64,000 bases of DNA from positions 1-64,000 of the forward strand of contig PKEA01000028.1 in assembly GCA_002862805.1 (NCBI GenBank). Reading direction: 5' to 3'. This document shows positions 1-64,000 of the stretch, one piece after another. The DNA is from Flavobacteriaceae bacterium. Lineage in GTDB: Bacteria; Bacteroidota; Bacteroidia; Flavobacteriales; Flavobacteriaceae. The number at the start of each line of letters is the position of its first letter. Position 1 is the first letter of the stretch. The notes below the pieces were generated by a model. The model was not told the origin of the DNA. It did no database searches and saw only the letters and a program-made list of their open reading frames with translations. A program made the position numbers and the translations under genes.

Positions 1-219
1 AGCACCTCCAGAAACCAATCCTGGTCTACCGCCTAAAATAGCAGTAATTAATCCCATTATAAAAGCGCCATATAACCCCACAAGAGGAGGGAAGCCTGCT
101 AAAATTGCAAATGATAACGATTCAGGAATCATAGTCATTGCAACAGTAAGCCCGGCTAGGATTTCTATTTTATAATCTACTTTTTGAGAAAAATCGAATA
201 AGTTGAGTGCTTTACGCAT
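1..219 (-). CDS. SulP family anion transporter, N-terminal part (cut by window edge)
   Basis: This is the first 73 codons of a gene that runs off the left edge. Translation of the minus strand starts [19 protein letters not shown] and continues into hydrophobic helices with [20 protein letters not shown] and the glycine-rich stretch [11 protein letters not shown]. This N-terminal pattern, with a proline-rich first membrane helix and a GxR/PGLVSGG motif, is typical of SulP (sulfate permease/STAS) inner-membrane anion transporters. The substrate cannot be told from this fragment; sulfate or bicarbonate are the usual choices. A TAnnTTTG promoter element sits about 27 bases upstream of the ATG, so it starts its own transcript. 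Confidence 0.8.
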
Positions 220-245
220 TTATTTTGCTTTAAATTTTAAAAATG

Positions 246-253
246 CAAAAGTA
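246..253 (-). promoter_or_regulatory. -7 promoter element of the SulP gene
   Basis: The minus strand reads TACTTTTG, matching the Bacteroidota -7 consensus TAnnTTTG, about 27 bases before the ATG at 219. No -33 TTG at the usual spacing was identified. Confidence 0.45.
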
Positions 254-400
254 AGTTTTTAAAACTGCAATGGCAATCTCAAAAGGCAAGAACATTTTTT
301 AATGAATCAAAAACGAAAATGAATTTTACTTATTAACTCTAATTTTATATTTAAAATCTAGTTTTAAAGTCTAAAATTTTTAAAATTGGTATTTAATAAT

Positions 401-856
401 TTATTTTTTTAAAACAGAATCTGGCACTAATCTAGAAATATCTCCACCATTTCTAAGTACATCTCTTACTATACTTGAAGAAATATAAGAAGTTCTAGCA
501 GCAGTTAGCAAGAAAACAGTTTCTATTTGCGATAAAACCCTATTGGTATGTGCAATTGCTTTTTCAAATTCAAAATCGGCTGGGTTTCTAAGCCCACGAA
601 GAATAAAATCGGCTTTTTCTTTTTTACACAAATCTATTGTTAATCCTGTATAAGTAATAACTCTAACTTTTGGTTCATCTTTAAAAGATTCTTCAATAAA
701 TTTTTTACGATCATCAAGCGAAAACATATATTTTTTCTCAGCGTTTACACCAATAGCAACTATAACTTCATCAAATAAAGAAACGCCTCTTTTAATAATA
801 TCAAAATGTCCGTTGGTAATTGGATCAAATGATCCTGGAAAAATGGCTCTTTTCAT
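401..856 (-). CDS. coaD: Pantetheine-phosphate adenylyltransferase
   Basis: CoaD transfers AMP from ATP to 4'-phosphopantetheine to make dephospho-CoA, the fourth step of coenzyme A synthesis, in the cytoplasm. The 151-residue length fits the family (about 155-165). The nucleotidyltransferase signature PGSFDPITNGH lies at residues 7-17 with the T/HxGH ATP-binding motif at 14-17, and the C-terminal ISSS motif is in RTSYISSSIVRDV. The gene starts 5 bases after the stop of an exported-protein gene on the opposite side of the junction and reads first into the two small exported-protein genes at 862-1799 only by position: those lie upstream on the minus strand and are probably co-transcribed with it. 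A second CoA-pathway gene, panB, lies at 10.5 kb. Confidence 0.96.
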   Translation of the reverse strand: MKRAIFPGSFDPITNGHFDIIKRGVSLFDEVIVAIGVNAEKKYMFSLDDRKKFIEESFKDEPKVRVITYTGLTIDLCKKEKADFILRGLRNPADFEFEKAIAHTNRVLSQIETVFLLTAARTSYISSSIVRDVLRNGGDISRLVPDSVLKK

Positions 857-876
857 AGTTTTTATTTTAGTGAATC
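850..876. repeat. Direct repeat at gene junction, copy 1 (copy 2 at 1320-1346)
   Basis: A 27-base stretch covering the start of coaD, the 5-base spacer and the last codons of the upstream gene is repeated exactly at 1320-1346, at the junction between the two paralogous exported proteins. It marks the footprint of the tandem duplication that made the pair. Confidence 0.8.
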
Positions 877-1326
877 TAACATAGCTTTTACATCTTCTTT
901 TAAATACTCACCTACTAAGTTGCTGAATTTACCATCTTGACGAATTATTAATAAACCGTAACAGTTTTCTTTGAGGTTAAAAAAATTATTTAAAAAATAG
1001 TTGTGATGATCTTCGAAATAAGTGTTGTTGTCAATAATTTTTTTTGCAGCTTCTTTATCTGAAAAAACATAAATACTTCTACAATCATTCATGTCAATAT
1101 CATTATAAACATTATCATCAAGCCATTTTTTTTTGTTATTTAGTTTTTGATAATTATCATAATGGCAATTAAATTTTGGTTGTGTAAAATTTATAACTAA
1201 AAATTTTTCATTTCCCCATTTATACACTTCTTTTAAAGCTTGAAGTTGATAATTTGGTATGTCAATTTGACTAAAAGTTAAATTAGTTACAAAAAAGCAA
1301 ACTAATAATAGGTAAACGTTTTTCAT
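862..1326 (-). CDS. Small exported protein, thioredoxin-fold-like, paralogue of next gene
   Basis: Unrecognised 154-residue protein. Residues 1-20 are a signal peptide ending FSQ, so it is exported to the periplasm or beyond. The mature part resembles a thioredoxin-like layout: a strand EKFLVINFTQP (about 40-50), a helix with C54, a strand SIYVFSD, and a C-terminal strand-helix GLLIIRQDGKF...VGEY...LDSLK like the end of TlpA-type proteins. The usual WCxxC active site is absent; cysteines are C54, C82 and C122. C54 and C122 line up with C55 and C123 of the neighbouring paralogue. Function is unknown; the fold call is inference from pattern only. Confidence 0.7.
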   Translation of the reverse strand: MKNVYLLLVCFFVTNLTFSQIDIPNYQLQALKEVYKWGNEKFLVINFTQPKFNCHYDNYQKLNNKKKWLDDNVYNDIDMNDCRSIYVFSDKEAAKKIIDNNTYFEDHHNYFLNNFFNLKENCYGLLIIRQDGKFSNLVGEYLKEDVKAMLDSLK

Positions 1327-1346
1327 AGTTTTTATTTTAGTGAATC
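1320..1346. repeat. Direct repeat at gene junction, copy 2
   Basis: Exact second copy of the 27-base junction sequence at 850-876, here between the two paralogous exported proteins. The identity extends over the spacer, which a purely protein-level constraint would not preserve. Confidence 0.8.
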
Positions 1347-1799
1347 CATTAAATTTTGAATATCAATATGTGAATATTCTCCAATTATATAATTGTATTT
1401 TCCTGCTTTATTAATTACTAAAACACCATAACAACTTCCTTTTTTATCAAAAAAAGTTTTTAAGAAATAGTGTCCAATGTCGTCGTAATGGGTTTTAAAA
1501 TCTAATATTTTTTTTGCTGCTAATTTATCTGCATAAATAAAAATAGTTCTAGAGTTTCTTTCGCCAACTCTATCTAAAATACTTTTTTTAACCCAAAGAT
1601 AAGACTTCTCTAAACCAGAATAATTCTCGTACGGACAATAATCATTTGGCATTCTATAATTAACCACAAGAAAATCTTCGTTTTTCCAATCGTATTCATA
1701 CTTTATTGAAACCATTTGATTTTTAGGCAATACCTTTTCTTGAGAAAAAATATTTTGAGATAAAAAAACTAGTATAAAAAGTATAATTATTTTTTTCAT
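1332..1799 (-). CDS. Small exported protein, thioredoxin-fold-like, paralogue of previous gene
   Basis: A 155-residue protein with a signal peptide (residues 1-20, ending FSQ). It is a divergent tandem paralogue of the protein at 862-1326: shared elements are (N/D)xxFLV(I/V)N(F/Y), the position of C55, the segment AAKKI(I/L)D, YFLxxFF, CYGxL(V/I)I at about 123-129 and the C-terminal GEY...MLDSLK/LMDSLK. C55 and C123 are its only cysteines and both are conserved in the paralogue. A redox or disulfide-linked structural role is possible but there is no CxxC. It sits 15 bases downstream of a zinc-ribbon membrane-protein gene, so the five genes ddl to coaD probably form one transcript. Confidence 0.7.
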   Translation of the reverse strand: MKKIIILFILVFLSQNIFSQEKVLPKNQMVSIKYEYDWKNEDFLVVNYRMPNDYCPYENYSGLEKSYLWVKKSILDRVGERNSRTIFIYADKLAAKKILDFKTHYDDIGHYFLKTFFDKKGSCYGVLVINKAGKYNYIIGEYSHIDIQNLMDSLK

Positions 1800-1814
1800 A
1801 GGATTATTTTAAAA

Positions 1815-2420
1815 TTACTCTCTAATTATTTCGTAAATAGTGTTTTCATTATACAATGTTAGTATATCTTTTCGTGAAAAACTTTTTATAGTTGTATAAT
1901 TTTCATCAATATTAATTTCATCAAGACCTTTGTAACTATTTAACGTAAATTGATTTAATAAAACGAAAATACTATCTTTTGTAATATTACTTACTTTTAA
2001 AGTAGAATATTGTCCGTTTATATTAACTTTATAAATATCATTTTTTTTCGGTTCTAGAATGTAAACTTTTTCTAAATTATTCATTTGAATACCTGTGTAA
2101 ATTCCAAAAGATAAAATAGAAATTAAGATAATAATACCAGAAAATTGCCAAATTGGAAATTTAATAGGTTTTTTACTCTTTTCATATTTAATTGTTTGTT
2201 TAATACTGTCATTAAACTCTTTTAATTGAAATTCTTTTTCACACGCAGTACAAAACACTTTTGTAATTCGCTTGTTAGGTAAAGTAGGAATAAATAATAT
2301 TCTAATAACACCACCATAAACCCTATATTCTAAAGAATCTTTTTGTTTACAATTAGGGCAAATTGCATTTCTAACTTTTCCGGTTTGAATAATATTTTGT
2401 TCGGATAGAATTGGTATCAT
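1815..2420 (-). CDS. Zinc-ribbon membrane protein of unknown function
   Basis: A 201-residue protein with an N-terminal zinc ribbon: C21-x2-C24 (CPNCKQ) and C57-x2-C60 (CTACEKEF) should bind one zinc ion on the cytoplasmic side. A single transmembrane helix follows at about residues 91-111 (WQFSGIIILISILSFGIY), then a roughly 90-residue outer domain without recognisable motifs. Zinc-ribbon-plus-one-helix proteins are common in Bacteroidota and have no agreed role. The gene ends 15 bases before the exported-protein pair and starts 5 bases after the stop of ddl, indicating a shared transcript. Confidence 0.75.
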   Translation of the reverse strand: MIPILSEQNIIQTGKVRNAICPNCKQKDSLEYRVYGGVIRILFIPTLPNKRITKVFCTACEKEFQLKEFNDSIKQTIKYEKSKKPIKFPIWQFSGIIILISILSFGIYTGIQMNNLEKVYILEPKKNDIYKVNINGQYSTLKVSNITKDSIFVLLNQFTLNSYKGLDEINIDENYTTIKSFSRKDILTLYNENTIYEIIRE

Positions 2421-2425
2421 TCTTA

Positions 2426-3394
2426 TTACTTTAAAGCTTCTTCAATTGCATTTTCAAAAAGTTCAGACAATGAAATGCCTGCTTCATTTGCTTGTTGTGG
2501 TAAAATACTTTCGTTTGTTAAACCAGGAACTGTGTTCATTTCAAGCATGTAAGGTTCGTTATTTACAATTATAAATTCACTACGAGAAAACCCTTTCATT
2601 TTTAAAATTTCATAGGCTTTTTTAGAAACTATTTCAATTTTTAGTCTTAATTCTTCAGAAATACGTGCAGGTGTAATCTCATTAGATTTTCCTAAATATT
2701 TAGCTTCATAATCAAAGAATTCGTTTTCTGAAACAATTTCTGTCATTGGTAAAACTCTAGTTTTTCCTTTATAACTAATTACTCCAACAGAAACTTCAAC
2801 ACCATCTAGAAAACTCTCAATGATAATTTCATTATCTTCTTTATAAGCCGTTTCAATTGCAGGTAAAAATTCTGCTGCCGTTTTTACTTTAGAAATTCCA
2901 AAACTAGACCCCGATTTATTAGGTTTTACAAAACAAGGTAAACCTACTTTATTAAGAATTTTATCAACATTAATTTCATCGCCTAAATTCAAATAAAATG
3001 ATTCAGCGGTTTTAATTCCGTAAGGTTTTAATACTGAAAGTAAATCTCGTTTGTTAAAAGTCAATGCAGCTTGGTAATAGTCGCATGAAGTGTGAGGAAT
3101 CTCAAGTAATTCAAAATAAGCTTGCATTAGTCCGTCTTCGCCTGGTGTTCCATGAATGGCATTAAAAACAACATCAAAAGTTATTTTAGTTTCATTTATG
3201 GTAACAGAAAAATCATTTTTATCAATAGGATATTCTTTCCCATCTAAAACACAAGCCCATTTTTCTTTCAAAATATGAACAGGATATATATTGTATTTAT
3301 TAGTATTTAAATTTGCACAAACAACACCACCACTGGTTAATGAGATTTTATATTCGCTAGAATATCCACCCATTATTACTGCAACGTTTCTCAT
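2426..3394 (-). CDS. ddl: D-alanine--D-alanine ligase
   Basis: Ddl joins two D-alanines using ATP to give the dipeptide that ends the peptidoglycan stem, in the cytoplasm. The 322-residue protein has the N-terminal substrate domain with MGGYSSEYKISL, the HGTPGEDG signature, the central ATP-grasp domain (LPCFVKPNKSGSSFGISKV) and the metal- and ATP-binding end segment EMNTVPGLT near residue 290. All expected family blocks are present. It is transcribed divergently from the PASTA protein gene at 3489, which also belongs to cell-wall biology, and has a -7 element 26 bases upstream. Confidence 0.97.
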   Translation of the reverse strand: MRNVAVIMGGYSSEYKISLTSGGVVCANLNTNKYNIYPVHILKEKWACVLDGKEYPIDKNDFSVTINETKITFDVVFNAIHGTPGEDGLMQAYFELLEIPHTSCDYYQAALTFNKRDLLSVLKPYGIKTAESFYLNLGDEINVDKILNKVGLPCFVKPNKSGSSFGISKVKTAAEFLPAIETAYKEDNEIIIESFLDGVEVSVGVISYKGKTRVLPMTEIVSENEFFDYEAKYLGKSNEITPARISEELRLKIEIVSKKAYEILKMKGFSRSEFIIVNNEPYMLEMNTVPGLTNESILPQQANEAGISLSELFENAIEEALK

Positions 3395-3419
3395 ATAATT
3401 ATTTTTAATCGTATGTGTA

Positions 3420-3427
3420 CAAAATTA
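3420..3427 (-). promoter_or_regulatory. -7 promoter element of ddl operon
   Basis: The minus strand reads TAATTTTG, matching TAnnTTTG, 26 bases before the ddl ATG. It likely drives ddl, the zinc-ribbon gene, the exported pair and coaD. Confidence 0.55.
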
Positions 3428-3463
3428 CATTATTTATTCAAACTAAAAATCTTTTCGATTTCT

Positions 3464-3471
3464 TATATTTG
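3464..3471 (+). promoter_or_regulatory. -7 promoter element of the PASTA gene
   Basis: TATATTTG matches TAnnTTTG and lies 18 bases before the ATG at 3489, in the 94-base gap shared with the divergent ddl promoter. Confidence 0.55.
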
Positions 3472-3488
3472 CTGAAATATCTACAATT

Positions 3489-4130
3489 ATGAGTATTAAA
3501 AACTTTTTAACGAGTAAAACATTTTTTATTCAAATTGCAATTGCATTTGCAATTGTGGTTGTTTCGGCATTTTTATTAATGCAATTTTTAAGTTTTAGAA
3601 CTAATCATGGTGAAGAAATGGAAGTTCCTGATTTATCTAAAATGCAGTTTTCTATTGCTGAAGAAAAATTAGCTGAAATGGGACTTGAAATTATTTTGTT
3701 AGATACTGTTGATTTTAAAGATGATTTACCTCCTTATTCTATTGTAGAACAAGACCCTAAAAGTGGTAGTACAGTAAAAGACGGAAGAAAGATTTATGTA
3801 AAATTAAATGCAGGTGAATACAATGAAGTTACTCTTCCTGAGTTTAAAGATAAAACTTACCGACAAATTATTGCAAATTTAAACTCATTAGGCTTAAAAG
3901 AGGGTAAGAAAACATATAAACCACATATTGCTAAAGACATCGTTATACAAATAATGAGTAAAGGTAAAAATCTTAAAAAAGGAGATAAAGTTAAAAAGAA
4001 TACTGTAATTGATTTCGTACTAGGTGATGGAAAAGAATTATATGATGGAACTAATTTTGAAGGTTCAACAACAACTGAAGATGATTCAGAAAATATTAAA
4101 ATAGAAGAATTTGTAGAAGATGGAGAATAA
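3489..4130 (+). CDS. PASTA domain membrane protein
   Basis: A 213-residue single-pass protein: short cytoplasmic N-terminus, a transmembrane helix at about 13-34 (FIQIAIAFAIVVVSAFLLM), then two PASTA repeats outside the membrane, roughly residues 43-107 (VPDLSKMQFSIAEEKLAEMG..VEQDPKSGSTVKDGRKIYV) and 113-180 (LPEFKDKTYRQIIANLNSLG...). The tail from about 185 is acidic. PASTA domains bind peptidoglycan stem peptides in other proteins. There is no kinase or transpeptidase domain here, so this is a stand-alone sensor or wall-anchor type. Its end overlaps the next gene by 11 bases, so the two are translationally coupled. Confidence 0.9.
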   Translation: MSIKNFLTSKTFFIQIAIAFAIVVVSAFLLMQFLSFRTNHGEEMEVPDLSKMQFSIAEEKLAEMGLEIILLDTVDFKDDLPPYSIVEQDPKSGSTVKDGRKIYVKLNAGEYNEVTLPEFKDKTYRQIIANLNSLGLKEGKKTYKPHIAKDIVIQIMSKGKNLKKGDKVKKNTVIDFVLGDGKELYDGTNFEGSTTTEDDSENIKIEEFVEDGE

Positions 4131-5157
4131 TACTGTAGATAATGATTTTGATGATGATTTGTATGAACATCATCGTTTTGTAGCTGGAAAAGGACAATCT
4201 CCTTTGCGTGTAGATAAATATTTAATGAACCTGATTGAAAATGCAACTAGAAATAAAATTCAACAAGCGGCAACATCAGGAAATATATTTGTAAATGATA
4301 TTGCAGTTAAGTCAAATTATAAAGTAAAAGCAAATGATGTTGTAAGGGTTCTTTTATCACATCCGCCTTACGAAAACCTTCTAACTCCTGAAGATATTCC
4401 GTTAGATATTGTGTATGAAGATGATCAATTGCTGGTTGTAAATAAACCTGCTGGAATGGTTGTACATCCTGGTCATGGAAATTATTCGGGAACACTTGTA
4501 AATGCGTTGGCATTTCATTTCGATAATTTACCAATGAACAGCTCAGAACGTCCTGGATTGGTTCATAGAATAGATAAAGATACTTCGGGTTTATTAGTAG
4601 TGGCTAAAACAGAAAGTGCAATGACGTATTTAGCGAAACAATTTGCCGATAAAACTTCTGAAAGAGAATATATTGGTATTGTTTGGGGAAATATTGAAGA
4701 AGATGAAGGTACAATTGAAGGAAATATTGACCGTCACATTAGCAACAGAATGCAAATGGCCGTTTATCCTGAAGGAGACAAAGGAAAACCAGCTGTAACG
4801 CATTTTAAAGTATTAGAGCGTTTAGGTTATGTTACATTAGTTTCTTGTAAATTAGAAACAGGTCGTACACACCAAATACGTGTGCACATGAAATATATTG
4901 GACATACTCTATTTAATGATGAGCGCTACGGCGGAAACTTAATTCTTAAAGGAACTACATTTACAAAATATAAACAATTTGTAGATAATTGTTTTAAAGT
5001 ATTACCAAGACAAGCACTGCATGCTAAAACATTAGGTTTTGAACATCCGGTTACAAAAGAATTTATGCGTTTTGATACCGAAATTCCTGCCGATATTCAA
5101 GAATGTATTGATAAATGGCGTGTGTATTCAAAAGCACAAACTATTGAAGAAGAATAA
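4120..5157 (+). CDS. rluD: RluA/RluD family 23S rRNA pseudouridine synthase
   Basis: Converts specific uridines of large-subunit rRNA to pseudouridine. The 345-residue protein has an acidic N-terminal stretch, an S4 RNA-binding domain at about 28-80 (RVDKYLMNLIENATRNKIQQ), and the catalytic domain with the HRIDKDTSGLLVV motif; D152 is the catalytic aspartate. The GRTHQIRVHM motif follows. Length and the S4 domain fit RluD (23S positions 1911/1915/1917) rather than the shorter paralogue at 9734-10429, but exact target sites are inferred. It overlaps the PASTA gene by 11 bases and ends at a strong terminator. Confidence 0.9.
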   Translation: MENNTVDNDFDDDLYEHHRFVAGKGQSPLRVDKYLMNLIENATRNKIQQAATSGNIFVNDIAVKSNYKVKANDVVRVLLSHPPYENLLTPEDIPLDIVYEDDQLLVVNKPAGMVVHPGHGNYSGTLVNALAFHFDNLPMNSSERPGLVHRIDKDTSGLLVVAKTESAMTYLAKQFADKTSEREYIGIVWGNIEEDEGTIEGNIDRHISNRMQMAVYPEGDKGKPAVTHFKVLERLGYVTLVSCKLETGRTHQIRVHMKYIGHTLFNDERYGGNLILKGTTFTKYKQFVDNCFKVLPRQALHAKTLGFEHPVTKEFMRFDTEIPADIQECIDKWRVYSKAQTIEEE

Positions 5158-5169
5158 ATAACAATCAAG

Positions 5170-5207
5170 CAAATGAATTATAAGGAACTATAATTCATTT
5201 GTTTTTT
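5170..5207 (+). terminator. Rho-independent terminator after the rluD-type gene
   Basis: A perfect 13-base-pair inverted repeat (arms 5170-5182 and 5189-5201, loop AGGAAC) is followed by a run of six T. It ends the PASTA-RluD transcript. Confidence 0.85.
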
Positions 5208-5237
5208 ACAATAAAAACACACTAAATAAAAATAGTG

Positions 5238-5245
5238 TACATTTG
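5238..5245 (+). promoter_or_regulatory. -7 promoter element of the DEAD-box helicase
   Basis: TACATTTG matches TAnnTTTG. Transcription would begin near 5252, giving a 5' untranslated leader of about 100 bases before the ATG at 5354, unusually long for this window. Confidence 0.6.
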
Positions 5246-5256
5246 CATAATAATTA

Positions 5257-5335
5257 GAGATGGAATTAAATATGAACCCCATCTCATTAATAATGAAAAA
5301 GAATTACTACTTCATTATTAATTGCCCACAATGGG
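5257..5335 (+). promoter_or_regulatory. Structured 5' leader of the helicase gene (three hairpins)
   Basis: Between promoter and start codon three hairpins can be drawn: a 7-bp stem (GAGATGG 5257-5263 with CCATCTC 5279-5285), a perfect 12-bp stem (5286-5297 with 5311-5322) and a GC-rich CCCA/TGGG stem (5325-5335). A leader reading frame of 34 codons (5260-5364, starting MELNMNPISLIMKK) overlaps the helicase start by 11 bases. Long structured leaders are known on cold-regulated RNA helicase genes in other bacteria; a similar self- or cold-control here is inference. Confidence 0.5.
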
Positions 5336-5353
5336 AATTCATAATTAATTTAT

Positions 5354-6643
5354 ATGTCATTTAAATCATTAGGCTTATCTGAAGCCTTGCTAAAAGCTAT
5401 TAGCAAAAAAGGATACGAAACTCCTTCACCTATTCAAGAAAAAGCAATTCCACCAGTATTAGAAGGTCATGATGTTTTGGCTTCAGCACAAACAGGAACA
5501 GGAAAAACGGCTGGATTTACACTTCCTATATTACAATTATTATCGCAAGAAGCACCTTTAAGAAACAGACCAGTTCGTTCATTGATATTAACACCAACAA
5601 GAGAATTAGCCGCTCAAATTTATGATAACGTTCGTGAATATGGAGAATTCTTAAATTTACGAAGTGCCGTTATTTTTGGAGGAGTAAATCAAAATCCACA
5701 AATTGCAACACTAAGAAATGGAGTAGATGTTTTAATAGCCACTCCAGGTCGTTTATTAGACTTACAAGCACAAGGTCATTTATCATTAAACAAAGTTGAA
5801 ATTTTCGTTTTAGACGAAGCTGATAGAATGTTAGATATGGGTTTCCTTCGTGATATCCAAAAAGTAATGAAATTGATACCAGCTAAACGTCAAAACTTGA
5901 TGTTCTCGGCAACTTTTTCAAAAGATATTAAGAAATTGGCTCACGGAATTTTAAATAATCCGGTTCAAGTTGATGCAACTCCAGAAAATTCTACAGTTGA
6001 TGCCATTAGTCAAAAAGTATATCGTGTTGCTAGAGAAAAGAAAACAGGATTAGCTATAAAATTAATTTCAGAAGGAAACTGGAAACAAGTTTTAGTTTTT
6101 ACAGGAACAAAACATGGTGCAAACAGACTTTGTGAAAGTTTTGAAAAAGCGGGGATTACTGCTGCTGCAATTCACGGAAACAAAAGTCAAGGTGCACGTA
6201 CAAAAGCATTAGAAGGTTTTAAAAAAGGAACGGTAAGTGTTATGGTAGCAACTGATATTGCAGCACGTGGATTAGATATTCCATTATTACCACATGTTAT
6301 TAATTTTGATTTACCAAATATTTCTGAAGACTATGTTCACAGGATTGGTAGAACAGGTAGAGCAGGAGCTAGTGGTGAAGCAATTTCATTAGTAAGTGCT
6401 GATGAAACTTCGTTTTTACTTGCAATTGAAAAATTAGTTGGTTTAAAATTACCAGTTGAAATTGTTGAAGGTTTTGAACCCGATCCAAACGCATCTACTA
6501 AACCAATTAACAGACAACAAGAAGCGCGTGAGTTTAGAAAACAAAAACAAAGAGAAGCTTCTAAAGCAAAAGCGAATACTAATTCATCTTCAAAAGAAAA
6601 TTCAACGGAAAAGAAAAGAGTTTTTACAAATAAAAGAAGATAA
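5354..6643 (+). CDS. DEAD-box ATP-dependent RNA helicase, RhlE-like
   Basis: Unwinds short RNA duplexes using ATP; in bacteria such enzymes act in ribosome assembly, mRNA turnover and cold adaptation. The 429-residue protein shows the Q motif ([14 protein letters not shown], 20-33), Walker A AQTGTGKT (45-52), VLDEADRM near 152-159, SAT in MFSATFS, and the C-terminal domain with ARGLDIP and [10 protein letters not shown] near 329. Residues from about 375 on form a basic, low-complexity tail rich in K, Q, S and N, probably for RNA binding. It has its own promoter and structured leader and ends at a bidirectional terminator. Confidence 0.93.
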
Positions 6644-6650
6644 TTACATT

Positions 6651-6683
6651 AAAAAAGGTCTGAATAAGTTTCAGACCTTTTTT
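6651..6683. terminator. Bidirectional terminator between helicase and peptidase genes
   Basis: AAAAAAGGTCTGA (6651-6663) pairs with TCAGACCTTTTTT (6671-6683). A-run and T-run flank the stem on both sides, so it can stop the helicase transcript (+) and the metallopeptidase transcript (-). Confidence 0.88.
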
Positions 6684-6697
6684 GTGTTTTTACTTTT

Positions 6698-7555
6698 TTA
6701 AAGTTCTTCAGAAAAAGTATCATGTTGTCTAATATCTCCGCTATTATATCCTTTCATAAACCATTTCATTCTTTGTTCAGAAGTTCCATGTGTAAATGAA
6801 TCGGGTACAACATGACCTTGCATTTTACTTTGGATAGCGTCATCCCCAACTGCGTGAGCAGCGCTTAATGCTTCTTCAATATCTCCACTTTCTAAATACT
6901 TTTTATTATAATGTGCCCAAAGACCTGCATAGAAATCAGCTTGAAGTTCTAAACAAACAGAAAGCCTATTCCCTTCAACCTTACTTTTTTGTTGTTGCAA
7001 TTGTCTTACTTTTCCCGATGTTCCCATTAAAGTTTGAACGTGATGTCCAACTTCATGAGCAATTACATAAGCAATTGCAAAATCACCGCCTTTAGCTCCA
7101 AAACGAGTTCGTAATTCTTCAAAAAAAGTTAAGTCCATGTACACTTTTTTATCGGCAGGGCAATAAAATGGTCCTGAAGCTGACGATGCTCCACCACATG
7201 CAGTTTGAACAGATCCTGAAAATAGAACCATTCCTGGTTCTTCATAGTCTCCTAAATTATTTTCAGCATAAATTTTGTTCCAAATGTCTTCAGTATCTGC
7301 AAAAACCGTTTTTGCAAAATCACCAAGTTCCATTTCTTCAGCAGTTAATTGTCTTTCTTGAACTTGTTCTGTTTGTTGCCCTTGATTCATTTGTTCAAGT
7401 AACGGAGTAATCATTTTTGCATTCTCTCCACCAAAAGCATTTAGTAAAAGAATTACAATTCCAAGTAATCCACCACCAGCAATTGCTTTGCCTTTGGTAG
7501 ACATTCCTCTTCTGTCTTCTACATTATCACTTTGTCTTCTACCTTTCCATTTCAT
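6698..7555 (-). CDS. Neutral zinc metallopeptidase (YpfJ-like)
   Basis: A 285-residue membrane-anchored zinc peptidase of the YpfJ/neutral zinc metallopeptidase family. The cytoplasmic start is basic (MKWKGRRQSDNVEDRRG, a family hallmark), followed by a membrane helix at about 25-43 (AIAGGGLLGIVILLLNAFGG). The conserved segments CGGASSASGPFYCPADKKVYMDL and the HExxH zinc site in AHEVGHHVQ (near residue 168) are intact, with the downstream glutamate segment LELQADFYAGLWAH. The substrate of the family is not well defined. It is read towards the helicase gene and shares its terminator. Confidence 0.9.
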   Translation of the reverse strand: MKWKGRRQSDNVEDRRGMSTKGKAIAGGGLLGIVILLLNAFGGENAKMITPLLEQMNQGQQTEQVQERQLTAEEMELGDFAKTVFADTEDIWNKIYAENNLGDYEEPGMVLFSGSVQTACGGASSASGPFYCPADKKVYMDLTFFEELRTRFGAKGGDFAIAYVIAHEVGHHVQTLMGTSGKVRQLQQQKSKVEGNRLSVCLELQADFYAGLWAHYNKKYLESGDIEEALSAAHAVGDDAIQSKMQGHVVPDSFTHGTSEQRMKWFMKGYNSGDIRQHDTFSEEL

Positions 7556-7580
7556 AGTAAATAATTTTTGTTAGTATTTT

Positions 7581-8939
7581 TTAAAGAGCAAATCTAAATC
7601 CTAAATATAAATCTGCTTGTGTTGAATCGTTTATTAATGCTGTTACAATAGAACCAGAACCCATGAAAAAACCACCTAATCTAAAACCTAAGCCCGTCGT
7701 GAAATCTGAAACTTCATTTTGTGAAAATGGTAAATAGATTTCATAGTTTTTACCTGAAAACCTTGGAGTTAAAGTGTAAATGTTTTGAATTGTAGTAAAA
7801 TCATTTTCAGAATCATCTGATACTTTTTGTTGTATATAACCAGAAACATACCATTTATTATGAATATGATAATCTGCATAAGCATTAATTACTGTTGGTA
7901 AATTAATTTTAAAATCTTTAGTTGAACTAGTTTTAGTTAAATAACCACTGCTAATTAATACATCTTCAATTTCAGTAATACTTTCTGAACCATCAAATTG
8001 ATTTAGGTTTAAACTCTCAAAACCTTGAATTTCTAAATTATAATTATTAGAAACATTATTATCAGATTTAAACTTCATTGATCCAATATTACGAACTGAA
8101 AGCCCAGCATTTAATCGATAACCCGATTTGTTTTTTGAAGAATCATCTGTGTTGTCAGCGATTTTTTCTTTCAATTGGTAATTGAATCCAAAATCTACAC
8201 CAAAACCATTTAAACCGCCTGCAAATAATTGACTATAATTTGAGCTATCTGTATAATTATCAGCTAAACTTCCTGAATAAGAAATGTTTACATTTGCATT
8301 TGCGTTACTCAATTCTACGTTTCCTGCAATATTAGTTACATCACCTGTTAAATGATCTACACCTAAATTCATATAAGATCCTGGGAATAATAGTTTAAAA
8401 GTAGCTCCAGCATTAAATTTATGCAAATCATTTTCAAACAATGTTCTAGAGGCTCCAAAACCTATTTCTCCCCAAGTAACAGCATTTAACCTTTGATTGT
8501 AGTTTGAATTTATTTGAGCGGTTCCTAGGAATGAATTAGTAACTGCATCTCCAAAATTAACATCGACATCTATTGCATTAGCTTTAATATTTGCAGCTGA
8601 GTTTATTAAAAAGCCCCATTTTTTGTATTTCATTGCAAATGAAGGACCTTGTATTACAGCATCTACTCTAAAATTTGCTGGTTCTGAACCTGTGAAAAAT
8701 TTATTCTCAATATCTTCACCTTTTAATAATTCTTGAAAACTAATTTTATTATTAGAAACATTTGTACTAAAATTAAATACATTAACCTCGTATGAAGTAG
8801 ACAAATTGTTTAATTCAGCAGGGTTAATAGTTGCATTTAAAATTCCAATTCTTTTGGAAATATTAATTCCAGAAAAATGTTCTTGTGCATTAGCATAAAA
8901 GCTTATTAGAGCAATACTTAAACAGAATATTTTTTTCAT
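7581..8939 (-). CDS. DUF5723-type outer-membrane-associated protein
   Basis: A 452-residue exported protein with a signal peptide (1-18, ending YANAQ). The start EHFSGINISKRIGILNATINPAEL, alternating beta-strand patterning and a C-terminus ending in F-R-F-A-L suggest a beta-rich, outer-membrane barrel-like protein. The composition and the NPAEL(N) opening match what I know of DUF5723 proteins, widespread in Bacteroidota and without assigned function. It precedes the zinc peptidase gene by 25 bases on the same strand and follows a membrane-protein gene by 3 bases, so these three form a probable operon. Confidence 0.75.
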   Translation of the reverse strand: MKKIFCLSIALISFYANAQEHFSGINISKRIGILNATINPAELNNLSTSYEVNVFNFSTNVSNNKISFQELLKGEDIENKFFTGSEPANFRVDAVIQGPSFAMKYKKWGFLINSAANIKANAIDVDVNFGDAVTNSFLGTAQINSNYNQRLNAVTWGEIGFGASRTLFENDLHKFNAGATFKLLFPGSYMNLGVDHLTGDVTNIAGNVELSNANANVNISYSGSLADNYTDSSNYSQLFAGGLNGFGVDFGFNYQLKEKIADNTDDSSKNKSGYRLNAGLSVRNIGSMKFKSDNNVSNNYNLEIQGFESLNLNQFDGSESITEIEDVLISSGYLTKTSSTKDFKINLPTVINAYADYHIHNKWYVSGYIQQKVSDDSENDFTTIQNIYTLTPRFSGKNYEIYLPFSQNEVSDFTTGLGFRLGGFFMGSGSIVTALINDSTQADLYLGFRFAL

Positions 8940-8942
8940 ATT

Positions 8943-9728
8943 TTAATTTGTTAGTTCATCTTCAAAACCTATAATCTTTTCATAGAGATTAAACTGAATG
9001 CAATACATAAAAGATATTGTAAATAAAATTCCAATACATAATGCTATTAAACCAGCTAAAGCAAAAAGAATTCCAATTATCATAGCACCCAATATAGTAA
9101 ATGGAGATTTTACAACTAACTTAATACTTTTAGATAATGCTTGAGAAAAATTTTGGTTGGCAAATATGATTAACGGAATAAATAAAAATGTAAATAGTGA
9201 TATTGAAATTGAGACCACAAAGCTGACTAATTTAAGGTTTGCCAGTTCTAAGCCCATACTTATTATAAAAGATATTAAAGAAACAATTAATGTTCCAATA
9301 ATTAGATCAATAGCTTTTTTACTAGAATAGTAAATAAATAAATCTGAAATTGAAATTGTTTTATTGTAATGAGCCAAACGGCATAGATGTAAGAAACCGG
9401 CATTTAAAGGAGCAAAAATGATTCCTATTCCTACTATTGCAATAAAATTATATAAAAAAATATTTGGATGATTTTCAAGATATGTTGGGTCTTGTATTAA
9501 TTCAGTAAACTCTCTAAGTTGCTCTGGATCTACAAATTGGTTTACAGCGATTAGTGCTATAATAGTTAATAGCGAAAAAACTAAAAAATAGCCAAGTCCA
9601 GCAATCCAAACAATTTTTTTGAAAGTTTCTAAACTACTATCAATAATAGTACCTAAATCAATTGTATATCCACTATTGATTTTCTCTTCAATAATTACAT
9701 TAATCTTATTTTCTTTTGTTGAATTCAT
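8943..9728 (-). CDS. Polytopic membrane protein of unknown function
   Basis: A 261-residue inner-membrane protein. After a polar N-terminus of about 35 residues there are about six hydrophobic helices (near 38-62, 92-112, 135-160, 163-190, 208-232, 233-250). The helix-rich, glycine-poor pattern with a GTIIDSSLETFKK start resembles Bacteroidota proteins with a YciC/DUF-type membrane domain, but I cannot name the family securely. The stop lies 5 bases before nothing unusual: the next gene upstream (pseudouridine synthase) ends 5 bases away, consistent with one transcript. Confidence 0.7.
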   Translation of the reverse strand: MNSTKENKINVIIEEKINSGYTIDLGTIIDSSLETFKKIVWIAGLGYFLVFSLLTIIALIAVNQFVDPEQLREFTELIQDPTYLENHPNIFLYNFIAIVGIGIIFAPLNAGFLHLCRLAHYNKTISISDLFIYYSSKKAIDLIIGTLIVSLISFIISMGLELANLKLVSFVVSISISLFTFLFIPLIIFANQNFSQALSKSIKLVVKSPFTILGAMIIGILFALAGLIALCIGILFTISFMYCIQFNLYEKIIGFEDELTN

Positions 9729-9733
9729 GTTTG

Positions 9734-10429
9734 TTATAAATTATTCCAAATTGGATCTATTGGAGTTGAAGCTGTTAATTTAATAATTTCTTTTGTAACT
9801 GGGTGAATAAATTCTAAAGTTCTTGCGTGTAAATGAATACCACCATCTTTATTACTTCTGTCAAAACCATATTTTAAATCGCCTTTTATTGGGCACCCCA
9901 TAGCATTAAGTTGCGCTCTAATTTGATGATGTCTTCCTGTATGTAGGTTTATTTCTAAAGCATAATAATTATCTAGTTTTTTAAACACAGTATAATCTAA
10001 ACTTGCTTTTTTACTTTCAGGAACTTCTTTAGTATGTGCTTTTGAAGTATTGTTTTTAGGATTACGTTTTAAAAAATGTACCAAAATATCTTTGTCTTTT
10101 GGAGGCATGTTTTTTACAATTGCCCAATACATTTTCTTAGTTTCTCTATTTTTAAAAGATTCATTTAAACGAGTTAATGCTTTACTCGTTTTGGCAAAAA
10201 CTACAATACCAGTTGTTGGTCTGTCTAAACGATGTATAACGCCTAAAAAAACTTCACCAGGTTTATTATATTTATCTTTAAGATATTCTTTAACAACATC
10301 AGATAATGGTTTGTCACCTGTTTTATCACCTTGCACAATATCGCCTACACGTTTATTGACCACAATAATATGATTGTCTTCGTGTAGAATTTGAAGATTT
10401 GATTTATTTGAAACTATTTTTTCTGTCAA
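9734..10429 (-). CDS. RluA-family pseudouridine synthase, short form without S4 domain
   Basis: A 231-residue pseudouridine synthase with the catalytic motif HRLDRPTTGIVVFAK, where D69 is the catalytic aspartate, and the RNA-contact motif LHTGRHHQIRAQL. The N-terminus begins directly with the catalytic domain (ILHEDNHIIVVNKRVGD), so the S4 RNA-binding domain present in the 4120-5157 paralogue is missing. Targets of this short form (rRNA or tRNA) cannot be inferred. It lies downstream of panB with a 39-base gap on the same strand. Confidence 0.9.
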   Translation of the reverse strand: MTEKIVSNKSNLQILHEDNHIIVVNKRVGDIVQGDKTGDKPLSDVVKEYLKDKYNKPGEVFLGVIHRLDRPTTGIVVFAKTSKALTRLNESFKNRETKKMYWAIVKNMPPKDKDILVHFLKRNPKNNTSKAHTKEVPESKKASLDYTVFKKLDNYYALEINLHTGRHHQIRAQLNAMGCPIKGDLKYGFDRSNKDGGIHLHARTLEFIHPVTKEIIKLTASTPIDPIWNNL

Positions 10430-10468
10430 AATAAACTAATTACTAGTGACTATTTACTAATCCCTTTT

Positions 10469-11287
10469 TTAATATTGCTCATTCTCATTTGGAAAATCAA
10501 CTGACTTAACATCAGCCACATATTGACCAATTGCAGCTGTCATTTCTTCATATAAATTCATGTATCTTCTTAAAAATCTTGGACTAAATTCATGTGTCAT
10601 TCCTATCATATCATGTAAAACTAATACTTGACCGTCAACACCATTTCCTGCACCAATTCCAATAACTGGAATAGAAATACTTTCAGCAACTTTTTTAGCT
10701 AAATGAGCTGGAATTTTTTCTAATACCAAAGCAAAACAACCCACTCTTTCAAGCATTTTTGCGTCTTCAATTAATTTATTTGCTTCTTCGTCTTCCTTAG
10801 CTCTTACAGTATATGTTCCAAATTTATAAATAGATTGAGGAGTAAGCCCTAAGTGACCCATTACAGGTATTCCAGCATTTAAAATTCTTTTGATTGAATC
10901 TTTAATTTCGCTTCCACCTTCCATTTTAACTGCATGTCCACCACTTTCTTTCATAATGCGAATAGAAGAGCGTAACGCTTCTTTTGGATCTGATTGATAA
11001 CTACCAAAAGGTAAATCAACAACAACTAAAGCCCTTTCACAAGCTCTAACTACTGATGAAGCGTGATATATCATTTGATCTAAAGTAATGGGCAAAGTAG
11101 TTTCATGACCCGCCATTACATTACTTGCCGAATCACCAACTAAAATTACATCAATACCTGCCGAATCTACAATTTTAGCCATTGTATAATCGTAAGCTGT
11201 TAACATCGAGATTTTCTCTCCGTTATCTTTCATTTCTACTAATGTTTTAGTAGTAATTCTTTTGTAATCTTTTTTTGCTACAGACAT
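10469..11287 (-). CDS. panB: 3-methyl-2-oxobutanoate hydroxymethyltransferase
   Basis: PanB adds a hydroxymethyl group from methylene-tetrahydrofolate to 2-oxoisovalerate to give ketopantoate, the first committed step to pantothenate and CoA. The 272-residue protein has the TIM-barrel landmarks: metal-binding segment [20 protein letters not shown], the VKMEGG strand, [21 protein letters not shown], the catalytic-glutamate segment [11 protein letters not shown], and [20 protein letters not shown]. Length matches the family (about 264-280). A -7 promoter element lies 22 bases upstream. Confidence 0.97.
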
Positions 11288-11308
11288 GTTTTTCTAGTAT
11301 TTGAAACG

Positions 11309-11316
11309 CAAAGGTA
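11309..11316 (-). promoter_or_regulatory. -7 promoter element of panB
   Basis: The minus strand reads TACCTTTG (TAnnTTTG), 22 bases before the panB ATG at 11287. Confidence 0.55.
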
Positions 11317-11366
11317 TAAAATGATATTTTCTTTCCTATTTTTTTATTTTGAAATGATTTATTCTA

Positions 11367-11374
11367 TACATTTG
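11367..11374 (+). promoter_or_regulatory. -7 promoter element of nhaD
   Basis: TACATTTG matches TAnnTTTG and ends 16 bases before the ATG at 11391. A TTG lies at 11349-11351, but its 15-base spacing is shorter than usual. Confidence 0.5.
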
Positions 11375-11390
11375 ATTAAACTTTAACCTA

Positions 11391-12677
11391 ATGATTACTA
11401 TACTACTTACCATTGCCATTTTAGGATATTTTATTGTTGTTTTAGAATCGCCAATGCGAATAAACAAAACAATTTCTGCAATATTAACGGGGTCATTATG
11501 CTGGATCGTAATTGCTATATTTAATAATGAAGGTTCACATGAAATTTCTGAGAAACTTACAAACTATTTTGGAGAAATAGCTGGACTTTTAATTTTTTTA
11601 TTAGGTGCAATGACTATTGTGGAACTAATTGATTTACATAAAGGTTTTTCGGTAATTACGCATAGAATTAGAACTAAGTCTGTTTTAAAATTATTATGGA
11701 TAATAGGAGGGATTACTTTTATTTTATCGGCATTCTTAGATAATTTAGCTACAGCCATAATAATGGTTACTTTATTACGAAAGATATTGCCGAAAGGAAA
11801 AATTAGAATGATTTTAGCTGGAGTAGTGGTTATTGCTTCAAACGCTGGTGGTGCTTTTAGCCCGATAGGTGACGTTACTACTACATTACTTTGGATAGGA
11901 GGACAAGTAAGTGCAGTAGGTATTTCGTCTAAGTTATTTTTACCTTCTGTTATGTGTATTTTAGTACCTTTAGTTTTAGCAAGTTTTAAAATGAGAGGTT
12001 TTGCAGTATTGCGTGCTCAAGTTTCTATGGCCGAAGCTAAAAAAGAAGAAAAAATGCGTGGAAGTTTAAGTGTGTTTATTGCTGGAGTTATAGGTTTAAT
12101 ATTGGTTCCAATAATTAAATCAATTACTGGATTACCGCCATTTATTGGAATTTTAGTTTCGTTAAGTATGGTTTCCTTAGTATCTATAATTTATCATAGA
12201 AATAAGACTCAAGAAGAAAAAGATAGTTTTTCAATTGCTACAGCCTTATCTAAAGTAGATGTTAGTTCAATTTTATATTTCATGGGAATTTTATTAATGG
12301 TTTTTGCTTTGCAAGAGGTTCATATTTTAACTCAATTGGCTTCCTTCTTAGAAGAAACATTACCCAATAGAAATACTATGATTGTTGCCATAGGTTTTCT
12401 ATCTTCATTAGTAGATAACGGAAGTTTAGTAGCTGCTACTCAAGGAATGTTTAGTTTACAAGATTTTCCAATGGATAATCAACTTTGGGAAATGATTGCG
12501 CTTTGTGCAGGAACAGGAGGAAGTATGTTAATTATAGGTTCTGCATCTGGTATTGCAGTTATGGAGAAAGAAAAAATGACATTCATGTGGTATTTAAAAA
12601 CAATAACACCTTTAGCTTTAGCTGGTTATATTGCTGGAATTGTAACATATTTAGCTTTAGAACTACTTATATATTAA
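11391..12677 (+). CDS. nhaD: Na+/H+ antiporter, NhaD type
   Basis: An inner-membrane sodium/proton antiporter of the NhaD (ion transporter superfamily) group, exporting sodium in exchange for protons. The 428-residue protein has about 11-12 hydrophobic helices. Signature segments are LLGAMTIVELIDLHKGFSVI, FLDNLATAIIMVTLLRKI, GGAFSPIGDVTTTLLWIGG and, in the second half, FLSSLVDNGSLVAA with GGSMLIIGSASGIAVME; the paired DN motifs in discontinuous helices are expected for ion binding. It stands alone with its own promoter, divergent from panB. Confidence 0.92.
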   Translation: MITILLTIAILGYFIVVLESPMRINKTISAILTGSLCWIVIAIFNNEGSHEISEKLTNYFGEIAGLLIFLLGAMTIVELIDLHKGFSVITHRIRTKSVLKLLWIIGGITFILSAFLDNLATAIIMVTLLRKILPKGKIRMILAGVVVIASNAGGAFSPIGDVTTTLLWIGGQVSAVGISSKLFLPSVMCILVPLVLASFKMRGFAVLRAQVSMAEAKKEEKMRGSLSVFIAGVIGLILVPIIKSITGLPPFIGILVSLSMVSLVSIIYHRNKTQEEKDSFSIATALSKVDVSSILYFMGILLMVFALQEVHILTQLASFLEETLPNRNTMIVAIGFLSSLVDNGSLVAATQGMFSLQDFPMDNQLWEMIALCAGTGGSMLIIGSASGIAVMEKEKMTFMWYLKTITPLALAGYIAGIVTYLALELLIY

Positions 12678-12690
12678 ATTAGTCACTAAA

Positions 12691-12720
12691 TTGTCCTTCC
12701 GAAAAAGGAGAAATCTCATT
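12691..12720 (+). repeat. Dispersed short repeat (GAGAAATCTCA type)
   Basis: The sequence starts TTGTCCTTCC and ends GAGAAATCTCATT. It resembles the reverse complement of 57523-57550 and can form an imperfect hairpin with ATATGAGGTTTACC just downstream. Such short degenerate palindromes recur between genes in this window. Confidence 0.5.
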
Positions 12721-12772
12721 AAGCATATATGAGGTTTACCTTTTATGAATGATATTTTAAAAACTCCGCATT

Positions 12773-13207
12773 ATGAAGAAGTATATAGTTTTTCTTTTAC
12801 TTATAAGTTTCACCTCTGTTTTTTCACAAGAAGTAGAAGTGAAGCAAGCTGTTGATGATTTTTTTGTGGGTTTACATAAACGCGACACATTACAATTTAA
12901 AAAAGTGTGTCATCCATATATAAACATGCAAACGATAGGGAAAGACAAAGAGCAAAACAATAAACTTATTCTTGAAAACTTTCAAGACTTTTTGAAGTCT
13001 ATTGTTTCTATTCCAGAAAATGTGGTGTTGTTTGAAAAATTACTGGATTATAAAATTCAAATAGACGGTCCACTTGCTCATGTTTGGACTCCTTATGAGT
13101 TTTATGTAAACGGAAAGCTAAGCCATAGTGGTGTAAATTCTTTTACGCTTTTTAAGGAAAAAGACGCATGGCAAATTATTCATATTATTGATACGAGGAG
13201 GAAGTAG
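12773..13207 (+). CDS. Exported NTF2-like (SnoaL-type) protein
   Basis: A 144-residue protein with a signal peptide (1-19, ending SVFSQ). The mature part has the pattern of the NTF2-like fold: helix VKQAVDDFFVGLHKRD, the segment CHPYINMQTIG, and a curved sheet ending with VWTPYEFYVNGKLSHSGVNSFTLFKEKDAWQIIHIIDTRRK. The last part is typical of the nuclear transport factor 2 family of small secreted Bacteroidota proteins. No catalytic residues can be assigned and the role is unknown. It stands alone, with dispersed repeat sequence just upstream. Confidence 0.8.
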   Translation: MKKYIVFLLLISFTSVFSQEVEVKQAVDDFFVGLHKRDTLQFKKVCHPYINMQTIGKDKEQNNKLILENFQDFLKSIVSIPENVVLFEKLLDYKIQIDGPLAHVWTPYEFYVNGKLSHSGVNSFTLFKEKDAWQIIHIIDTRRK

Positions 13208-13246
13208 GTAGGTTTGGATTAATAAGTATAAATAAGTTAATATAAG

Positions 13247-13963
13247 TTGTTTAAAATGAATAGAGATTTAATAGAAATAAGTAAAAATGTTTTAACAAAT
13301 ATTGACAATATTGACAATATTGTTGATAGCTATTTTGAACCAATAAAAGACTATACTGATACTGTATCTGATATTTTTACCCCAATTAAAGTTGTTCACA
13401 CACTTTACACTTTTAATAAAAAAAGGAAGTTTAAAAGTTTTCTTAAATATTATGCAGTAAGTATAGATAATGGGGGAATAAACATTTCTGATAATTCAAT
13501 CAAAATGTATAATTATTTGGGAAATAGTAAAAATTTTAATTTTATACAAGAAACTATTGAAAGTTCTATTGATTCTAAATCAATATATGGCTCAATGATT
13601 TTAGGTTATTTTGCAGGGAAAATCCTTACGGATGTAACAACAATAACATTTAAAGAATTAATTATTCTCGAAGCTTTAAAAGAACTGAATGATTTTGAAT
13701 TAAGTTGTTTTACTAAAATATATTCAATTGTGGATTTAACAGATGTAATTAATATTCATAAATATAAAGAAGATTTATTAAATCCATTTTTATTCGAATT
13801 GACTATTTCTAAATTAATACAACTAAGAATAGTTGAGGAAGCCCCTATACTTGTGTCAGGAAAGCCTAAGGGTAGTTTCATTTCGACTGATATAGCAGAA
13901 GAAATTTATTTTATGATTAAAGAAATGAATTTAGAGGTTGATCTACTTAATTATGAATTTTAA
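13247..13963 (+). CDS. Unknown soluble protein, possibly accessory
   Basis: A 238-residue protein I do not recognise. There is no signal peptide; the only hydrophobic stretch is short (SIYGSMILGYFAGKIL, about 113-128). The N-terminus carries a 9-base tandem repeat in DNA that gives NIDNIDNIV. The C-terminal third (LNPFLFELTISKLIQLRIVEEAPILVSG...FISTDIAEEIYFMIKEM) looks like a winged-helix-like end but this is only an impression. Very AT-rich, separated from neighbours and next to no recognisable partner, it looks like an accessory gene. It converges on sdaA with 21 bases between the stops and no clear terminator. Confidence 0.6.
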   Translation: MFKMNRDLIEISKNVLTNIDNIDNIVDSYFEPIKDYTDTVSDIFTPIKVVHTLYTFNKKRKFKSFLKYYAVSIDNGGINISDNSIKMYNYLGNSKNFNFIQETIESSIDSKSIYGSMILGYFAGKILTDVTTITFKELIILEALKELNDFELSCFTKIYSIVDLTDVINIHKYKEDLLNPFLFELTISKLIQLRIVEEAPILVSGKPKGSFISTDIAEEIYFMIKEMNLEVDLLNYEF

Positions 13964-13984
13964 GTTTTAAAATAATATAAATCA

Positions 13985-15406
13985 CTAACAATCCGCTAAG
14001 TTAACCCCAATAGCTAAACCACCTTCAGAAGTTTCTTTATACTTTGTGTTCATGTCTTTTGCGGTTTCCCACATCGTATTCACTACTTTGTCTAAGGGAA
14101 CTTTTACATTTTTAGAATCGGTTTCTAAAGCAAGTTCGGCCGCATTAATAGCTTTAATTGCACCCATAGTATTACGCTCAATACAAGGGACTTGCACTAA
14201 GCCGCCAATAGGATCACAGGTCATTCCTAAATGATGTTCCATAGCAATTTCTGCTGCAACTGTTACTTGCTCTGGAGTTCCGCCCATAGCTTCACATAAA
14301 GCTGCGGCTGCCATTGCACTAGAAACACCTATTTCAGCTTGGCATCCGCCCATAGCGGCACTTATAGTTGCACCTTTTTTAAAGATACTTCCTATTTCAC
14401 CAGCAGTCATTAAAAATTGTTTTATTTCTTGTTCTCCCGCTTCGTGGTTTTCAATCACTAAGTAATACATTAAAACTGCAGGAATAACACCGGCACTTCC
14501 ATTTGTAGGAGCAGTAACCACTCTTCCTAATGAAGCGTTTACTTCGTTTACAGATAAAGCAAAGCAACTCACCCATTTTAATATTTGTCTGAATTTGACT
14601 TCAGTCTGACGAATAATTTGCATCCAAGAATACGGACTATCATAAGGTAAAACACCAATTAAGTTTTTATGCATGTCATAAGCTCTACGACGAACATTTA
14701 GTCCACCAGGTAAAGTTCCTTCGGTATGACAACCTATATACATACATTCTAGCATGGTATCCCAAATGCGCATCAATTCGTTATGAATTTCTTCTTCACT
14801 GCGCATTGACTTTTCATTCTCATAAACAATTTCCCAAACTTTTTTGTTTTCAGCATTACAATACCTTAGTAAGTCGGCACCATTTTCAGTAGGAAAAGGA
14901 AATGAACATTTTATTTCTTCATTCTTCGCAGAATTTACTCTTTCTTCTTTTACAACAAAACCTCCACCAATTGAATAATATACAACTTCAATTTCTCTAG
15001 TATCTGTGTAAGCTGTAAATTTTATTCCATTAGAATGAAAAGGTAAAAACTCTCTGTTAAATACGATATCAGTTTCAAAATCAAATGGAATAATAATTTC
15101 ATTCCCTAAAAAAAGTTCTTTTTTATTTTTTATGGCAGTAATGATAATATCAATGCTTTCAACCGGAATATATTCAGGGTCAGCACCACTTAGTCCTAAC
15201 ATAACAGCTAAATCAGTAGCATGTCCTTTTCCTGTCAATGACAACGAACCATATAAATCTACTTTAACTCTATTAATTGAGTCAATTAAATTTTCATTAC
15301 GTAATTCGCCTAAAAAACGTTCAGCACCACGCCAAGGTCCTAATGTGTGAGAACTTGAAGGTCCAACCCCAATTTTAAGCATATCAAAAACCGAAATACA
15401 TTCCAT
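13985..15406 (-). CDS. sdaA: L-serine ammonia-lyase (iron-sulfur type)
   Basis: Deaminates L-serine to pyruvate and ammonia with a [4Fe-4S] cluster. The 473-residue single chain joins the beta-type N-terminal domain ([21 protein letters not shown]) and the alpha-type catalytic domain. Cluster cysteines are expected in [41 protein letters not shown]; all are present. Length fits the single-chain family (about 455-475). It has its own -7 element 19 bases upstream and is divergent from dnaK. Confidence 0.96.
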
Positions 15407-15424
15407 AACTATTGTTTATTCTTA

Positions 15425-15432
15425 CAAAGATA
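15425..15432 (-). promoter_or_regulatory. -7 promoter element of sdaA
   Basis: The minus strand reads TATCTTTG (TAnnTTTG), 19 bases before the ATG at 15406. Confidence 0.55.
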
Positions 15433-15579
15433 GCTTTTAGTATGATAGATGCAAAGTATAAAAGTTTAATAGTTATTTCTGTGACCAAATACCCAAAAGC
15501 AATTATGCTCATAACCTTAAAAATGTCATCTTGTCATATATTTCTATTTAAAACTGACAATTTTTAGGTACAATTACGC

Positions 15580-15595
15580 TTGGCATAATACTTGA
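15580..15595 (+). promoter_or_regulatory. Sigma-54-like promoter of dnaK
   Basis: TTGGCATAATACTTGA matches the -24/-12 sigma-54 pattern (TTGGCA, ten bases after GG, then TTG), with A where the invariant C of TTGC is expected. No TAnnTTTG element is present at the right distance. The predicted start near 15607 leaves a leader of about 50 bases. A CTTGA/TCAAG inverted repeat overlaps its end (15591-15610). Confidence 0.4.
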
Positions 15596-15656
15596 CTTAT
15601 GACTATCAAGTTTTTAAAACGAAATTAAAACACACAAATAAATTAAGAGTAAAGTT

Positions 15657-17543
15657 ATGAGTAAAATTATTGGAATCGATTTAGGTACAACCAATTCTTG
15701 TGTTTCAGTTATGGAAGGTGGAGAACCTGTTGTAATTGCAAATGCGGAAGGTAAAAGAACTACACCGTCAGTAATTGCATTTGTTGAAGGAGGAGAAATC
15801 AAAGTTGGAGATCCTGCAAAAAGACAAGCGGTTACCAATCCTACAAAAACGATTGCTTCAGTGAAGCGTTTTATGGGGAACAAATTTTCAGAAAGTGCTA
15901 AAGAAGCATCTACTGTTGCTTACAAAGTAGTAAAAGGAGATAACGACACACCACGTGTTGATATTGACGGAAGATTATACACTCCACAAGAATTGTCAGC
16001 TATGACGCTTCAAAAAATGAAGAAAACTGCTGAAGATTATTTAGGAACTACAGTAACTCAAGCGGTTATTACTGTTCCAGCTTATTTTAACGATGCACAA
16101 CGTCAAGCTACTAAAGAAGCTGGTCAAATTGCAGGTTTAGAAGTTATGCGTATTATCAATGAGCCTACTGCTGCGGCATTAGCTTATGGATTAGACAAAC
16201 AAGGAACTGATCAAAAAATTGCAGTTTACGATTTAGGTGGTGGAACATTTGATATTTCTATCCTTGAATTAGGAGATGGAGTTTTCGAAGTATTATCTAC
16301 TAATGGAGATACTCACTTAGGTGGAGATGATTTTGACCAAGTTATTATTGACTGGTTAGCAACTGAATTTAATTCTGCTGAAGGAATTGATTTACGTCAA
16401 GATCCAATGGCTTTACAACGTTTAAAAGAAGCTGCTGAGAAAGCGAAGATTGAATTATCTTCTTCTGCTCAAACAGAAATTAACTTGCCATATGTTACTG
16501 CTACTGCTACAGGACCAAAACACTTAGTACAAACATTAACTAGAGCTAAATTTGAACAATTAGCTGCTGCTTTAGTAAAACGTTCTATGGAGCCAGTTGC
16601 TAAAGCATTAAAAGATGCAGGTTTATCTACATCTGATATTGATGAAGTTATTTTAGTTGGTGGTTCTACTCGTATCCCAGTTATCCAAGAACAAGTTGAA
16701 AAATTCTTTGGTAAAAAAGCATCAAAAGGAGTAAATCCTGATGAAGTTGTTGCAATTGGTGCAGCTATTCAAGGTGGAGTTTTATCTGGAGATGTAAAAG
16801 ATGTATTGTTATTAGACGTTACACCTTTATCTTTAGGAATTGAAACAATGGGTGGAGTTATGACTACATTAATTGAGTCTAACACAACTATTCCAACAAA
16901 AAAATCGCAAATATTCTCTACTGCTGCGGATAATCAACCAACAGTTGAATTACACGTTTTACAAGGAGCAAGAGCAATGGCTGCAGATAATAAAACAATA
17001 GGTCGTTTTAACTTAGATGGTATTCCACCAGCACCAAGAGGTGTTCCTCAAATTGAAGTAACTTTCGATATTGATGCAAACGGAATCATTAAAGTTTCTG
17101 CTACTGATAAAGGAACTGGAAAATCTCACGATATTCGTATCGAAGCTTCTTCTGGTTTAACAGCTGAAGAAATTGAAAGAATGAAAAAAGATGCTGAAGC
17201 TAATGCTGATGCTGATAAAGCGGCAAAAGAAAGAGTTGAGAAATTAAACGAAGCGGATGCAATGGTTTTTCAAACTGAAAGCCAATTGAAAGAATTAGGT
17301 GAGAAATTATCTGATGAACACAAAACAGCTATCGAATATGCTTTAACAGAATTAAAAATGGCTCACGAATCTCAAGATTTACCAGCTATTGATACTGCTC
17401 TAGCAAACATAAACGCTGCTTGGAAAACTGCAACTGAAGCTATGTATGCTCAAGGTGAGCAAGGACAAGCTCAAGATGCACAACCACAAGGTGATGCAAC
17501 TGGAGATCAAACACAAGATGTTGATTTTGAAGAAGTAAAATAA
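15657..17543 (+). CDS. dnaK: Molecular chaperone DnaK (Hsp70)
   Basis: ATP-dependent cytosolic chaperone that folds and rescues proteins together with DnaJ and GrpE. The 628-residue protein shows the full Hsp70 pattern: [17 protein letters not shown] (phosphate 1), [46 protein letters not shown] (phosphate 2), [12 protein letters not shown], and the substrate-binding domain from about 385 ([17 protein letters not shown]), ending in a low-complexity Q/A-rich lid tail and the terminal DVDFEEVK. dnaJ and grpE are not adjacent. Codon use is visibly more biased and GC-richer than its neighbours, as expected for a highly expressed gene. Confidence 0.98.
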
Positions 17544-17562
17544 TTTACAACTTACAAATAGT

Positions 17563-17597
17563 AAAAAACCGAATCATTTCTGATTCGGTTTTTTTTA
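17563..17597 (+). terminator. Rho-independent terminator of dnaK
   Basis: AAAAAACCGAATCA (17563-17576), loop TTTC, then TGATTCGGTTTTTTTT. The flanking A- and T-runs also make it suitable for the convergent symporter transcript at 17625. Confidence 0.9.
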
Positions 17598-17624
17598 TTT
17601 CTTAAAGTTTTTTAGCTTCTATGT

Positions 17625-19310
17625 TTATGTATTTTGTTTATTCAATATTTTTTGAATACTTAATGATAAAATAATCGTCAACAAAGCCCCAATAAAGTTC
17701 AACCATAAGAAACTTACAATATCTAGGTAGAAAATAAAAAATATAGTAAGTTGACTAACACAAGCGGCTATAAATATTGCTTTTCCTTTTACATATTTGA
17801 TGTAAAATCCAACTAAGAATATTCCTAAAACAGTCCCGTAAAAGATAGAACCAATAATATTAACTAGTTGAATTAGGTTTTCAAATAGCGAACTTATACA
17901 CGCAAAACCAATAGCAACTAATCCCCAAAATAAAGTAAAAAATTGAGTAGCATATACATAATGCTTATCAGACTTTGTATCATTATTTCGTTTGTAAATA
18001 TCAATTGTGGTTGTGGCTGCTAATGAGTTTAAACCCGAAGCACTTGACGACATTGCTGCACTAAAAATTACAGCTAATAAAAGTCCGAGTAATCCTTTTG
18101 GTAAATAGTTAATAATAAAGTACAGAAAAACATAATCTTTATCGTTAGTTTCTGAACTACTATCAACTTTACTAATTAACTCTTTAGCATCTTCTCTTAA
18201 TTCTTTTTCTTTCTGATTTAAAACAACTATTTGTTTTTTTAAAGTTGGATTATCAAACTCATTGTATTTGAATTGTTCAATATAAATTTGATTGACTACT
18301 TTTTTTTCTTCATTTATTACTTCTAATTTTTTCTCTAGTGCTTGATACGATTCTTTATACTCTGAGTTATTTATTTTGGTAACATTTGTTGGATTAAAAT
18401 GAAGTGGCGTGCTATTGAATTGAAAAAAAACAAAAACTAAAACTCCAGTTAATAAAATGAAAAATTGCATTGGAACTTTTAGAAAACCATTCATGATTAA
18501 TCCCATTTGGCTTTCTTTGATTGATTTTCCAGATAAATAGCGACCAACTTGAGATTGATCAGTTCCAAAATATGAAAGCATTAAGAAAAATCCTCCTGTA
18601 ATTCCGCTCCAAAATGTATAACGTGTTTCTGGATTATAAGAAAAATCTAAAATATCCATTTTACCATTCGCACCAGCAATATGCAACGCAGTTGTAAAAT
18701 CTAATTCAGGTGGAAGGTAATTTAGAATTAGAAAAAAGGTAATGAACATTCCACTAATAATGACAAACATTTGCTGTTTTTGCGTCATGTTTACTGCTTT
18801 TGTTCCACCGGTAACCGTGTAAACAATAACCAATAATCCTATAACAACGTTTAATAAGGTTAAATTCCATCCTAATAATGCCGATAGTATAATTGATGGC
18901 GCATAAATAGTTAAACCAGTTCCTAAACCTCGTTGAATAAGAAATAAAATAGCTGCTAATGAACGTGTTTTAACATCAAATCGTTGTTCTAAGTATTCAT
19001 AAGCAGTATATACTTTTAACTTGTGGTAAATGGGAATAAATGTATAAGCGATTACAACCATTGCTAGTGGCAATCCAAAATAAAACTGAACAAATCCCAT
19101 TCCGTCATGATATGCCTGACCAGGAGTAGATAAAAATGTAATGGCACTGGCTTGAGTTGCCATTACAGAAATTCCTACTGTATGCCAAGGTGTTTCGTTA
19201 TTGTCTAAGATATAATCTTTTACATTAGCACTTCCTTTAGTTTTATAAGCTCCATAGATTACAATAAAAAGTAGGGTAGATGATAAAACGATCCAATCTA
19301 AATATTCCAT
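17625..19310 (-). CDS. Sodium:solute symporter (SSS family) with coiled-coil insert
   Basis: A 561-residue inner-membrane symporter of the SSS family, about 13 hydrophobic helices, using the sodium gradient to import an unknown solute. Family segments include VMATQASAITFLSTPGQAYHDG, VYTVTGGTKAVNMTQKQQM, YFGTDQSQVGRYL and FSAAMSSSASGLNSLAATTT (the sodium-site region). Unusually, residues about 308-388 form a long charged, heptad-like stretch rich in E, K, L and Q, placed between two membrane helices. The gene starts directly after the stop of a 34-residue membrane micro-protein (TAA-ATG adjacent), which in turn follows a PIG-L deacetylase gene, so uptake and deacetylation are probably linked. 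Confidence 0.92.
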   Translation of the reverse strand: MEYLDWIVLSSTLLFIVIYGAYKTKGSANVKDYILDNNETPWHTVGISVMATQASAITFLSTPGQAYHDGMGFVQFYFGLPLAMVVIAYTFIPIYHKLKVYTAYEYLEQRFDVKTRSLAAILFLIQRGLGTGLTIYAPSIILSALLGWNLTLLNVVIGLLVIVYTVTGGTKAVNMTQKQQMFVIISGMFITFFLILNYLPPELDFTTALHIAGANGKMDILDFSYNPETRYTFWSGITGGFFLMLSYFGTDQSQVGRYLSGKSIKESQMGLIMNGFLKVPMQFFILLTGVLVFVFFQFNSTPLHFNPTNVTKINNSEYKESYQALEKKLEVINEEKKVVNQIYIEQFKYNEFDNPTLKKQIVVLNQKEKELREDAKELISKVDSSSETNDKDYVFLYFIINYLPKGLLGLLLAVIFSAAMSSSASGLNSLAATTTIDIYKRNNDTKSDKHYVYATQFFTLFWGLVAIGFACISSLFENLIQLVNIIGSIFYGTVLGIFLVGFYIKYVKGKAIFIAACVSQLTIFFIFYLDIVSFLWLNFIGALLTIILSLSIQKILNKQNT

Positions 19311-19415
19311 TTATGAGAAAATTTCCATTAATAAATAAAAAAATAAAATGTATAATGCATTTAAGAGTAAAACTAAACTATAGCTTTTCTTCCATTGATG
19401 TTTTTGTTTTTCCAT
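19311..19415 (-). CDS. 34-residue single-pass membrane micro-protein
   Basis: A short reading frame too small for usual gene calls. The protein starts MEKQKHQWKKSYSLVLLLNA and ends LYILFFYLLMEIFS: a basic polar N-terminus of about 10 residues, then one transmembrane helix at about 13-33. Its stop TAA directly abuts the symporter ATG, and its ATG lies just 6 bases beyond the stop of the deacetylase gene, so it is nested in a compact operon. Position and charge pattern (positive-inside) support a real gene rather than chance; a small accessory subunit of the symporter is a reasonable guess. Confidence 0.7.
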   Translation of the reverse strand: MEKQKHQWKKSYSLVLLLNALYILFFYLLMEIFS

Positions 19416-19421
19416 ATTTTT

Positions 19422-21866
19422 TTATTCTAATGCGATTATGTTTGCCAAAAGACGATAAGCTCCACTAACTCCTTCTGGAAGTTCTCTAAAAAAGCTTAAA
19501 CCTGTATAAATATAATTTCCTTTACCATATTTTGCAATAAGTAAAGCTCCTTTTTTATTAGATTCTCCATCATCATGAGAAGCTAAAATAGGAATAAATT
19601 CGTTACTCCAATCGGATGGATAATATAAACCTTGTTCTTGTACCCAATTTTTAAAATCTTCAATAGTGATTTTATTAGGTTTATTTAATACTTGATGATT
19701 TTTGCTTAAAAAAGTAACAGGCGCATTTTCATTGGTAACTCTATCTCTTGAAAGTTTTAATTCAAATGGTGCTATTTCATTGGTAACTAAGTTGTTAGTA
19801 GTGTTGTATTGAACAATTAAATTTCCACCATTTTCAACATAATCAAATAAAACTTTGTTCTTGTATTTCAATTCTTCAACAACATTAAAAGCTCTAATTC
19901 CAAGAATAACAGCATCAAATTTTTGTAAATTTTCTAGGGTTAATTCATTTGGATCTAAATAGGTAATATTAAAATCTAAATTTTCTAAATTTTTACCAAC
20001 TTCATCACCAGCACCCATTAAATAACCAATGTTTTTTCCTTTGGTTTGAATGTTTAAACGAACGATTTTTGCTTCTGAATTTTCAAGAATTGTTTGCTTT
20101 GGAATATGAGCATAATCAATTTGAACTAATTCTTTTGTAAACTCTTTACTGTTACTATTTGCAATAATATTCAACGTTGAAGTGATTTCTTTTTCAGAAG
20201 GTGTAATCGTAAAAACAACCGTTTGCTCTTCGTTTTTAGTAGTTATTGTAAACGGAATTTGTTTTGGTAAAATAGTCCAATTGTCATCCGCTTGAAGTGT
20301 TACAAAACCAGATACATTATCTTTGTGAGCTTTAATTTTTACTTTAAATGCTTTAGGTTGATTCGAATTAAAAATAGCAACTTTATTCATCGCTTCAGTA
20401 GTTACTTCTGGTAAAATTGTAAAAGGCATGAATGTTTCACCGTTTTCAGGCATGTTCTTTTTGTAGACTAAATTTTTTACAAATTCTATAATTTCTCCTT
20501 CAATTTCTAGTTTAAAAATAACGGGATATTGTAATTCTTCTTGAGGCAAAATACGAATGGATTTATTGCTCACAGAGTACATTCCTACAGTTGCTTTTTC
20601 CTTTAGCCAAAATAAATTGGAGTAATCATAATTGCTTGGAACATTTACTTTATCAATAGAAAAACTAAAGTTGGTATTGTTTTTTATACTTTCATTTTTT
20701 ACAATTTCATTCGTATTAAATACATTTACTGAAATTAATTTTACTTGAGTATTACTTCTATTTGTAGCTTCAATATTTATGGAAAAATTTTCTGATTTGG
20801 TAACCGATTCTTGATTACTAACCGCTTCCAAGTATAACCCGCTACAAGCTTCTATAATTGCTAATATTTGATTTTGTTTGATTGTTTTCCAATGATTGTC
20901 TTTTAAATTTGAAATTAATCGATATGCTTTTATAAGCTCAGGAATATGAACAGATGGATTATTAAAATTGAAATTTTCTTGCACTTTATTCAAAATGGCT
21001 CCAATTTCTTTTCCACCTTCAACACGATTCCAAGAAGTATCAATTCCTTCAAAAATATTTCCAGAAGTTGGCATTTCGCCTTTTAAAAGTTCTAAATATT
21101 CGGTTTCACTACCGCGAGAACCTGTTGTTCCAAAACCTTGACATTTATGCTGACTTCTGCTTAAAGCTGCAATTTCATAATTACTTAATCCTTTTGAAGC
21201 AAAATAAACATTGGCATCTATAGCAAGTAATTTAGATTTGTCGGCTTTATCAAATTTTTCTTGACTTCCGTAAAACCACCACGATGTGTTGAAGAAAACT
21301 CTTTTAGGTTTTGTTTTTAATACTTCATAAGCTTCTAGACTTAAAATTGCCGATGCGGTATGATGTCCGTGAGTTGTTCCCGGAGTTCTGTGATTAAATC
21401 GATTGATGATAATATCAGGTTGAAAGGTTTCAATAGTTTGAATAACATCTTCTAAAACCTCTTTTTTGTTCCAAATGGTAAACGTTTCATTTGGTTCTTT
21501 AGAATAACCAAAATCATTGGCTCTTGTAAAAAATTGCTTTCCACCGTCAATTCTTCTGGCAGCTAATAATTCTTGAGTTCGAATTGCCCCTAATTTTTCT
21601 CTTAATTCATTTCCAATTAAGTTTTGTCCGCCATCTCCTCTTGTTAAAGATAAATAAGCCGTTTCCGCATGATAATAATTAGAAAAATAAGAAATTAACT
21701 TAGTGTTTTCATCATCAGGATGTGCAGCAACGTATAGTACTTTACCAAGAAAATTAAGTTTTTCAATTTGGTGGTATATTTCGTTTGAATTTAACTTTTT
21801 TGGAGCTTGAGAAAAGCCATTAAATCCAATAAATAAGAGTAGAGTTAGAGTAATATTTTTAATCAT
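19422..21866 (-). CDS. Secreted PIG-L family deacetylase, large form
   Basis: An 814-residue exported zinc-dependent N-acetyl-sugar deacetylase of the PIG-L/LmbE family. I choose the start at 21866, not an in-frame ATG at 21935, because it begins a good signal peptide (MIKNITLTLLLFIGFNGFSQ) and the longer version reads through the terminator of the upstream gene. The metal site HPDDEN is at 49-54, the second histidine motif HGHH near 164-166. A beta-rich middle follows, then a C-terminal domain (KNIGYLMGAGDEVGKNL...FDAVILGIRAFNV...YVENGGNLIVQYNTT) like a class I glutamine amidotransferase fold. It probably frees an amine from an acetylated glycan or glycoconjugate before uptake by the adjacent symporter; the substrate is unknown. 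Confidence 0.88.
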   Translation of the reverse strand: MIKNITLTLLLFIGFNGFSQAPKKLNSNEIYHQIEKLNFLGKVLYVAAHPDDENTKLISYFSNYYHAETAYLSLTRGDGGQNLIGNELREKLGAIRTQELLAARRIDGGKQFFTRANDFGYSKEPNETFTIWNKKEVLEDVIQTIETFQPDIIINRFNHRTPGTTHGHHTASAILSLEAYEVLKTKPKRVFFNTSWWFYGSQEKFDKADKSKLLAIDANVYFASKGLSNYEIAALSRSQHKCQGFGTTGSRGSETEYLELLKGEMPTSGNIFEGIDTSWNRVEGGKEIGAILNKVQENFNFNNPSVHIPELIKAYRLISNLKDNHWKTIKQNQILAIIEACSGLYLEAVSNQESVTKSENFSINIEATNRSNTQVKLISVNVFNTNEIVKNESIKNNTNFSFSIDKVNVPSNYDYSNLFWLKEKATVGMYSVSNKSIRILPQEELQYPVIFKLEIEGEIIEFVKNLVYKKNMPENGETFMPFTILPEVTTEAMNKVAIFNSNQPKAFKVKIKAHKDNVSGFVTLQADDNWTILPKQIPFTITTKNEEQTVVFTITPSEKEITSTLNIIANSNSKEFTKELVQIDYAHIPKQTILENSEAKIVRLNIQTKGKNIGYLMGAGDEVGKNLENLDFNITYLDPNELTLENLQKFDAVILGIRAFNVVEELKYKNKVLFDYVENGGNLIVQYNTTNNLVTNEIAPFELKLSRDRVTNENAPVTFLSKNHQVLNKPNKITIEDFKNWVQEQGLYYPSDWSNEFIPILASHDDGESNKKGALLIAKYGKGNYIYTGLSFFRELPEGVSGAYRLLANIIALE

Positions 21867-21900
21867 ATTTTTTTTATTATTTTCAAAAATAAGGAAATAA

Positions 21901-21930
21901 AAAAAAGGAAGCTTTTTCAGCCTCCTTTTT
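21901..21930 (-). terminator. Terminator between mscS-type gene and PIG-L gene
   Basis: AAAAAAGGAAGC and GCCTCCTTTTT form a stem with one mismatch and a TTTTTCA loop. It lies 24 bases downstream of the mechanosensitive channel stop and inside the would-be long start of the deacetylase, supporting the later start. Confidence 0.7.
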
Positions 21931-21953
21931 AACATTTTTTTAGTGAATGATTG

Positions 21954-22496
21954 TTAATCTGTAAATTCATGAAAACTTCTTTCTGCTTTAACAACAGAAA
22001 TTCCTTTTTGCATTAACAAATTATTTGGATAAGTAATTAATTCACCTTCTGTTGTTTTTAATAATATATAAAAAGCTTTGATGTCTTCAATTTCTCCTTT
22101 TACAGGAAAATCTTTATCGTGAATTTCTATAATATCACCAATTTTAAATGGATATGAAAAAAACAATATTACACCTGCAGTAATATTACTTAGAATTGAC
22201 CATTGTGCAAATGCTGCAACTCCTACAACTGTAAAAATAGAGGAAACAAATAAAAATATTTGATCTTTTTTAACTCCCCAAATTATAATAATGGATAAGA
22301 ATGTTAAAATTCCCAGAAGTATGTTTATGTATTTTATTACCAAATTGGTCCTATGTTCAATGGTTTCATGTAAAGAAGCATATTTTCTAATTGATTTAGC
22401 GATTATTGTTTTTAAAATAAATGCCAATAATATTATACTAAAAGTTAATATTTCTTCGTGTAAATACTGGTTTTCAATTAGTTTAAACATACTCAA
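21954..22496 (-). CDS. Small MscS-type mechanosensitive channel
   Basis: A 180-residue MscS-family channel. Three hydrophobic helices lie at about 17-35, 53-75 and 80-115, the last with the small-residue pore-helix pattern FTVVGVAAFAQWSILSNITAGVILFFSYPFKIGD, followed by the beta domain (IIEIHDKDFPVKGEIEDIKAFYILLKTTEGELITYPNNLLMQKGI), which ends early. It is shorter than E. coli MscS (286 residues): the C-terminal cytoplasmic alpha/beta cage is missing. Such forms may act as small osmotic valves. It overlaps maf by 14 bases and ends at a terminator. Confidence 0.88.
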   Translation of the reverse strand: MSMFKLIENQYLHEEILTFSIILLAFILKTIIAKSIRKYASLHETIEHRTNLVIKYINILLGILTFLSIIIIWGVKKDQIFLFVSSIFTVVGVAAFAQWSILSNITAGVILFFSYPFKIGDIIEIHDKDFPVKGEIEDIKAFYILLKTTEGELITYPNNLLMQKGISVVKAERSFHEFTD

Positions 22497-23064
22497 TTAA
22501 TTTATCATATACTTTATCTACTGGCATTCCTACAACATTAGGGTATGAACCTTCAATTTTTGAAATAGCTATTAAACCAATCCATTCTTGAATTCCGTAA
22601 GAACCAGCCTTGTCAAAAGGTTTGTAATTGTCTAAATAATAAGTAATTGCTTCATCTGAAATTGCTTTGAAAGTAACTTTCGTAATTTCGAAAATAGTAT
22701 CAGTTTTTGCATTTGTCTTAAAGCATACAGAAGTAATTACTTCATGTGTTTTATTAGACATTGACCGTAACATTTCAAACGCATCTTGGTTATCTTTTGG
22801 TTTACCCAAAGCTTTTCCTTCATGCCAAACAATGGTATCGCTCGTAATTAGAATGTCATTTACATTTAAATTGGTAAAAGCTGCTGCTTTTAATTCGGCT
22901 AAAAAATTTGTTATTTCTTCTGCTTTTAAATGATTTGGATATACTTCTTCTACTTCTTTTAATTGAATAGTGAAATCAATATCCAATTCTTTGAAATACT
23001 GTTGTCTTCTAGGTGAACCCGAAGCTAAGATGATGTTTTTATGTTGTAGTTTATTTCTAAGCAT
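22483..23064 (-). CDS. maf: Maf-family nucleoside triphosphate pyrophosphatase
   Basis: Hydrolyses non-standard or excess nucleoside triphosphates (Maf proteins act on dTTP/UTP or modified nucleotides) to monophosphates in the cytoplasm. The 193-residue protein has the N-terminal LASGSPRRQQYFKEL signature, the ADTIV-like segment (here ITSDTIVWHEGKALGKPKD) and the C-terminal DKAGSYGIQEWIGLIAISKIEGSYPNVVGMPV. It overlaps ubiA-type gene 23057 by 8 bases and mscS-type gene by 14 bases, implying coupled translation. Confidence 0.95.
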   Translation of the reverse strand: MLRNKLQHKNIILASGSPRRQQYFKELDIDFTIQLKEVEEVYPNHLKAEEITNFLAELKAAAFTNLNVNDILITSDTIVWHEGKALGKPKDNQDAFEMLRSMSNKTHEVITSVCFKTNAKTDTIFEITKVTFKAISDEAITYYLDNYKPFDKAGSYGIQEWIGLIAISKIEGSYPNVVGMPVDKVYDKLIEYV

Positions 23065-23977
23065 TTGTCAAACAATAATTTACGATTAGAATTGAGATGA
23101 TTCCGAAAAATAAAATCACTTTTAAAACGGTACTTAAATGATGAAAATCTGCTTTTGTTTTTGCTGTTAAAACTTTAATTGCAAAATAGAGTAGAGGCCC
23201 AACAATTAATAGCAATGCATAATATAAAACATAATCAAATTGTAATAAATTTTGGTTTAAATAATAAAGAAATAAACCAATTGAAGCAATAGCAACTGCA
23301 AAAAGTACTTTTGTTGTTTTATTTATTCCTAAAAAAATTGCTAATGAATTAACTCCTGAAGCTTTATCGCCATCCATATCTTCTAAATCTTTAACAATTT
23401 CTCTAATCATGTTAATAATGAAAGCGAAAATGGCATAGTCTAATAATATACGAAATACTCCACTCATTTGTTCCTGATTTCCATCGTGAATAGCAGGAAA
23501 CAAGTCGAACATTCCAAGTATTAATAAACTTAATGATAAAATGACTGAAACTACAACATTTCCAACTAGAACAATATGTTTTAAACTTGTTGAATAAATG
23601 TATAATAAAGCAGCAATTAAGATGAAAATGGTAGCAAAACTTGGTTTTCCAATGATATTTGAAAGATAAAACCCAATTCCAACTCCTATTAAGTTAAAAA
23701 CTACATATAAATTATAAGCCATTGCTTCTGAAATAGAAACACCTACAATTCTCGACTTTGGCTTTGCAATTGCATCATTCTCTTGATCTAAAATATTATT
23801 GATAATATAACCTGCTGCTGCAATACATACAGTTGATAGTACTAAAAGTGCAAATTGAAAATCACTTAAGGATAAATAGTTTTCGGTAATTTTTTTTAAA
23901 AAACCATACCTGAAAACGATTTGCATAAAAGCAATCATCAATAGGTTTTGTATGCGTATCAGTTTTAATATTTTCAT
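23057..23977 (-). CDS. UbiA family prenyltransferase
   Basis: A 306-residue inner-membrane prenyltransferase with about nine helices. The two aspartate-rich motifs are present: NNILDQENDAIAKPKSR (about 60-76) and DLEDMDGDKASGVNSLAI (about 198-215), which bind the prenyl diphosphate with magnesium. In Bacteroidota such genes are often labelled geranylgeranylglycerol-phosphate geranylgeranyltransferase, but menaquinone- or other lipid-related substrates cannot be excluded. It overlaps maf by 8 bases and is preceded by the heptamer repeat array at 24010-24123. Confidence 0.87.
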   Translation of the reverse strand: MKILKLIRIQNLLMIAFMQIVFRYGFLKKITENYLSLSDFQFALLVLSTVCIAAAGYIINNILDQENDAIAKPKSRIVGVSISEAMAYNLYVVFNLIGVGIGFYLSNIIGKPSFATIFILIAALLYIYSTSLKHIVLVGNVVVSVILSLSLLILGMFDLFPAIHDGNQEQMSGVFRILLDYAIFAFIINMIREIVKDLEDMDGDKASGVNSLAIFLGINKTTKVLFAVAIASIGLFLYYLNQNLLQFDYVLYYALLLIVGPLLYFAIKVLTAKTKADFHHLSTVLKVILFFGIISILIVNYCLTNA

Positions 23978-24009
23978 TTTTATATTTTAATTTTCTTAAA
24001 GTCTATTTT

Positions 24010-24123
24010 CACTAATCACTAATCACTAATCACTAATCACTAATCACTAATCACTAATCACTAATCACTAATCACTAATCACTAATCACTAATCACTAAT
24101 CACTAATCACTAATCACTAATCA
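24010..24123. repeat. Heptamer tandem repeat (CACTAAT), about 16 copies
   Basis: A 114-base array of perfectly repeated CACTAAT (minus strand ATTAGTG) fills the gap between the ubiA-type gene and the KdsC-like gene. The TAG stop of the KdsC-like gene (24117-24119) and its last codons lie in the array. All copies look identical, so it is probably young and copy-number variable. Confidence 0.97.
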
Positions 24124-24644
24124 TATTTAGCATCAAAATGCGACATCCATTTTCCTTGAACTTTCATTACTTGTTCTATAACATCTCTTACACAACCTTT
24201 TCCGCCATCGATATGCGAAATATAAGTGCTTATCTCTTTAATTTCTGGCGCTGCGTTTTGCGGACAAGTGGGTAAACCTACTAATTTCATCACGTGAAAA
24301 TCGGGAATATCATCACCCATATATAACACTTGTTCTGGTTTAATATTGTAAACATCTATAAACTCTTCAAATGTTTCTACTTTATTTGGAACACCAAGAT
24401 GAATATCGGTAATTCCTAAATTGCGTAAACGAACACGAACACCTTCGTTGCTTCCGCCAGAAATAATACAAACGGTATAACCATTTTCTACAGCGGCTTT
24501 CATTGCATAACCATCACGAATATTCATATGCCGAAGCATTTCTCCCGTTCCAGTTACGTGTATGGTTCCATCGGTTAAAACTCCGTCTACATCTAAAATA
24601 AATGTAGTAATGTTGTTCATTAATTCTTTATAGCTTTTTGACAT
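24117..24644 (-). CDS. kdsC: KdsC-like HAD phosphatase (KDO 8-phosphate phosphatase family)
   Basis: A 175-residue haloacid dehalogenase-type phosphatase of the YrbI/KdsC group, which removes phosphate from KDO 8-phosphate in lipopolysaccharide core synthesis. Motif I is ILDVDGVLTDG with D18 (nucleophile) and D20; motif II is IISGGSN; the late motif is YMGDDIPDFHVMK. No cap domain, as in KdsC tetramers. A start at residue 9 (MNNITTF) is possible. It overlaps the DUF2520 gene by 17 bases. The stop codon is formed by the heptamer array, so copy loss there could alter the C-terminus. Confidence 0.88.
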   Translation of the reverse strand: MSKSYKELMNNITTFILDVDGVLTDGTIHVTGTGEMLRHMNIRDGYAMKAAVENGYTVCIISGGSNEGVRVRLRNLGITDIHLGVPNKVETFEEFIDVYNIKPEQVLYMGDDIPDFHVMKLVGLPTCPQNAAPEIKEISTYISHIDGGKGCVRDVIEQVMKVQGKWMSHFDAKYD

Positions 24645-25386
24645 TTTGTATCGATTGTGTTAATAGTTTATAAAGCTCTTGATAATTAGATTCTTGTAAA
24701 AATTCAAGATGCTTGTTAATTGTTTTGGTATCGTTTCGAAAAGCCGGACCCGTTTGTGCTTCTTCTGGTGTTAAAGTACTTATTTTTTGTGCTGTTTCCA
24801 TAATTAAAGGTTGTAAAACTTCAAATGGAACATTATGTTCTTCACAAATTTGGTTTCCAATGGCGTACATATGATTTACAAAATTACAGACAAAAACGGC
24901 TGCAACATGAAGGCTTTTACGCTGTTCTGAAGAAATAGCAAATACTTTTTGTGAAAGAATTTGCGCTACGTTTTCCAATGTTTTAAAATCTTCCTTATTT
25001 TCTGCTTCTAAACAAATGGGAATAGAAGTGAAGTCGATTTCCTTGTCTTTTGAAAAAGTTTGCAACGGATAAAAAACACCTTTTCTATTTTTAGAATCTA
25101 AAACAGAAAGTTCAGAAGTTCCAGAAGTGTGTACCACTAATCTATTGGTAAACGGAAGATTATTTGAAACTTCTGCAATAGCATTATCCAAAACTGAAAT
25201 AATATACACATCTGCGTCTTTAATGTCGTTATAATTGCACGTTATTTTATCTTCAGCAATTAAATGAAGTACACTTTCCTTATTACGAGCAAAAACCTGA
25301 ACCAAATTTACATTTACAGCAGTTTGCATCACTTTAATTAAGTGTTGCGCAACATTTCCACTGCCAATAATGACGACTTTAATCAT
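24628..25386 (-). CDS. Rossmann-fold DUF2520 protein
   Basis: A 252-residue protein with an N-terminal Rossmann dinucleotide-binding domain (VVIIGSGNVAQHLIKVM, residues 3-19; NADP- or F420-reductase-like) and a C-terminal helical DUF2520 domain (from about 125, with SEQRKSLHVAAVFVCNFVNHMYAIG). It resembles ketopantoate/proline-type reductases in overall layout but its reaction is unknown. It overlaps the KdsC-like gene by 17 bases and probably opens the KdsC-UbiA-Maf-MscS transcript. Confidence 0.87.
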   Translation of the reverse strand: MIKVVIIGSGNVAQHLIKVMQTAVNVNLVQVFARNKESVLHLIAEDKITCNYNDIKDADVYIISVLDNAIAEVSNNLPFTNRLVVHTSGTSELSVLDSKNRKGVFYPLQTFSKDKEIDFTSIPICLEAENKEDFKTLENVAQILSQKVFAISSEQRKSLHVAAVFVCNFVNHMYAIGNQICEEHNVPFEVLQPLIMETAQKISTLTPEEAQTGPAFRNDTKTINKHLEFLQESNYQELYKLLTQSIQNVKKL

Positions 25387-25425
25387 GGTGCTAAAATAGT
25401 GAATTTTAATTTTATTTTAATGAAA

Positions 25426-25457
25426 AAACCAACAGGTTTTGGAAACCTGCTGGGTTT
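25426..25457. repeat. Palindromic dispersed repeat (AACAGGTTT/AAACCTG)
   Basis: AAACCAACAGGTTT (25426-25439) pairs with AAACCTGCTGGGTTT (25443-25457) with small mismatches. It lies between divergent genes, where a terminator has no job, so it looks like a dispersed palindrome rather than a transcription stop. Confidence 0.6.
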
Positions 25458-25532
25458 AATTATTTTAAGAAAATATTTATAAAATATTTCTTTGTTACCA
25501 TTTTTTTTTTTTCTTTACCAAAATTTTTTATT

Positions 25533-27992
25533 ATGAAAAAACTTTACTTTTTATTCTTTTTAGCATTTAGTTTATTAGCAAATGCACAGATTATTAATTT
25601 TCCGGATGCTAATTTTAAAGCGAAGTTGTTGAGTGCTAGTTCAAGTAATTCTGTTGCAAAAAATTTATCTGGGGTATATTTTAAAATTGATTCTAATAAT
25701 GATGGGGAGATTCAGGTTTCAGAAGCTCAACAAGTTAGAGATTTAGATGTTAATAATTCAAGTATATCAAATTTAATAGGAATAGAAGGGTTTACTAATC
25801 TCGAATATTTAAATTGTTATAACAATCAATTAATAAATTTAGATGTTACACAAAATCCGAATTTGGTAACTTTTTCTTGTGGAAATAATCAGTTAATAGC
25901 TTTAGATGTTTCTCAAAATATAGCTTTAATATCTTTATATTGTGATAATAACCAGTTAACAGCTTTAGATGTTACACAAAACCCAAATTTGGTAACTTTT
26001 TATTGTGATAATAACCAATTAACTGCTTTAGTTTTTACACAAAACCCAAATTTGGTAACTTTACGTTGTCAATCAAATCAATTAACTGCTTTAGATGTTT
26101 CTCAAAATATAGCTTTAAAATCTTTATATTGTATTAATAATCAATTAACAAATTTAGATGTTACACAAAACCCAAATTTGGAAACTCTTTCTTGTCCTAA
26201 TAATCAATTAACTGCTTTAGATGTTTCTCAAAATATAGCTTTAAAAGCATTGTATTGTAATTCAAACCAATTAACAACTATAGATGTTACACAAAACTCA
26301 AATTTGGAAACTTTTTCTTGTTATTCAAACCAATTAACAATTATAGATGTAACACAGAACCCAAATTTGCAATATTTTTCTTGTCAATCTAACCAATTAA
26401 CAATTATAGATGTTACACAAAACCCAAATTTAGAATCTTTAAATTGTAGCAACACACCATCACTTGAAGTTTTATTTATTAAAAACGGTAATATAAACCC
26501 ATGGACAAATTTAAATTTTTCAAATAATTTAATCTTAAAGTTTGTTTGTTGCGATGAAGATGATTTATTGATGGTTCAACAAAAAATAAATACTTATGGT
26601 TATACTAATTGTCATGTAAACACTTATTGTTCATTTACTCCAAATGGTACTTTTTATGAAATTACTGGTAATACAAAATTTGATTATGATGCTAATGGTT
26701 GTGATGTAGGTGATATTGATTATTCAAATTTAAAATTTGATATTACAAATGGAACCAATACAGGCTCTATGATTGCTAACACATCAGGTAATTATTATAT
26801 ACCAGTACAGGCAGGAAATCATACTATAACGCCTGTTTTAGAAAATCCAACCTATTTTAACATCAATCCAACAAGTTTTGTTGCTAATTTTCCAACAGAT
26901 GCTAGTCCGTTTACACAAGATTTTTGTGTTACAGCAAGTGGTGTGAAGTCGGATGTTGAAGTAATGGTTTTATCTACTGTTCCTGCTCGTCCAGGTTTTG
27001 ATGCTACTTATAAAATTTCGTATAGAAATAAAGGAAATCAAATAGAAAATGGAAGTGTTTCTTTAACTTTTGATGATACAAAATTAGATTATGTTTCTTC
27101 AAATCCTTCTTTTGATAGTTCTGCTGCAAATTTGTACACTTGGAATTACACTAATTTACAACCTTTTGAAACAAGAGAAATTGAGGTTGTATTTAATGTA
27201 AATGGTCCAACGGAAACTCCAGCGGTAAATAATGGAGATGTTTTAAATTATACAGTTTCAATTACAACTTCAAATACTGATGAAACTCCAAATGATAATA
27301 CGTTTACTTTAGACCAAACCGTTGTAGGTTCTTATGATCCAAACGATAAAACGTGTTTAGAAGGTGAAACGGTTGAACCAAGTATGATTGGCGAATATGT
27401 ACATTATGTAATTCGTTTTGAAAACACAGGAACTTTTCCTGCAGAAAACATTGTTGTAAAAGACATGATTGATTTGGCAAAATTTGATATTGCTACTTTA
27501 ATTCCATTAAAAGGAAGTCATGATTATTTTACAAGAATTAAAGATAATAAAGTAGAATTTATTTTTGAAAACATTAATTTAGATTTTAATGATGCTACAA
27601 ACGATGGTTATGTTGCTTTTAAAATTAAAACAAAATCGACTTTAGTTGTTGGAAATACATTTAGTAATAATGCAAATATCTATTTTGATTATAACTTTCC
27701 AATTACAACCAATACGTATACAACTACAATTGCAGCTTTAAGTAACCAAAGTTTTGAGTTTGGTTCACAATTTACTTTGTATCCAAATCCTGCAGAAGAA
27801 GTTTTAAATATTCAATCTAAAAATAGTTTAGCAATTCAATCAGTTGAAATTTACAATGTATTAGGTCAAGTTGTTTTAGCTGTTCCAAATAATAGAAATG
27901 CAATTGATGTTTCAAACTTAAAAACAGGAACTTATTTTGTAAAAGTAAATACGGTAAAAGGAAGTTCGAATACTAAGTTTGTGAAAGAGTAG
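25533..27992 (+). CDS. Secreted leucine-rich repeat protein with T9SS sorting domain
   Basis: An 819-residue secreted protein. Order: signal peptide 1-18 (ending LLANAQ); a short head; about eleven 21-residue leucine-rich repeats, the ten regular ones at about 103-312, alternating LDVTQNPNLxTxxCxxNQLT with LDVSQNIALxxLYCxxNQLT; a beta-sandwich region including a DUF11/DUF7619-like domain (GSYDPNDKTCLEGETVEP..YVIRFENTGTFPAENIVVKD); and a C-terminal type A T9SS sorting domain from about 750 (YPNPAEEVLNI...GTYFVKV...FVKE). It is expected to be released or tethered on the cell surface by the type IX system and to bind a surface or protein partner. It stands alone with a terminator. Confidence 0.93.
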   Translation: MKKLYFLFFLAFSLLANAQIINFPDANFKAKLLSASSSNSVAKNLSGVYFKIDSNNDGEIQVSEAQQVRDLDVNNSSISNLIGIEGFTNLEYLNCYNNQLINLDVTQNPNLVTFSCGNNQLIALDVSQNIALISLYCDNNQLTALDVTQNPNLVTFYCDNNQLTALVFTQNPNLVTLRCQSNQLTALDVSQNIALKSLYCINNQLTNLDVTQNPNLETLSCPNNQLTALDVSQNIALKALYCNSNQLTTIDVTQNSNLETFSCYSNQLTIIDVTQNPNLQYFSCQSNQLTIIDVTQNPNLESLNCSNTPSLEVLFIKNGNINPWTNLNFSNNLILKFVCCDEDDLLMVQQKINTYGYTNCHVNTYCSFTPNGTFYEITGNTKFDYDANGCDVGDIDYSNLKFDITNGTNTGSMIANTSGNYYIPVQAGNHTITPVLENPTYFNINPTSFVANFPTDASPFTQDFCVTASGVKSDVEVMVLSTVPARPGFDATYKISYRNKGNQIENGSVSLTFDDTKLDYVSSNPSFDSSAANLYTWNYTNLQPFETREIEVVFNVNGPTETPAVNNGDVLNYTVSITTSNTDETPNDNTFTLDQTVVGSYDPNDKTCLEGETVEPSMIGEYVHYVIRFENTGTFPAENIVVKDMIDLAKFDIATLIPLKGSHDYFTRIKDNKVEFIFENINLDFNDATNDGYVAFKIKTKSTLVVGNTFSNNANIYFDYNFPITTNTYTTTIAALSNQSFEFGSQFTLYPNPAEEVLNIQSKNSLAIQSVEIYNVLGQVVLAVPNNRNAIDVSNLKTGTYFVKVNTVKGSSNTKFVKE
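25839..26468 (+). repeat. Ten 63-base units coding the leucine-rich repeats
   Basis: The LRR block is built from 63-base units, with stretches such as gatgtttctcaaaatatagc recurring almost unchanged in units 2, 5 and 7. Alternate units are more alike than neighbours, suggesting growth by duplication of 126-base pairs and possible copy-number change by recombination. Confidence 0.8.
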
Positions 27993-28016
27993 TTCTCGAC
28001 TGCGCTCGAACTGACG
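27993..28016 (+). repeat. Dispersed short repeat (CTCGACTGCGCTCGAACTGAC)
   Basis: Directly after the stop of the LRR gene lies TTCTCGACTGCGCTCGAACT, whose TCGA halves can pair. It is GC-richer than everything around it and belongs with the other short dispersed sequences noted in this window (compare 40922-40940). Confidence 0.5.
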
Positions 28017-28024
28017 ATAAAAAC

Positions 28025-28060
28025 AAAAAACTCGTTTAGAATTTCTAAACGAGTTTTTTT
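28025..28060. terminator. Bidirectional terminator between LRR gene and pheT
   Basis: AAAAAACTCGTTTAGA (28025-28040) pairs with TCTAAACGAGTTTTTTT (28044-28060). It can serve the LRR gene on + and pheT on -. Confidence 0.88.
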
Positions 28061-28081
28061 TTATGTCTTATTAATTTGAAC

Positions 28082-30511
28082 TTATCTTAAAGTTGCTCCA
28101 AGTTGTTTTTCAAAATTACCTTGTAGTTTGCTCATTATTTTTTCAATTTGAGTGTCAGTCAAGGTTTTTGAATTATCTTGAATGGTAAAGCTTACTGCGT
28201 ATGATTTTTTACCTTCTGGTAAGTTTTTACCTTGATAAACATCAAACAAGTTTACTTCTTTTAAAAGTGCTTTTTCAGTTTGTTTTGCAATTGCATATAT
28301 GTTTTCAAAAGTAACCGATTCATCTAATAAAAGAGATAAATCTCTTCTAACTTCTGGATATTTTGGAATATCAGTAAATTTAATTTTATTTGAAACATAT
28401 TTTTGAATTCTATTCCAGTCAAAATCAGCATAAAAAACTTCTTGTTTAATATCAAAATGCTTTAAAATGTTTTTCTTAACCGTTCCAAATTCTACAAGAA
28501 TATCTTTTCCTATGGCTAATGAAATTCCTTCCGAAAGTAAATCCATTTCTAATGGCAACGTTTTTATTTTCGCTTCTAAACCAAGTCTTGAAAGAACAGT
28601 GTTTACATAACCTTTGAATAAGAAAAAGTCAGATTTTGCTGTAGCTTGATTCCAAGTTTCATTTGAAGAATTTCCGGTTACAAACATTGTTAAGTGTTTG
28701 TTTTCTTCATAACCAGAAGGAAGTTTGTGATATGTTTTTCCAAATTCGAAAAATTTCAAATCACTACTTCTTCTATTAATATTATATGAAATAGCTTCTA
28801 ATCCTGAAAATAACATTGATTGTCTCATTGCTGATAAATCGCTGCTTAAAGGATTAAGCATCATTACATTAAACTCACATTTAATTAAATCTGAAAGTTT
28901 TGTGTAATCAGGAGAAGTCAATGAATTAGCCATCATTTCATTGAAACCTAAAGAACAAAGTTGGTCAGCAATAACGTTTTGAACTTTGTACTCTTCAGTT
29001 CTTGATGAATTAGAAATAGTAGCATTTAATTTTTGAGAAAACTTAATGTTGTTGTAACCATAAACTCGAAGTATTTCTTCAATAACATCAATTTCTCTTT
29101 GAACATCAACTCTATATGGAGGAATTGATAATCCAATTCCTGCATCAGAAATAGTATTAATTTTAATATCTAATGAAACTAATATTTTTTTGATGGTATC
29201 TTTTGGAATTTCTTCACCAATAATTTTAGCAGTTTTATCGAAGTTTAAGAAAACTTGAAAATCTTCAATTTTCTTAGGATAGAAATCTACTATGTCTGAA
29301 GTGATTTCTCCTCCAGCCACTTCTTGAATTAATAAAGCAGCTCTTTTTAAAGCATATTCAGTAATACTTGGATCAACTCCTCTTTCAAAACGGAAAGAAG
29401 CATCAGTACTTAATGTATGTCTTTTTGCTGTTTTTCGAATAGATACCGGATTGAAATAAGCACTTTCTAAAAAGATAGATTGTGTATTTTCAGTTACACC
29501 TGAATCTTTTCCTCCAAATACACCTGCAATACACATTGGTCCATCTGCATGACAAATCATTAAGTCTTCCTCATATAGTGTTCTTTCCACATCATCAAGA
29601 GTAGTAAATTTTGTTCCAGCAGGAAGTGTTTTTACAATTACTTTGTTACCTTTAATTTTACTTGCATCAAAAGCATGTAACGGCTGACCTAATTCGTGTA
29701 AAACGTAATTGGTAACATCAACAATATTATTTTTTGGAGTTAATCCAATTGCTTTTAATCTATTTTGTAGCCAACTTGGAGATGGTTTTACTTTAACATC
29801 AGAAATGGTAACACCACAATATCTAGGTGTAATTTTATCATTTTCAACTTTAATATCAATCTTAACTGTTCTTTTGTCAACTTTAAAACTACTTACAGAA
29901 GGAGTGATTAATTCGATGTTTTTTCCTTTTAAAACCATTCCAGCTTTTAAATCACGAGCAACACCATAATGACTCATTGCATCAGCTCTATTAGGAGTTA
30001 ATCCAATTTCAAAAACTTCATCGGTTTCAATTTTAAAAACATCTTTAGCTAAAGTTCCTGGTTTTAAGGCTTCATCAAGAATCATAATTCCATCGTGACC
30101 TTGTCCAATACCAAGTTCATCTTCGGCACAAATCATTCCGTGTGATTCTTCACCTCTAATTTTTCCTTTTTTAATTTCAAAAGAATTTCCTTCTTTGTCA
30201 TATAATTTTGTTCCTATAGTTGCAACAGGTACTTTTTGGCCAGCAGCTACATTTGGAGCACCACAAACAATTTGAACAGGAGCATTACCATCGCCTAAAT
30301 CAACAGTTGTAATTTTAAGTTTATCAGCATTTGGGTGTTGTATACATGTTAAAACATGACCTACAACAACTCCTTCAAGACCACCTTTTAAACTTTCATA
30401 CTTATCAATTCCTTCTACTTCTAATCCTAAGTCGGTTAATAATATTTCCGTTTCTTCTGATTTCCAATCTGTTTTGATAAACTGTTTAAGCCAATTATAT
30501 GAAATACGCAT
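28082..30511 (-). CDS. pheT: Phenylalanine--tRNA ligase beta subunit
   Basis: Beta chain of the heterotetrameric phenylalanyl-tRNA synthetase. The 809-residue protein has the full domain order: start MRISYNWLKQFI, EMAP/OB tRNA-binding domain (about 40-155, GVVVGHVLTCIQHPNADKLKITTVDLGD, VCGAPNVAAGQKVPVA), B3/4 editing domain, B5 domain, and C-terminal FDX-ACB anticodon-binding domain (YPEVRRDLSLLLDESVTFENI...). pheS is not adjacent. A -7 element lies 23 bases before the ATG; the downstream terminator is shared with the LRR gene. Confidence 0.97.
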   Translation of the reverse strand: MRISYNWLKQFIKTDWKSEETEILLTDLGLEVEGIDKYESLKGGLEGVVVGHVLTCIQHPNADKLKITTVDLGDGNAPVQIVCGAPNVAAGQKVPVATIGTKLYDKEGNSFEIKKGKIRGEESHGMICAEDELGIGQGHDGIMILDEALKPGTLAKDVFKIETDEVFEIGLTPNRADAMSHYGVARDLKAGMVLKGKNIELITPSVSSFKVDKRTVKIDIKVENDKITPRYCGVTISDVKVKPSPSWLQNRLKAIGLTPKNNIVDVTNYVLHELGQPLHAFDASKIKGNKVIVKTLPAGTKFTTLDDVERTLYEEDLMICHADGPMCIAGVFGGKDSGVTENTQSIFLESAYFNPVSIRKTAKRHTLSTDASFRFERGVDPSITEYALKRAALLIQEVAGGEITSDIVDFYPKKIEDFQVFLNFDKTAKIIGEEIPKDTIKKILVSLDIKINTISDAGIGLSIPPYRVDVQREIDVIEEILRVYGYNNIKFSQKLNATISNSSRTEEYKVQNVIADQLCSLGFNEMMANSLTSPDYTKLSDLIKCEFNVMMLNPLSSDLSAMRQSMLFSGLEAISYNINRRSSDLKFFEFGKTYHKLPSGYEENKHLTMFVTGNSSNETWNQATAKSDFFLFKGYVNTVLSRLGLEAKIKTLPLEMDLLSEGISLAIGKDILVEFGTVKKNILKHFDIKQEVFYADFDWNRIQKYVSNKIKFTDIPKYPEVRRDLSLLLDESVTFENIYAIAKQTEKALLKEVNLFDVYQGKNLPEGKKSYAVSFTIQDNSKTLTDTQIEKIMSKLQGNFEKQLGATLR

Positions 30512-30533
30512 TTTTATTCGAATTTTAAGGATG

Positions 30534-30541
30534 CAAAGATA
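30534..30541 (-). promoter_or_regulatory. -7 promoter element of pheT
   Basis: The minus strand reads TATCTTTG (TAnnTTTG), 23 bases before the ATG at 30511. Confidence 0.55.
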
Positions 30542-30726
30542 GGTATTGTAAATTTTAGATTAAAATATATTTTATCGAAAACATCATTTCTTTTAATTTG
30601 ATTATTTAGTAATTATTAAGCTATATTTTTATTATAAATTCATTTTTAAAAGGCTTTTGCTTCTTAATTATCAATTTTGTGCTATTAAATGAACTAAAAG
30701 TGCTATTTATACTTATAATTTGATTT

Positions 30727-30734
30727 TAAATTTG
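30727..30734 (+). promoter_or_regulatory. -7 promoter element of the aldehyde dehydrogenase gene
   Basis: TAAATTTG matches TAnnTTTG and lies 26 bases before the ATG at 30760. The AAATTTGAAGAAATCAAAT just around it contains a loose inverted repeat that could be a regulator site. Confidence 0.5.
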
Positions 30735-30759
30735 AAGAAATCAAATAAATATCAAAATT

Positions 30760-32265
30760 ATGAGTAATGTAATTCAAAGACCACAGTTAAAAGATAAGTA
30801 TGATAATTATATCAATGGAAAATGGGAAGCACCTTCAACAGGTCAGTATTTTGAAGTTCTTTCTCCAGTTGATGGAAAGCTAATGTCTAAAGCCGCTCAT
30901 TCTGCAAAAATGGATGTTGAAATGGCTGTAGATGCTGCTTATGAAGCTTTTAAAACGTGGAGCGAAACTTCGGCAACTGAAAGAAGTATCATTTTAAATA
31001 AAATTGCCGATAGAATTGAAGCAAATTTAGAATATATTGCGGCAGTAGAAACCCTTGATAATGGTAAAGCTGTTAGAGAAACTTTAGCTGCAGATATTCC
31101 TTTAGCAATAGATCATTTTAGATATTTTGCAGGCGTTATTCGCGCAGAAGAAGGTTCAATTACGGAGTTAGATAAAGACACTGTTTCAATTGTAGTTCAA
31201 GAGCCAATAGGAGTTGTAGCTCAAATTATTCCGTGGAATTTTCCAATTTTAATGGCTGTTTGGAAGTTAGCTCCAGCTTTAGCAGCTGGTAACTGTGTGG
31301 TTTTAAAACCTGCAGAAAGTACCCCAATTTCTATTTTAGTATTAATGGAATTAATTGGCGATTTAATTCCTGCTGGTGTAATAAATATTGTAAATGGTTT
31401 TGGTGCTGAACTTGGAAGAACTTTGGTTACAAACCCTAAAGTTTCTAAGGCTGCTTTTACTGGTTCAACTGCTACAGGAAGAATGGTAATGCAATATGCA
31501 ACTGAAAATATTATTCCAGTTACATTAGAATTAGGAGGAAAATCTCCAAATGTTTTTTTCCCTTCTGTAATGGATGCTGATGATGAATTTTTAGATAAAG
31601 CACTTGAAGGCGCAGCACTTTTTGCTCTTAATCAAGGGGAAATTTGTACATGTCCATCTCGACTTTTAATTCATGAGTCAATTTATGATAAATTCATGGA
31701 AAAATTATTAGTTAGAATTAAAGCTATTAAAGTAGGTAATCCACTTGATCCAACTGTAATGATGGGTGCTCAAGCGTCTCAAATTCAAAAAGATAAAATT
31801 CTTTCTTATATAAAACTAGGAAAAGAAGAAGGAGCAGAATTATTATGTGGTGGTGATGTAAATCATTTAGGTGGTGATTTAGAAGGCGGTTACTATATTC
31901 AACCGACTTTATTTAAAGGACATAATAAAATGAGAATTTTTCAAGAAGAAATTTTTGGTCCTGTTTTAGCGGTTACAACTTTTAAAACTACAGAAGAAGC
32001 TTTGGAAATTGCAAATGATACAATGTATGGATTAGGTGCTGGAGTTTGGACAAGAGATGCACATGAATTATATCAAGTTCCAAGAGCAATTCAGGCGGGT
32101 CGTGTATGGGTAAATCAATATCATTCTTATCCTGCAGGAGCTCCATTTGGTGGTTATAAATTATCAGGTATTGGTAGAGAAAATCATAAAATGATGTTAG
32201 ATCATTATCGTCAAACTAAGAATATGCTAATTTCTTACAATAAAAATAAATTAGGTTTCTTTTAG
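30760..32265 (+). CDS. Aldehyde dehydrogenase (AldB/ExaC-like)
   Basis: NAD(P)-dependent oxidation of an aldehyde, likely acetaldehyde or a similar short chain, to the acid. The 501-residue protein has the ALDH hallmarks: [45 protein letters not shown], the general-base motif [12 protein letters not shown] and the catalytic cysteine C296 in [11 protein letters not shown], which is the AldB-type signature. The end [16 protein letters not shown] is typical. A DUF779 gene follows 73 bases downstream and an AraC-type regulator converges on it, forming a likely aldehyde-response module. Confidence 0.95.
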
Positions 32266-32286
32266 TAGATAAACTTTATTAATTAG

Positions 32287-32328
32287 CCGCAAATTCACAA
32301 TTTTTTTTGATGAATTTGCGGTTTTATT
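32287..32328 (+). terminator. Hairpin between aldehyde dehydrogenase and DUF779 genes
   Basis: CCGCAAATTCA (32287-32297) and TGAATTTGCGG (32311-32321) form an 11-bp stem followed by TTTTATTT. It may partly terminate or process the transcript so the DUF779 gene is expressed at a lower level. Confidence 0.65.
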
Positions 32329-32338
32329 TAAAAATATT

Positions 32339-32719
32339 ATGGGAAAAATTAAAAGATTAGATGCTACTGAAAAAGCTTTAGAGTTAATAACAACATTGTC
32401 TGATAAGTTTGGTGACTTAATGTTTTATCAAGCAGGAGGTTGTTGTGAAGGTACACAACCTCAGTGTTTTGAAAAAGGGGGGTATTATTTACGAATGGGG
32501 GATGTTTGTATTGGAACAATAAATGGTTTTGAATTTTGGGTAGATAAAGATTTGTATGAGTATTGGAAATTTTCTCATTTTACTTTAGATGTTACTGATG
32601 GAATAGGTGCAGGAGGATTTTCTTTAGAAACTCCATATGGTAAAACGTTTGTTATAAGTTATAAATTATTTACTGAAGAGGAGTTATTAAATTTAGAACC
32701 TGTACAAGTAAATAATTAG
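32339..32719 (+). CDS. DUF779 protein, aldehyde dehydrogenase partner
   Basis: A 126-residue soluble protein of the DUF779 family. It has the cysteine-rich segment QAGGCCEGTQPQCFEKGGYYL (about 38-58) and a compact alpha/beta end (DVTDGIGAGGFSLETPYGKTFVI). DUF779 genes are repeatedly found beside ExaC/AldB-type aldehyde dehydrogenases, and the same is seen here; the biochemical role remains unknown. The cysteines suggest metal or thiol chemistry. It ends 2 bases before the stop of the convergent AraC-type gene. Confidence 0.9.
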   Translation: MGKIKRLDATEKALELITTLSDKFGDLMFYQAGGCCEGTQPQCFEKGGYYLRMGDVCIGTINGFEFWVDKDLYEYWKFSHFTLDVTDGIGAGGFSLETPYGKTFVISYKLFTEEELLNLEPVQVNN

Positions 32720-32721
32720 AT

Positions 32722-33648
32722 TTATTGCGATGTAAAATTCATTAATTGGTATTGTTTTGGAGTAACACCTTCATATTTTTTGAATAATCGAATAAAATAA
32801 TTGCTATCTTCAAATCCTGTTGCATAAGATACTTCTGAAACATTAATGTTTGGATTACTTAATAATTTTTTAGCATGTTTTATTTTTTCATTTAAGATAA
32901 ATTCAATTGGACTCATTCCTAATTCTCTTTTAAAATATCTGTAAAATGAAGTCGTGCTCATACATGCTTTGTCACTCAATTCTTTTAAATTAATGCTTTC
33001 GTGAATGTTATTTCTAATAAATTCGATAGATGGAGTTATCGGACTATTACTATCAATATACTGTTCGTTTTCAAATCTTTTTGTTGTTTGCGTTTGAACA
33101 ATTCTAATGATTAATTCTTGCAATGTTAAGTCTGCTAAGGCATCTTTAGTAATAGAACTTCCCATACATTCTTTAATAAGCTTATTAATTGTAGTTGCTA
33201 ATTCAACATTGTTATAAAAAAAGTAATTTTCATTATCTAGTTTCCAAAGGTTATTCTTTCCTTCTTTTGGGTACTTTTCATTTAGAAAATCAAGTGTATT
33301 TGTTATTATTTTATTGTCTATTGCTAATGCAATGCACTGTGTAGGGTTTTCTTTTGAAGCTTCTGGAAAGTCTATTTTCATTTCAACATTAGAAGGAACT
33401 ATTACAGTTTCGCCTGGTAAATATTCAAATTGAGGTTCGTCAAATAAATGCATTATTTTTTTTCCACGTAACATACTAGTCACCACTAAATCATTAAATT
33501 TTAAAGGAACCAAGTCTGATTGTTGATACGTTTCAAAAATGTTTAGTTCACAATGGTTTAGTGAAAAAATAGTTCTATTTTCGACCAAAGTCTTTAAAGA
33601 CTTTTCGTTTGTTAATGCTGGTTTATTTAATAAAGATTTTATTGGCAT
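32722..33648 (-). CDS. AraC family transcriptional regulator
   Basis: A 308-residue regulator with an N-terminal AraC-type sensing domain (about 1-190, including FNDLVVTSMLRGKKIMHLFDEPQFEYLPGETVIVPS) and a C-terminal pair of helix-turn-helix motifs (about 205-303: INLKELSDKACMSTTSFYRYFKRELGMSPIEFI and VSEVSYATGFEDSNYFIRLFKKYEGVTPKQY). It faces and nearly touches the DUF779 gene, so it most likely controls the aldehyde dehydrogenase module; the inducer is unknown. It has no recognised terminator and reads towards that gene pair. Confidence 0.92.
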   Translation of the reverse strand: MPIKSLLNKPALTNEKSLKTLVENRTIFSLNHCELNIFETYQQSDLVPLKFNDLVVTSMLRGKKIMHLFDEPQFEYLPGETVIVPSNVEMKIDFPEASKENPTQCIALAIDNKIITNTLDFLNEKYPKEGKNNLWKLDNENYFFYNNVELATTINKLIKECMGSSITKDALADLTLQELIIRIVQTQTTKRFENEQYIDSNSPITPSIEFIRNNIHESINLKELSDKACMSTTSFYRYFKRELGMSPIEFILNEKIKHAKKLLSNPNINVSEVSYATGFEDSNYFIRLFKKYEGVTPKQYQLMNFTSQ

Positions 33649-33710
33649 AATATAAAAATAGCATTTTTTTTAATAAAATAAATTTTTAAGCTTTACTATT
33701 TTTAGAAAAA

Positions 33711-34574
33711 TTAAATAATCTCTTCTACATGTTTTTTAATGTTGCTTGCTAATTTTTCTGTAGGTAAATCATTTGCATCGTTTCCAAAAGGATCTTCAAT
33801 TTCTTCGGCAATTAATTCTAAACTGGCTAAAACGTAAAAAATAAAAACTACTACTGGAATTACATAATAACCTAAACTAAATACATATCCAAAAGGTAAT
33901 GTCATAACATAAAAGAATATGAATTTTTTAATGAATGAGCTGTAAGAATAGGGAATAGGTGTGTTTTTAATTCGTTCACAAGCACCACAAATATCAGTAA
34001 ATGATTGAATTTCACTATTTAAAATAATCAACTGGTCACCTGATATTTTTCCGCTGATATGTAAATCATGTATTTTTTGAAATAACATTTTTGCAATTTG
34101 ATTAGGTCTGTGTTTTTGATGGTCAATATCTAAATTTAAATCTTCAAAAAGCATTTTTGCCGTTTCTTCGTTTGATAAATGTTTTTGTAAAATGGATGCA
34201 TAACCCGGAATTACTTTTCTAAAATAATTTTTATCGTGTTCGTCTTTTAATATTACCGATAGTTTAATGGCTAAATTTCGACTGTTATTGACTAATGCTC
34301 CCCAATGTTTTCGACCTTCCCACCAACGATCGTAAGCAGTATTGGTTCTAAAAACTAATAATAATGAAATTACAAAACCAAGCATTCCGTGCATAATGGT
34401 GATGTTTTTAACATGACTATCTTCAGATAATTTCCAATATTCCATTTCTAAATAGGCAACTCCATATGAATATAATCCTATAGTTATCATCATAGGAATT
34501 AATTGCCTAAATGTATCGGCTTTATGAAATCTAAAAATAAAAGTAATCCAGTCTTTTGGGTTGTATTGTACCAT
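33711..34574 (-). CDS. Bestrophin-type channel protein
   Basis: A 287-residue membrane protein of the bestrophin/UPF0187 family; bacterial members form pentameric ion channels. The start YNPKDWITFIFRFHKADTFRQL, the first two helices (about 22-40 and 58-82) with FRTNTAYDRWWEGRKHWGALVNNSRNLA, the helix pair around 212-245, and the end EEIEDPFGNDANDLPTEKL, containing the conserved acidic E-D-P-F-G signature, all fit. Ion preference (sodium in studied bacterial examples) is not visible. It is separated from recG by a small heptamer repeat. Confidence 0.93.
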   Translation of the reverse strand: MVQYNPKDWITFIFRFHKADTFRQLIPMMITIGLYSYGVAYLEMEYWKLSEDSHVKNITIMHGMLGFVISLLLVFRTNTAYDRWWEGRKHWGALVNNSRNLAIKLSVILKDEHDKNYFRKVIPGYASILQKHLSNEETAKMLFEDLNLDIDHQKHRPNQIAKMLFQKIHDLHISGKISGDQLIILNSEIQSFTDICGACERIKNTPIPYSYSSFIKKFIFFYVMTLPFGYVFSLGYYVIPVVVFIFYVLASLELIAEEIEDPFGNDANDLPTEKLASNIKKHVEEII

Positions 34575-34582
34575 TTTTGTTT

Positions 34583-34607
34583 AATTGATAATTGATAATT
34601 GATAATT
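34583..34607. repeat. Short heptamer repeat (AATTGAT), 3.6 copies
   Basis: Three full copies plus four bases of AATTGAT between recG and the bestrophin gene. Same unit length as the long array at 24010-24123 but a different sequence. Confidence 0.8.
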
Positions 34608-34618
34608 TTTGTAATTAC

Positions 34619-36718
34619 CTAACTTATATAATTCCAAATGTTTTTCTTCTTGCTTAGCTCTATAAAAGCTTTCCTTAGAGAGACATGTTCTGATTTTTCC
34701 ATTGGAGCGTCAGCTTTTAGTAGTTTTACAGCTTCATGTCGTGCAAGTTGAAGAATATCTTTATCTCTTACTATATCTGCAATTTGAAGATTTAAAACTC
34801 CACTTTGCTGTTTTCCCATAAGATCTCCAGGGCCACGCAGTTTTAAATCGACTTCAGCAATTTCAAAACCATCATTGGTACGAACCATGGTTTCCATTCG
34901 TACTTTACTGTCTTCGCTTAATTTATGACTTGTCATTAAAATACAGTAACTCTGTTCGGCACCACGACCTACACGACCACGTAATTGATGCAATTGTGAT
35001 AAACCAAAACGTTCAGCACTTTCAATAATCATCACCGATGCATTTGGAACATTAACACCAACTTCAATAACAGTTGTAGCAACCATTATATTGGTTTTTC
35101 CTGCTGCAAAACGACGCATTTCTTCGTCTTTATCTGCTGGTTTCATTTGTCCGTGTAAAATAGAAATCGAATATTCGGGTAACGGAAAATCACGTGAAAT
35201 ACTTTCGTAACCGTCCATTAAATCTTTATAATCCATTTTTTCAGATTCCTGAATCAAAGGATAAACAATGTAAATTTGTCGGCCTTTTTTAACTTCATCT
35301 TTAATGAATTTCCAAACTTTTAATCGGTTGTTGTCATAACGATGAACGGTTTCAATAGGTTTTCTTCCTGGTGGCAATTCATCAATAACCGAAATATCTA
35401 AATCGCCATATAAACTCATGGCTAAAGTACGCGGAATAGGCGTTGCTGTCATTACTAAAATATGGGGCGGAACTGTATTTTTTTTCCACAACTTGCTTCG
35501 TTGTTCCACTCCAAAACGGTGTTGTTCATCAATAATGGCTAAACCTAAATTTTGAAATTTTACTTTATCTTCAAGCAATGCATGTGTTCCAATAAGGATG
35601 TCTAAAGTTCCATCTTCTAAAGCTTCATGTATAAGTCTTCGTTCTTTAGTTTTACTTGAACCTGTAAGTATTTGTATGTTAATATTTAGGTCTTTAGCTA
35701 ATTCGGTTAAACCAATAAAATGCTGATTGGCTAGTATTTCTGTTGGCGCCATTAAGCAACTTTGGTAACCGTTATCTTTAGCAATTAACATACTCATTAA
35801 GGCTACAATTGTTTTACCAGAACCAACATCACCTTGAAGTAAACGATTCATTTGGGCATTACTTCCCATATCGTTTCGAATTTCTTTAATTACTCTTTTT
35901 TGAGCGTTTGTCAATTCAAAAGGCAAGTGGTTTTTATAAAAATCATTAAAGTTTTCGCCAACGATTTCAAACTGATGTCCTTTTATTTTATGTTTTCGAA
36001 TTAGATTTTTAGTAATTAATTGCAATTGAATAAAGAACAATTCTTCAAACTTTAATCTAAATTGTGCTTTGTTGAGTAAATCTTGATTTTTCGGAAAATG
36101 AATATTGAATAAAGCTTCTTTTTTAGTAATGAGTTTTAAATTCTCAATTAAATATATTGGTAAAGTCTCACTGAATAAATTTTGCGTTTCAATAAACAAT
36201 TGTTGCATTAATTTATTTATAGTTCTGCTTGTAATGCCTTTATTATTCAGTTTTTCAGTACTTGGATAAACTGGTTGCATTGCCGAACGCAGACTAGCTT
36301 TATGTTCTGCTAAAAGTTCCATTTCTGGATGCGCCATGTTAAAAGCACTGCCAAATTGAGCCACTTTTCCAAAAATCACATAAACTTCATTAATTTTTAA
36401 ACCTTCCCTAATCCATTTATGTCCTTGAAACCAAACCAATTCCATTTGTCCTGTTTCATCTACAAAAGTAGCGACTAATCTTTTTCCTCGTTTTTGTTCA
36501 ACGGTTTTAATGTTGATTATTTTACCAATAATTTGAACTTCAGAACTGGTATTTTGTAACTGATTGATTTTAAAATAATGTGTCCTATCTATATAACGAT
36601 TGGGAAATAAATGAATTAAATCTCCATATTTATGAATGCCTAATTCTTTACGTAGCAAATCGCCGCGTTGTGGTCCAACGCCTTTTAAGTACTCAATAGG
36701 TGTTTCTAAGAGATTCAT
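34619..36718 (-). CDS. recG: ATP-dependent DNA helicase RecG
   Basis: RecG reverses stalled replication forks and moves branched DNA junctions. The 699-residue protein has the N-terminal wedge/OB domain (TPIEYLKGVGPQRGDLLRKELGI, SEVQIIGKIINIKTVEQKRGK), Walker A GDVGSGKT (about 294), DExH box as IIDEQHRFGVEQR, GATTPIPRT-like TATPIPRTLAM, and the C-terminal helicase part with GRVGRGAEQSYCIL and LRGPGDLMGKQQSG. Everything is intact. Its ATG follows directly on the stop of the SecD-P1-like exported protein gene (TAA-ATG). Confidence 0.97.
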   Translation of the reverse strand: MNLLETPIEYLKGVGPQRGDLLRKELGIHKYGDLIHLFPNRYIDRTHYFKINQLQNTSSEVQIIGKIINIKTVEQKRGKRLVATFVDETGQMELVWFQGHKWIREGLKINEVYVIFGKVAQFGSAFNMAHPEMELLAEHKASLRSAMQPVYPSTEKLNNKGITSRTINKLMQQLFIETQNLFSETLPIYLIENLKLITKKEALFNIHFPKNQDLLNKAQFRLKFEELFFIQLQLITKNLIRKHKIKGHQFEIVGENFNDFYKNHLPFELTNAQKRVIKEIRNDMGSNAQMNRLLQGDVGSGKTIVALMSMLIAKDNGYQSCLMAPTEILANQHFIGLTELAKDLNINIQILTGSSKTKERRLIHEALEDGTLDILIGTHALLEDKVKFQNLGLAIIDEQHRFGVEQRSKLWKKNTVPPHILVMTATPIPRTLAMSLYGDLDISVIDELPPGRKPIETVHRYDNNRLKVWKFIKDEVKKGRQIYIVYPLIQESEKMDYKDLMDGYESISRDFPLPEYSISILHGQMKPADKDEEMRRFAAGKTNIMVATTVIEVGVNVPNASVMIIESAERFGLSQLHQLRGRVGRGAEQSYCILMTSHKLSEDSKVRMETMVRTNDGFEIAEVDLKLRGPGDLMGKQQSGVLNLQIADIVRDKDILQLARHEAVKLLKADAPMEKSEHVSLRKAFIELSKKKNIWNYIS

Positions 36719-37171
36719 TTATAATTTTTTTAAAGAATCAATTTTTTTATAAAGAGTTTTTAAATCAAAATTTTTATCATCAGAACCAAAACTAACTTTA
36801 CCAGATTTAATTTTAGAAGTTATTTTTGCAATAAAATATAATTCATTTTCAAAAATAAACCCAACTTGGTTTCCAATATTTTTTTCAGTTACATCTTCCC
36901 AAATTTTAGTTCCTTCTTCATTAAATTCAAATTGAATTTGTTTATATGGTCTAGTTTTAGATTTAATCAACTTAACTTTTTTAATGTATGAAATTTTAAT
37001 TATAGGTGTTGGATTAAATAAGTAATCTTCATTAAGGTAACTTAATTTTAAAGATGATTTATTAATATTATCTTCGATATATAACCCTAATTTAGGGGTG
37101 TTAATTTGTGAGTATATATTTCTACAATTAAGAAATAGTACAATTAAAAATATGTATTTAAAAAATTTCAT
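36719..37171 (-). CDS. Exported protein with SecD P1-head-like domain
   Basis: A 150-residue protein with a signal peptide (about 1-21, ending IYSQ, with a cysteine at 16 that is not in a good lipobox). The segment IQFEFNEEGTKIWEDVTEKN, then IGNQVGFIFENELYFIAKITSKIKSGKVSFG, follows the pattern of the SecD periplasmic P1 domain head (F-x-E-x-G...T..N.G....I....V.......I..G...). No membrane helices for a SecD channel are present, so this is a lone P1-type domain, exported. It sits directly upstream of recG, with a TAA-ATG junction. Function unknown; the fold call is pattern-based. Confidence 0.6.
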   Translation of the reverse strand: MKFFKYIFLIVLFLNCRNIYSQINTPKLGLYIEDNINKSSLKLSYLNEDYLFNPTPIIKISYIKKVKLIKSKTRPYKQIQFEFNEEGTKIWEDVTEKNIGNQVGFIFENELYFIAKITSKIKSGKVSFGSDDKNFDLKTLYKKIDSLKKL

Positions 37172-37275
37172 AAATTCAAATAATTGATATTAAAGCGAAG
37201 ATAGTTGATAAATTATTAATTTGGAAATGACTTTTTCTTAAAATGCCTTATATTCGTGACATAAATTAAGTTTAC

Positions 37276-39354
37276 ATGATGTTTCGATTTCTTTTTATCT
37301 GTTTTTTTACAATTTCTACTTTTGCACAGCAATTTAAAAAGGTTGATTTTATTTCTTGCAATGCTTTTTTAAAACCAAATCAGTTTGAAAAAAGTATTTC
37401 AGGTACAATTCAATATGAGTTTAATGTTTTAAGAACAATTGATACTATTAGTATTGATGCAATTAATATGGAATTTATTAATGTAATGATTAATGGAAAA
37501 TCAGTTCAGTTTAAAAACTCAGGTGCAACTTTAGATTTATTTGAAGGATTCAAAACTGGAAAAAATAATTTGGTTTTTGATTTTTCAGCTAAACCCAAGC
37601 AAACTTTATATTTTATTGGAGAAGATGATGATTTACAAATTTGGACACAAGGTCAAGGTAAATACACAAGTCACTGGTTGCCTAGTTTTGATGATGTAAA
37701 TGAGAAAGTGATTTTTAATTTATCTGTTGATTTTCCTCAAGATTTTACGGTTCTTTCTAACGGAGATTTAGTTGATAAAAAGTTTAATTCAAAAGGAAAT
37801 TTGGTAACATGGAATTATCAAATGCAAAAACCAATGCCATCTTATTTGGTCATGTTGGCCATTGGTAAATTCATAAAGCAAACAGATGTAACAAAATCAG
37901 GAACGAAATTAGAACATTTTTTAGATCGAAATGACGCTGATAAATTTGAACCAACGTATCGTTATTCTAAACGAATGTTTGATTTTTTGGAAAAAGAAAT
38001 AGGAGTAAAGTATCCTTGGAGAATTTACCGTCAAGTTCCGGTTCGTGATTTTTTATATGCCGGAATGGAAAATACGACTTCTACCATTTTTGCACAAGAT
38101 TTTGTAGTAGACGAAATAGGTTTTAACGATAAAAATTATGTAAATGTAAATGCGCATGAATTAGCTCATCAATGGTTTGGCGATTTTATTACAGCGAAAG
38201 AAAGTAAACATCATTGGCTTCAAGAAGGTTTCGCTACTTATTATGCTTTGTTAGCTGAAAAAGAAATTTTTGGTGATGATTATTTTAATTACGAATTATT
38301 TCAAATGGCCGAACAATTAAAACAAGCGGCTAAAACGGATACGATTCCAATTTTGAATGAAAAAGCGAGTTCTCTTACATTTTATAAAAAAGGAGCTTGG
38401 GCTTTACATTATTTACGATCTCAAATTGGTGAACGAAAATTTAAAAAAGCAGTTAAATGTTATTTACAAGAATATGCTTTTAAAAATGTTGATACCGATG
38501 AATTTTTAGCTAAAATTAAAAAAGTTTCGAATTTTGATACCGATAAATTTAAAAAAGAATGGTTAGAAAATGCTGATTTTAGATGGAACGATGCTATTTC
38601 AATTCTAAATAAAAATACATTTATTGTCGATTTACAAAAAGTAAAAGCATTAGAAGTTTTACCTTTTGATGATAAAAAAGATCAATTACTGATTTTAATG
38701 ACAAAGAAAAGTTATTTCCCTTTACAACAAGAAATTATTTTACAAACTACAGTTGTAGATTTTGAAGATAAAAAAGCGTTAATTGATTTAGCATTTGATA
38801 ATAATAATTTAAAAGTACGCCAAGCTTTAGCACAATCACTTATTAAAATTCCTTCTTCTTACAGAGAGAAGTTTGAAACCTTATTAAATGATGAATCTTA
38901 CATTACTAAAGAAATTACTTTATTCAGACTTTGGTCTAATTTTCCTGATGAAAGAAATCGTTATATTAATTTATTTCAAAACGAAAATGGTTTAAATTAT
39001 AATTTAAAAATTGCTCATTTAACATTGCAATTAGTTTCACAGCAAGTAAATCTTGAAGATAAACAAGTAGCTATTCAAGAATTAGAAAAATTATCAAAAG
39101 CACCTTATGAATCTGGAGTTAGGCAAAATGCTTTAGAAACATTGATTAACTTTAAATTGATATCAAATTCGGTTTTAACTTCGTTAATCGATGCTTCAAT
39201 GCATCATAAATGGCGTTTTGTAAGTTATGCAAAGGCAGAAATTAGAAAGTTAATTTCAACAGATGAAGGAAATCAACAGTTAAAAGATTTATTACCTTTA
39301 TTGAATGAAAATCAGCAAAGTAGATTGAATTCTTTTTTTAATGAAATAAAATAA
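37276..39354 (+). CDS. M1 family zinc metallopeptidase (aminopeptidase N-like)
   Basis: A 692-residue exported aminopeptidase of the M1 family. The signal peptide is about 1-18 (MMFRFLFICFFTISTFAQQ); a start at the second Met is possible. Domain order: beta domain, then the catalytic domain with GMENTTSTIF and the zinc site HELAHQWFGD (H294, H298) plus HHWLQEGFATYY with E317 as third ligand, then a helical end of HEAT-like type (from about 445). It is shorter than E. coli PepN (870). It removes N-terminal residues from peptides. The patatin gene begins directly after its stop. Confidence 0.94.
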   Translation: MMFRFLFICFFTISTFAQQFKKVDFISCNAFLKPNQFEKSISGTIQYEFNVLRTIDTISIDAINMEFINVMINGKSVQFKNSGATLDLFEGFKTGKNNLVFDFSAKPKQTLYFIGEDDDLQIWTQGQGKYTSHWLPSFDDVNEKVIFNLSVDFPQDFTVLSNGDLVDKKFNSKGNLVTWNYQMQKPMPSYLVMLAIGKFIKQTDVTKSGTKLEHFLDRNDADKFEPTYRYSKRMFDFLEKEIGVKYPWRIYRQVPVRDFLYAGMENTTSTIFAQDFVVDEIGFNDKNYVNVNAHELAHQWFGDFITAKESKHHWLQEGFATYYALLAEKEIFGDDYFNYELFQMAEQLKQAAKTDTIPILNEKASSLTFYKKGAWALHYLRSQIGERKFKKAVKCYLQEYAFKNVDTDEFLAKIKKVSNFDTDKFKKEWLENADFRWNDAISILNKNTFIVDLQKVKALEVLPFDDKKDQLLILMTKKSYFPLQQEIILQTTVVDFEDKKALIDLAFDNNNLKVRQALAQSLIKIPSSYREKFETLLNDESYITKEITLFRLWSNFPDERNRYINLFQNENGLNYNLKIAHLTLQLVSQQVNLEDKQVAIQELEKLSKAPYESGVRQNALETLINFKLISNSVLTSLIDASMHHKWRFVSYAKAEIRKLISTDEGNQQLKDLLPLLNENQQSRLNSFFNEIK

Positions 39355-40263
39355 ATGAAAGCATTAGTAATATCAGGAGGAGGAAGTAAAGGTGCATTCG
39401 CAGGAGGAGTAGCGCAATATCTTATAGAAGATTTAAAGCACGACTATGATTTGTTTTTAGGAACTTCAACCGGTAGTTTATTAGTGTCGCATTTAGCTTT
39501 AGGAAAAGTAGACAAAGTAAAAGAAATGTATACTTCGGTTAATCAAAATAGTATTTTTAGTAATTGTCCGTTTGTTGTAAGAAAGAAATTTGGCGAAGAA
39601 GTAATAGAAATTAACCATTGGAATGTTTTAAAAAATTTTCTAAAAGGCTCCAAAACCTTTGGCGAAAGCAAAAAATTAAAAAAATTAATTAAAAAAGAAT
39701 TTACACCATCTGAATTTGAAATTTTAAAAGCTTCCAATAAAGAAATTATCATCACTGTTTCAAATTTATCCTTAAATACAGTAGAATATAAGTCGATAAA
39801 TGATTGTAGTTATGAAGATTTTTGCGAATGGATTTGGATTTCCTGCAATTATATTCCGTTTATGTCATTAGCAACTAAAAACGGCTGTGATTATGCCGAT
39901 GGTGGATTTGCAGCAATGATTCCTATTGAAGAAGCAATTAGAAATGGTGCAACTCATGTAGATGCTATTATTCTACATACCGAAAGCACTTTGTTTAATA
40001 GAATGCCAGCAACAAGTGTATTTGCCTCCTTAACCAATTTATTTGCTTTTATGATGGATAGAATTGAGTTCCAGAATATTAAAATTGGAAAATATGAAGC
40101 AATTATTCATGGAGCAACTATAAATTTCTATTATACGCCCACAATGTTAACCACAAATTCTTTAGTTTTTAACAAAGAACAAATGAAAAAATGGTGGCAA
40201 ATAGGTTATGAGTATGCTAAGTCTAAAGATATTGACAGCCAAGAAATAATTACCGAAGAATAA
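39355..40263 (+). CDS. Patatin-like phospholipase
   Basis: A 302-residue lipid acyl hydrolase. The oxyanion-hole loop is ISGGGSKGAFAGG (7-18), the nucleophile elbow GTSTG has S38, and the dyad aspartate is in YADGGFAAMIP (about 182). There is no signal peptide, so it is likely cytosolic or membrane-associated. Substrate may be phospholipid or neutral lipid. The ATG follows the stop of the M1 peptidase gene without a gap (TAAATG), so translation is coupled. Confidence 0.93.
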   Translation: MKALVISGGGSKGAFAGGVAQYLIEDLKHDYDLFLGTSTGSLLVSHLALGKVDKVKEMYTSVNQNSIFSNCPFVVRKKFGEEVIEINHWNVLKNFLKGSKTFGESKKLKKLIKKEFTPSEFEILKASNKEIIITVSNLSLNTVEYKSINDCSYEDFCEWIWISCNYIPFMSLATKNGCDYADGGFAAMIPIEEAIRNGATHVDAIILHTESTLFNRMPATSVFASLTNLFAFMMDRIEFQNIKIGKYEAIIHGATINFYYTPTMLTTNSLVFNKEQMKKWWQIGYEYAKSKDIDSQEIITEE

Positions 40264-40346
40264 AAGAATTGTAATAACAAGCACAATTTAAAAAAAATAT
40301 AATTTTTATCTTTTATCTTTTTTCTTTCAGCAAAGCGTTCTTTAAT

Positions 40347-40871
40347 CTAAAAAATCGTTTTCAAATCTTCTTTCAAATAACTAATTGCAATTGCGCTTGG
40401 TGCTTCTGTTTCGGTCATTTCAATTAAAATAGCTTCACGTAGTTTTTCTGCCGAAGTAACTTCTTGTTCAATAGATTTTTTTCTAATTAATTGAATAGTA
40501 GAATTCTTCGCTTTATTCACAATATCCCAGCTTGTTGAAGTCAAATAAATTTGTTGTGTTAAATTATGCTCAAATTCTGTTTGAATCGTATGAATTAAAA
40601 AAGTAGCATAATCTTCTTTACTTGTATTTGGAGGAGAAACTCTCAATAATAATTGCGCAGGATTAATACGTTCTAAAAACAAAACCATTCTCTCATAAGC
40701 TTGTAAACGAACAGGTAATGCTAAGCTTTGGTTTTCTTTTAATAATTCAAAACGTCTTCTGCTTTCTTCATTTTTAAAAAAAGTTTGAAAAGATAAATAT
40801 GCAACTCCCCCCGTTATTAAAGCAGGTAATGTATAAGCTGCTAATTCAATTATTTTTGTAGTAATATCCAT
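40347..40871 (-). CDS. Conserved Bacteroidota membrane-anchored protein of unknown function
   Basis: A 174-residue protein with one N-terminal membrane helix (about 6-27, IIELAAYTLPALITGGVAYLSF), then a helical cytoplasmic domain: FKNEESRRRFELLKENQSLALPVRLQAYERMVLFLERI, ending AIAISYLKEDLKTIF. I recognise the sequence type as a widely conserved Flavobacteriaceae family without known role (DUF7935-like). It converges on the patatin gene without an obvious terminator and stands divergent from uvrD with a palindromic repeat between. Confidence 0.75.
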   Translation of the reverse strand: MDITTKIIELAAYTLPALITGGVAYLSFQTFFKNEESRRRFELLKENQSLALPVRLQAYERMVLFLERINPAQLLLRVSPPNTSKEDYATFLIHTIQTEFEHNLTQQIYLTSTSWDIVNKAKNSTIQLIRKKSIEQEVTSAEKLREAILIEMTETEAPSAIAISYLKEDLKTIF

Positions 40872-40906
40872 TTTTATTTGAAGCTATTTCCTGCTTTCGC
40901 TTTTAT

Positions 40907-40952
40907 CTTTTTATAAATTGTACTTCGACTCAGTATGACAATTTATAAAAAG
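40907..40952. repeat. Perfect 15-bp inverted repeat with dispersed loop sequence
   Basis: CTTTTTATAAATTGT (40907-40921) pairs exactly with ACAATTTATAAAAAG (40938-40952). The 16-base loop ACTTCGACTCAGTATG matches the short sequence type seen at 27993 and typical of dispersed repeats. It lies between divergent genes, so it is not a simple terminator. Confidence 0.75.
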
Positions 40953-41062
40953 GATATCAGCTCTATCAGGGCTATGTTAGTTACGCAAAGTAAGAATAAT
41001 CTTTTTCAAAATCCAAATTCAGTTTTTAAAATTTTAATTACTAAAAATGGTTAATAACTTCA

Positions 41063-41094
41063 TTTGCAATAACTAGCTCATAAGTGTATTTTTG
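41063..41094 (+). promoter_or_regulatory. Full Bacteroidota promoter of the uvrD-type gene
   Basis: TTTG (41063-41066), 20 bases, then TATTTTTG (41087-41094): -33 and -7 elements at ideal spacing, 29 bases before the ATG. Confidence 0.7.
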
Positions 41095-41123
41095 TAAATT
41101 AGTAAACCTTATAGTAAATAATA

Positions 41124-43457
41124 ATGCAGCAAATAATTGCCCAATTAAATGAAGCCCAACAAGCTCCTGTTCTTCAAAAAGACGGGCCAATGATTGTAAT
41201 CGCTGGTGCCGGTTCTGGAAAAACTAGAGTATTAACGGTACGTATTGCAAATCTTATGCATCAAGGTGTTGATGCGTTTAATATTTTGGCATTGACATTT
41301 ACCAATAAGGCTGCGCGTGAAATGAAAAAACGTATTGCCGATATAGTAGGGAATAACGAAGCGAAAAATCTTTGGATGGGAACTTTTCACTCGGTTTTTG
41401 CTAAAATTTTACGAATCGAAGGCGAAAAATTGGGTTACCCTTCAAATTTTACCATTTACGATACACAAGATTCTGTTCGATTAATTTCTGCAATTATTAA
41501 AGAAATGCAACTCGATAGAGATGTATATAAACCAAAACAAGTTTTAGGTCGAATTTCATCCTACAAAAACTCATTAATTACGGTAAAAGCATACTTCAAT
41601 AATCCAGATTTACAAGAGGCTGATGCTATGAGTAAAAAGCCTCGTTTAGGCGATATTTATAAAAATTATGTAGAGCGTTGTTTTAAATCGGGCGCAATGG
41701 ATTTTGATGATTTATTATTAAAAACCAATGAGTTAATTAATCGTTTTCCAGAAGTTTTAGCAAAATATCAAGATAGATTTCGTTATATTCTAGTCGATGA
41801 GTATCAAGATACAAACCATTCACAGTATTTAATTGTTAGAGCTTTATCTGATCGTTTTCAAAATATTTGTGTAGTTGGAGATGATGCGCAAAGTATTTAC
41901 GGTTTTAGAGGAGCAAACATCAACAACATTTTAAACTTTCAAAAAGATTACGATAATGTTCAAATGTACCGATTGGAACAAAATTATCGTTCGTCAAAAA
42001 ATATAGTTGAAGCCGCAAATAATATTATTGATAAGAATAAAACCAAATTAGACAAAATTGTTTGGACTGCAAATGATAACGGACCAAAAATTAAAGTACA
42101 CCGCAGTTTAACTGATGGGGAAGAAGGTCGTTTTGTAGCGGCAACAATATTCGAACAAAAAATGCAACAACAATTGCATAACGGACAGTTTGCCATTTTA
42201 TATAGAACCAATGCGCAATCGCGTGCTATGGAAGATGCTTTGCGTAAACGCGATATTCCGTATCGTATTTATGGTGGATTATCTTTTTACCAACGTAAAG
42301 AAATTAAAGATGTTTTATGTTATTTACGATTGATTATCAACCCAAATGATGAAGAAGCTTTAATTCGTGTCATCAATTATCCGGCGAGAGGAATTGGTAA
42401 TACAACTATTGAAAAATTAACAGTAGCAGCCAATCATTACAAAAGATCCATTTTCGAAGTTTTAGAACATATTGATAAAATAGATTTAAAACTGAATTCG
42501 GGAACCAAAAATAAGTTGCAAGATTTTGTAACGATGATTAAAAGTTTTCAAGTAATTAATGAAAATCATGATGCTTTTTATTTAGCTGATTTAGTTACTA
42601 AAAAAACCGGATTAGTTCAAGAACTTAAAAAAGACGGAACGCCAGAAGGAATTACTCGTATTGAAAATATCGAAGAACTTTTAAACGGTATAAAAGATTT
42701 TATTGAAGGTCAAAAAGAAATTGATGGAGCAAGAGGTGCTTTAGCTGAATTTATGGAAGATGTTGCTCTTGCAACTGATTTAGATAATGATACTGGCGAT
42801 GACGATAGAGTTGCATTAATGACTATTCACTTAGCAAAAGGACTTGAGTTTCCTCATGTTTTTATTGTAGGTTTAGAAGAAGATTTGTTTCCAAGTGCTA
42901 TGAGTTTAAGTTCTCGAAGCGACTTAGAAGAAGAACGACGTTTGTTTTATGTTGCACTAACAAGAGCAGAAAATCAAGCGTATTTAACGTATGCGCAATC
43001 GCGTTACCGTTGGGGAAAATTAGTTGACAGTGAACCTTCACGTTTTATTGAAGAAATTGACAGTCAGTATTTAGAATATTTAAATCCAGAAAATAATTCA
43101 GGATACCGTTATAAACCAATGATGGATGTTGATATTTTTGGAGACATTGATAAATCTAAATTACGGACAGCAAAACCTGTTGCTAGCAAGCCACCCGCAT
43201 ATTTAAATACACAAGCAAACGAAAAGCCAAACATTCGTAAGTTAAAACCGGTTTCTGGCGTTAGAACACAAGGAAATACTAATTTATTCGATTCTAATTT
43301 AGCGATTGGAAATGTTGTTATGCATGAGCGATTTGGGAAAGGGCAAATCATAAATATCGAAGGAATGGCTGGCGATAAAAAAGCCGAAATTAAGTTTGAA
43401 GTTGGTGGAGTTAAAAAGTTATTATTGCGTTTTGCAAAACTAGAAGTAATTGGATAG
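41124..43457 (+). CDS. uvrD: UvrD/PcrA-type superfamily I DNA helicase
   Basis: A 777-residue 3'-5' DNA helicase acting in repair and replication restart. Motifs in order: Q-like start QQIIAQLNEAQQAP, Walker A AGAGSGKTRVLTVRI (about 28-35), motif Ia TFTNKAAREMK, motif II VDEYQDTNHSQY, VVGDDAQSIYGFRGA, QNYRSS, VALMTIHLAKGLEFPHVFIVG, and ERRLFYVALTRAEN. The tail ends with a PcrA-like Tudor-type segment (IGNVVMHERFGKGQIINIEG). Family length is about 720-780, so it is complete. It starts a transcript with its own promoter. Confidence 0.95.
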   Translation: MQQIIAQLNEAQQAPVLQKDGPMIVIAGAGSGKTRVLTVRIANLMHQGVDAFNILALTFTNKAAREMKKRIADIVGNNEAKNLWMGTFHSVFAKILRIEGEKLGYPSNFTIYDTQDSVRLISAIIKEMQLDRDVYKPKQVLGRISSYKNSLITVKAYFNNPDLQEADAMSKKPRLGDIYKNYVERCFKSGAMDFDDLLLKTNELINRFPEVLAKYQDRFRYILVDEYQDTNHSQYLIVRALSDRFQNICVVGDDAQSIYGFRGANINNILNFQKDYDNVQMYRLEQNYRSSKNIVEAANNIIDKNKTKLDKIVWTANDNGPKIKVHRSLTDGEEGRFVAATIFEQKMQQQLHNGQFAILYRTNAQSRAMEDALRKRDIPYRIYGGLSFYQRKEIKDVLCYLRLIINPNDEEALIRVINYPARGIGNTTIEKLTVAANHYKRSIFEVLEHIDKIDLKLNSGTKNKLQDFVTMIKSFQVINENHDAFYLADLVTKKTGLVQELKKDGTPEGITRIENIEELLNGIKDFIEGQKEIDGARGALAEFMEDVALATDLDNDTGDDDRVALMTIHLAKGLEFPHVFIVGLEEDLFPSAMSLSSRSDLEEERRLFYVALTRAENQAYLTYAQSRYRWGKLVDSEPSRFIEEIDSQYLEYLNPENNSGYRYKPMMDVDIFGDIDKSKLRTAKPVASKPPAYLNTQANEKPNIRKLKPVSGVRTQGNTNLFDSNLAIGNVVMHERFGKGQIINIEGMAGDKKAEIKFEVGGVKKLLLRFAKLEVIG

Positions 43458-43526
43458 TTAAAACCCTTAACGTTACAATAGAATCTAAAAATCCATCAGT
43501 CTAATAATCTAAAAATCTTTAAAAAA

Positions 43527-44147
43527 ATGGCAGAATTTATTAAAATATACGAAGATAAACCTAGTGAAGCTGCTATTAAAAAAGTAGTTGATGTTTTACG
43601 AAATGGAGGTTTAATTATTTATCCAACCGATACAGTTTACGGTTTAGGATGTGATATTACGAATACAAAAGCATTAGAACGCATTGCAAAAATAAAGGGT
43701 ATCAAATTAGAAAAAGCCAATTTTTCATTCATTTGTAACGATTTAAGTAATATTTCAAACTATGTAAAGCAAATAGATACTTCTACTTTTAAAATTTTAA
43801 AAAGAGCTTTACCTGGTCCTTATACATTTATTTTACCAGGAAATAACGATTTGCCTAAAGAATTTCGTAAAAAGAGAACAGTTGGTATTCGTGTTCCTGA
43901 CAACAATATAGCCTTAGAAATTGTAAAATTATTAGGAAATCCAATTGTATCTACATCGATTCATGATGAAGATGAAGTAATAGAATATTCTACCGATCCT
44001 GAATTAATTTTTGAAAAATGGCAGAATAAAGTCGATTTAGTAATTGATGGCGGTTATGGAAATAATATTGCTTCAACCATAATTGATTTAACAGGCTATG
44101 AGCCAGAAGTTATTCGTGAAGGAAAAGGAAGTTTAGATATTTTGTAA
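43527..44147 (+). CDS. Sua5/YciO/YrdC-type threonylcarbamoyl-AMP synthase
   Basis: A 206-residue protein of the YrdC/Sua5 fold. Such proteins make threonylcarbamoyl-AMP from threonine, bicarbonate and ATP for the t6A37 tRNA modification; the YciO-like subgroup looks similar. Signature pieces are GGLIIYPTDTVYGLGCD, KGIKLEKANFSFICNDLS, LPGPYTFIL and KRTVGIRVPDN, with STDPELIF..STIIDLTGYEPEVIREGKG at the end. The FSFICND segment instead of the more usual PxxP recalls YciO, so t6A activity is likely but not certain. It lies 69 bases after uvrD and 1 base before the next gene. Confidence 0.85.
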   Translation: MAEFIKIYEDKPSEAAIKKVVDVLRNGGLIIYPTDTVYGLGCDITNTKALERIAKIKGIKLEKANFSFICNDLSNISNYVKQIDTSTFKILKRALPGPYTFILPGNNDLPKEFRKKRTVGIRVPDNNIALEIVKLLGNPIVSTSIHDEDEVIEYSTDPELIFEKWQNKVDLVIDGGYGNNIASTIIDLTGYEPEVIREGKGSLDIL

Positions 44148-44148
44148 T

Positions 44149-45171
44149 ATGAAAAAAATAATACTATTCTTTTTTTTATTTGTTACTTCTATAATACATT
44201 CACAAACAATTCTAGGAACCGTTGTAGATTCTAATGAAGAACCTATTTTTGGTGCTTTTATTTATTTTGATGGAACATCTTATGGAACAACAACTGATAT
44301 TGATGGGAAATTCTCTTTTGAAATTAAATCAAGTATAAACACTCCATTAGTGATAAGTTATGTTGGTTATGAAAAAATTTATTTAAAAGAAATAGATTTT
44401 AACAAAAGATATAAATTCATAATGCAAGAATCTATTGAAAATTTAAATGAAGTGGTCGTTTCAAACAATAAATTTTCAAGAAAACAAATGTTGACTATTT
44501 TTAAAAACCAGTTTTTAGGAGTTACAAAAGCTGGAAAAAGGTGTACAATTGAAAATGAAGATGAATTATACTTTACTTACGATAACGATAATTTTTTACT
44601 TAAAGCATTTGCAGATAAACCATTAATTATTAATAATCCTTTTTTAGGCTACAAGATTTATTTTGATATAAATTCGTTTGAAGCAAAGTTTTATAAATAC
44701 AGTATTAAAAATTCTGATATTTATTCGAGTATTTACATTGGTACTTCAAGATTTGAAGAGACTTCAAATAGTATTAAAATTGTTAAAAATAGAGAAAAGG
44801 CATTTAATGGTTCTCTTTTACAGTTTTTCAGAAATTTTGCAAAAATGAGTTGGGGTAAAGATAAGTTTGTATTGTTTTATAAGTCTTTTCAAGATAACCC
44901 AAAAAACCATTTCACTATTAATAGTCCTTTTGATAAATCTACAAAAGTGATAATATTTCCACAAGAAAGTAATTTAAAATCAAAAGGTTTTATTGCAGAG
45001 TTTGGTTTGTTGTATAATAATAAAGAACAATCTAAAATTATTTTTCATACAGATAATTTTGAAATTGATGAGTTTGGTTTATTTACAAATTATGATAAAA
45101 TTTATTTTTCTGGAGCTCTTTCAGAAAAAAAAGTTGGACTAATGTTGCCTTCTAATTATGGGATAGAATGA
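44149..45171 (+). CDS. Exported protein with carboxypeptidase-regulatory-like domain
   Basis: A 340-residue exported protein: signal peptide 1-18 (ending IIHSQ), then a carboxypeptidase-regulatory-like (CNA-B/DUF4480-type) beta-sandwich at about 19-105 (TILGTVVDSNEEPIFGAFIYFDG.TDIDGKFSFEI...VISYVGYEKI), which is the usual N-terminal domain of Bacteroidota TonB-dependent proteins. The rest (106-340) is not a barrel here and has no recognised motif. It is likely periplasmic or surface-associated. It starts 1 base after the YrdC gene and ends at a strong terminator. Confidence 0.85.
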   Translation: MKKIILFFFLFVTSIIHSQTILGTVVDSNEEPIFGAFIYFDGTSYGTTTDIDGKFSFEIKSSINTPLVISYVGYEKIYLKEIDFNKRYKFIMQESIENLNEVVVSNNKFSRKQMLTIFKNQFLGVTKAGKRCTIENEDELYFTYDNDNFLLKAFADKPLIINNPFLGYKIYFDINSFEAKFYKYSIKNSDIYSSIYIGTSRFEETSNSIKIVKNREKAFNGSLLQFFRNFAKMSWGKDKFVLFYKSFQDNPKNHFTINSPFDKSTKVIIFPQESNLKSKGFIAEFGLLYNNKEQSKIIFHTDNFEIDEFGLFTNYDKIYFSGALSEKKVGLMLPSNYGIE

Positions 45172-45172
45172 T

Positions 45173-45207
45173 AAAAAAAAACCGCTACAATTGCAGCGGT
45201 TTTTTTA
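45173..45207. terminator. Bidirectional terminator before yebC
   Basis: AAAAAAAACCGCT and AGCGGTTTTTTT flank ACAATTGC, forming a stem with A- and T-runs on both sides. It serves the gene at 44149-45171 (+) and yebC (-). Confidence 0.88.
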
Positions 45208-45214
45208 TAAGAAA

Positions 45215-45937
45215 TTATTCTTCTGTATTTTCTTGCATAGAATGGTACACATTCATTACATCATCGTCTTCTTCAATTTTTTCTAAAAGTTTTTCAACGT
45301 CTGCTGCTTCTTCTGCTGTAAGTTCTTTTGTAACTTGTGGAATTCTCTCAAAGCCAGAAGAAAGTATTTCTAAACCTCTGTTTTCCAATTCTTTTTGAAT
45401 AGCTCCAAAACTTTCAAATGGTGCATACATTAAAATACCATCTTCATCAGCAAAAATTTCTTCAACCCCAAAATCAATCATTTCAAGTTCAAGTTCTTCA
45501 ACATCTTGTCCTTCAGCTGGGATTCTAAAATTACAAGTATGATCAAACATAAATTCTACAGAACCTTGTGTTCCCATAGTTCCATTACATTTATTAAAGT
45601 AACTTCTTATGTTGGCAACTGTTCTGTTGTTATTATCAGTAGCTGTTTCAATTAAAATTGCAATTCCGTGTGGTGCATAACCTTCAAATAATACCTCTTT
45701 AAAATCTGCCGTATCTTTTTCAGATGCTTTTTTAATTGCTCGCTCTACATTATCTTTAGGCATGTTCGCAGCCTTAGCATTTTGTATTACAGCTCTTAAT
45801 CGCGAGTTAGTTTCAGGATTTGGTCCTCCTTCTTTAACTGCCATTACGATATCTTTTCCTATACGAGTAAACGTTTTAGCCATTGCTGACCAACGTTTCA
45901 TTTTACGTGCTTTTCTAAATTCAAATGCTCTTCCCAT
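45215..45937 (-). CDS. YebC/PmpR family regulator
   Basis: A 240-residue protein of the YebC/PmpR (TACO1) family. Signature segments are MGRAFEFRKARKMKRWSAMAKTFTRIGKDI at the start, NPETNSRLRAVIQNAKAANMPKDNVERAIKKA, YAPHGIAILIETATDNNNRTVANIRSYF and GSVEFMFDH. Family members bind DNA as regulators or help the ribosome translate proline-rich stretches; either role is possible. The protein is entire. The gene has its own -7 element. Confidence 0.96.
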   Translation of the reverse strand: MGRAFEFRKARKMKRWSAMAKTFTRIGKDIVMAVKEGGPNPETNSRLRAVIQNAKAANMPKDNVERAIKKASEKDTADFKEVLFEGYAPHGIAILIETATDNNNRTVANIRSYFNKCNGTMGTQGSVEFMFDHTCNFRIPAEGQDVEELELEMIDFGVEEIFADEDGILMYAPFESFGAIQKELENRGLEILSSGFERIPQVTKELTAEEAADVEKLLEKIEEDDDVMNVYHSMQENTEE

Positions 45938-45957
45938 TTCTTATTTTTTAATCTGTG

Positions 45958-45965
45958 CAAATTTA
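45958..45965 (-). promoter_or_regulatory. -7 promoter element of yebC
   Basis: The minus strand reads TAAATTTG (TAnnTTTG), 21 bases before the ATG at 45937. Confidence 0.55.
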
Positions 45966-46095
45966 ATTATTTCAAGGTCAATTTCAAAAGACATTTTAAA
46001 AATCAATTTCAAGTTTCAACTTCAATTTTTTTAAAAAATATTCATGCTTTTTATAGCACTTGAAATTTGTTCTTGCTCTTGATTCTTTTAAGTTG

Positions 46096-47178
46096 CTATT
46101 TCTTATAAAAAGGTAATTTAACCACTTTTGCAGCAATGTCTTTATTTCTAATTCGAATGAAAATTTCTGAATCAATCGCTGATAGAGCAGTAGGTACATA
46201 TCCTAAACCAATTGCTTTTCCAAGTGATGGCGACATAGTTCCAGAAGTTACAATTCCTATTACATTTCCGTTTGCATCAGCAATTTCATAATCGTGACGA
46301 GGAATTCCTCTTTCTGTTAATTCAAAAGCAACTAATTTTCTTGTTACACCAGCTTCTTTTTGTTTCTTTAAATTTTCAGAATTGGTAAATTCTTTATCAA
46401 ATTTGGTAATCCAACCTAAACCAGCTTCTAAAGGAGAAGTTGTATCGTTAATATCGTTTCCATATAGACAAAATCCCATTTCTAAACGCAAAGTATCTCT
46501 TGCAGCTAATCCAATTGGTTTAATACCAAAAGATGCACCGGCTTCAAAAACTTTGTTCCAAATCGTTTCAGCATCTTCATTTTTAAAATAAATTTCAAAA
46601 CCTCCAGAACCAGTATAACCAGTTGCAGAAACCGTTACATTATCTACACCAGCAAATTCTCCAATTTGAAACGTATAATAAGGCATATTAACTAAATCAA
46701 TTGAAGTCAATGATTGCATTGCTTCAGCAGCTTTTGGACCTTGAATCGCTAATAAAGAATAAGAATCTGATAAATCTTGCATTTCAACACCTAAGTCGTT
46801 ATGTTTCGAAATCCAATTCCAGTCTTTTTCAATGTTTGATGCGTTTACAACAAGCATATAATGATTATCAGCTATTTTATAAATAATTAAATCATCTACA
46901 ATTCCACCTTCGTTATTTGGTAAACAAGAATATTGTGCTTTACCATCAACTAATTTAGAAGCGTCATTTGAAGTTACTTTTTGAATTAATGCTAATGCAT
47001 TTTCTCCTTTTAGGAAAAATTCTCCCATGTGAGAAACATCAAAAACTCCAACACCTGTTCTAACAATTTCATGTTCTGCATTTACACCTTCATATTGCAC
47101 AGGCATATTGTAACCTGCAAATGGAACCATTTTCGCTCCTAAACTTTCATGAACGTGAGTTAAAGCTGTATTTTTCAT
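46096..47178 (-). CDS. gcvT: Glycine cleavage system aminomethyltransferase (T protein)
   Basis: GcvT takes the aminomethyl group from the H protein and passes it to tetrahydrofolate, releasing ammonia, in glycine breakdown. The 360-residue protein starts [29 protein letters not shown], carries [11 protein letters not shown], the folate-site [30 protein letters not shown] and the C-terminal [17 protein letters not shown]. Length fits (about 360-370). gcvH and gcvP are not in the window, as is common when glycine cleavage genes are scattered in Flavobacteriaceae. Confidence 0.97.
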
Positions 47179-47343
47179 TATAATTATAGTATAAAATTTG
47201 AAGTGGCTAATTTATTAAAATTCTTAATTTTTGAAGGTATAAATACATAGTTTTATTCCAAATAAAAATAAATTGATGATTATCTTAATGAAACCTTGCA
47301 TTTTAACAATTGTTTACGGAATTTTGGGACTTAAAATTTTAAG

Positions 47344-48846
47344 ATGGAAACGATACATTATATAAGCGCAGATTTATTATCTATTGAGAAAATTAATGAA
47401 ATAATTTCTCATGATTTAAAACTAGAATTATCAGAAGAAGCTCGTATTAATATTGAAAAATGCCGTAATTATTTAGATGAGAAAATGAAATCTCATGATA
47501 AGCCAATTTACGGGATTAATACAGGTTTTGGTTCGCTTTGTAATGTAAAAATTGCTGGAGAAAATTTATCTAAGCTTCAAGAAAACTTAGTAAAATCGCA
47601 TGCTTGTGGAACTGGAGATGAAGTACCTCATGAGATTGTGAAGTTAATGTTGTTGCTTAAGGTTCAATCGTTAAGTTACGGACATTCAGGCGTTCAGTTA
47701 GAAACGGTTGAGCGTTTAATTGCATTTTACAACAATGATGTTTTACCAGTTATATATACTCAAGGTTCATTAGGTGCTTCTGGCGATTTGTCTCCATTGG
47801 CCCATTTATCGTTACCTCTTTTAGGTGAAGGTGAAGTTTATTATAATGGATTTAGACAACCATCTCATAAAGTTTTAGAAAGTTTTGGTTGGAAGCCTCT
47901 AGTATTAAAATCAAAAGAAGGGTTGGCTTTATTGAACGGAACTCAATTTATGGGCGCTTACGGAGTTTACAGTTTAATAAAAGCATGTAAATTATCATAT
48001 TTAGCCGATTTAATTGGAGCTGTTTCCTTAGAAGGTTTTGATGGAAGAAAAGAACCTTATACCGATTTAATTCACTTAATTCGTCCGCACAAAGGTCAGG
48101 TTGTAACAGCTGAAAAAATGCTAGAATTCCTTGATGGAAGTGAAATTATAGAACAAGAGAAAGTACATGTACAGGATCCGTATTCGTTTAGATGTATTCC
48201 ACAAGTACATGGAGCAAGTAAAGATACTATTGATTATGTAAAGAAAGTATTCCGTACAGAGATTAATTCGGTTACTGATAATCCAAATATTTTTGTGGGA
48301 GAAGACCAAATTATTTCTGGCGGAAATTTCCACGGACAACCATTGGCTTTAGCTTTAGACTTTTTAGGATTAGGTTTGGCTGAATTAGGAAGTATTTCAG
48401 AAAGAAGAACGTATCAATTAATTTCAGGGTTAAGAGGTTTACCAGCATTTTTAGTGAATGACCCAGGTTTAAATTCAGGATTTATGATTCCGCAATACAC
48501 AGCGGCGAGTATTGTTAGTCAAAATAAACAATTTGCAACGCCAGCAAGTATTGATAGTATTGTTTCGAGTAACGGACAAGAAGACCATGTAAGTATGGGT
48601 GCAAATGCAGCTACTAAAACACTTAAAATTGTGGAGAATTTAGAGCGCATTTTAGCTATTGAATTGATGAATGCTTCACAAGCTTTAGAATTTAGAAGAC
48701 CTTTAAAATCGAGTGAGTTTATTGAAATGTTTATAAAATCATATAGAGAAGAAGTTCCTTTTGTAAGTGAAGATAGAATTTTACATTACGATATTGAAAA
48801 ATCGATTCAGTTTTTGAATAGTTTTCAGATTGATTTGGAAGATTAA
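47344..48846 (+). CDS. hutH: Histidine ammonia-lyase
   Basis: HutH removes ammonia from L-histidine to make urocanate, the first step of histidine catabolism. The 500-residue protein contains the MIO cofactor motif from Ala-Ser-Gly in GSLGASGDLSPLAH (about 143-146) and the supporting segments YGINTGFGSL, NGTQFMGAYG, QDPYSFRCIPQVHGASKD, SGGNFHGQPLALALDFLGL and SSNGQEDHVSMG. All hallmarks are present. No other hut gene is adjacent, so histidine breakdown genes are dispersed. Confidence 0.96.
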   Translation: METIHYISADLLSIEKINEIISHDLKLELSEEARINIEKCRNYLDEKMKSHDKPIYGINTGFGSLCNVKIAGENLSKLQENLVKSHACGTGDEVPHEIVKLMLLLKVQSLSYGHSGVQLETVERLIAFYNNDVLPVIYTQGSLGASGDLSPLAHLSLPLLGEGEVYYNGFRQPSHKVLESFGWKPLVLKSKEGLALLNGTQFMGAYGVYSLIKACKLSYLADLIGAVSLEGFDGRKEPYTDLIHLIRPHKGQVVTAEKMLEFLDGSEIIEQEKVHVQDPYSFRCIPQVHGASKDTIDYVKKVFRTEINSVTDNPNIFVGEDQIISGGNFHGQPLALALDFLGLGLAELGSISERRTYQLISGLRGLPAFLVNDPGLNSGFMIPQYTAASIVSQNKQFATPASIDSIVSSNGQEDHVSMGANAATKTLKIVENLERILAIELMNASQALEFRRPLKSSEFIEMFIKSYREEVPFVSEDRILHYDIEKSIQFLNSFQIDLED

Positions 48847-48879
48847 CTTGCTGTTTTTTATTTAAAAAAATCATGTAAA

Positions 48880-49359
48880 ATGAATTTTAAATTAAACTTT
48901 CAACCTGACGAAGAATATTATAAAGAAGCTTACTCTGAATTGATTAGTATTCTTAAATTTAAAAAATTTGAACCACTTTTTGCAATACTTTTGATACTTG
49001 TTGGGTTAATTTTATATTATTTTGATGAGAATAAGTCAATTGGAGTATTTCCTGTGATTTTATCATTATTAGGAATATATGAGTTGGTTAAGTTTTATTA
49101 TGATAGAAAAAAATGGTTGAAGGATAGAAATGAAAGTAAAATAAGCGGAAATAAAATTGAACTTGAATTTACAGATACACATATTAAACATACAGGGCCA
49201 TTTTCTTCTGGGGAAATAAATTGGAGTGGTTTAAAGTCAATAATAAAGACTAAAAAAGGAATCGTAATTAAACCACAAAATGGTATAAGTATATATTTAC
49301 CTGACAGGCTTTTTGTTGAACAAAAACAAATTGATTTTATTTTATCTAAAAAAATATAA
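48880..49359 (+). CDS. YcxB-like membrane protein
   Basis: A 159-residue membrane protein: a short soluble start (MNFKLNFQPDEEYYKEAYSELI), two helices at about 34-50 and 57-70, then a YcxB-like C-terminal pleckstrin-homology-type domain (KIELEFTDTHIKHTGPFSSGEINWSGLKSIIKTKKGIVIKPQNG). The family is widespread and of unknown role. The gene sits at the left edge of a patch with repeats, a gene remnant and further small membrane proteins. Confidence 0.75.
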   Translation: MNFKLNFQPDEEYYKEAYSELISILKFKKFEPLFAILLILVGLILYYFDENKSIGVFPVILSLLGIYELVKFYYDRKKWLKDRNESKISGNKIELEFTDTHIKHTGPFSSGEINWSGLKSIIKTKKGIVIKPQNGISIYLPDRLFVEQKQIDFILSKKI

Positions 49360-49372
49360 AGTTATTTTTAAC

Positions 49373-49417
49373 TTACCTAAGAAAAATCAAACTCAAAATT
49401 ACTAAAATTGCAGGAAG
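49373..49417 (-). pseudogene. 3' remnant of a second DUF1304 gene
   Basis: Minus-strand translation of this stretch gives PAILVILSLIFLR and a stop, closely like the end of the intact DUF1304 protein at 50244-50603 (PAILGILSLYF). The DNA is 27/29 identical over 49388-49416 against 50253-50281, and one base inserted or lost beyond explains the changed C-terminus. No upstream coding part remains; the REP-like element at 49421 begins just beyond. Confidence 0.7.
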
Positions 49418-49420
49418 CAA

Positions 49421-49446
49421 TGATAGCGCGGATTTGTAATCCGTGC
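49421..49446. repeat. REP-like element, left arm of an inverted repeat
   Basis: The 26-base arm (starting TGATAGCGCGGATTTG) is nearly the reverse complement of 49562-49587, 22 of 26 positions matching. It contains an internal palindrome GGATT...AATCC. It is clearly GC-richer than its surroundings. Similar palindromes in other bacteria are moved by REP-associated transposases (RAYT); none is in this window. Confidence 0.75.
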
Positions 49447-49561
49447 CAGCAAAGTAAATAAAAAAAAGCAATGTTTAAAAGAGATGCTTTAGTTGTTTAA
49501 TAATTACAAACTAAATATAGAAATATTTCCATGCTTATATAGCATATAAGGAATAAAATAA

Positions 49562-49587
49562 GCACGGATTGCAAATCAGCACTATCG
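49562..49587. repeat. REP-like element, right arm of an inverted repeat
   Basis: Starts GCACGGATTGCAAATC and ends ACTATCG, the reverse complement partner of 49421-49446. The two arms enclose about 115 bases and could fold as a large hairpin, as in a BIME-type pair. Confidence 0.75.
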
Positions 49588-49627
49588 GGTTTTTTGTTAA
49601 TAATAAATATAATTACCATGACTATTT

Positions 49628-50164
49628 ATGATAAAAGATTCTAAAATTAAATTAAGTAAGAAAAAAATATATAAATCTATTGTTGTTTTAATCATTTTTC
49701 TTTTAATATGTCTGTTGTTTGTTTTTTACCCAGATACTTTTACCTCTATAATTTTTAGAAATAAATACTTGATTTTTTTAATTGGAATTTCAGGAATAAT
49801 ATTTTCTATTCTTTATTTATACCCAATAATTAATAAACTTTTTAAATTAAATATTGGATTAGAGATAAATGAAAATGGAATAATTAACAACACAGAATAT
49901 CTTAATCTAGGATTAATTAAATGGTCTGATGTAAGTAATATACGAATTAAAGAATTTGGTAAAGGAAGATATTTATTATTAGATTTAAAAAACGAGGAAG
50001 ATTATCTTAATAGATTAAATAGTAATGTCTTTAAATTTTATGCAAAATTTAATAAAGTTCAATATGGTACAATAGTTCACATAACTCATTCTACATTAGA
50101 ATGTACTTTTGAGGAATTAGAACAGTTTATAATTGAAGGTTATGATTCAAGTAAGAATAAATAA
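49628..50164 (+). CDS. STM3941-like PH-type membrane protein
   Basis: A 178-residue membrane protein: two helices at about 13-33 and 44-65, then a pleckstrin-homology-like domain (LEINENGIINNTEYLNLGLIKWSDVSNIRIKEFGKG...) resembling the STM3941 family. No role is known. It lies inside the REP-like patch: REP arms upstream, a partial REP copy just downstream at 50186-50202, and 29-base direct repeats outside. This makes it the best candidate cargo of an insertion. Confidence 0.7.
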   Translation: MIKDSKIKLSKKKIYKSIVVLIIFLLICLLFVFYPDTFTSIIFRNKYLIFLIGISGIIFSILYLYPIINKLFKLNIGLEINENGIINNTEYLNLGLIKWSDVSNIRIKEFGKGRYLLLDLKNEEDYLNRLNSNVFKFYAKFNKVQYGTIVHITHSTLECTFEELEQFIIEGYDSSKNK

Positions 50165-50185
50165 AAAGGCAATATCCAATAGAGT

Positions 50186-50202
50186 AGATTTGCAATCCGT
50201 GC
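50186..50202. repeat. Partial REP-like copy
   Basis: AGATTTGCAATCCGTGC matches the core of the left arm at 49421-49446 (GGATTTGTAATCCGTGC) at 15 of 17 positions, in the same orientation. Confidence 0.65.
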
Positions 50203-50243
50203 AAGCTACTAGTAGATTTTTTTAAGGTTTTTATGTTTTTATT

Positions 50244-50603
50244 TTAAAAATACAAACTCAAAATTCCTAAAATAGCAGGAATTCCTTGTACAAAGAATAT
50301 CTTTTTAGAAATAGAATAAGCACCATAAGTTCCTGCAACAGCTACACATGTTAGAAAAAATAGTGCAATATTTTTACTCCAAATATCATCTGTAATACAT
50401 AATGACCAAATTAATCCTGCTGCTAAAAACCCATTGTATAAACCTTGATTAGCAGCCATAGTTTTCGTTTTTTCAAACAAATCTTTTGGAAAATTTCTAA
50501 ATACTTTATAGGCTTTGGTAGTCCATACAAACATTTCTAACCATAAGAAATACAAGTGGAGTAGTGCTACAATAACGATTAATAGTTGTGAAATAATATG
50601 CAT
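50244..50603 (-). CDS. DUF1304 family membrane protein
   Basis: A 119-residue protein with four hydrophobic helices (about 3-24, 50-65, 75-95, 103-119) in the DUF1304 pattern: start MHIISQLLIVIVALLHLYFLWLEMF, the conserved segment WTTKAYKVFRNFPKD, then LYNGFLAAGLIW. Function is unknown; it may be a small transporter or membrane-associated protein. Its 3' end is duplicated as a remnant at 49373-49417. It lies 4 bases after the stop of the next gene upstream on the same strand. Confidence 0.87.
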   Translation of the reverse strand: MHIISQLLIVIVALLHLYFLWLEMFVWTTKAYKVFRNFPKDLFEKTKTMAANQGLYNGFLAAGLIWSLCITDDIWSKNIALFFLTCVAVAGTYGAYSISKKIFFVQGIPAILGILSLYF

Positions 50604-50607
50604 AAAA

Positions 50608-50997
50608 TTAGTCTAATTTTGTGAGTTCAGAAAAAATTTCCATTTCTGGGTATTCTTTCATTGTACTTTTTATGATGATAGATTTTTCTCTAACTTCTGT
50701 TATTTCAACATATAAATAGCCATCAAAATCTTTGTTTTTTGCAAGAGTTTCTTTTGTAGGATACAAAGTGTACTTACAATCGGAAATCCAATTTACATGA
50801 AATGAATATCCTTCTTTTTCACCTTCAATTTCTTCCGTTTGTATGTTTCCTTTACGCTTAATTAAAAAAACAGTTCCTGTAGTTTTGTCAACTAGTTTAA
50901 AAGTTCCGTTTCTAAAGTTCTTACAATCTTCTTGTCCATAAGATATTGAAGTTATTGTTAGGATTAAGGTTAAAAGTAGTTTTTGTATTTTTTTCAT
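50608..50997 (-). CDS. Small exported protein of unknown function
   Basis: A 129-residue protein with a signal peptide (1-21, ending ISYGQ). The mature part has a single conserved-looking beta-rich domain (CKNFRNGTFKLVDKTTGTVFLIKRKGN, CKYTLYPTKETLAKN) with two cysteines (C25 and C73), possibly a disulfide. I do not know a function. It is 3 bases from the tpiA stop on one side and 4 bases from the DUF1304 gene on the other, so it is part of that transcript. Confidence 0.75.
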   Translation of the reverse strand: MKKIQKLLLTLILTITSISYGQEDCKNFRNGTFKLVDKTTGTVFLIKRKGNIQTEEIEGEKEGYSFHVNWISDCKYTLYPTKETLAKNKDFDGYLYVEITEVREKSIIIKSTMKEYPEMEIFSELTKLD

Positions 50998-51000
50998 TTT

Positions 51001-51750
51001 TTAAAACCCATTTACAATTGCTAAGAAATCGTCTGCTTTTAATGCTGCTCCACCAATTAAACCACCATCGACATCTTTTTTTGAAAATATCTCTTTTGCG
51101 TTATCTGGCTTTACACTTCCACCATAAAGAATAGAAACATTTTCGGCAACATCATTACCAAATACTTTATCAACTAAACTTCTAATAAATGCATGCATTT
51201 CTTGAGCTTGTTCTGGAGAAGCAGTTTCGCCAGTTCCAATAGCCCAAACAGGTTCGTAAGCTAAAATGATATTTGACCAATCGTTTTTTTGTAAATGAAA
51301 TAAAGCATCTCTTAATTGGTATTCCACCACATTAAAGTGATTATCAATTTGTCGGTCTTTTAATTCTTCGCCAAAACAAAAAATAACACGCATATTATGT
51401 TTTAAAGCAGTGTCTACTTTATTTGCTAATAGTGCATCTGTTTCATGAAAATATGCTCTTCTTTCACTATGACCAAGAATTACAGTATTTACACCAATAT
51501 TAGTTAACATTGATGCTGAAATTTCTCCTGTAAAAGCGCCACCTTCAGCTTGATGCATATTTTGTGCCGCAACAGTTATATTATTTCCTTCAGAAATAGT
51601 AACTGCTGTTTGTAAGTTAACAAACGTTGGTGCTACAATAATTTCTGTTGATGTATTTTGTTTTTTTAATACAATTTCTTCAATTAAAGCAATTGTTTCT
51701 GAATGCGTTTTATGCATTTTCCAGTTTCCTGCAACTATATTTTTTCTCAT
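51001..51750 (-). CDS. tpiA: Triosephosphate isomerase
   Basis: Interconverts dihydroxyacetone phosphate and glyceraldehyde 3-phosphate in glycolysis and gluconeogenesis. The 249-residue TIM barrel starts MRKNIVAGNWKMHKT; the catalytic histidine is in VILGHSERR (about 93-100) and the catalytic glutamate in LAYEPVWAIGTG (about 166). The phosphate-binding end YGGSVKPDNA...GGLIGGAAL is present. Its ATG overlaps the stop of the TlpA-like gene by one base (TAATG), so the two are translationally coupled. Confidence 0.98.
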   Translation of the reverse strand: MRKNIVAGNWKMHKTHSETIALIEEIVLKKQNTSTEIIVAPTFVNLQTAVTISEGNNITVAAQNMHQAEGGAFTGEISASMLTNIGVNTVILGHSERRAYFHETDALLANKVDTALKHNMRVIFCFGEELKDRQIDNHFNVVEYQLRDALFHLQKNDWSNIILAYEPVWAIGTGETASPEQAQEMHAFIRSLVDKVFGNDVAENVSILYGGSVKPDNAKEIFSKKDVDGGLIGGAALKADDFLAIVNGF

Positions 51751-52247
51751 TATTTTAATGTATTTAATGTTTCTGTAATTTTTTCATCATCAGCTTCAAT
51801 AGCTTTAAACAAAGCAATTTTACCTGTTTTATCAACAATCATATAACGTGGAATCCAATTTAGTTTCACTGATTTTCCAAAAACGCCTTTCATTCCGTCT
51901 GAAGTTAAATAGTGTTCTCCTTGTACATCATATTTAGCAATTCCTTTTATCCATGATTCATAATTTTTATCCATAGAAATGAATAAGTAAGTTGCATCGG
52001 GAAATTTTGCTTGTAATGCTTTTAGTTTAGGCATTCCTTTGATACAATCTGAACACCACGAAGCCCAAACGTCAATAACAATCGTTTTTCCTTCGTATTT
52101 TTTTAAAATATCTTTAAATGCAATAGATTCATTATTAGTATCTACCATTACATTTTCTAAGGCTTCTTGCTTAAACTTTGTTTGTTGTGCTTGCGAACAA
52201 GAAAGTGTAAATAATGCTATTGTAAATAGTGAAATAATCTTTTTCAT
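51750..52247 (-). CDS. TlpA-like thioredoxin-fold lipoprotein
   Basis: A 165-residue thioredoxin-like protein with a lipoprotein signal (lipobox LSC at C17). The redox motif is W64-C65-S-D-C68 in VWASWCSDCIKG, and the rest follows the TlpA/ResA fold (TYLFISMDKNYESWIKGIAKYDVQGEHYL, WIPRYMIVDKTGKIALFKA). It likely reduces periplasmic disulfides or protects against them. It shares a transcript with tpiA (one-base overlap). The gene at 52347 has a thioredoxin-like end too, suggesting a linked pathway. Confidence 0.9.
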   Translation of the reverse strand: MKKIISLFTIALFTLSCSQAQQTKFKQEALENVMVDTNNESIAFKDILKKYEGKTIVIDVWASWCSDCIKGMPKLKALQAKFPDATYLFISMDKNYESWIKGIAKYDVQGEHYLTSDGMKGVFGKSVKLNWIPRYMIVDKTGKIALFKAIEADDEKITETLNTLK

Positions 52248-52346
52248 AATAATATTGTTTTAAATTTTTTATAAAATTACAATTAGTAAAATCAGATTTT
52301 CTTAATAAAACCTCAATTGTTTAGCTATTGTTAGCTAACTAACTTT

Positions 52347-53462
52347 TTATTTTAAGTCTAATTTGTCAATATCATTAAAGTGTACTTTTTGAACAATTGT
52401 TCCTTTTTCTAAAAGTACAATACTAGGATTTGCTCTTTCTACTGTTTTTAAAGTTGTTGCATCGCAAAAGTAATAATCAAATGTGTGTTTGAATTTAGTT
52501 TTATAAGCAGCAATTGTTTCAGGATTAGAAGAAGTCATACCAATTACCAAGTATCCTTTTGCAATTGCTTTTTGATGTAGTTCTTCTAAAGCTTCCATTC
52601 CTTTATCTTTAGATTTATCTAAATCATACGAAATAAACATCATAACTTTTGGTTCTTGTAAAACACTATCAGTATAATCTGTTCCATCTTTTTCAATTGT
52701 AAAATCGTGAATTGGCGGAACATAACCTTGCTTGATTAGTTTGTCTTTTCTGTCAACAAATTCAGCTCCTTCAGGAATTTTATTAGCCATAACATCAGCA
52801 TAACTAATTTCGGTATCCACACCATTTATTTTATAAATGAACACCATTTCATATTCGCTTTTTTCAGCTCCTTCGGGGATTTCCATTCCTTTTTGAATAT
52901 TTGTGCCCACTTTATACGCTCTAAAATCGATTAAAGGCAAATGCTGTAAAACATAAAATGCCATGAATAAACACAAAGAGTATGTTGCAAAAACAGTTAA
53001 GTTTATAGGTGTTTTGTCTAATAAAGGATTTATATACTTTTGGTTAAAGAAAAGTATTAGAATAAAAAATAACAACACAATATCTTTTGTGAATGATTGC
53101 AATGGTGTTAACTTTAGAGCATCACCAAAACAACCACAATCGGTTACTTTATTAAAATAAGCAGAGTAAAAGGTAAGGAACGTGAAAAATACAATCATTG
53201 CTAATAAACTCCAAATGGTAAATTTGGTTTTAAAACCAATTAATAGCATTACCCCTAAAACAACTTCAAAAATGACAACAAAACAAGCAATTACTAGTGC
53301 AAATGGAATTAAAAATTCAACATTTAAAACATCTGCATTAAAATATTCTTCAAGTTTATAGGAAAAACCTATTGGGTCGTTTAATTTAATTAAGCCCGAA
53401 ATTATAAATAATACGCCGACAAATATTCTTGAAAATTGTGTAATTATATTTCTAATATTCAT
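52347..53462 (-). CDS. DoxX/MauE-type membrane protein, BT_3928-like
   Basis: A 371-residue protein with an N-terminal DoxX/MauE-type membrane part of about five helices (about 10-30, 55-80, 83-107, 122-140, 152-172; TQFSRIFVGVLFIISGLIKLNDPIGFSYKLEEYF) and a C-terminal periplasmic thioredoxin-like domain (about 255-371, PKVMMFISYDLDKSKDKGMEAL, KGYLVIGMTSS, PSIVLLEKGTI) without a CxxC pair. The fusion matches the BT_3928-type family of Bacteroidota. MauE-like proteins help in disulfide handling, so a redox role with the neighbouring TlpA-like protein is plausible. Confidence 0.85.
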   Translation of the reverse strand: MNIRNIITQFSRIFVGVLFIISGLIKLNDPIGFSYKLEEYFNADVLNVEFLIPFALVIACFVVIFEVVLGVMLLIGFKTKFTIWSLLAMIVFFTFLTFYSAYFNKVTDCGCFGDALKLTPLQSFTKDIVLLFFILILFFNQKYINPLLDKTPINLTVFATYSLCLFMAFYVLQHLPLIDFRAYKVGTNIQKGMEIPEGAEKSEYEMVFIYKINGVDTEISYADVMANKIPEGAEFVDRKDKLIKQGYVPPIHDFTIEKDGTDYTDSVLQEPKVMMFISYDLDKSKDKGMEALEELHQKAIAKGYLVIGMTSSNPETIAAYKTKFKHTFDYYFCDATTLKTVERANPSIVLLEKGTIVQKVHFNDIDKLDLK

Positions 53463-53486
53463 TTTTATTTATTTTAAATTGAAAAA

Positions 53487-54029
53487 TTATTTAGCAATAT
53501 TCATGTGTATTAATGCAAATACAGAATAGTTAATCATATCTTGGTAATTGGCATCAATTCCTTCAGAAACTAATGTTTGTCCTTTATTGTCTTCAATTTG
53601 TTTTACACGAAGTAATTTTTGTAAAATTAAATCGGTTAAACTGCTTACACGCATTTCGCGCCAAGCTTCACCATAATCATGATTTTTATCTTCCATTAAT
53701 TGCTTTGTTAGGGCAATTTTTTCATCGTATAATTGTACTGCTTCGTCATATTTTAAATCGGGTTGTTCTGCAATTCCTTTATCAATTTGAACCAAAGCCA
53801 TAATGCAATAGTTAATGATTCCTATAAATTCAGATGCTTCACCTTCATCAACTTTACGCACTTCATTTTCCTGAAGGCTTCTTATGCGTTGTGCTTTAAT
53901 AAAAATTTGGTCAGTTAACGATGGTAAACGTAATATTCTCCAGGCTGTTCCGTAGTCTTTTGTTTTTTTGGTAAACAAATCGCGACAAATTGCTATCACT
54001 GCATCGTATTCTTGTGACGTATTCTTCAT
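53487..54029 (-). CDS. DUF1599 protein (nucleotide-modification-associated domain)
   Basis: A 180-residue soluble helical protein that is two copies of one unit: residues about 10-50 (AICRDLFTKKTKDYGTAWRI..SLTDQIFIKAQRIRSLQ) and about 105-150 (ALTKQLMEDKNHDYGEAWREMRVSSLTDLILQKLLRVKQIE), each with the (T/H)DYGxAWR signature. This matches DUF1599, now also named nucleotide modification associated domain 1. The enzyme activity is not established. It lies 25 bases before the DoxX gene and is divergent from folP. Confidence 0.88.
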   Translation of the reverse strand: MKNTSQEYDAVIAICRDLFTKKTKDYGTAWRILRLPSLTDQIFIKAQRIRSLQENEVRKVDEGEASEFIGIINYCIMALVQIDKGIAEQPDLKYDEAVQLYDEKIALTKQLMEDKNHDYGEAWREMRVSSLTDLILQKLLRVKQIEDNKGQTLVSEGIDANYQDMINYSVFALIHMNIAK

Positions 54030-54045
54030 TATTTCGGTATCTTTG
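54012..54045 (+). promoter_or_regulatory. Promoter of folP
   Basis: TTG (54012-54014), 23 bases, then TATCTTTG (54038-54045). It lies over the start of the divergent DUF1599 gene and gives a leader of about 65 bases before the folP ATG. Confidence 0.5.
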
Positions 54046-54119
54046 TAGTAAGTTTCTTCAAAAGTAACATTATTTTTTTGGAATGAATAATGAAGATTAA
54101 CGAATTTTGATTTTAAAGT

Positions 54120-54941
54120 ATGACTATTAACTGTAAAGGAAGCCTTATTGATTTATCTACTCCTAAAATAATGGGGATTTTAAATGTAACTCCCGATTCA
54201 TTTTATGATGGTGGTTCTTATAAAAACGAAATTGAAATAGTAGCACAGGTTGAGAAAATGATTGCCGAAGGCGCTACTTTTATTGATGTTGGTGCTTATT
54301 CGAGTAAACCAGGAGCCGAATTTGTTTCGGAAGATGAAGAATTGAATAGAATTTTACCTGTGATAGATTTACTTTTAAATAAGTTTCCAGATGTTTTATT
54401 GTCTATTGATACATTTAGAAGTGAAGTTGCAAAGCAAGCTATATATAAAGGTGCAGCTATAATTAATGATATCTCAGCAGGAATGTTAGATGATAATATG
54501 TTGCAAACTATTGCCGAATTGCAAGTGCCTTATATCATGATGCATATGAAAGGAACTCCTAAAACGATGCAATCATTAGCAATTTATGATGATGTTGTTA
54601 AAGAAGTTATTTTTTATTTTTCGGAAAGAATTAATGCAACTAGAAAATTAGGAATTAATGATGTTATTGTTGATCCTGGATTTGGTTTTGCAAAATCATT
54701 AGAGAATAACTATGAAATTATGCAGAATTTAGAACTTTTCTCAATTTTAGAATTACCCGTTTTAGTTGGAATATCTAGAAAATCTATGATTTATAAATTA
54801 TTAGAAAATTCAGCACAAGAAGCCCTAAATGGAACCACTGTTTTAAATACAATTGCATTACAAAAAGGAGCTCAAATTTTAAGAGTTCACGATGTTAAAG
54901 AAGCACAAGAGTGTGTCAAAATATATAACCAATTTAAATGA
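54120..54941 (+). CDS. folP: Dihydropteroate synthase
   Basis: Condenses para-aminobenzoate with dihydropterin diphosphate to make dihydropteroate for folate synthesis; the sulfonamide target. The 273-residue TIM barrel has the signatures IMGILNVTPDSFYDGGSY (about 18-35), GATFIDVGAYSSKPGA (about 57-72), LSIDTFRSEVA, NDISAGMLD, DPGFGFAKSLENNYE and VGISRKSMI near the end. Length fits. It overlaps the next gene by 4 bases (ATGA), indicating coupling. Confidence 0.97.
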   Translation: MTINCKGSLIDLSTPKIMGILNVTPDSFYDGGSYKNEIEIVAQVEKMIAEGATFIDVGAYSSKPGAEFVSEDEELNRILPVIDLLLNKFPDVLLSIDTFRSEVAKQAIYKGAAIINDISAGMLDDNMLQTIAELQVPYIMMHMKGTPKTMQSLAIYDDVVKEVIFYFSERINATRKLGINDVIVDPGFGFAKSLENNYEIMQNLELFSILELPVLVGISRKSMIYKLLENSAQEALNGTTVLNTIALQKGAQILRVHDVKEAQECVKIYNQFK

Positions 54942-55648
54942 AAAAAATAAGTATATCCTTAATCGTTTTTTTACTAATTGTATCTTGTAAAAAAGAAGAC
55001 GTTCAATTGCCAAAAGCAGATATTTCTGTAATGAAAGATATTACAGATCACTCGCCAATTTATATGTTTTATGAAAACGATAGTGTTGTAGATGTAAATA
55101 AAAACAATTCTATAAGTACTACAAATTGGGTTTTTAATATTGACAAAAGACTTCCATTAGGAATTGTTATTCCTGAAATAATGAAGCTTCAGTATAAAAA
55201 AGCAAATTCATCTCATAAAAAAGAAGGAGCAATTAATGTGTTTTCTTACGCAGATAGTATTGGGAAAAATTTAGCTTTTTTACCTTTTACAGACGTTCAA
55301 TATAAAATAGATAAAGACTTTTCTAAGTTTTTTATTAAGAAAAATGCTGAAGCTTATATGCCGTATCATAATTTTACTGTCAATTTTAATAATGAAAATA
55401 AAATTACAGTTGATGGTAATGATATTGAGCGTGAAGAATTAGTAGACTTTATTAAAGATTTTGCTGATTTTACAAACGATGGAAAAACTACAATATTGCA
55501 TTTAAACTTTGATAAGCGTTTGACTTTTGGCGAATATATTCAAAATAAAATATTAATATGGAAATTAAATTCGGATAAAATTCAAATTTCTTCTTTTGAA
55601 TTTATTTATGATGTAAACGAATTACCTGATTGTAATTGTAAATTATAA
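54938..55648 (+). CDS. Lipoprotein of unknown function
   Basis: A 236-residue lipoprotein: signal MKKISISLIVFLLIVSCKK with lipid-attachment C17. The mature part is not recognised. It contains LNFDKRLTFGEYIQNKILIWKL, recalling ExbD/TolR-type biopolymer-transport proteins, and ends with PDCNCKL. A conserved partner of folP in Flavobacteriaceae is likely given the 4-base ATGA overlap, but no role can be given. A perfect terminator follows. Confidence 0.7.
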   Translation: MKKISISLIVFLLIVSCKKEDVQLPKADISVMKDITDHSPIYMFYENDSVVDVNKNNSISTTNWVFNIDKRLPLGIVIPEIMKLQYKKANSSHKKEGAINVFSYADSIGKNLAFLPFTDVQYKIDKDFSKFFIKKNAEAYMPYHNFTVNFNNENKITVDGNDIEREELVDFIKDFADFTNDGKTTILHLNFDKRLTFGEYIQNKILIWKLNSDKIQISSFEFIYDVNELPDCNCKL

Positions 55649-55652
55649 GAAT

Positions 55653-55685
55653 AAAAAAAGCCTTGCAATTGCAAGGCTTTTTTTA
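55653..55685. terminator. Bidirectional terminator after the folP-lipoprotein pair
   Basis: AAAAAAAGCCTTGC, loop AATT, GCAAGGCTTTTTTT: a perfect palindrome with runs on both sides, serving the lipoprotein gene (+) and the exported-protein gene at 55691 (-). Confidence 0.92.
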
Positions 55686-55690
55686 TGTTT

Positions 55691-56173
55691 CTATTTGAAT
55701 TCTGACATTTCGTCTTTCTTTTCTTTTTTCTCAAGTTTCTTTTCAAATAATTTATTGATTTGATCTAAATTAAATGCTTTAGTAACTCCTGTAGTTTCAT
55801 TCTTTTTGTTTTTAGCCATAAACTGAACATAAGTTTGTCCTAAGTTTTTTGAATAATGTAACCAAACGAAATCTTCTGGTAATTCTAATTTAATATCTAC
55901 TAAAGGATCTGAGTTAAAACCATCAATGATAATTTTATTTAGAGCTTCATAATCATTATTTAAATCTTTAAAGTAAAAAGACTTAGAATTGATTGATTCT
56001 TCATTTTCAATATTTTTATAAAAGAAAGTATATTTATTTCCTTCTGTTAAAATAAATATGTCATTTTGCCCAATTGAACCTAATCTAATAATAGGAGTAG
56101 TTTCAATTACTTTAATTTGCGCATTAGAAAAAAAAGTTAAGAAAAGTGCACAAGCAAGAATAATTTTTTTCAT
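55691..56173 (-). CDS. Small exported protein of unknown function
   Basis: A 160-residue exported protein. I choose the start at 56173 over an in-frame ATG 69 bases upstream because it begins a clear signal peptide (MKKIILACALFLTFFSNAQ), while the extra residues are polar and would bury it. The mature part is mostly beta-strand-like (TPIIRLGSIGQNDIFILTEGNKYTFFYKNIE) and ends in a lysine/glutamate-rich tail (LFEKKLEKKEKKDEMSEFK). No function is recognised. Confidence 0.75.
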   Translation of the reverse strand: MKKIILACALFLTFFSNAQIKVIETTPIIRLGSIGQNDIFILTEGNKYTFFYKNIENEESINSKSFYFKDLNNDYEALNKIIIDGFNSDPLVDIKLELPEDFVWLHYSKNLGQTYVQFMAKNKKNETTGVTKAFNLDQINKLFEKKLEKKEKKDEMSEFK

Positions 56174-56278
56174 GTGGTAGTTATTAATTAATCGGTTAAG
56201 TTTATTTTTTGCTAAATATATATCAAAATATATATATATCAAAAAATTATCAATTTATAAAATGATTTTTTTTAAAAA

Positions 56279-56752
56279 CTATTGATGATGATAAGGTTCG
56301 TTTCTTAAAATGGTGAATCCACGATAAATTTGTTCAATTACAAACAAGCGAACCATTTGGTGAGAAAAAGTCATTTCTGATAAAGAAACTTTACCAACAG
56401 CTTGTTTATAAACGGTTTCACTAAAACCATAAGGGCCACCAATTACAAAAACTAACGTTTTTATTCCAGCATTCATTTTCTTTTGTAGAAAATTAGAAAA
56501 ACCGACACTCGAAAATGTTTTGCCGTTTTCGTCTAACAAAATTAAATGTTCTGTTGGCGTAATTTTAGATAAGATTAATTCGCCTTCTTTTTCTTTTTGT
56601 TGGGCTTCGCTTAAATTCTTTACGTTTTTAATATCAGGAATAATTTCTAAATCAAACTTTACATAAAAAGACAAACGCTTGGTGTACTCATCAATCAGCG
56701 ATTGTAAGTTTTTATTGTCTGTTTTCCCTATGGTTATGAGTTTGATGTTCAT
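56279..56752 (-). CDS. rlmH: 23S rRNA (pseudouridine-1915-N3)-methyltransferase
   Basis: RlmH methylates pseudouridine 1915 of 23S rRNA, a base made by RluD, whose likely homologue lies at 4120-5157. The 157-residue SPOUT enzyme starts MNIKLITIGKT, carries LLDENGKTFSS and the SAM-binding knot FVIGGPYGFSE, then LSEMTFSHQMVRLFVIEQIYRGFTILRNEPYHH. Length is typical. It stands alone and starts next to one copy of an inverted repeat at 56758. Confidence 0.97.
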   Translation of the reverse strand: MNIKLITIGKTDNKNLQSLIDEYTKRLSFYVKFDLEIIPDIKNVKNLSEAQQKEKEGELILSKITPTEHLILLDENGKTFSSVGFSNFLQKKMNAGIKTLVFVIGGPYGFSETVYKQAVGKVSLSEMTFSHQMVRLFVIEQIYRGFTILRNEPYHHQ

Positions 56753-56757
56753 TGATT

Positions 56758-56780
56758 ATTGTTTATTCGTTGATTTGGTT
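56758..56780. repeat. Left copy of inverted repeat around the 234-residue gene
   Basis: Reverse complement of this 23-base stretch is 22/23 identical to 57581-57603. The two copies lie on either side of the gene at 56798-57502. Confidence 0.75.
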
Positions 56781-56797
56781 ATTTGTGGATTTGGGAA

Positions 56798-57502
56798 TTA
56801 CTTATAAAAAAATAATATGAAATTTTCAATATCTTTTTTTGACCAACTAAAACTATAAGCTTTATTGTATTTAGTTTCTAAATCCATTAAATTTAAATAA
56901 AGTTCATTTTCAGTAAATTGATTTGACTGAAAAATATGTTTAAATTCACTTTTTAAAAGAATCTTGTTTATTTCTTTTTCTTTATTATACATTTCAAATA
57001 GATAAAGAAGAATAAAGTTTGAATAAATTGAATTTTCAATTTTCAAATCTTCAATATATAAAAGGTTTTTTTTTGATTCTAACCAATCTAATTCACTTAA
57101 ACATCTATAAGATAAAATTAGGTTCTTATCTTTAAAATTATTTTCATAAGCATTTTCTAGAATAAAGGAATTTTTATTATCCGAAAATTTTCCAATAGTA
57201 TATATAGTATAACTTATTTTTTCTAAATCAGTACAATGTAAATTATTTTCTAAGACTTTAAAGAAGTGTTGTTTTTTTAATTCTTCGTAATATTCTTTTT
57301 TTGTGTTTTTTGATAAATCTGAACCTAAATAAAAATCTCTAGCAAATGTTAGTATTTCAACGTAATCATGTTTGGAATTTACTATCCAATCAATTATTTC
57401 TGATACTAATTCTGAAATTGTAATTTCTTCAAATAAAAAATTCAAATTACAATCAAATGAATATTCATTTTTTAAATAATCAAGTAGAAATTCTTTCTTC
57501 AT
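56798..57502 (-). CDS. Unknown soluble protein, between inverted repeats
   Basis: A 234-residue protein that I do not recognise. It is soluble and probably all-helical, rich in leucine, asparagine and lysine, with paired segments (IIDWIVNSKHDYVEILTFARDF, LSYRCLSELDWLESKKNLLYIEDL) that recall HEAT-type armadillo repeats, but this is only an impression. It is very AT-rich and is flanked by inverted copies of a 23-base sequence (56758-56780 and 57581-57603), the right copy being part of a 24-base tandem repeat. This looks like an accessory gene rather than core. Confidence 0.65.
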   Translation of the reverse strand: MKKEFLLDYLKNEYSFDCNLNFLFEEITISELVSEIIDWIVNSKHDYVEILTFARDFYLGSDLSKNTKKEYYEELKKQHFFKVLENNLHCTDLEKISYTIYTIGKFSDNKNSFILENAYENNFKDKNLILSYRCLSELDWLESKKNLLYIEDLKIENSIYSNFILLYLFEMYNKEKEINKILLKSEFKHIFQSNQFTENELYLNLMDLETKYNKAYSFSWSKKDIENFILFFYK

Positions 57503-57522
57503 TTTTCAAATTATTTACTTTT

Positions 57523-57550
57523 AGATTTCTCATAACATCGAAATGACAAG
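57523..57550 (-). repeat. Dispersed short repeat (GAAATCT type)
   Basis: On the minus strand the sequence reads CTTGTCATTTCGATGTTATG, then AGAAATCT. It resembles 12691-12720 on + and is one of the degenerate short repeats of this window. Confidence 0.45.
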
Positions 57551-57565
57551 TTTGTGTTTAGCTTT

Positions 57566-57629
57566 AACAAATAAACGATTAACCAAATCAACAAATAAAC
57601 AATTAACCAAATCAACAAATCCACAATTA
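57566..57629. repeat. 24-base tandem repeat, 2.6 copies
   Basis: Units AACAAATAAAC(G/A)ATTAACCAAATC repeat twice in full (57566-57589, 57590-57613) and once in part. It includes the right-hand inverted-repeat copy and lies just after the uvrA stop, between uvrA and the unknown gene. Confidence 0.8.
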
Positions 57630-60416
57630 AAGCTTCTCCGCTAAATACTTTCCAGTAACCGAATTCTTATCTTTTGCTACTTCTTCTGGAGTTCCAAAAG
57701 CCATTAGTTTTCCACCAAATTCACCACCTTCAGGACCAATATCAATTATATAATCGGCGCATTTTATCAAATCTAAATTATGCTCAATTACTATAATAGA
57801 ATGTCCTTTGTCAATTAAAGCATCAAATGATTTTAGAAGTTTTTTAATATCGTGAAAATGCAAACCAGTTGTTGGTTCGTCAAAAACAAATAGCGCTTTG
57901 TCTTTAATTGTTCCCTTTACTAAAAACGAAGCCAATTTAATACGTTGTGCTTCTCCACCAGAAAGTGTAGAAGAAGATTGTCCAAGTTGTACATAGCCTA
58001 AACCAACATCTTGTAAACATTGTAACTTCTGAGTAATTTTTGTTTGCTTGTGTTCGGTAAAAAAAGCTAAAGCATCATCAATAGTAAGTTTTAAAACATC
58101 ATCAATGTTTTTACCTTCAAAAGTAGCTTCTAACACTTCTTTTTTAAATCGTTTTCCATTACACGTTTCACATTCTAAATGCACATCGGCCATGAATTGC
58201 ATTTCAATAGTTACTTCACCATCACCTTTACAGGTTTCACATCTTCCGCCATCGACATTAAATGAGAAATGCTTTGGTAAATAACCTCTTAATTTTGAAA
58301 CATTTTGTTTAGAAAACAATTCTCTAATATCGTCATATGCTTTTATATACGTAACCGGATTGGAACGTGAACTTCTACCAATTGGGTTTTGGTCAACGTA
58401 TTCAATATGTTTTATGTTTGAGAAATTCCCTGCAAGTTCTGTAAACTGCCCCGGTTTTTCACCAACGCCTTCTAATTTCTTTTGAATGGCAGGAAACAAT
58501 ATTTTTTTAACCAATGTACTTTTTCCACTACCAGAAACTCCAGTTATCACAGTTAAACAGTCTAATGGAAATGTAAAATCTTGATTTTGTAAATTATTTT
58601 CTCTTGCTCCAATAATATCAACGTGATTTTTAAATTTTCTACGCTTTTTTGGAACGGCAATTTCTTCTTGTCCGTTTAAGTATTTGGCAGTTAAAGAATC
58701 GGCTTTTAAAATTTCATCATACGTTCCTTGTGCAACTAAGTACCCGCCATTTGTTCCTGCTTCCGGACCAATATCAATTATCATATCGGCGGCCTTCATG
58801 ATGTCTTCATCGTGCTCAACAACAATAACAGTATTTCCTAAATCGCGAAGTTCTTTTAATACTTCAATTAATCGTTCGGTGTCTTTTGGGTGTAATCCAA
58901 TGCTTGGTTCATCTAAAATATACATTGAACCCACTAAACTACTTCCAAGTGAAGTGGCAAGATTAATTCGTTGAGATTCTCCACCAGATAAAGTAGCAGA
59001 ATTTCTATTTAAAGTTAAATAACTTAATCCAACATTATACAGAAAACCTAATCGGTTATTGATTTCAATCAAAAGTCGTTTTGCAACTTTTGCATCGTAA
59101 TCGTTTAATTCTAAGGCTTTAAAAAACTCAATTAATTTAACAATTGGTAAATCAACTAGTTCTGAAATGGTTTTATTTGCAATTTTAATATAATTGGCTT
59201 CTGGTCTTAATCTTTTTCCTTTACACGCCGTACATTTTGTTTTACCTCTATAACGAGATAACATTACACGATTTTGAATTTTATAATTCTTTTCTTCAAG
59301 TTCAGCGAAGAATGCATCTAGACCTGTAAAATACTTATTTCCAGTCCAAATTAATTGTTTTTGTTCGTCAGTCAGTTCAAAAATAGGTTTGTGAATAGGA
59401 AAATCGAACTTATATGCGTTGTTTACCAATTCATCTCTAAACCAACTCATGCTTTCACCGCGCCAAGGATAAATTCCGTTTTCGTATACAGAAAGTGCTG
59501 TATTTGGAAAAACCAATTCTTCATCGATACCAATAACGCTTCCGTAACCTTCACATTTTGGACAAGCTCCATATGGATTGTTAAAGCTGAATAAATGAAT
59601 ATTAGGTTCTAAAAAAGTAATTCCGTCAAGATCAAAATTTGAACTGAAAGAAAACTTATTTTCAGTATTTAATTCTTGTAAATAACATTCACCTTTTCCT
59701 TCATAGAAAGCAACTTGTACAGAATCGGCTAATCTGTTGAAAAACTCTTCTTCTTTTTTAACTACAATTCTATCAATAATTAATAAAACGTCTTTTACAT
59801 TTAATTTATCAGCTTCAATTTCGTCTAAACGAACCATTTCGTTTTTAACTAAAACACGAGCAAAACCTTGTTGTAATAATACTTTTAATTTATCTTCTAA
59901 GGGCCTTCCTTCCTCTAAATGAATTGGTGAAAGTAATAACCATTTGCTGTTTTCTTCTAAAGTTTCAATTTTAGAAATTACGTCTGAAATGGTATCTTTT
60001 TTTACTTCTTGACCTGAAATAGGAGAGTAGGTTTTACCAATACGAGCAAATAAAAGTTTTAAATAATCGTATATTTCGGTTGAAGTTCCTACTGTTGAAC
60101 GCGCATTTGTAGTATTAACCTTTTGTTCAATAGCAATTGCAGGAGCAATTCCTTTAATGTATTCTACTTTAGGCTTGTCTAAACGGCCTAAAAATTGACG
60201 TGCATAAGAAGATAAACTTTCTACATAACGTCTTTGACCTTCTGCATATAAAGTATCAAATGCTAAACTCGATTTTCCTGAACCAGAAAGACCAGTTACC
60301 ACAACTAGTTTGTTTCTAGGTATAGCAACATCTATATTTTTTAAATTATGGAGTTGAGCACCTTTTATTAAGATGTTTTTTTTTGGTTCTAGCTTCGAAA
60401 AGTCGGTTTTTATCAT
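57627..60416 (-). CDS. uvrA: Excinuclease ABC subunit A
   Basis: UvrA recognises bulky DNA lesions with UvrB and loads the nucleotide-excision machinery. The 929-residue protein has two ABC ATPase halves: Walker [15 protein letters not shown] (about 43-50) and [13 protein letters not shown] in the second half; signature motifs LSGGESQRI and LSGGEAQRI; Walker B parts [10 protein letters not shown] and [10 protein letters not shown]. Zinc fingers are present ([32 protein letters not shown]). It is slightly shorter than E. coli UvrA (940). It has its own -7 element. Confidence 0.97.
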
Positions 60417-60435
60417 GGCAAAAAGTAAAGATTTG

Positions 60436-60443
60436 CAAATTTA
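60436..60443 (-). promoter_or_regulatory. -7 promoter element of uvrA
   Basis: The minus strand reads TAAATTTG (TAnnTTTG), 20 bases before the ATG at 60416. Confidence 0.55.
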
Positions 60444-60621
60444 CATAAATTAAAATCATAAGCCAATATAATACAGTCTTAGAAAGAAATCAATTGGGTT
60501 TAAAATTTTAAGTAGTAATCAACAAAAAATCAATATTTTTATCATTAACTTGCTAATAATTAGTTGTTTTTTCTCTTTTTTTGGTAAATTTTAACTTTTT
60601 AAATAAAAATGTTAACGAATA

Positions 60622-60654
60622 TTTGGTTTTTATATTTTATTTGCTTTAAATTTG
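60622..60654 (+). promoter_or_regulatory. Promoter of the ECF sigma factor gene
   Basis: TTTG (60622-60625), 21 bases, then TAAATTTG (60647-60654), matching the Bacteroidota -33/-7 pair. Transcript start near 60661 leaves an 80-base leader before the ATG at 60741. Confidence 0.6.
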
Positions 60655-60740
60655 ACCTTATTAACAATCTAAAAAGATAGCCTATACTTAAAAATTACTT
60701 TTATAAAATTTACAATTCCAATAAATTAAAAGGTAATCTT

Positions 60741-61325
60741 ATGGCTAATCACAAACTTTCTGACAGTATTTTGGTTAAAAACTATATTGAAGGTGATGAA
60801 CAATCATTATCAATTTTAATAGAAAGACATCAATCTAAAATTTATGGATTCATTTATTCTAAAATTAATGATAAAGATTTATGTGAAGATATCTTTCAAG
60901 ATACTTTTATTAAGGTAATTAAAACACTTAAAGCAAAATCATACAATGAAGAAGGTAAGTTTTTACCTTGGGTTATGCGTATTGCACATAATTTAGTAAT
61001 TGATCATTTTAGAAAATCTAAAAGAATGCGTTTTCAGAGAGATACTGATGAATATTCTATTTTCTCACTTTTATCAGATACTAGTTTAAATGTTGAGAAT
61101 CAAATTATTTTAGAACAAGTTGAATTAGATTTAACTAAACTTATTGAAGAACTTCCAGAAGACCAGAAAGAAGTTTTAAAAATGCGTATTTACCAAGATT
61201 TAAGTTTTAAAGAAATAGCAGAAACTACTGGTGTTAGTATTAATACTGCCTTAGGTAGAATGCGTTATGCAATTATGAACTTAAGAAAAGTGATAGAAAA
61301 AAATCAAATTATTTTAACGAATTAA
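60741..61325 (+). CDS. ECF-type RNA polymerase sigma factor
   Basis: A 194-residue sigma-70 family factor. Sigma region 2 is at about 20-88 (LIERHQSKIYGFIYSKINDKDLCEDIFQDTFIKVIKTL.FLPWVMRIAHNLVIDHFRKSKR) and region 4 at about 130-182 (LPEDQKEVLKMRIYQDLSFKEIAETTGVSINTALGRMRYAIMNLRKVIEK). There is no adjacent anti-sigma or SusCD-like gene, so it is not of the usual transport-linked ECF kind; it may be a constitutive, envelope-stress or growth-linked factor. A 47-residue gene follows 50 bases downstream. Confidence 0.93.
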   Translation: MANHKLSDSILVKNYIEGDEQSLSILIERHQSKIYGFIYSKINDKDLCEDIFQDTFIKVIKTLKAKSYNEEGKFLPWVMRIAHNLVIDHFRKSKRMRFQRDTDEYSIFSLLSDTSLNVENQIILEQVELDLTKLIEELPEDQKEVLKMRIYQDLSFKEIAETTGVSINTALGRMRYAIMNLRKVIEKNQIILTN

Positions 61326-61375
61326 ACAATAATATAATATTGGTTTGCGTTATAGATGAAAACACAATAAATTCT

Positions 61376-61519
61376 ATGGCAAAACTTTACTCTAAAAAGA
61401 AATTAGCAACCAATAAAATGTTACCTAAAAAAGAAACGATTTCGTTTATTCTTAACTATTCTAAAGCGTTGAGAATTGAAAAAGTAGGTAAGATAACTTT
61501 TGAAATTATTGCTAATTAA
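61376..61519 (+). CDS. 47-residue conserved-looking small protein
   Basis: Reading frame too small for routine calling. It starts MAKLYSKKKLATNKMLPKKE, then TISFILNYSKALRIEKVGKI and ends TFEIIAN: a very basic N-terminal half (9 lysines) and a strand-helix second half. It lies between the sigma factor gene and a terminator that begins right at its stop, so the terminator appears placed for this gene. There is no cysteine or membrane helix. A role as a partner of the sigma factor or a ribosome-binding peptide is speculative. Confidence 0.7.
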   Translation: MAKLYSKKKLATNKMLPKKETISFILNYSKALRIEKVGKITFEIIAN

Positions 61520-61554
61520 AAAAAAGCCTCGTAATCTTATTACGAGGCTTTTTT
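61520..61554. terminator. Bidirectional terminator between the small gene and nth
   Basis: AAAAAGCCTCGTAAT, loop CTT, ATTACGAGGCTTTTTT. It starts at the stop of the 47-residue gene and covers the last codons of nth, so it ends both transcripts. Confidence 0.9.
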
Positions 61555-62196
61555 GTTATATTCGTTTAATATCGATTTTCTACCAATAGTTTTAGTGATA
61601 ATATCTTTCTCTAAATCCCAACCACGTGCTGGGGAATATTCTCTACCGTACCAAATAATTTGTAAGTGTAAATCGTTCCAAAGTTTTTCAGGGAAAATGC
61701 GTTTTGCATCTTTTTCAGTTTGCTGAACATTTTTACCATTGGTTAAATTCCATCGGTACATTAATCTGTGAATGTGCGTGTCAACTGGAAATGCAGGAAC
61801 TCCAAACGCTTGACTCATAACAACACTTGCTGTTTTATGTCCAACGGCTGGTAATTCTTCTAAAGCTTCAAAGCTTTGAGGAACTTCTCCATTATGTTTG
61901 TCAATTAATATATGTGATAATCCGTGAATTCCTTTTGATTTCATAGGAGAAAGTCCGCAAGGTTTTATAATTTCCTTAATTTCTTCCACACTCATTTTTA
62001 TCATATCATACGGATTATCAGCCTTTGCAAACAAAAGTGGTGTAATTTGATTAACTCTTACATCTGTACACTGAGCAGAAAGTAAAACGGCAATCAATAA
62101 GGTGTATGGATCTTTATGATCTAAAGGAATTGGAATCTCTGGATATAATTCGTTTAACGTATTTATAACAAATGTTACTTTTTCGTTCTTTGTCAT
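61540..62196 (-). CDS. nth: Endonuclease III, iron-sulfur cluster missing
   Basis: A DNA glycosylase/AP lyase for oxidised pyrimidines. I use the start at 62196 (MTKNEKVTFVINTLNELYP) since an ATG at 62232 would place the promoter element inside the gene. The 218-residue protein has the helix-hairpin-helix LPAVGHKTASVV with catalytic K121 and catalytic D139 in FPVDTHIHR. In the usual family four C-terminal cysteines hold a [4Fe-4S] cluster; here the C-terminal part (LHLQIIWYGREYSPARGWDLEKD) has none. So the enzyme should be cluster-free. Confidence 0.93.
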   Translation of the reverse strand: MTKNEKVTFVINTLNELYPEIPIPLDHKDPYTLLIAVLLSAQCTDVRVNQITPLLFAKADNPYDMIKMSVEEIKEIIKPCGLSPMKSKGIHGLSHILIDKHNGEVPQSFEALEELPAVGHKTASVVMSQAFGVPAFPVDTHIHRLMYRWNLTNGKNVQQTEKDAKRIFPEKLWNDLHLQIIWYGREYSPARGWDLEKDIITKTIGRKSILNEYNKKAS

Positions 62197-62229
62197 TTTT
62201 GTACTTTTATAGTTTATTACAACTTTTAA

Positions 62230-62237
62230 CAAAGTTA
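62230..62237 (-). promoter_or_regulatory. -7 promoter element of nth
   Basis: The minus strand reads TAACTTTG (TAnnTTTG), 34 bases before the chosen ATG at 62196. It lies within the would-be extended start region, supporting the shorter nth. Confidence 0.5.
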
Positions 62238-62266
62238 CACTTAATACAAATTAAACAAAATATAAA

Positions 62267-62719
62267 ATGACAACTTTAAAAATAGGAGATAAGGCTCCAA
62301 ATTTTTCAGCATTAGATCAAAACGGAAAACAACATTCTTTATCTGATTATAAAGGAAAAAAATTAGTAGTTTTCTTTTATCCAAAAGCAAGTACGCCTGG
62401 TTGTACGGCTGAAGCATGTGATTTAAGAGATAATTTTGAACGCTTTAAAGCAAATAATTATGAAATTCTTGGAGTTAGTGCTGATAGTGCTAAACGCCAA
62501 GCAAATTTTATTGAGAAAAATAAATTACCTTTTCCGCTTTTAGCTGACGAAGAAAAATCGGTTATTGAGGCATTTGGTGTTTGGGGACCAAAAAAATTTA
62601 TGGGTAAAGAGTATGATGGAATTCATAGAACTACTTTTGTAATTGATGAAAATGGTATTTTAACTGATGTTATTGAGAAAGTAAAAACAAAAGCCCACGC
62701 AGAACAAATACTAGATTAA
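62267..62719 (+). CDS. bcp: Thioredoxin-dependent peroxiredoxin (Bcp type)
   Basis: Reduces hydrogen peroxide and organic peroxides with electrons from thioredoxin, in the cytoplasm. The 150-residue protein has the peroxidatic cysteine C46 in KASTPGCTAEACDLRD and the resolving C51 five residues on, the BCP-type pattern. Family blocks LVVFFYPK, ILGVSADSAKRQANFIEKN and PFPLLADEEKSVIEAFGVWG, then RTTFVIDENG, are present. It is divergent from nth and ends at a terminator. Confidence 0.96.
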   Translation: MTTLKIGDKAPNFSALDQNGKQHSLSDYKGKKLVVFFYPKASTPGCTAEACDLRDNFERFKANNYEILGVSADSAKRQANFIEKNKLPFPLLADEEKSVIEAFGVWGPKKFMGKEYDGIHRTTFVIDENGILTDVIEKVKTKAHAEQILD

Positions 62720-62720
62720 T

Positions 62721-62749
62721 AAAAAATCCCGCAATTGCGGGATTTTTTT
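62721..62749. terminator. Bidirectional terminator after bcp
   Basis: AAAAAATCCCGC, loop AATT, GCGGGATTTTTTT. A perfect 12-bp stem with runs at both sides; it ends bcp (+) and the convergent gene at 62748 (-). Confidence 0.9.
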
Positions 62750-64000
62750 AGTTTGTTTTTTCTGCTATTTGTTTTGTAGGATCATAACCAAACAAATTGT
62801 GCGTTTTTATAATTTCAGAAATACCTTCAGGAAGCATTTCTTCCCAACCTTCTTCGTTATTGGTAATCATTTTTAGTACTTTTCTAGAAAATATTTCTAG
62901 ATTTTTTTCTTCAAAATCTTCAATATCAACTACTTTACCATTAAATTTAAAGAACTTATACAACTCTTTCATTCTTGGATGTACTTTTAAATTATCTGAA
63001 TTGATAATTGATCCATCCTCATCTTTCATAGGATACAAGTATACTTTTAAATCTCTATAGAATAATTTACCAAAAGCTTCCAGAATACCTCCAGATAAAT
63101 GGCGGTAATATTTTTCGTCAAATATATCTACAAGATTATTAACTCCCATTGCAAGCCCCATGCGAGCTTTTGTATAATTAGAAAAATATTCTACTACTTT
63201 AAAGTATTCTTGGAAATTAGAAATCATTACTGTTTGTCCTAGAGAACAAAGTAATTCTGCTCTATCTAAAAAGTCTCTCTCATCAATTTCACCTTCAGCT
63301 TTTAAGTTAGATAGGGTAATTTCAAAAATCACAAATGTATTTTCTTTATCAACTTTTTTCTCTTCAATAAACATGTTATATGACTTCTTAAACATGTTCA
63401 TATTTACCTTAGTAACAGGCCTAAAACTTCCTCTTAAAGCTAAAATATTTTTTTTGTATAAAACAGCAGCTGGTAAAATATTATTTCCATCTGGACCAAA
63501 CATTACAGCATCGGTCATACCATTTTTAACTAATTGCAAACTCATTAAGCGATTATCAACTTCGGCAAAACGAGGTCCAGAGAAATTAATGGTATCAATT
63601 TCTAACTGATCTTTATCTAAATGATCGTATAAATAGCGTAATAATTTTTTTGGATCGTTGTATTTATAAAATGCACCATAAATTAAATTTACACCTAAAA
63701 TACCAAGAGTTTCTTGTTGTAGTTTAGCATCTGTTTCCTTAAAACGGATATGTAATAAAATTTCATTATACTCTTCATTTGGTTCTACTTGATAGCGTAT
63801 TCCTACCCAACCGTGCCCTTTATATTGTTTTGCAAAATCTATTGTAGCAACTGTATTTGCGTAAGTAAAGAATAATTTATTAGGATGTTTATCTCTTAAT
63901 AAACGCTCTTCCATTAAGTTAGATTCATGCGAAAGCATTTTTCGCAATCTACTTTCGGTTACATATCGTCCATCATCTTCTACACCATAAATAGCATCAC
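62748..64000 (-). CDS. Conserved Bacteroidota protein, 5' end beyond window
   Basis: The frame stays open through the right edge, so the first residues are outside; reading on past the TTG at 63947 gives DAIYGVEDDGRYVTESRLRKMLSHESN without a stop. At least 417 residues are visible. The protein is soluble, with alpha/beta segments GHGWVGIRYQVEPNEEYNEILLHIRFKE, TDAVMFGPDGNNILPAAVLY, TFVIFEITLSNLKAEGEIDERDFLDRAELLCSLGQTVMIS. I recognise the sequence as conserved in Flavobacteriaceae, where automatic labels disagree, and I cannot give a function. Confidence 0.75.
   Translation of the reverse strand, partial: DAIYGVEDDGRYVTESRLRKMLSHESNLMEERLLRDKHPNKLFFTYANTVATIDFAKQYKGHGWVGIRYQVEPNEEYNEILLHIRFKETDAKLQQETLGILGVNLIYGAFYKYNDPKKLLRYLYDHLDKDQLEIDTINFSGPRFAEVDNRLMSLQLVKNGMTDAVMFGPDGNNILPAAVLYKKNILALRGSFRPVTKVNMNMFKKSYNMFIEEKKVDKENTFVIFEITLSNLKAEGEIDERDFLDRAELLCSLGQTVMISNFQEYFKVVEYFSNYTKARMGLAMGVNNLVDIFDEKYYRHLSGGILEAFGKLFYRDLKVYLYPMKDEDGSIINSDNLKVHPRMKELYKFFKFNGKVVDIEDFEEKNLEIFSRKVLKMITNNEEGWEEMLPEGISEIIKTHNLFGYDPTKQIAEKTN

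Follow-up and report, generated by a model that had tools for sequence, protein, structure and literature searches.

A conserved single-helix microprotein encoded directly upstream of an SLC5-type sodium symporter in the Bacteroidota is a candidate accessory subunit

MAP17 (PDZK1IP1), the auxiliary subunit of human SGLT2, serves an SLC5 transporter with one membrane helix. According to PMC10803289, it contacts TM13 of SGLT2 and is believed to assist the transporter in folding and localising. The NCBIfam model NF045580, 'symporter small accessory protein', has 33 positions and describes hydrophobic proteins of ~33 residues named for a role as symporter accessory. DUF4212 (PF13937) is a small membrane protein whose gene lies directly upstream of an SSS gene. 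DUF3311 is encoded by a gene of unknown function located beside that of MctP, a member of the sodium:solute symporter family, and was lowered together with MctP in a regulator mutant, as stated in PMC9100948.

The small gene and its relation to known transporter partners

The window analysed here is a stretch of 64,000 nucleotides from a Flavobacteriaceae bacterium (contig PKEA01000028.1). On its minus strand a gene for a PIG-L family de-N-acetylase (19422..21866, 814 aa) is followed by 6 bases (19416..19421), by an ORF of 34 codons (19311..19415) and by the gene of an SSS/SLC5 sodium:solute symporter (17625..19310, 561 aa). The TAA stop codon of the small ORF (19313-19311) touches the ATG of the symporter gene (19310-19308) with zero gap, forming a TAA-ATG abutment at 19308..19313. 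The tight packing of a 34-codon gene between these two neighbours, pointed out in the initial annotation, was thus confirmed from the coordinates. The larger proteins were assigned by Pfam: the deacetylase matches PF02585 (E 4.2e-14; 53.6 bits, cut-off 28.2) and has, as judged by eye, an AHPDD motif and a signal-peptide-like N-terminus; the symporter matches PF00474 (E 1.4e-37) and the SSS fold, and sequence matches were found in the PDB. Elsewhere in the window there is a perfect tandem array (24009-24123) of the 7-base unit TCACTAA in 16.4 copies with 100% match; it is flanked on one side by the gene of a UbiA prenyltransferase and on the other by the 3' end of that of a HAD-type phosphatase.

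The translation of the small ORF, MEKQKHQWKKSYSLVLLLNALYILFFYLLMEIFS, has a basic N-terminus and a single membrane helix spanning approximately residues 10-32 (10-32/33 in AlphaFold models). Among 274 aligned microproteins, 268 have the W and 271 the Y that follows four residues later. The conserved residues W8, Y12, V15, N19, I23, F26, M30 and F33 lie on one face of the helix, and the low-entropy positions repeat with a helical period of 100 degrees: over positions 10-35 none of 20,000 permutations was as strong, and over positions 13-34 the p value was 0.0008. A stripe of this kind indicates that one face of the helix is constrained, as it would be if it packed against a partner. Basic residues concentrate on the N side: K+R averages 2.36 over the 8 positions preceding the helix and 0.35 over the final 4. 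The count was higher on the N side in 228 of the 274 sequences and equal in 42, both comparisons using windows of unequal length. The N-terminus is therefore probably inside, as judged from this charge distribution.

The microprotein, a single-helix protein of about the length of the NF045580 model encoded beside an SSS gene, resembles the NF045580 proteins in kind only: the window protein and 26 relatives had no match to this model at E<=10 (the HMMER filters drop most matches above ~0.1). The window protein matched no Pfam model, DUF3311 included, and no NCBIfam model, and its relatives gave scattered weak matches to unrelated families alone. With DUF3311 it shares the position beside an SSS gene. 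MAP17 is longer than the microprotein, and it is eukaryotic.

The comparison with DUF4212 deserves separate treatment, since the two share a gene order. In the same genome, the gene of another SSS symporter is immediately preceded by that of a classical DUF4212 small subunit (L145, 2442-2702, minus strand), and this equal arrangement could suggest that the microprotein is a shortened relative of DUF4212 that kept the first helix only. In the best profile alignment W falls on W over the first DUF4212 helix. However, the profile comparison gave E 0.12 and two of six column shuffles scored higher, none of 27 family members scanned had a Pfam match to DUF4212, and the copy at L145 has 86 residues and two hydrophobic stretches (by eye), whereas the microprotein has 34 residues and one. 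Descent from DUF4212 thus appears improbable. Homology to the first DUF4212 helix was rejected because the profile score did not exceed that of shuffled columns, and membership in NF045580, DUF4212 or another Pfam or NCBIfam family was rejected because the window protein is unmatched. No copy of the microprotein family was seen by eye beside the three remaining SSS genes in this genome, one of which is the gene with DUF4212, and no paper on the microprotein gene was found in the open-licence text of PubMed Central. As far as Pfam, NCBIfam and the open-licence papers reach, the kind of protein is known from NF045580, DUF4212 and MAP17, and the family appears to be new.

Selection on the small gene and its spread across the Bacteroidota

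Of 36 relatives from the same genus, 33 conserve the frame (E<=1e-4), so that the reading of the initial annotation passed the check on which it had been made to depend. The three genomes without a match at this threshold were G002, which had no symporter match at E<=1e-20, G020, whose sole SSS match is a distant paralogue with 27% identity, and G034, in which the symporter is cut short. In 32 of the 33 genomes with a match, the ORF immediately precedes the symporter; the remaining locus, L030, is near a contig end.

Among the 33 aligned sequences (528 pairs) mean pN was 0.227 and mean pS 0.757, and differences at codon positions 1/2/3 were 0.309/0.187/0.478. The dN/dS ratio had a median of 0.284 and a maximum of 0.887, with no value >=1, in the 124 pairs with pS<0.65; it was restricted to these pairs and is rough, since the others are near synonymous saturation. 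The ORF is, on this sequence evidence, under purifying selection. The position was controlled for as well: a hydrophobic ATG ORF of 28-60 codons, ending between -20 and +8 of the start, precedes 58 of 80 symporter starts, whereas the remaining long ORFs of these loci have one before 2 of 174 starts.

Symporter orthologues (E<=1e-60) were found in 115 of 296 evenly drawn genomes of the phylum, and 80 of the resulting loci were examined. With an iterated profile, a homologous ORF was detected <=110 nt upstream of the symporter start in 68 of the 80. In another six the slot holds an ORF that has either diverged (L124-L128) or exceeds the length allowed by the filter (L114), and in the remaining six (L074, L105, L120, L121, L123 and L133) no microprotein was found beside the symporter. 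The encoded proteins have 32-54 residues, lengths that are approximate because start codons were chosen by rule.

A second set of 123 further loci, in which several genomes of the first set are repeated, gave the ORF in 112, in 86 of them with a 4-nt overlap. Among the 11 profile-negative loci L347 comes from the same genome as L114, and L352-L354 come from the same genomes as L123, L120 and L121; L370 and L371 carry a diverged ORF in the slot; and no homologue was seen in L254, L307, L308, L349 and L350, the slot of L254 being occupied by a different hydrophobic ORF. No fusion of the microprotein and symporter genes was found among the 123 loci. The microprotein was also present in all 80 loci of named relatives, mostly Flavobacterium and other Flavobacteriaceae, collected by a joined-query scan that favours such loci; judging by these relatives, the window itself probably derives from Flavobacterium. 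A weak match at C10 (E 0.0126) had no symporter nearby. In six loci (L120, L121, L123, L307, L308 and L074) the PIG-L gene almost runs into the symporter gene with no microprotein between; these are apparent losses, which could reveal compensation.

A chance ORF without a product, for which small size alone could be cited, is refuted by the conservation across families, and the same-genus matches, the profile loci, the dN/dS values, the slot control and the co-inheritance described below leave it practically no weight.

Co-inheritance with the symporter and the link to the deacetylase

Presence of the two genes was compared in the 296 genomes, using E<=1e-60 for the symporter and E<=1e-5 with a 61-row profile for the microprotein (100 genomes; 104 at the looser E<=0.01). 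Both were present in 99 genomes, the symporter only in 16, the microprotein only in one, and neither in 180. Fisher's test gives p 3e-60, a value that is no true probability as the genomes are related. The single genome with the microprotein only (G085, locus L150) has a PIG-L gene, the microprotein gene and a symporter gene reduced to fragments, an apparent case of recent symporter loss.

Inspection of the 16 symporter-only genomes revealed an adjacent profile-matching ORF after all in G185, G330 and G346, an adjacent weakly matching ORF in G280 (E 0.003), and a diverged ORF in the slot in G139, G208, G224, G264, G272, G314 and G334; in G166 the symporter match is partial or cut short. Genome-scale profile searches did not find the microprotein in G170, G193 and G201. 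G219, which has PIG-L and the symporter, gave no match at E<=0.01 with the 61-row profile, and another search returned weak matches, the best (0.0053) with an internal stop. In G391, G430, G412, G491 and G502 the microprotein was not seen in the slot adjoining the symporter, the adjacent slot alone being covered. Because some symporters have no recognisable microprotein, the latter is not essential in every lineage. Across the Bacteroidota, the microprotein is inherited together with the symporter.

The spacing between the two genes is typically short. In the window the stop and start codons abut; in other loci the genes most often overlap by 4 nt (ATGA) or are separated by 1 or 3 bases. The overlap occurs in 32 of the 68 profile-positive phylum loci, and in 57 of the 68 the stop lies at most 12 bases ahead of the symporter start or at most 4 beyond it. 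Such junctions are typical of translational coupling, and could also be explained by a leader ORF acting in cis, translation of which delivers ribosomes to the symporter start while the peptide itself is idle. We consider this very unlikely: purifying selection acts at the amino-acid level, the conserved residues are confined to one helix face, the spacing reaches 88-95 nt in some loci, and intact copies exist far from the symporter. In the g74 genomes G084, G096, G112 and G157 a distance of 14.6-15.3 kb separates an intact microprotein gene from the symporter; in G331 it is 108 kb. Upstream of the microprotein gene in G084, G096 and G157 there is a WbqC-family gene (by Pfam in G084, by eye in the others), and no symporter match was found near it. 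In the related loci L129, L131 and L137 the order, as read by eye, is a WbqC-like gene, the microprotein and the symporter. Similarly, the gene before the microprotein in G331 resembles by eye the gene before the intact pair in G339. We conclude from these two resemblances that the pair became separated while the small gene stayed intact, and intact copies at such distances count against a pure cis leader.

The deacetylase was frequently found in the same neighbourhood: in the fetched stretch of 59 of the 80 phylum loci and, for the named loci, upstream in the same orientation in 72 of the 80. Moreover, three genomes of the same genus that have no symporter orthologue (G002, G020 and G115) also have no gene for this PIG-L. 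These observations would also fit a small membrane protein whose partner is the deacetylase or yet another protein, which it would serve as anchor, chaperone or sensor, merely sharing the operon of the symporter; the same three genomes are without the microprotein, too. However, the microprotein is retained beside the symporter where PIG-L was not found. Among the 21 phylum loci without PIG-L, 15 have the microprotein by profile, five a diverged ORF, and one (L105) no adjacent ORF; among the named loci, L178, L181, L182 and five others keep the microprotein beside the symporter without PIG-L. In L178 and L182 a gene resembling the MscS-like gene of the window stands directly before the microprotein. 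Conversely, in the g74 genomes the microprotein is beside the WbqC-family gene and PIG-L beside the symporter (L133). A partner other than the symporter is therefore unlikely, if somewhat less so than a leader ORF or a DUF4212 origin. The microprotein had been described as joining the deacetylase to the symporter, a picture that does not hold: it tracks the symporter.

The broader proposal of a three-part unit for deacetylation and import stands in part. It agrees with the frequency of PIG-L in both sets of loci and with its parallel absence in G002, G020 and G115, and is weakened by the 21 loci of 80 that have no PIG-L. In L133 and L135 (family f37) a nagB-like gene (PF01182 for L135) and a single-domain PIG-L gene adjoin the symporter, which hints that amino-sugar compounds are involved. 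Judging from gene content, it is thus plausible that the unit imports an amino-sugar product after deacetylation.

Symporter models and the proposed role of the microprotein

The symporter was modelled with AlphaFold in two read-through fusions, in which the natural stop codon of the microprotein was read as glycine; the forced one-residue link may hinder docking. The symporter part was predicted confidently (mean pLDDT 88.6 and 90.6). In both fusions the microprotein helix had pLDDT ~61-73 and remained unplaced; the underlying alignments contained 32 joined rows of 69 and 67 of 104, the deeper one being no better. Contacts from mean-field coevolution analysis were scattered (274 pairs, Neff 158 at 80% identity).

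Structure comparison, for which the first of the two models was used, identified SiaT (5nva, 5nv9) as the closest fold, the best match being 5nva with Z 45.4 over 464 of 472 residues at 26% identity; the ranges of the model that align begin at residue 29 or later, within or beyond the microprotein helix. The model also matched the human SGLT1/2 chains from MAP17 complexes, with Z up to 38.0. Alignment with SGLT2 extends up to ~residue 550 only; because it ends there, the symporter is apparently a 13-helix SiaT-like form without TM13. A predicted helical hairpin of ~80 residues is inserted after TM7 (symporter residues ~307-382, model residues 342-417); it has no counterpart in SiaT, and the consensus of the alignment retains a recognisable part of it. 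By the topology of SLC5 proteins the hairpin would presumably face the periplasm, where we take PIG-L to act.

The site of MAP17 in SGLT2 is TM13, whereas the window symporter apparently ends before this helix, so the docking site would not be identical to that of MAP17. We infer that the microprotein may fill the place of TM13 or of the MAP17 site.

Taken together, the microprotein is probably a MAP17-like single-pass accessory subunit of the adjacent 13-helix SLC5-type sodium symporter, often accompanied by PIG-L. Translational coupling would ensure that it is produced along with the symporter, and the conserved face of its helix would pack against the symporter in the membrane. By analogy with MAP17 and SGLT2, it may stabilise the symporter or help its assembly. 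PIG-L, probably secreted, would act on an N-acetylated compound, trimming it before the symporter takes it up or in the course of uptake. The earlier suggestion of a small symporter subunit or assembly factor is thus the best reading of the sequence data, which show a conserved and selected gene for a predicted membrane protein, travelling with that of the symporter.

A more far-reaching version, which we put forward as a speculation with the odds against it, is that the Bacteroidota have a widespread SLC5 symporter made of two parts, the outermost helix being a separate product of ~32-54 residues that replaces TM13 (or MAP17) and is often linked to the symporter by the 4-nt overlap; the periplasmic PIG-L and the hairpin insert would then form a machine that deacetylates amino-sugar compounds and then imports them.

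If the microprotein is indeed a subunit, much of the phylum would possess a transporter component of ~34 residues for which neither Pfam nor NCBIfam has a model, and such symporters may resist expression or structure determination on their own for want of the microprotein. The role of MAP17 for human SGLT2 is still discussed, as PMC10803289 indicates, and the bacterial pair would provide a simple system for the roles of single-helix partners in SLC5 transporters.
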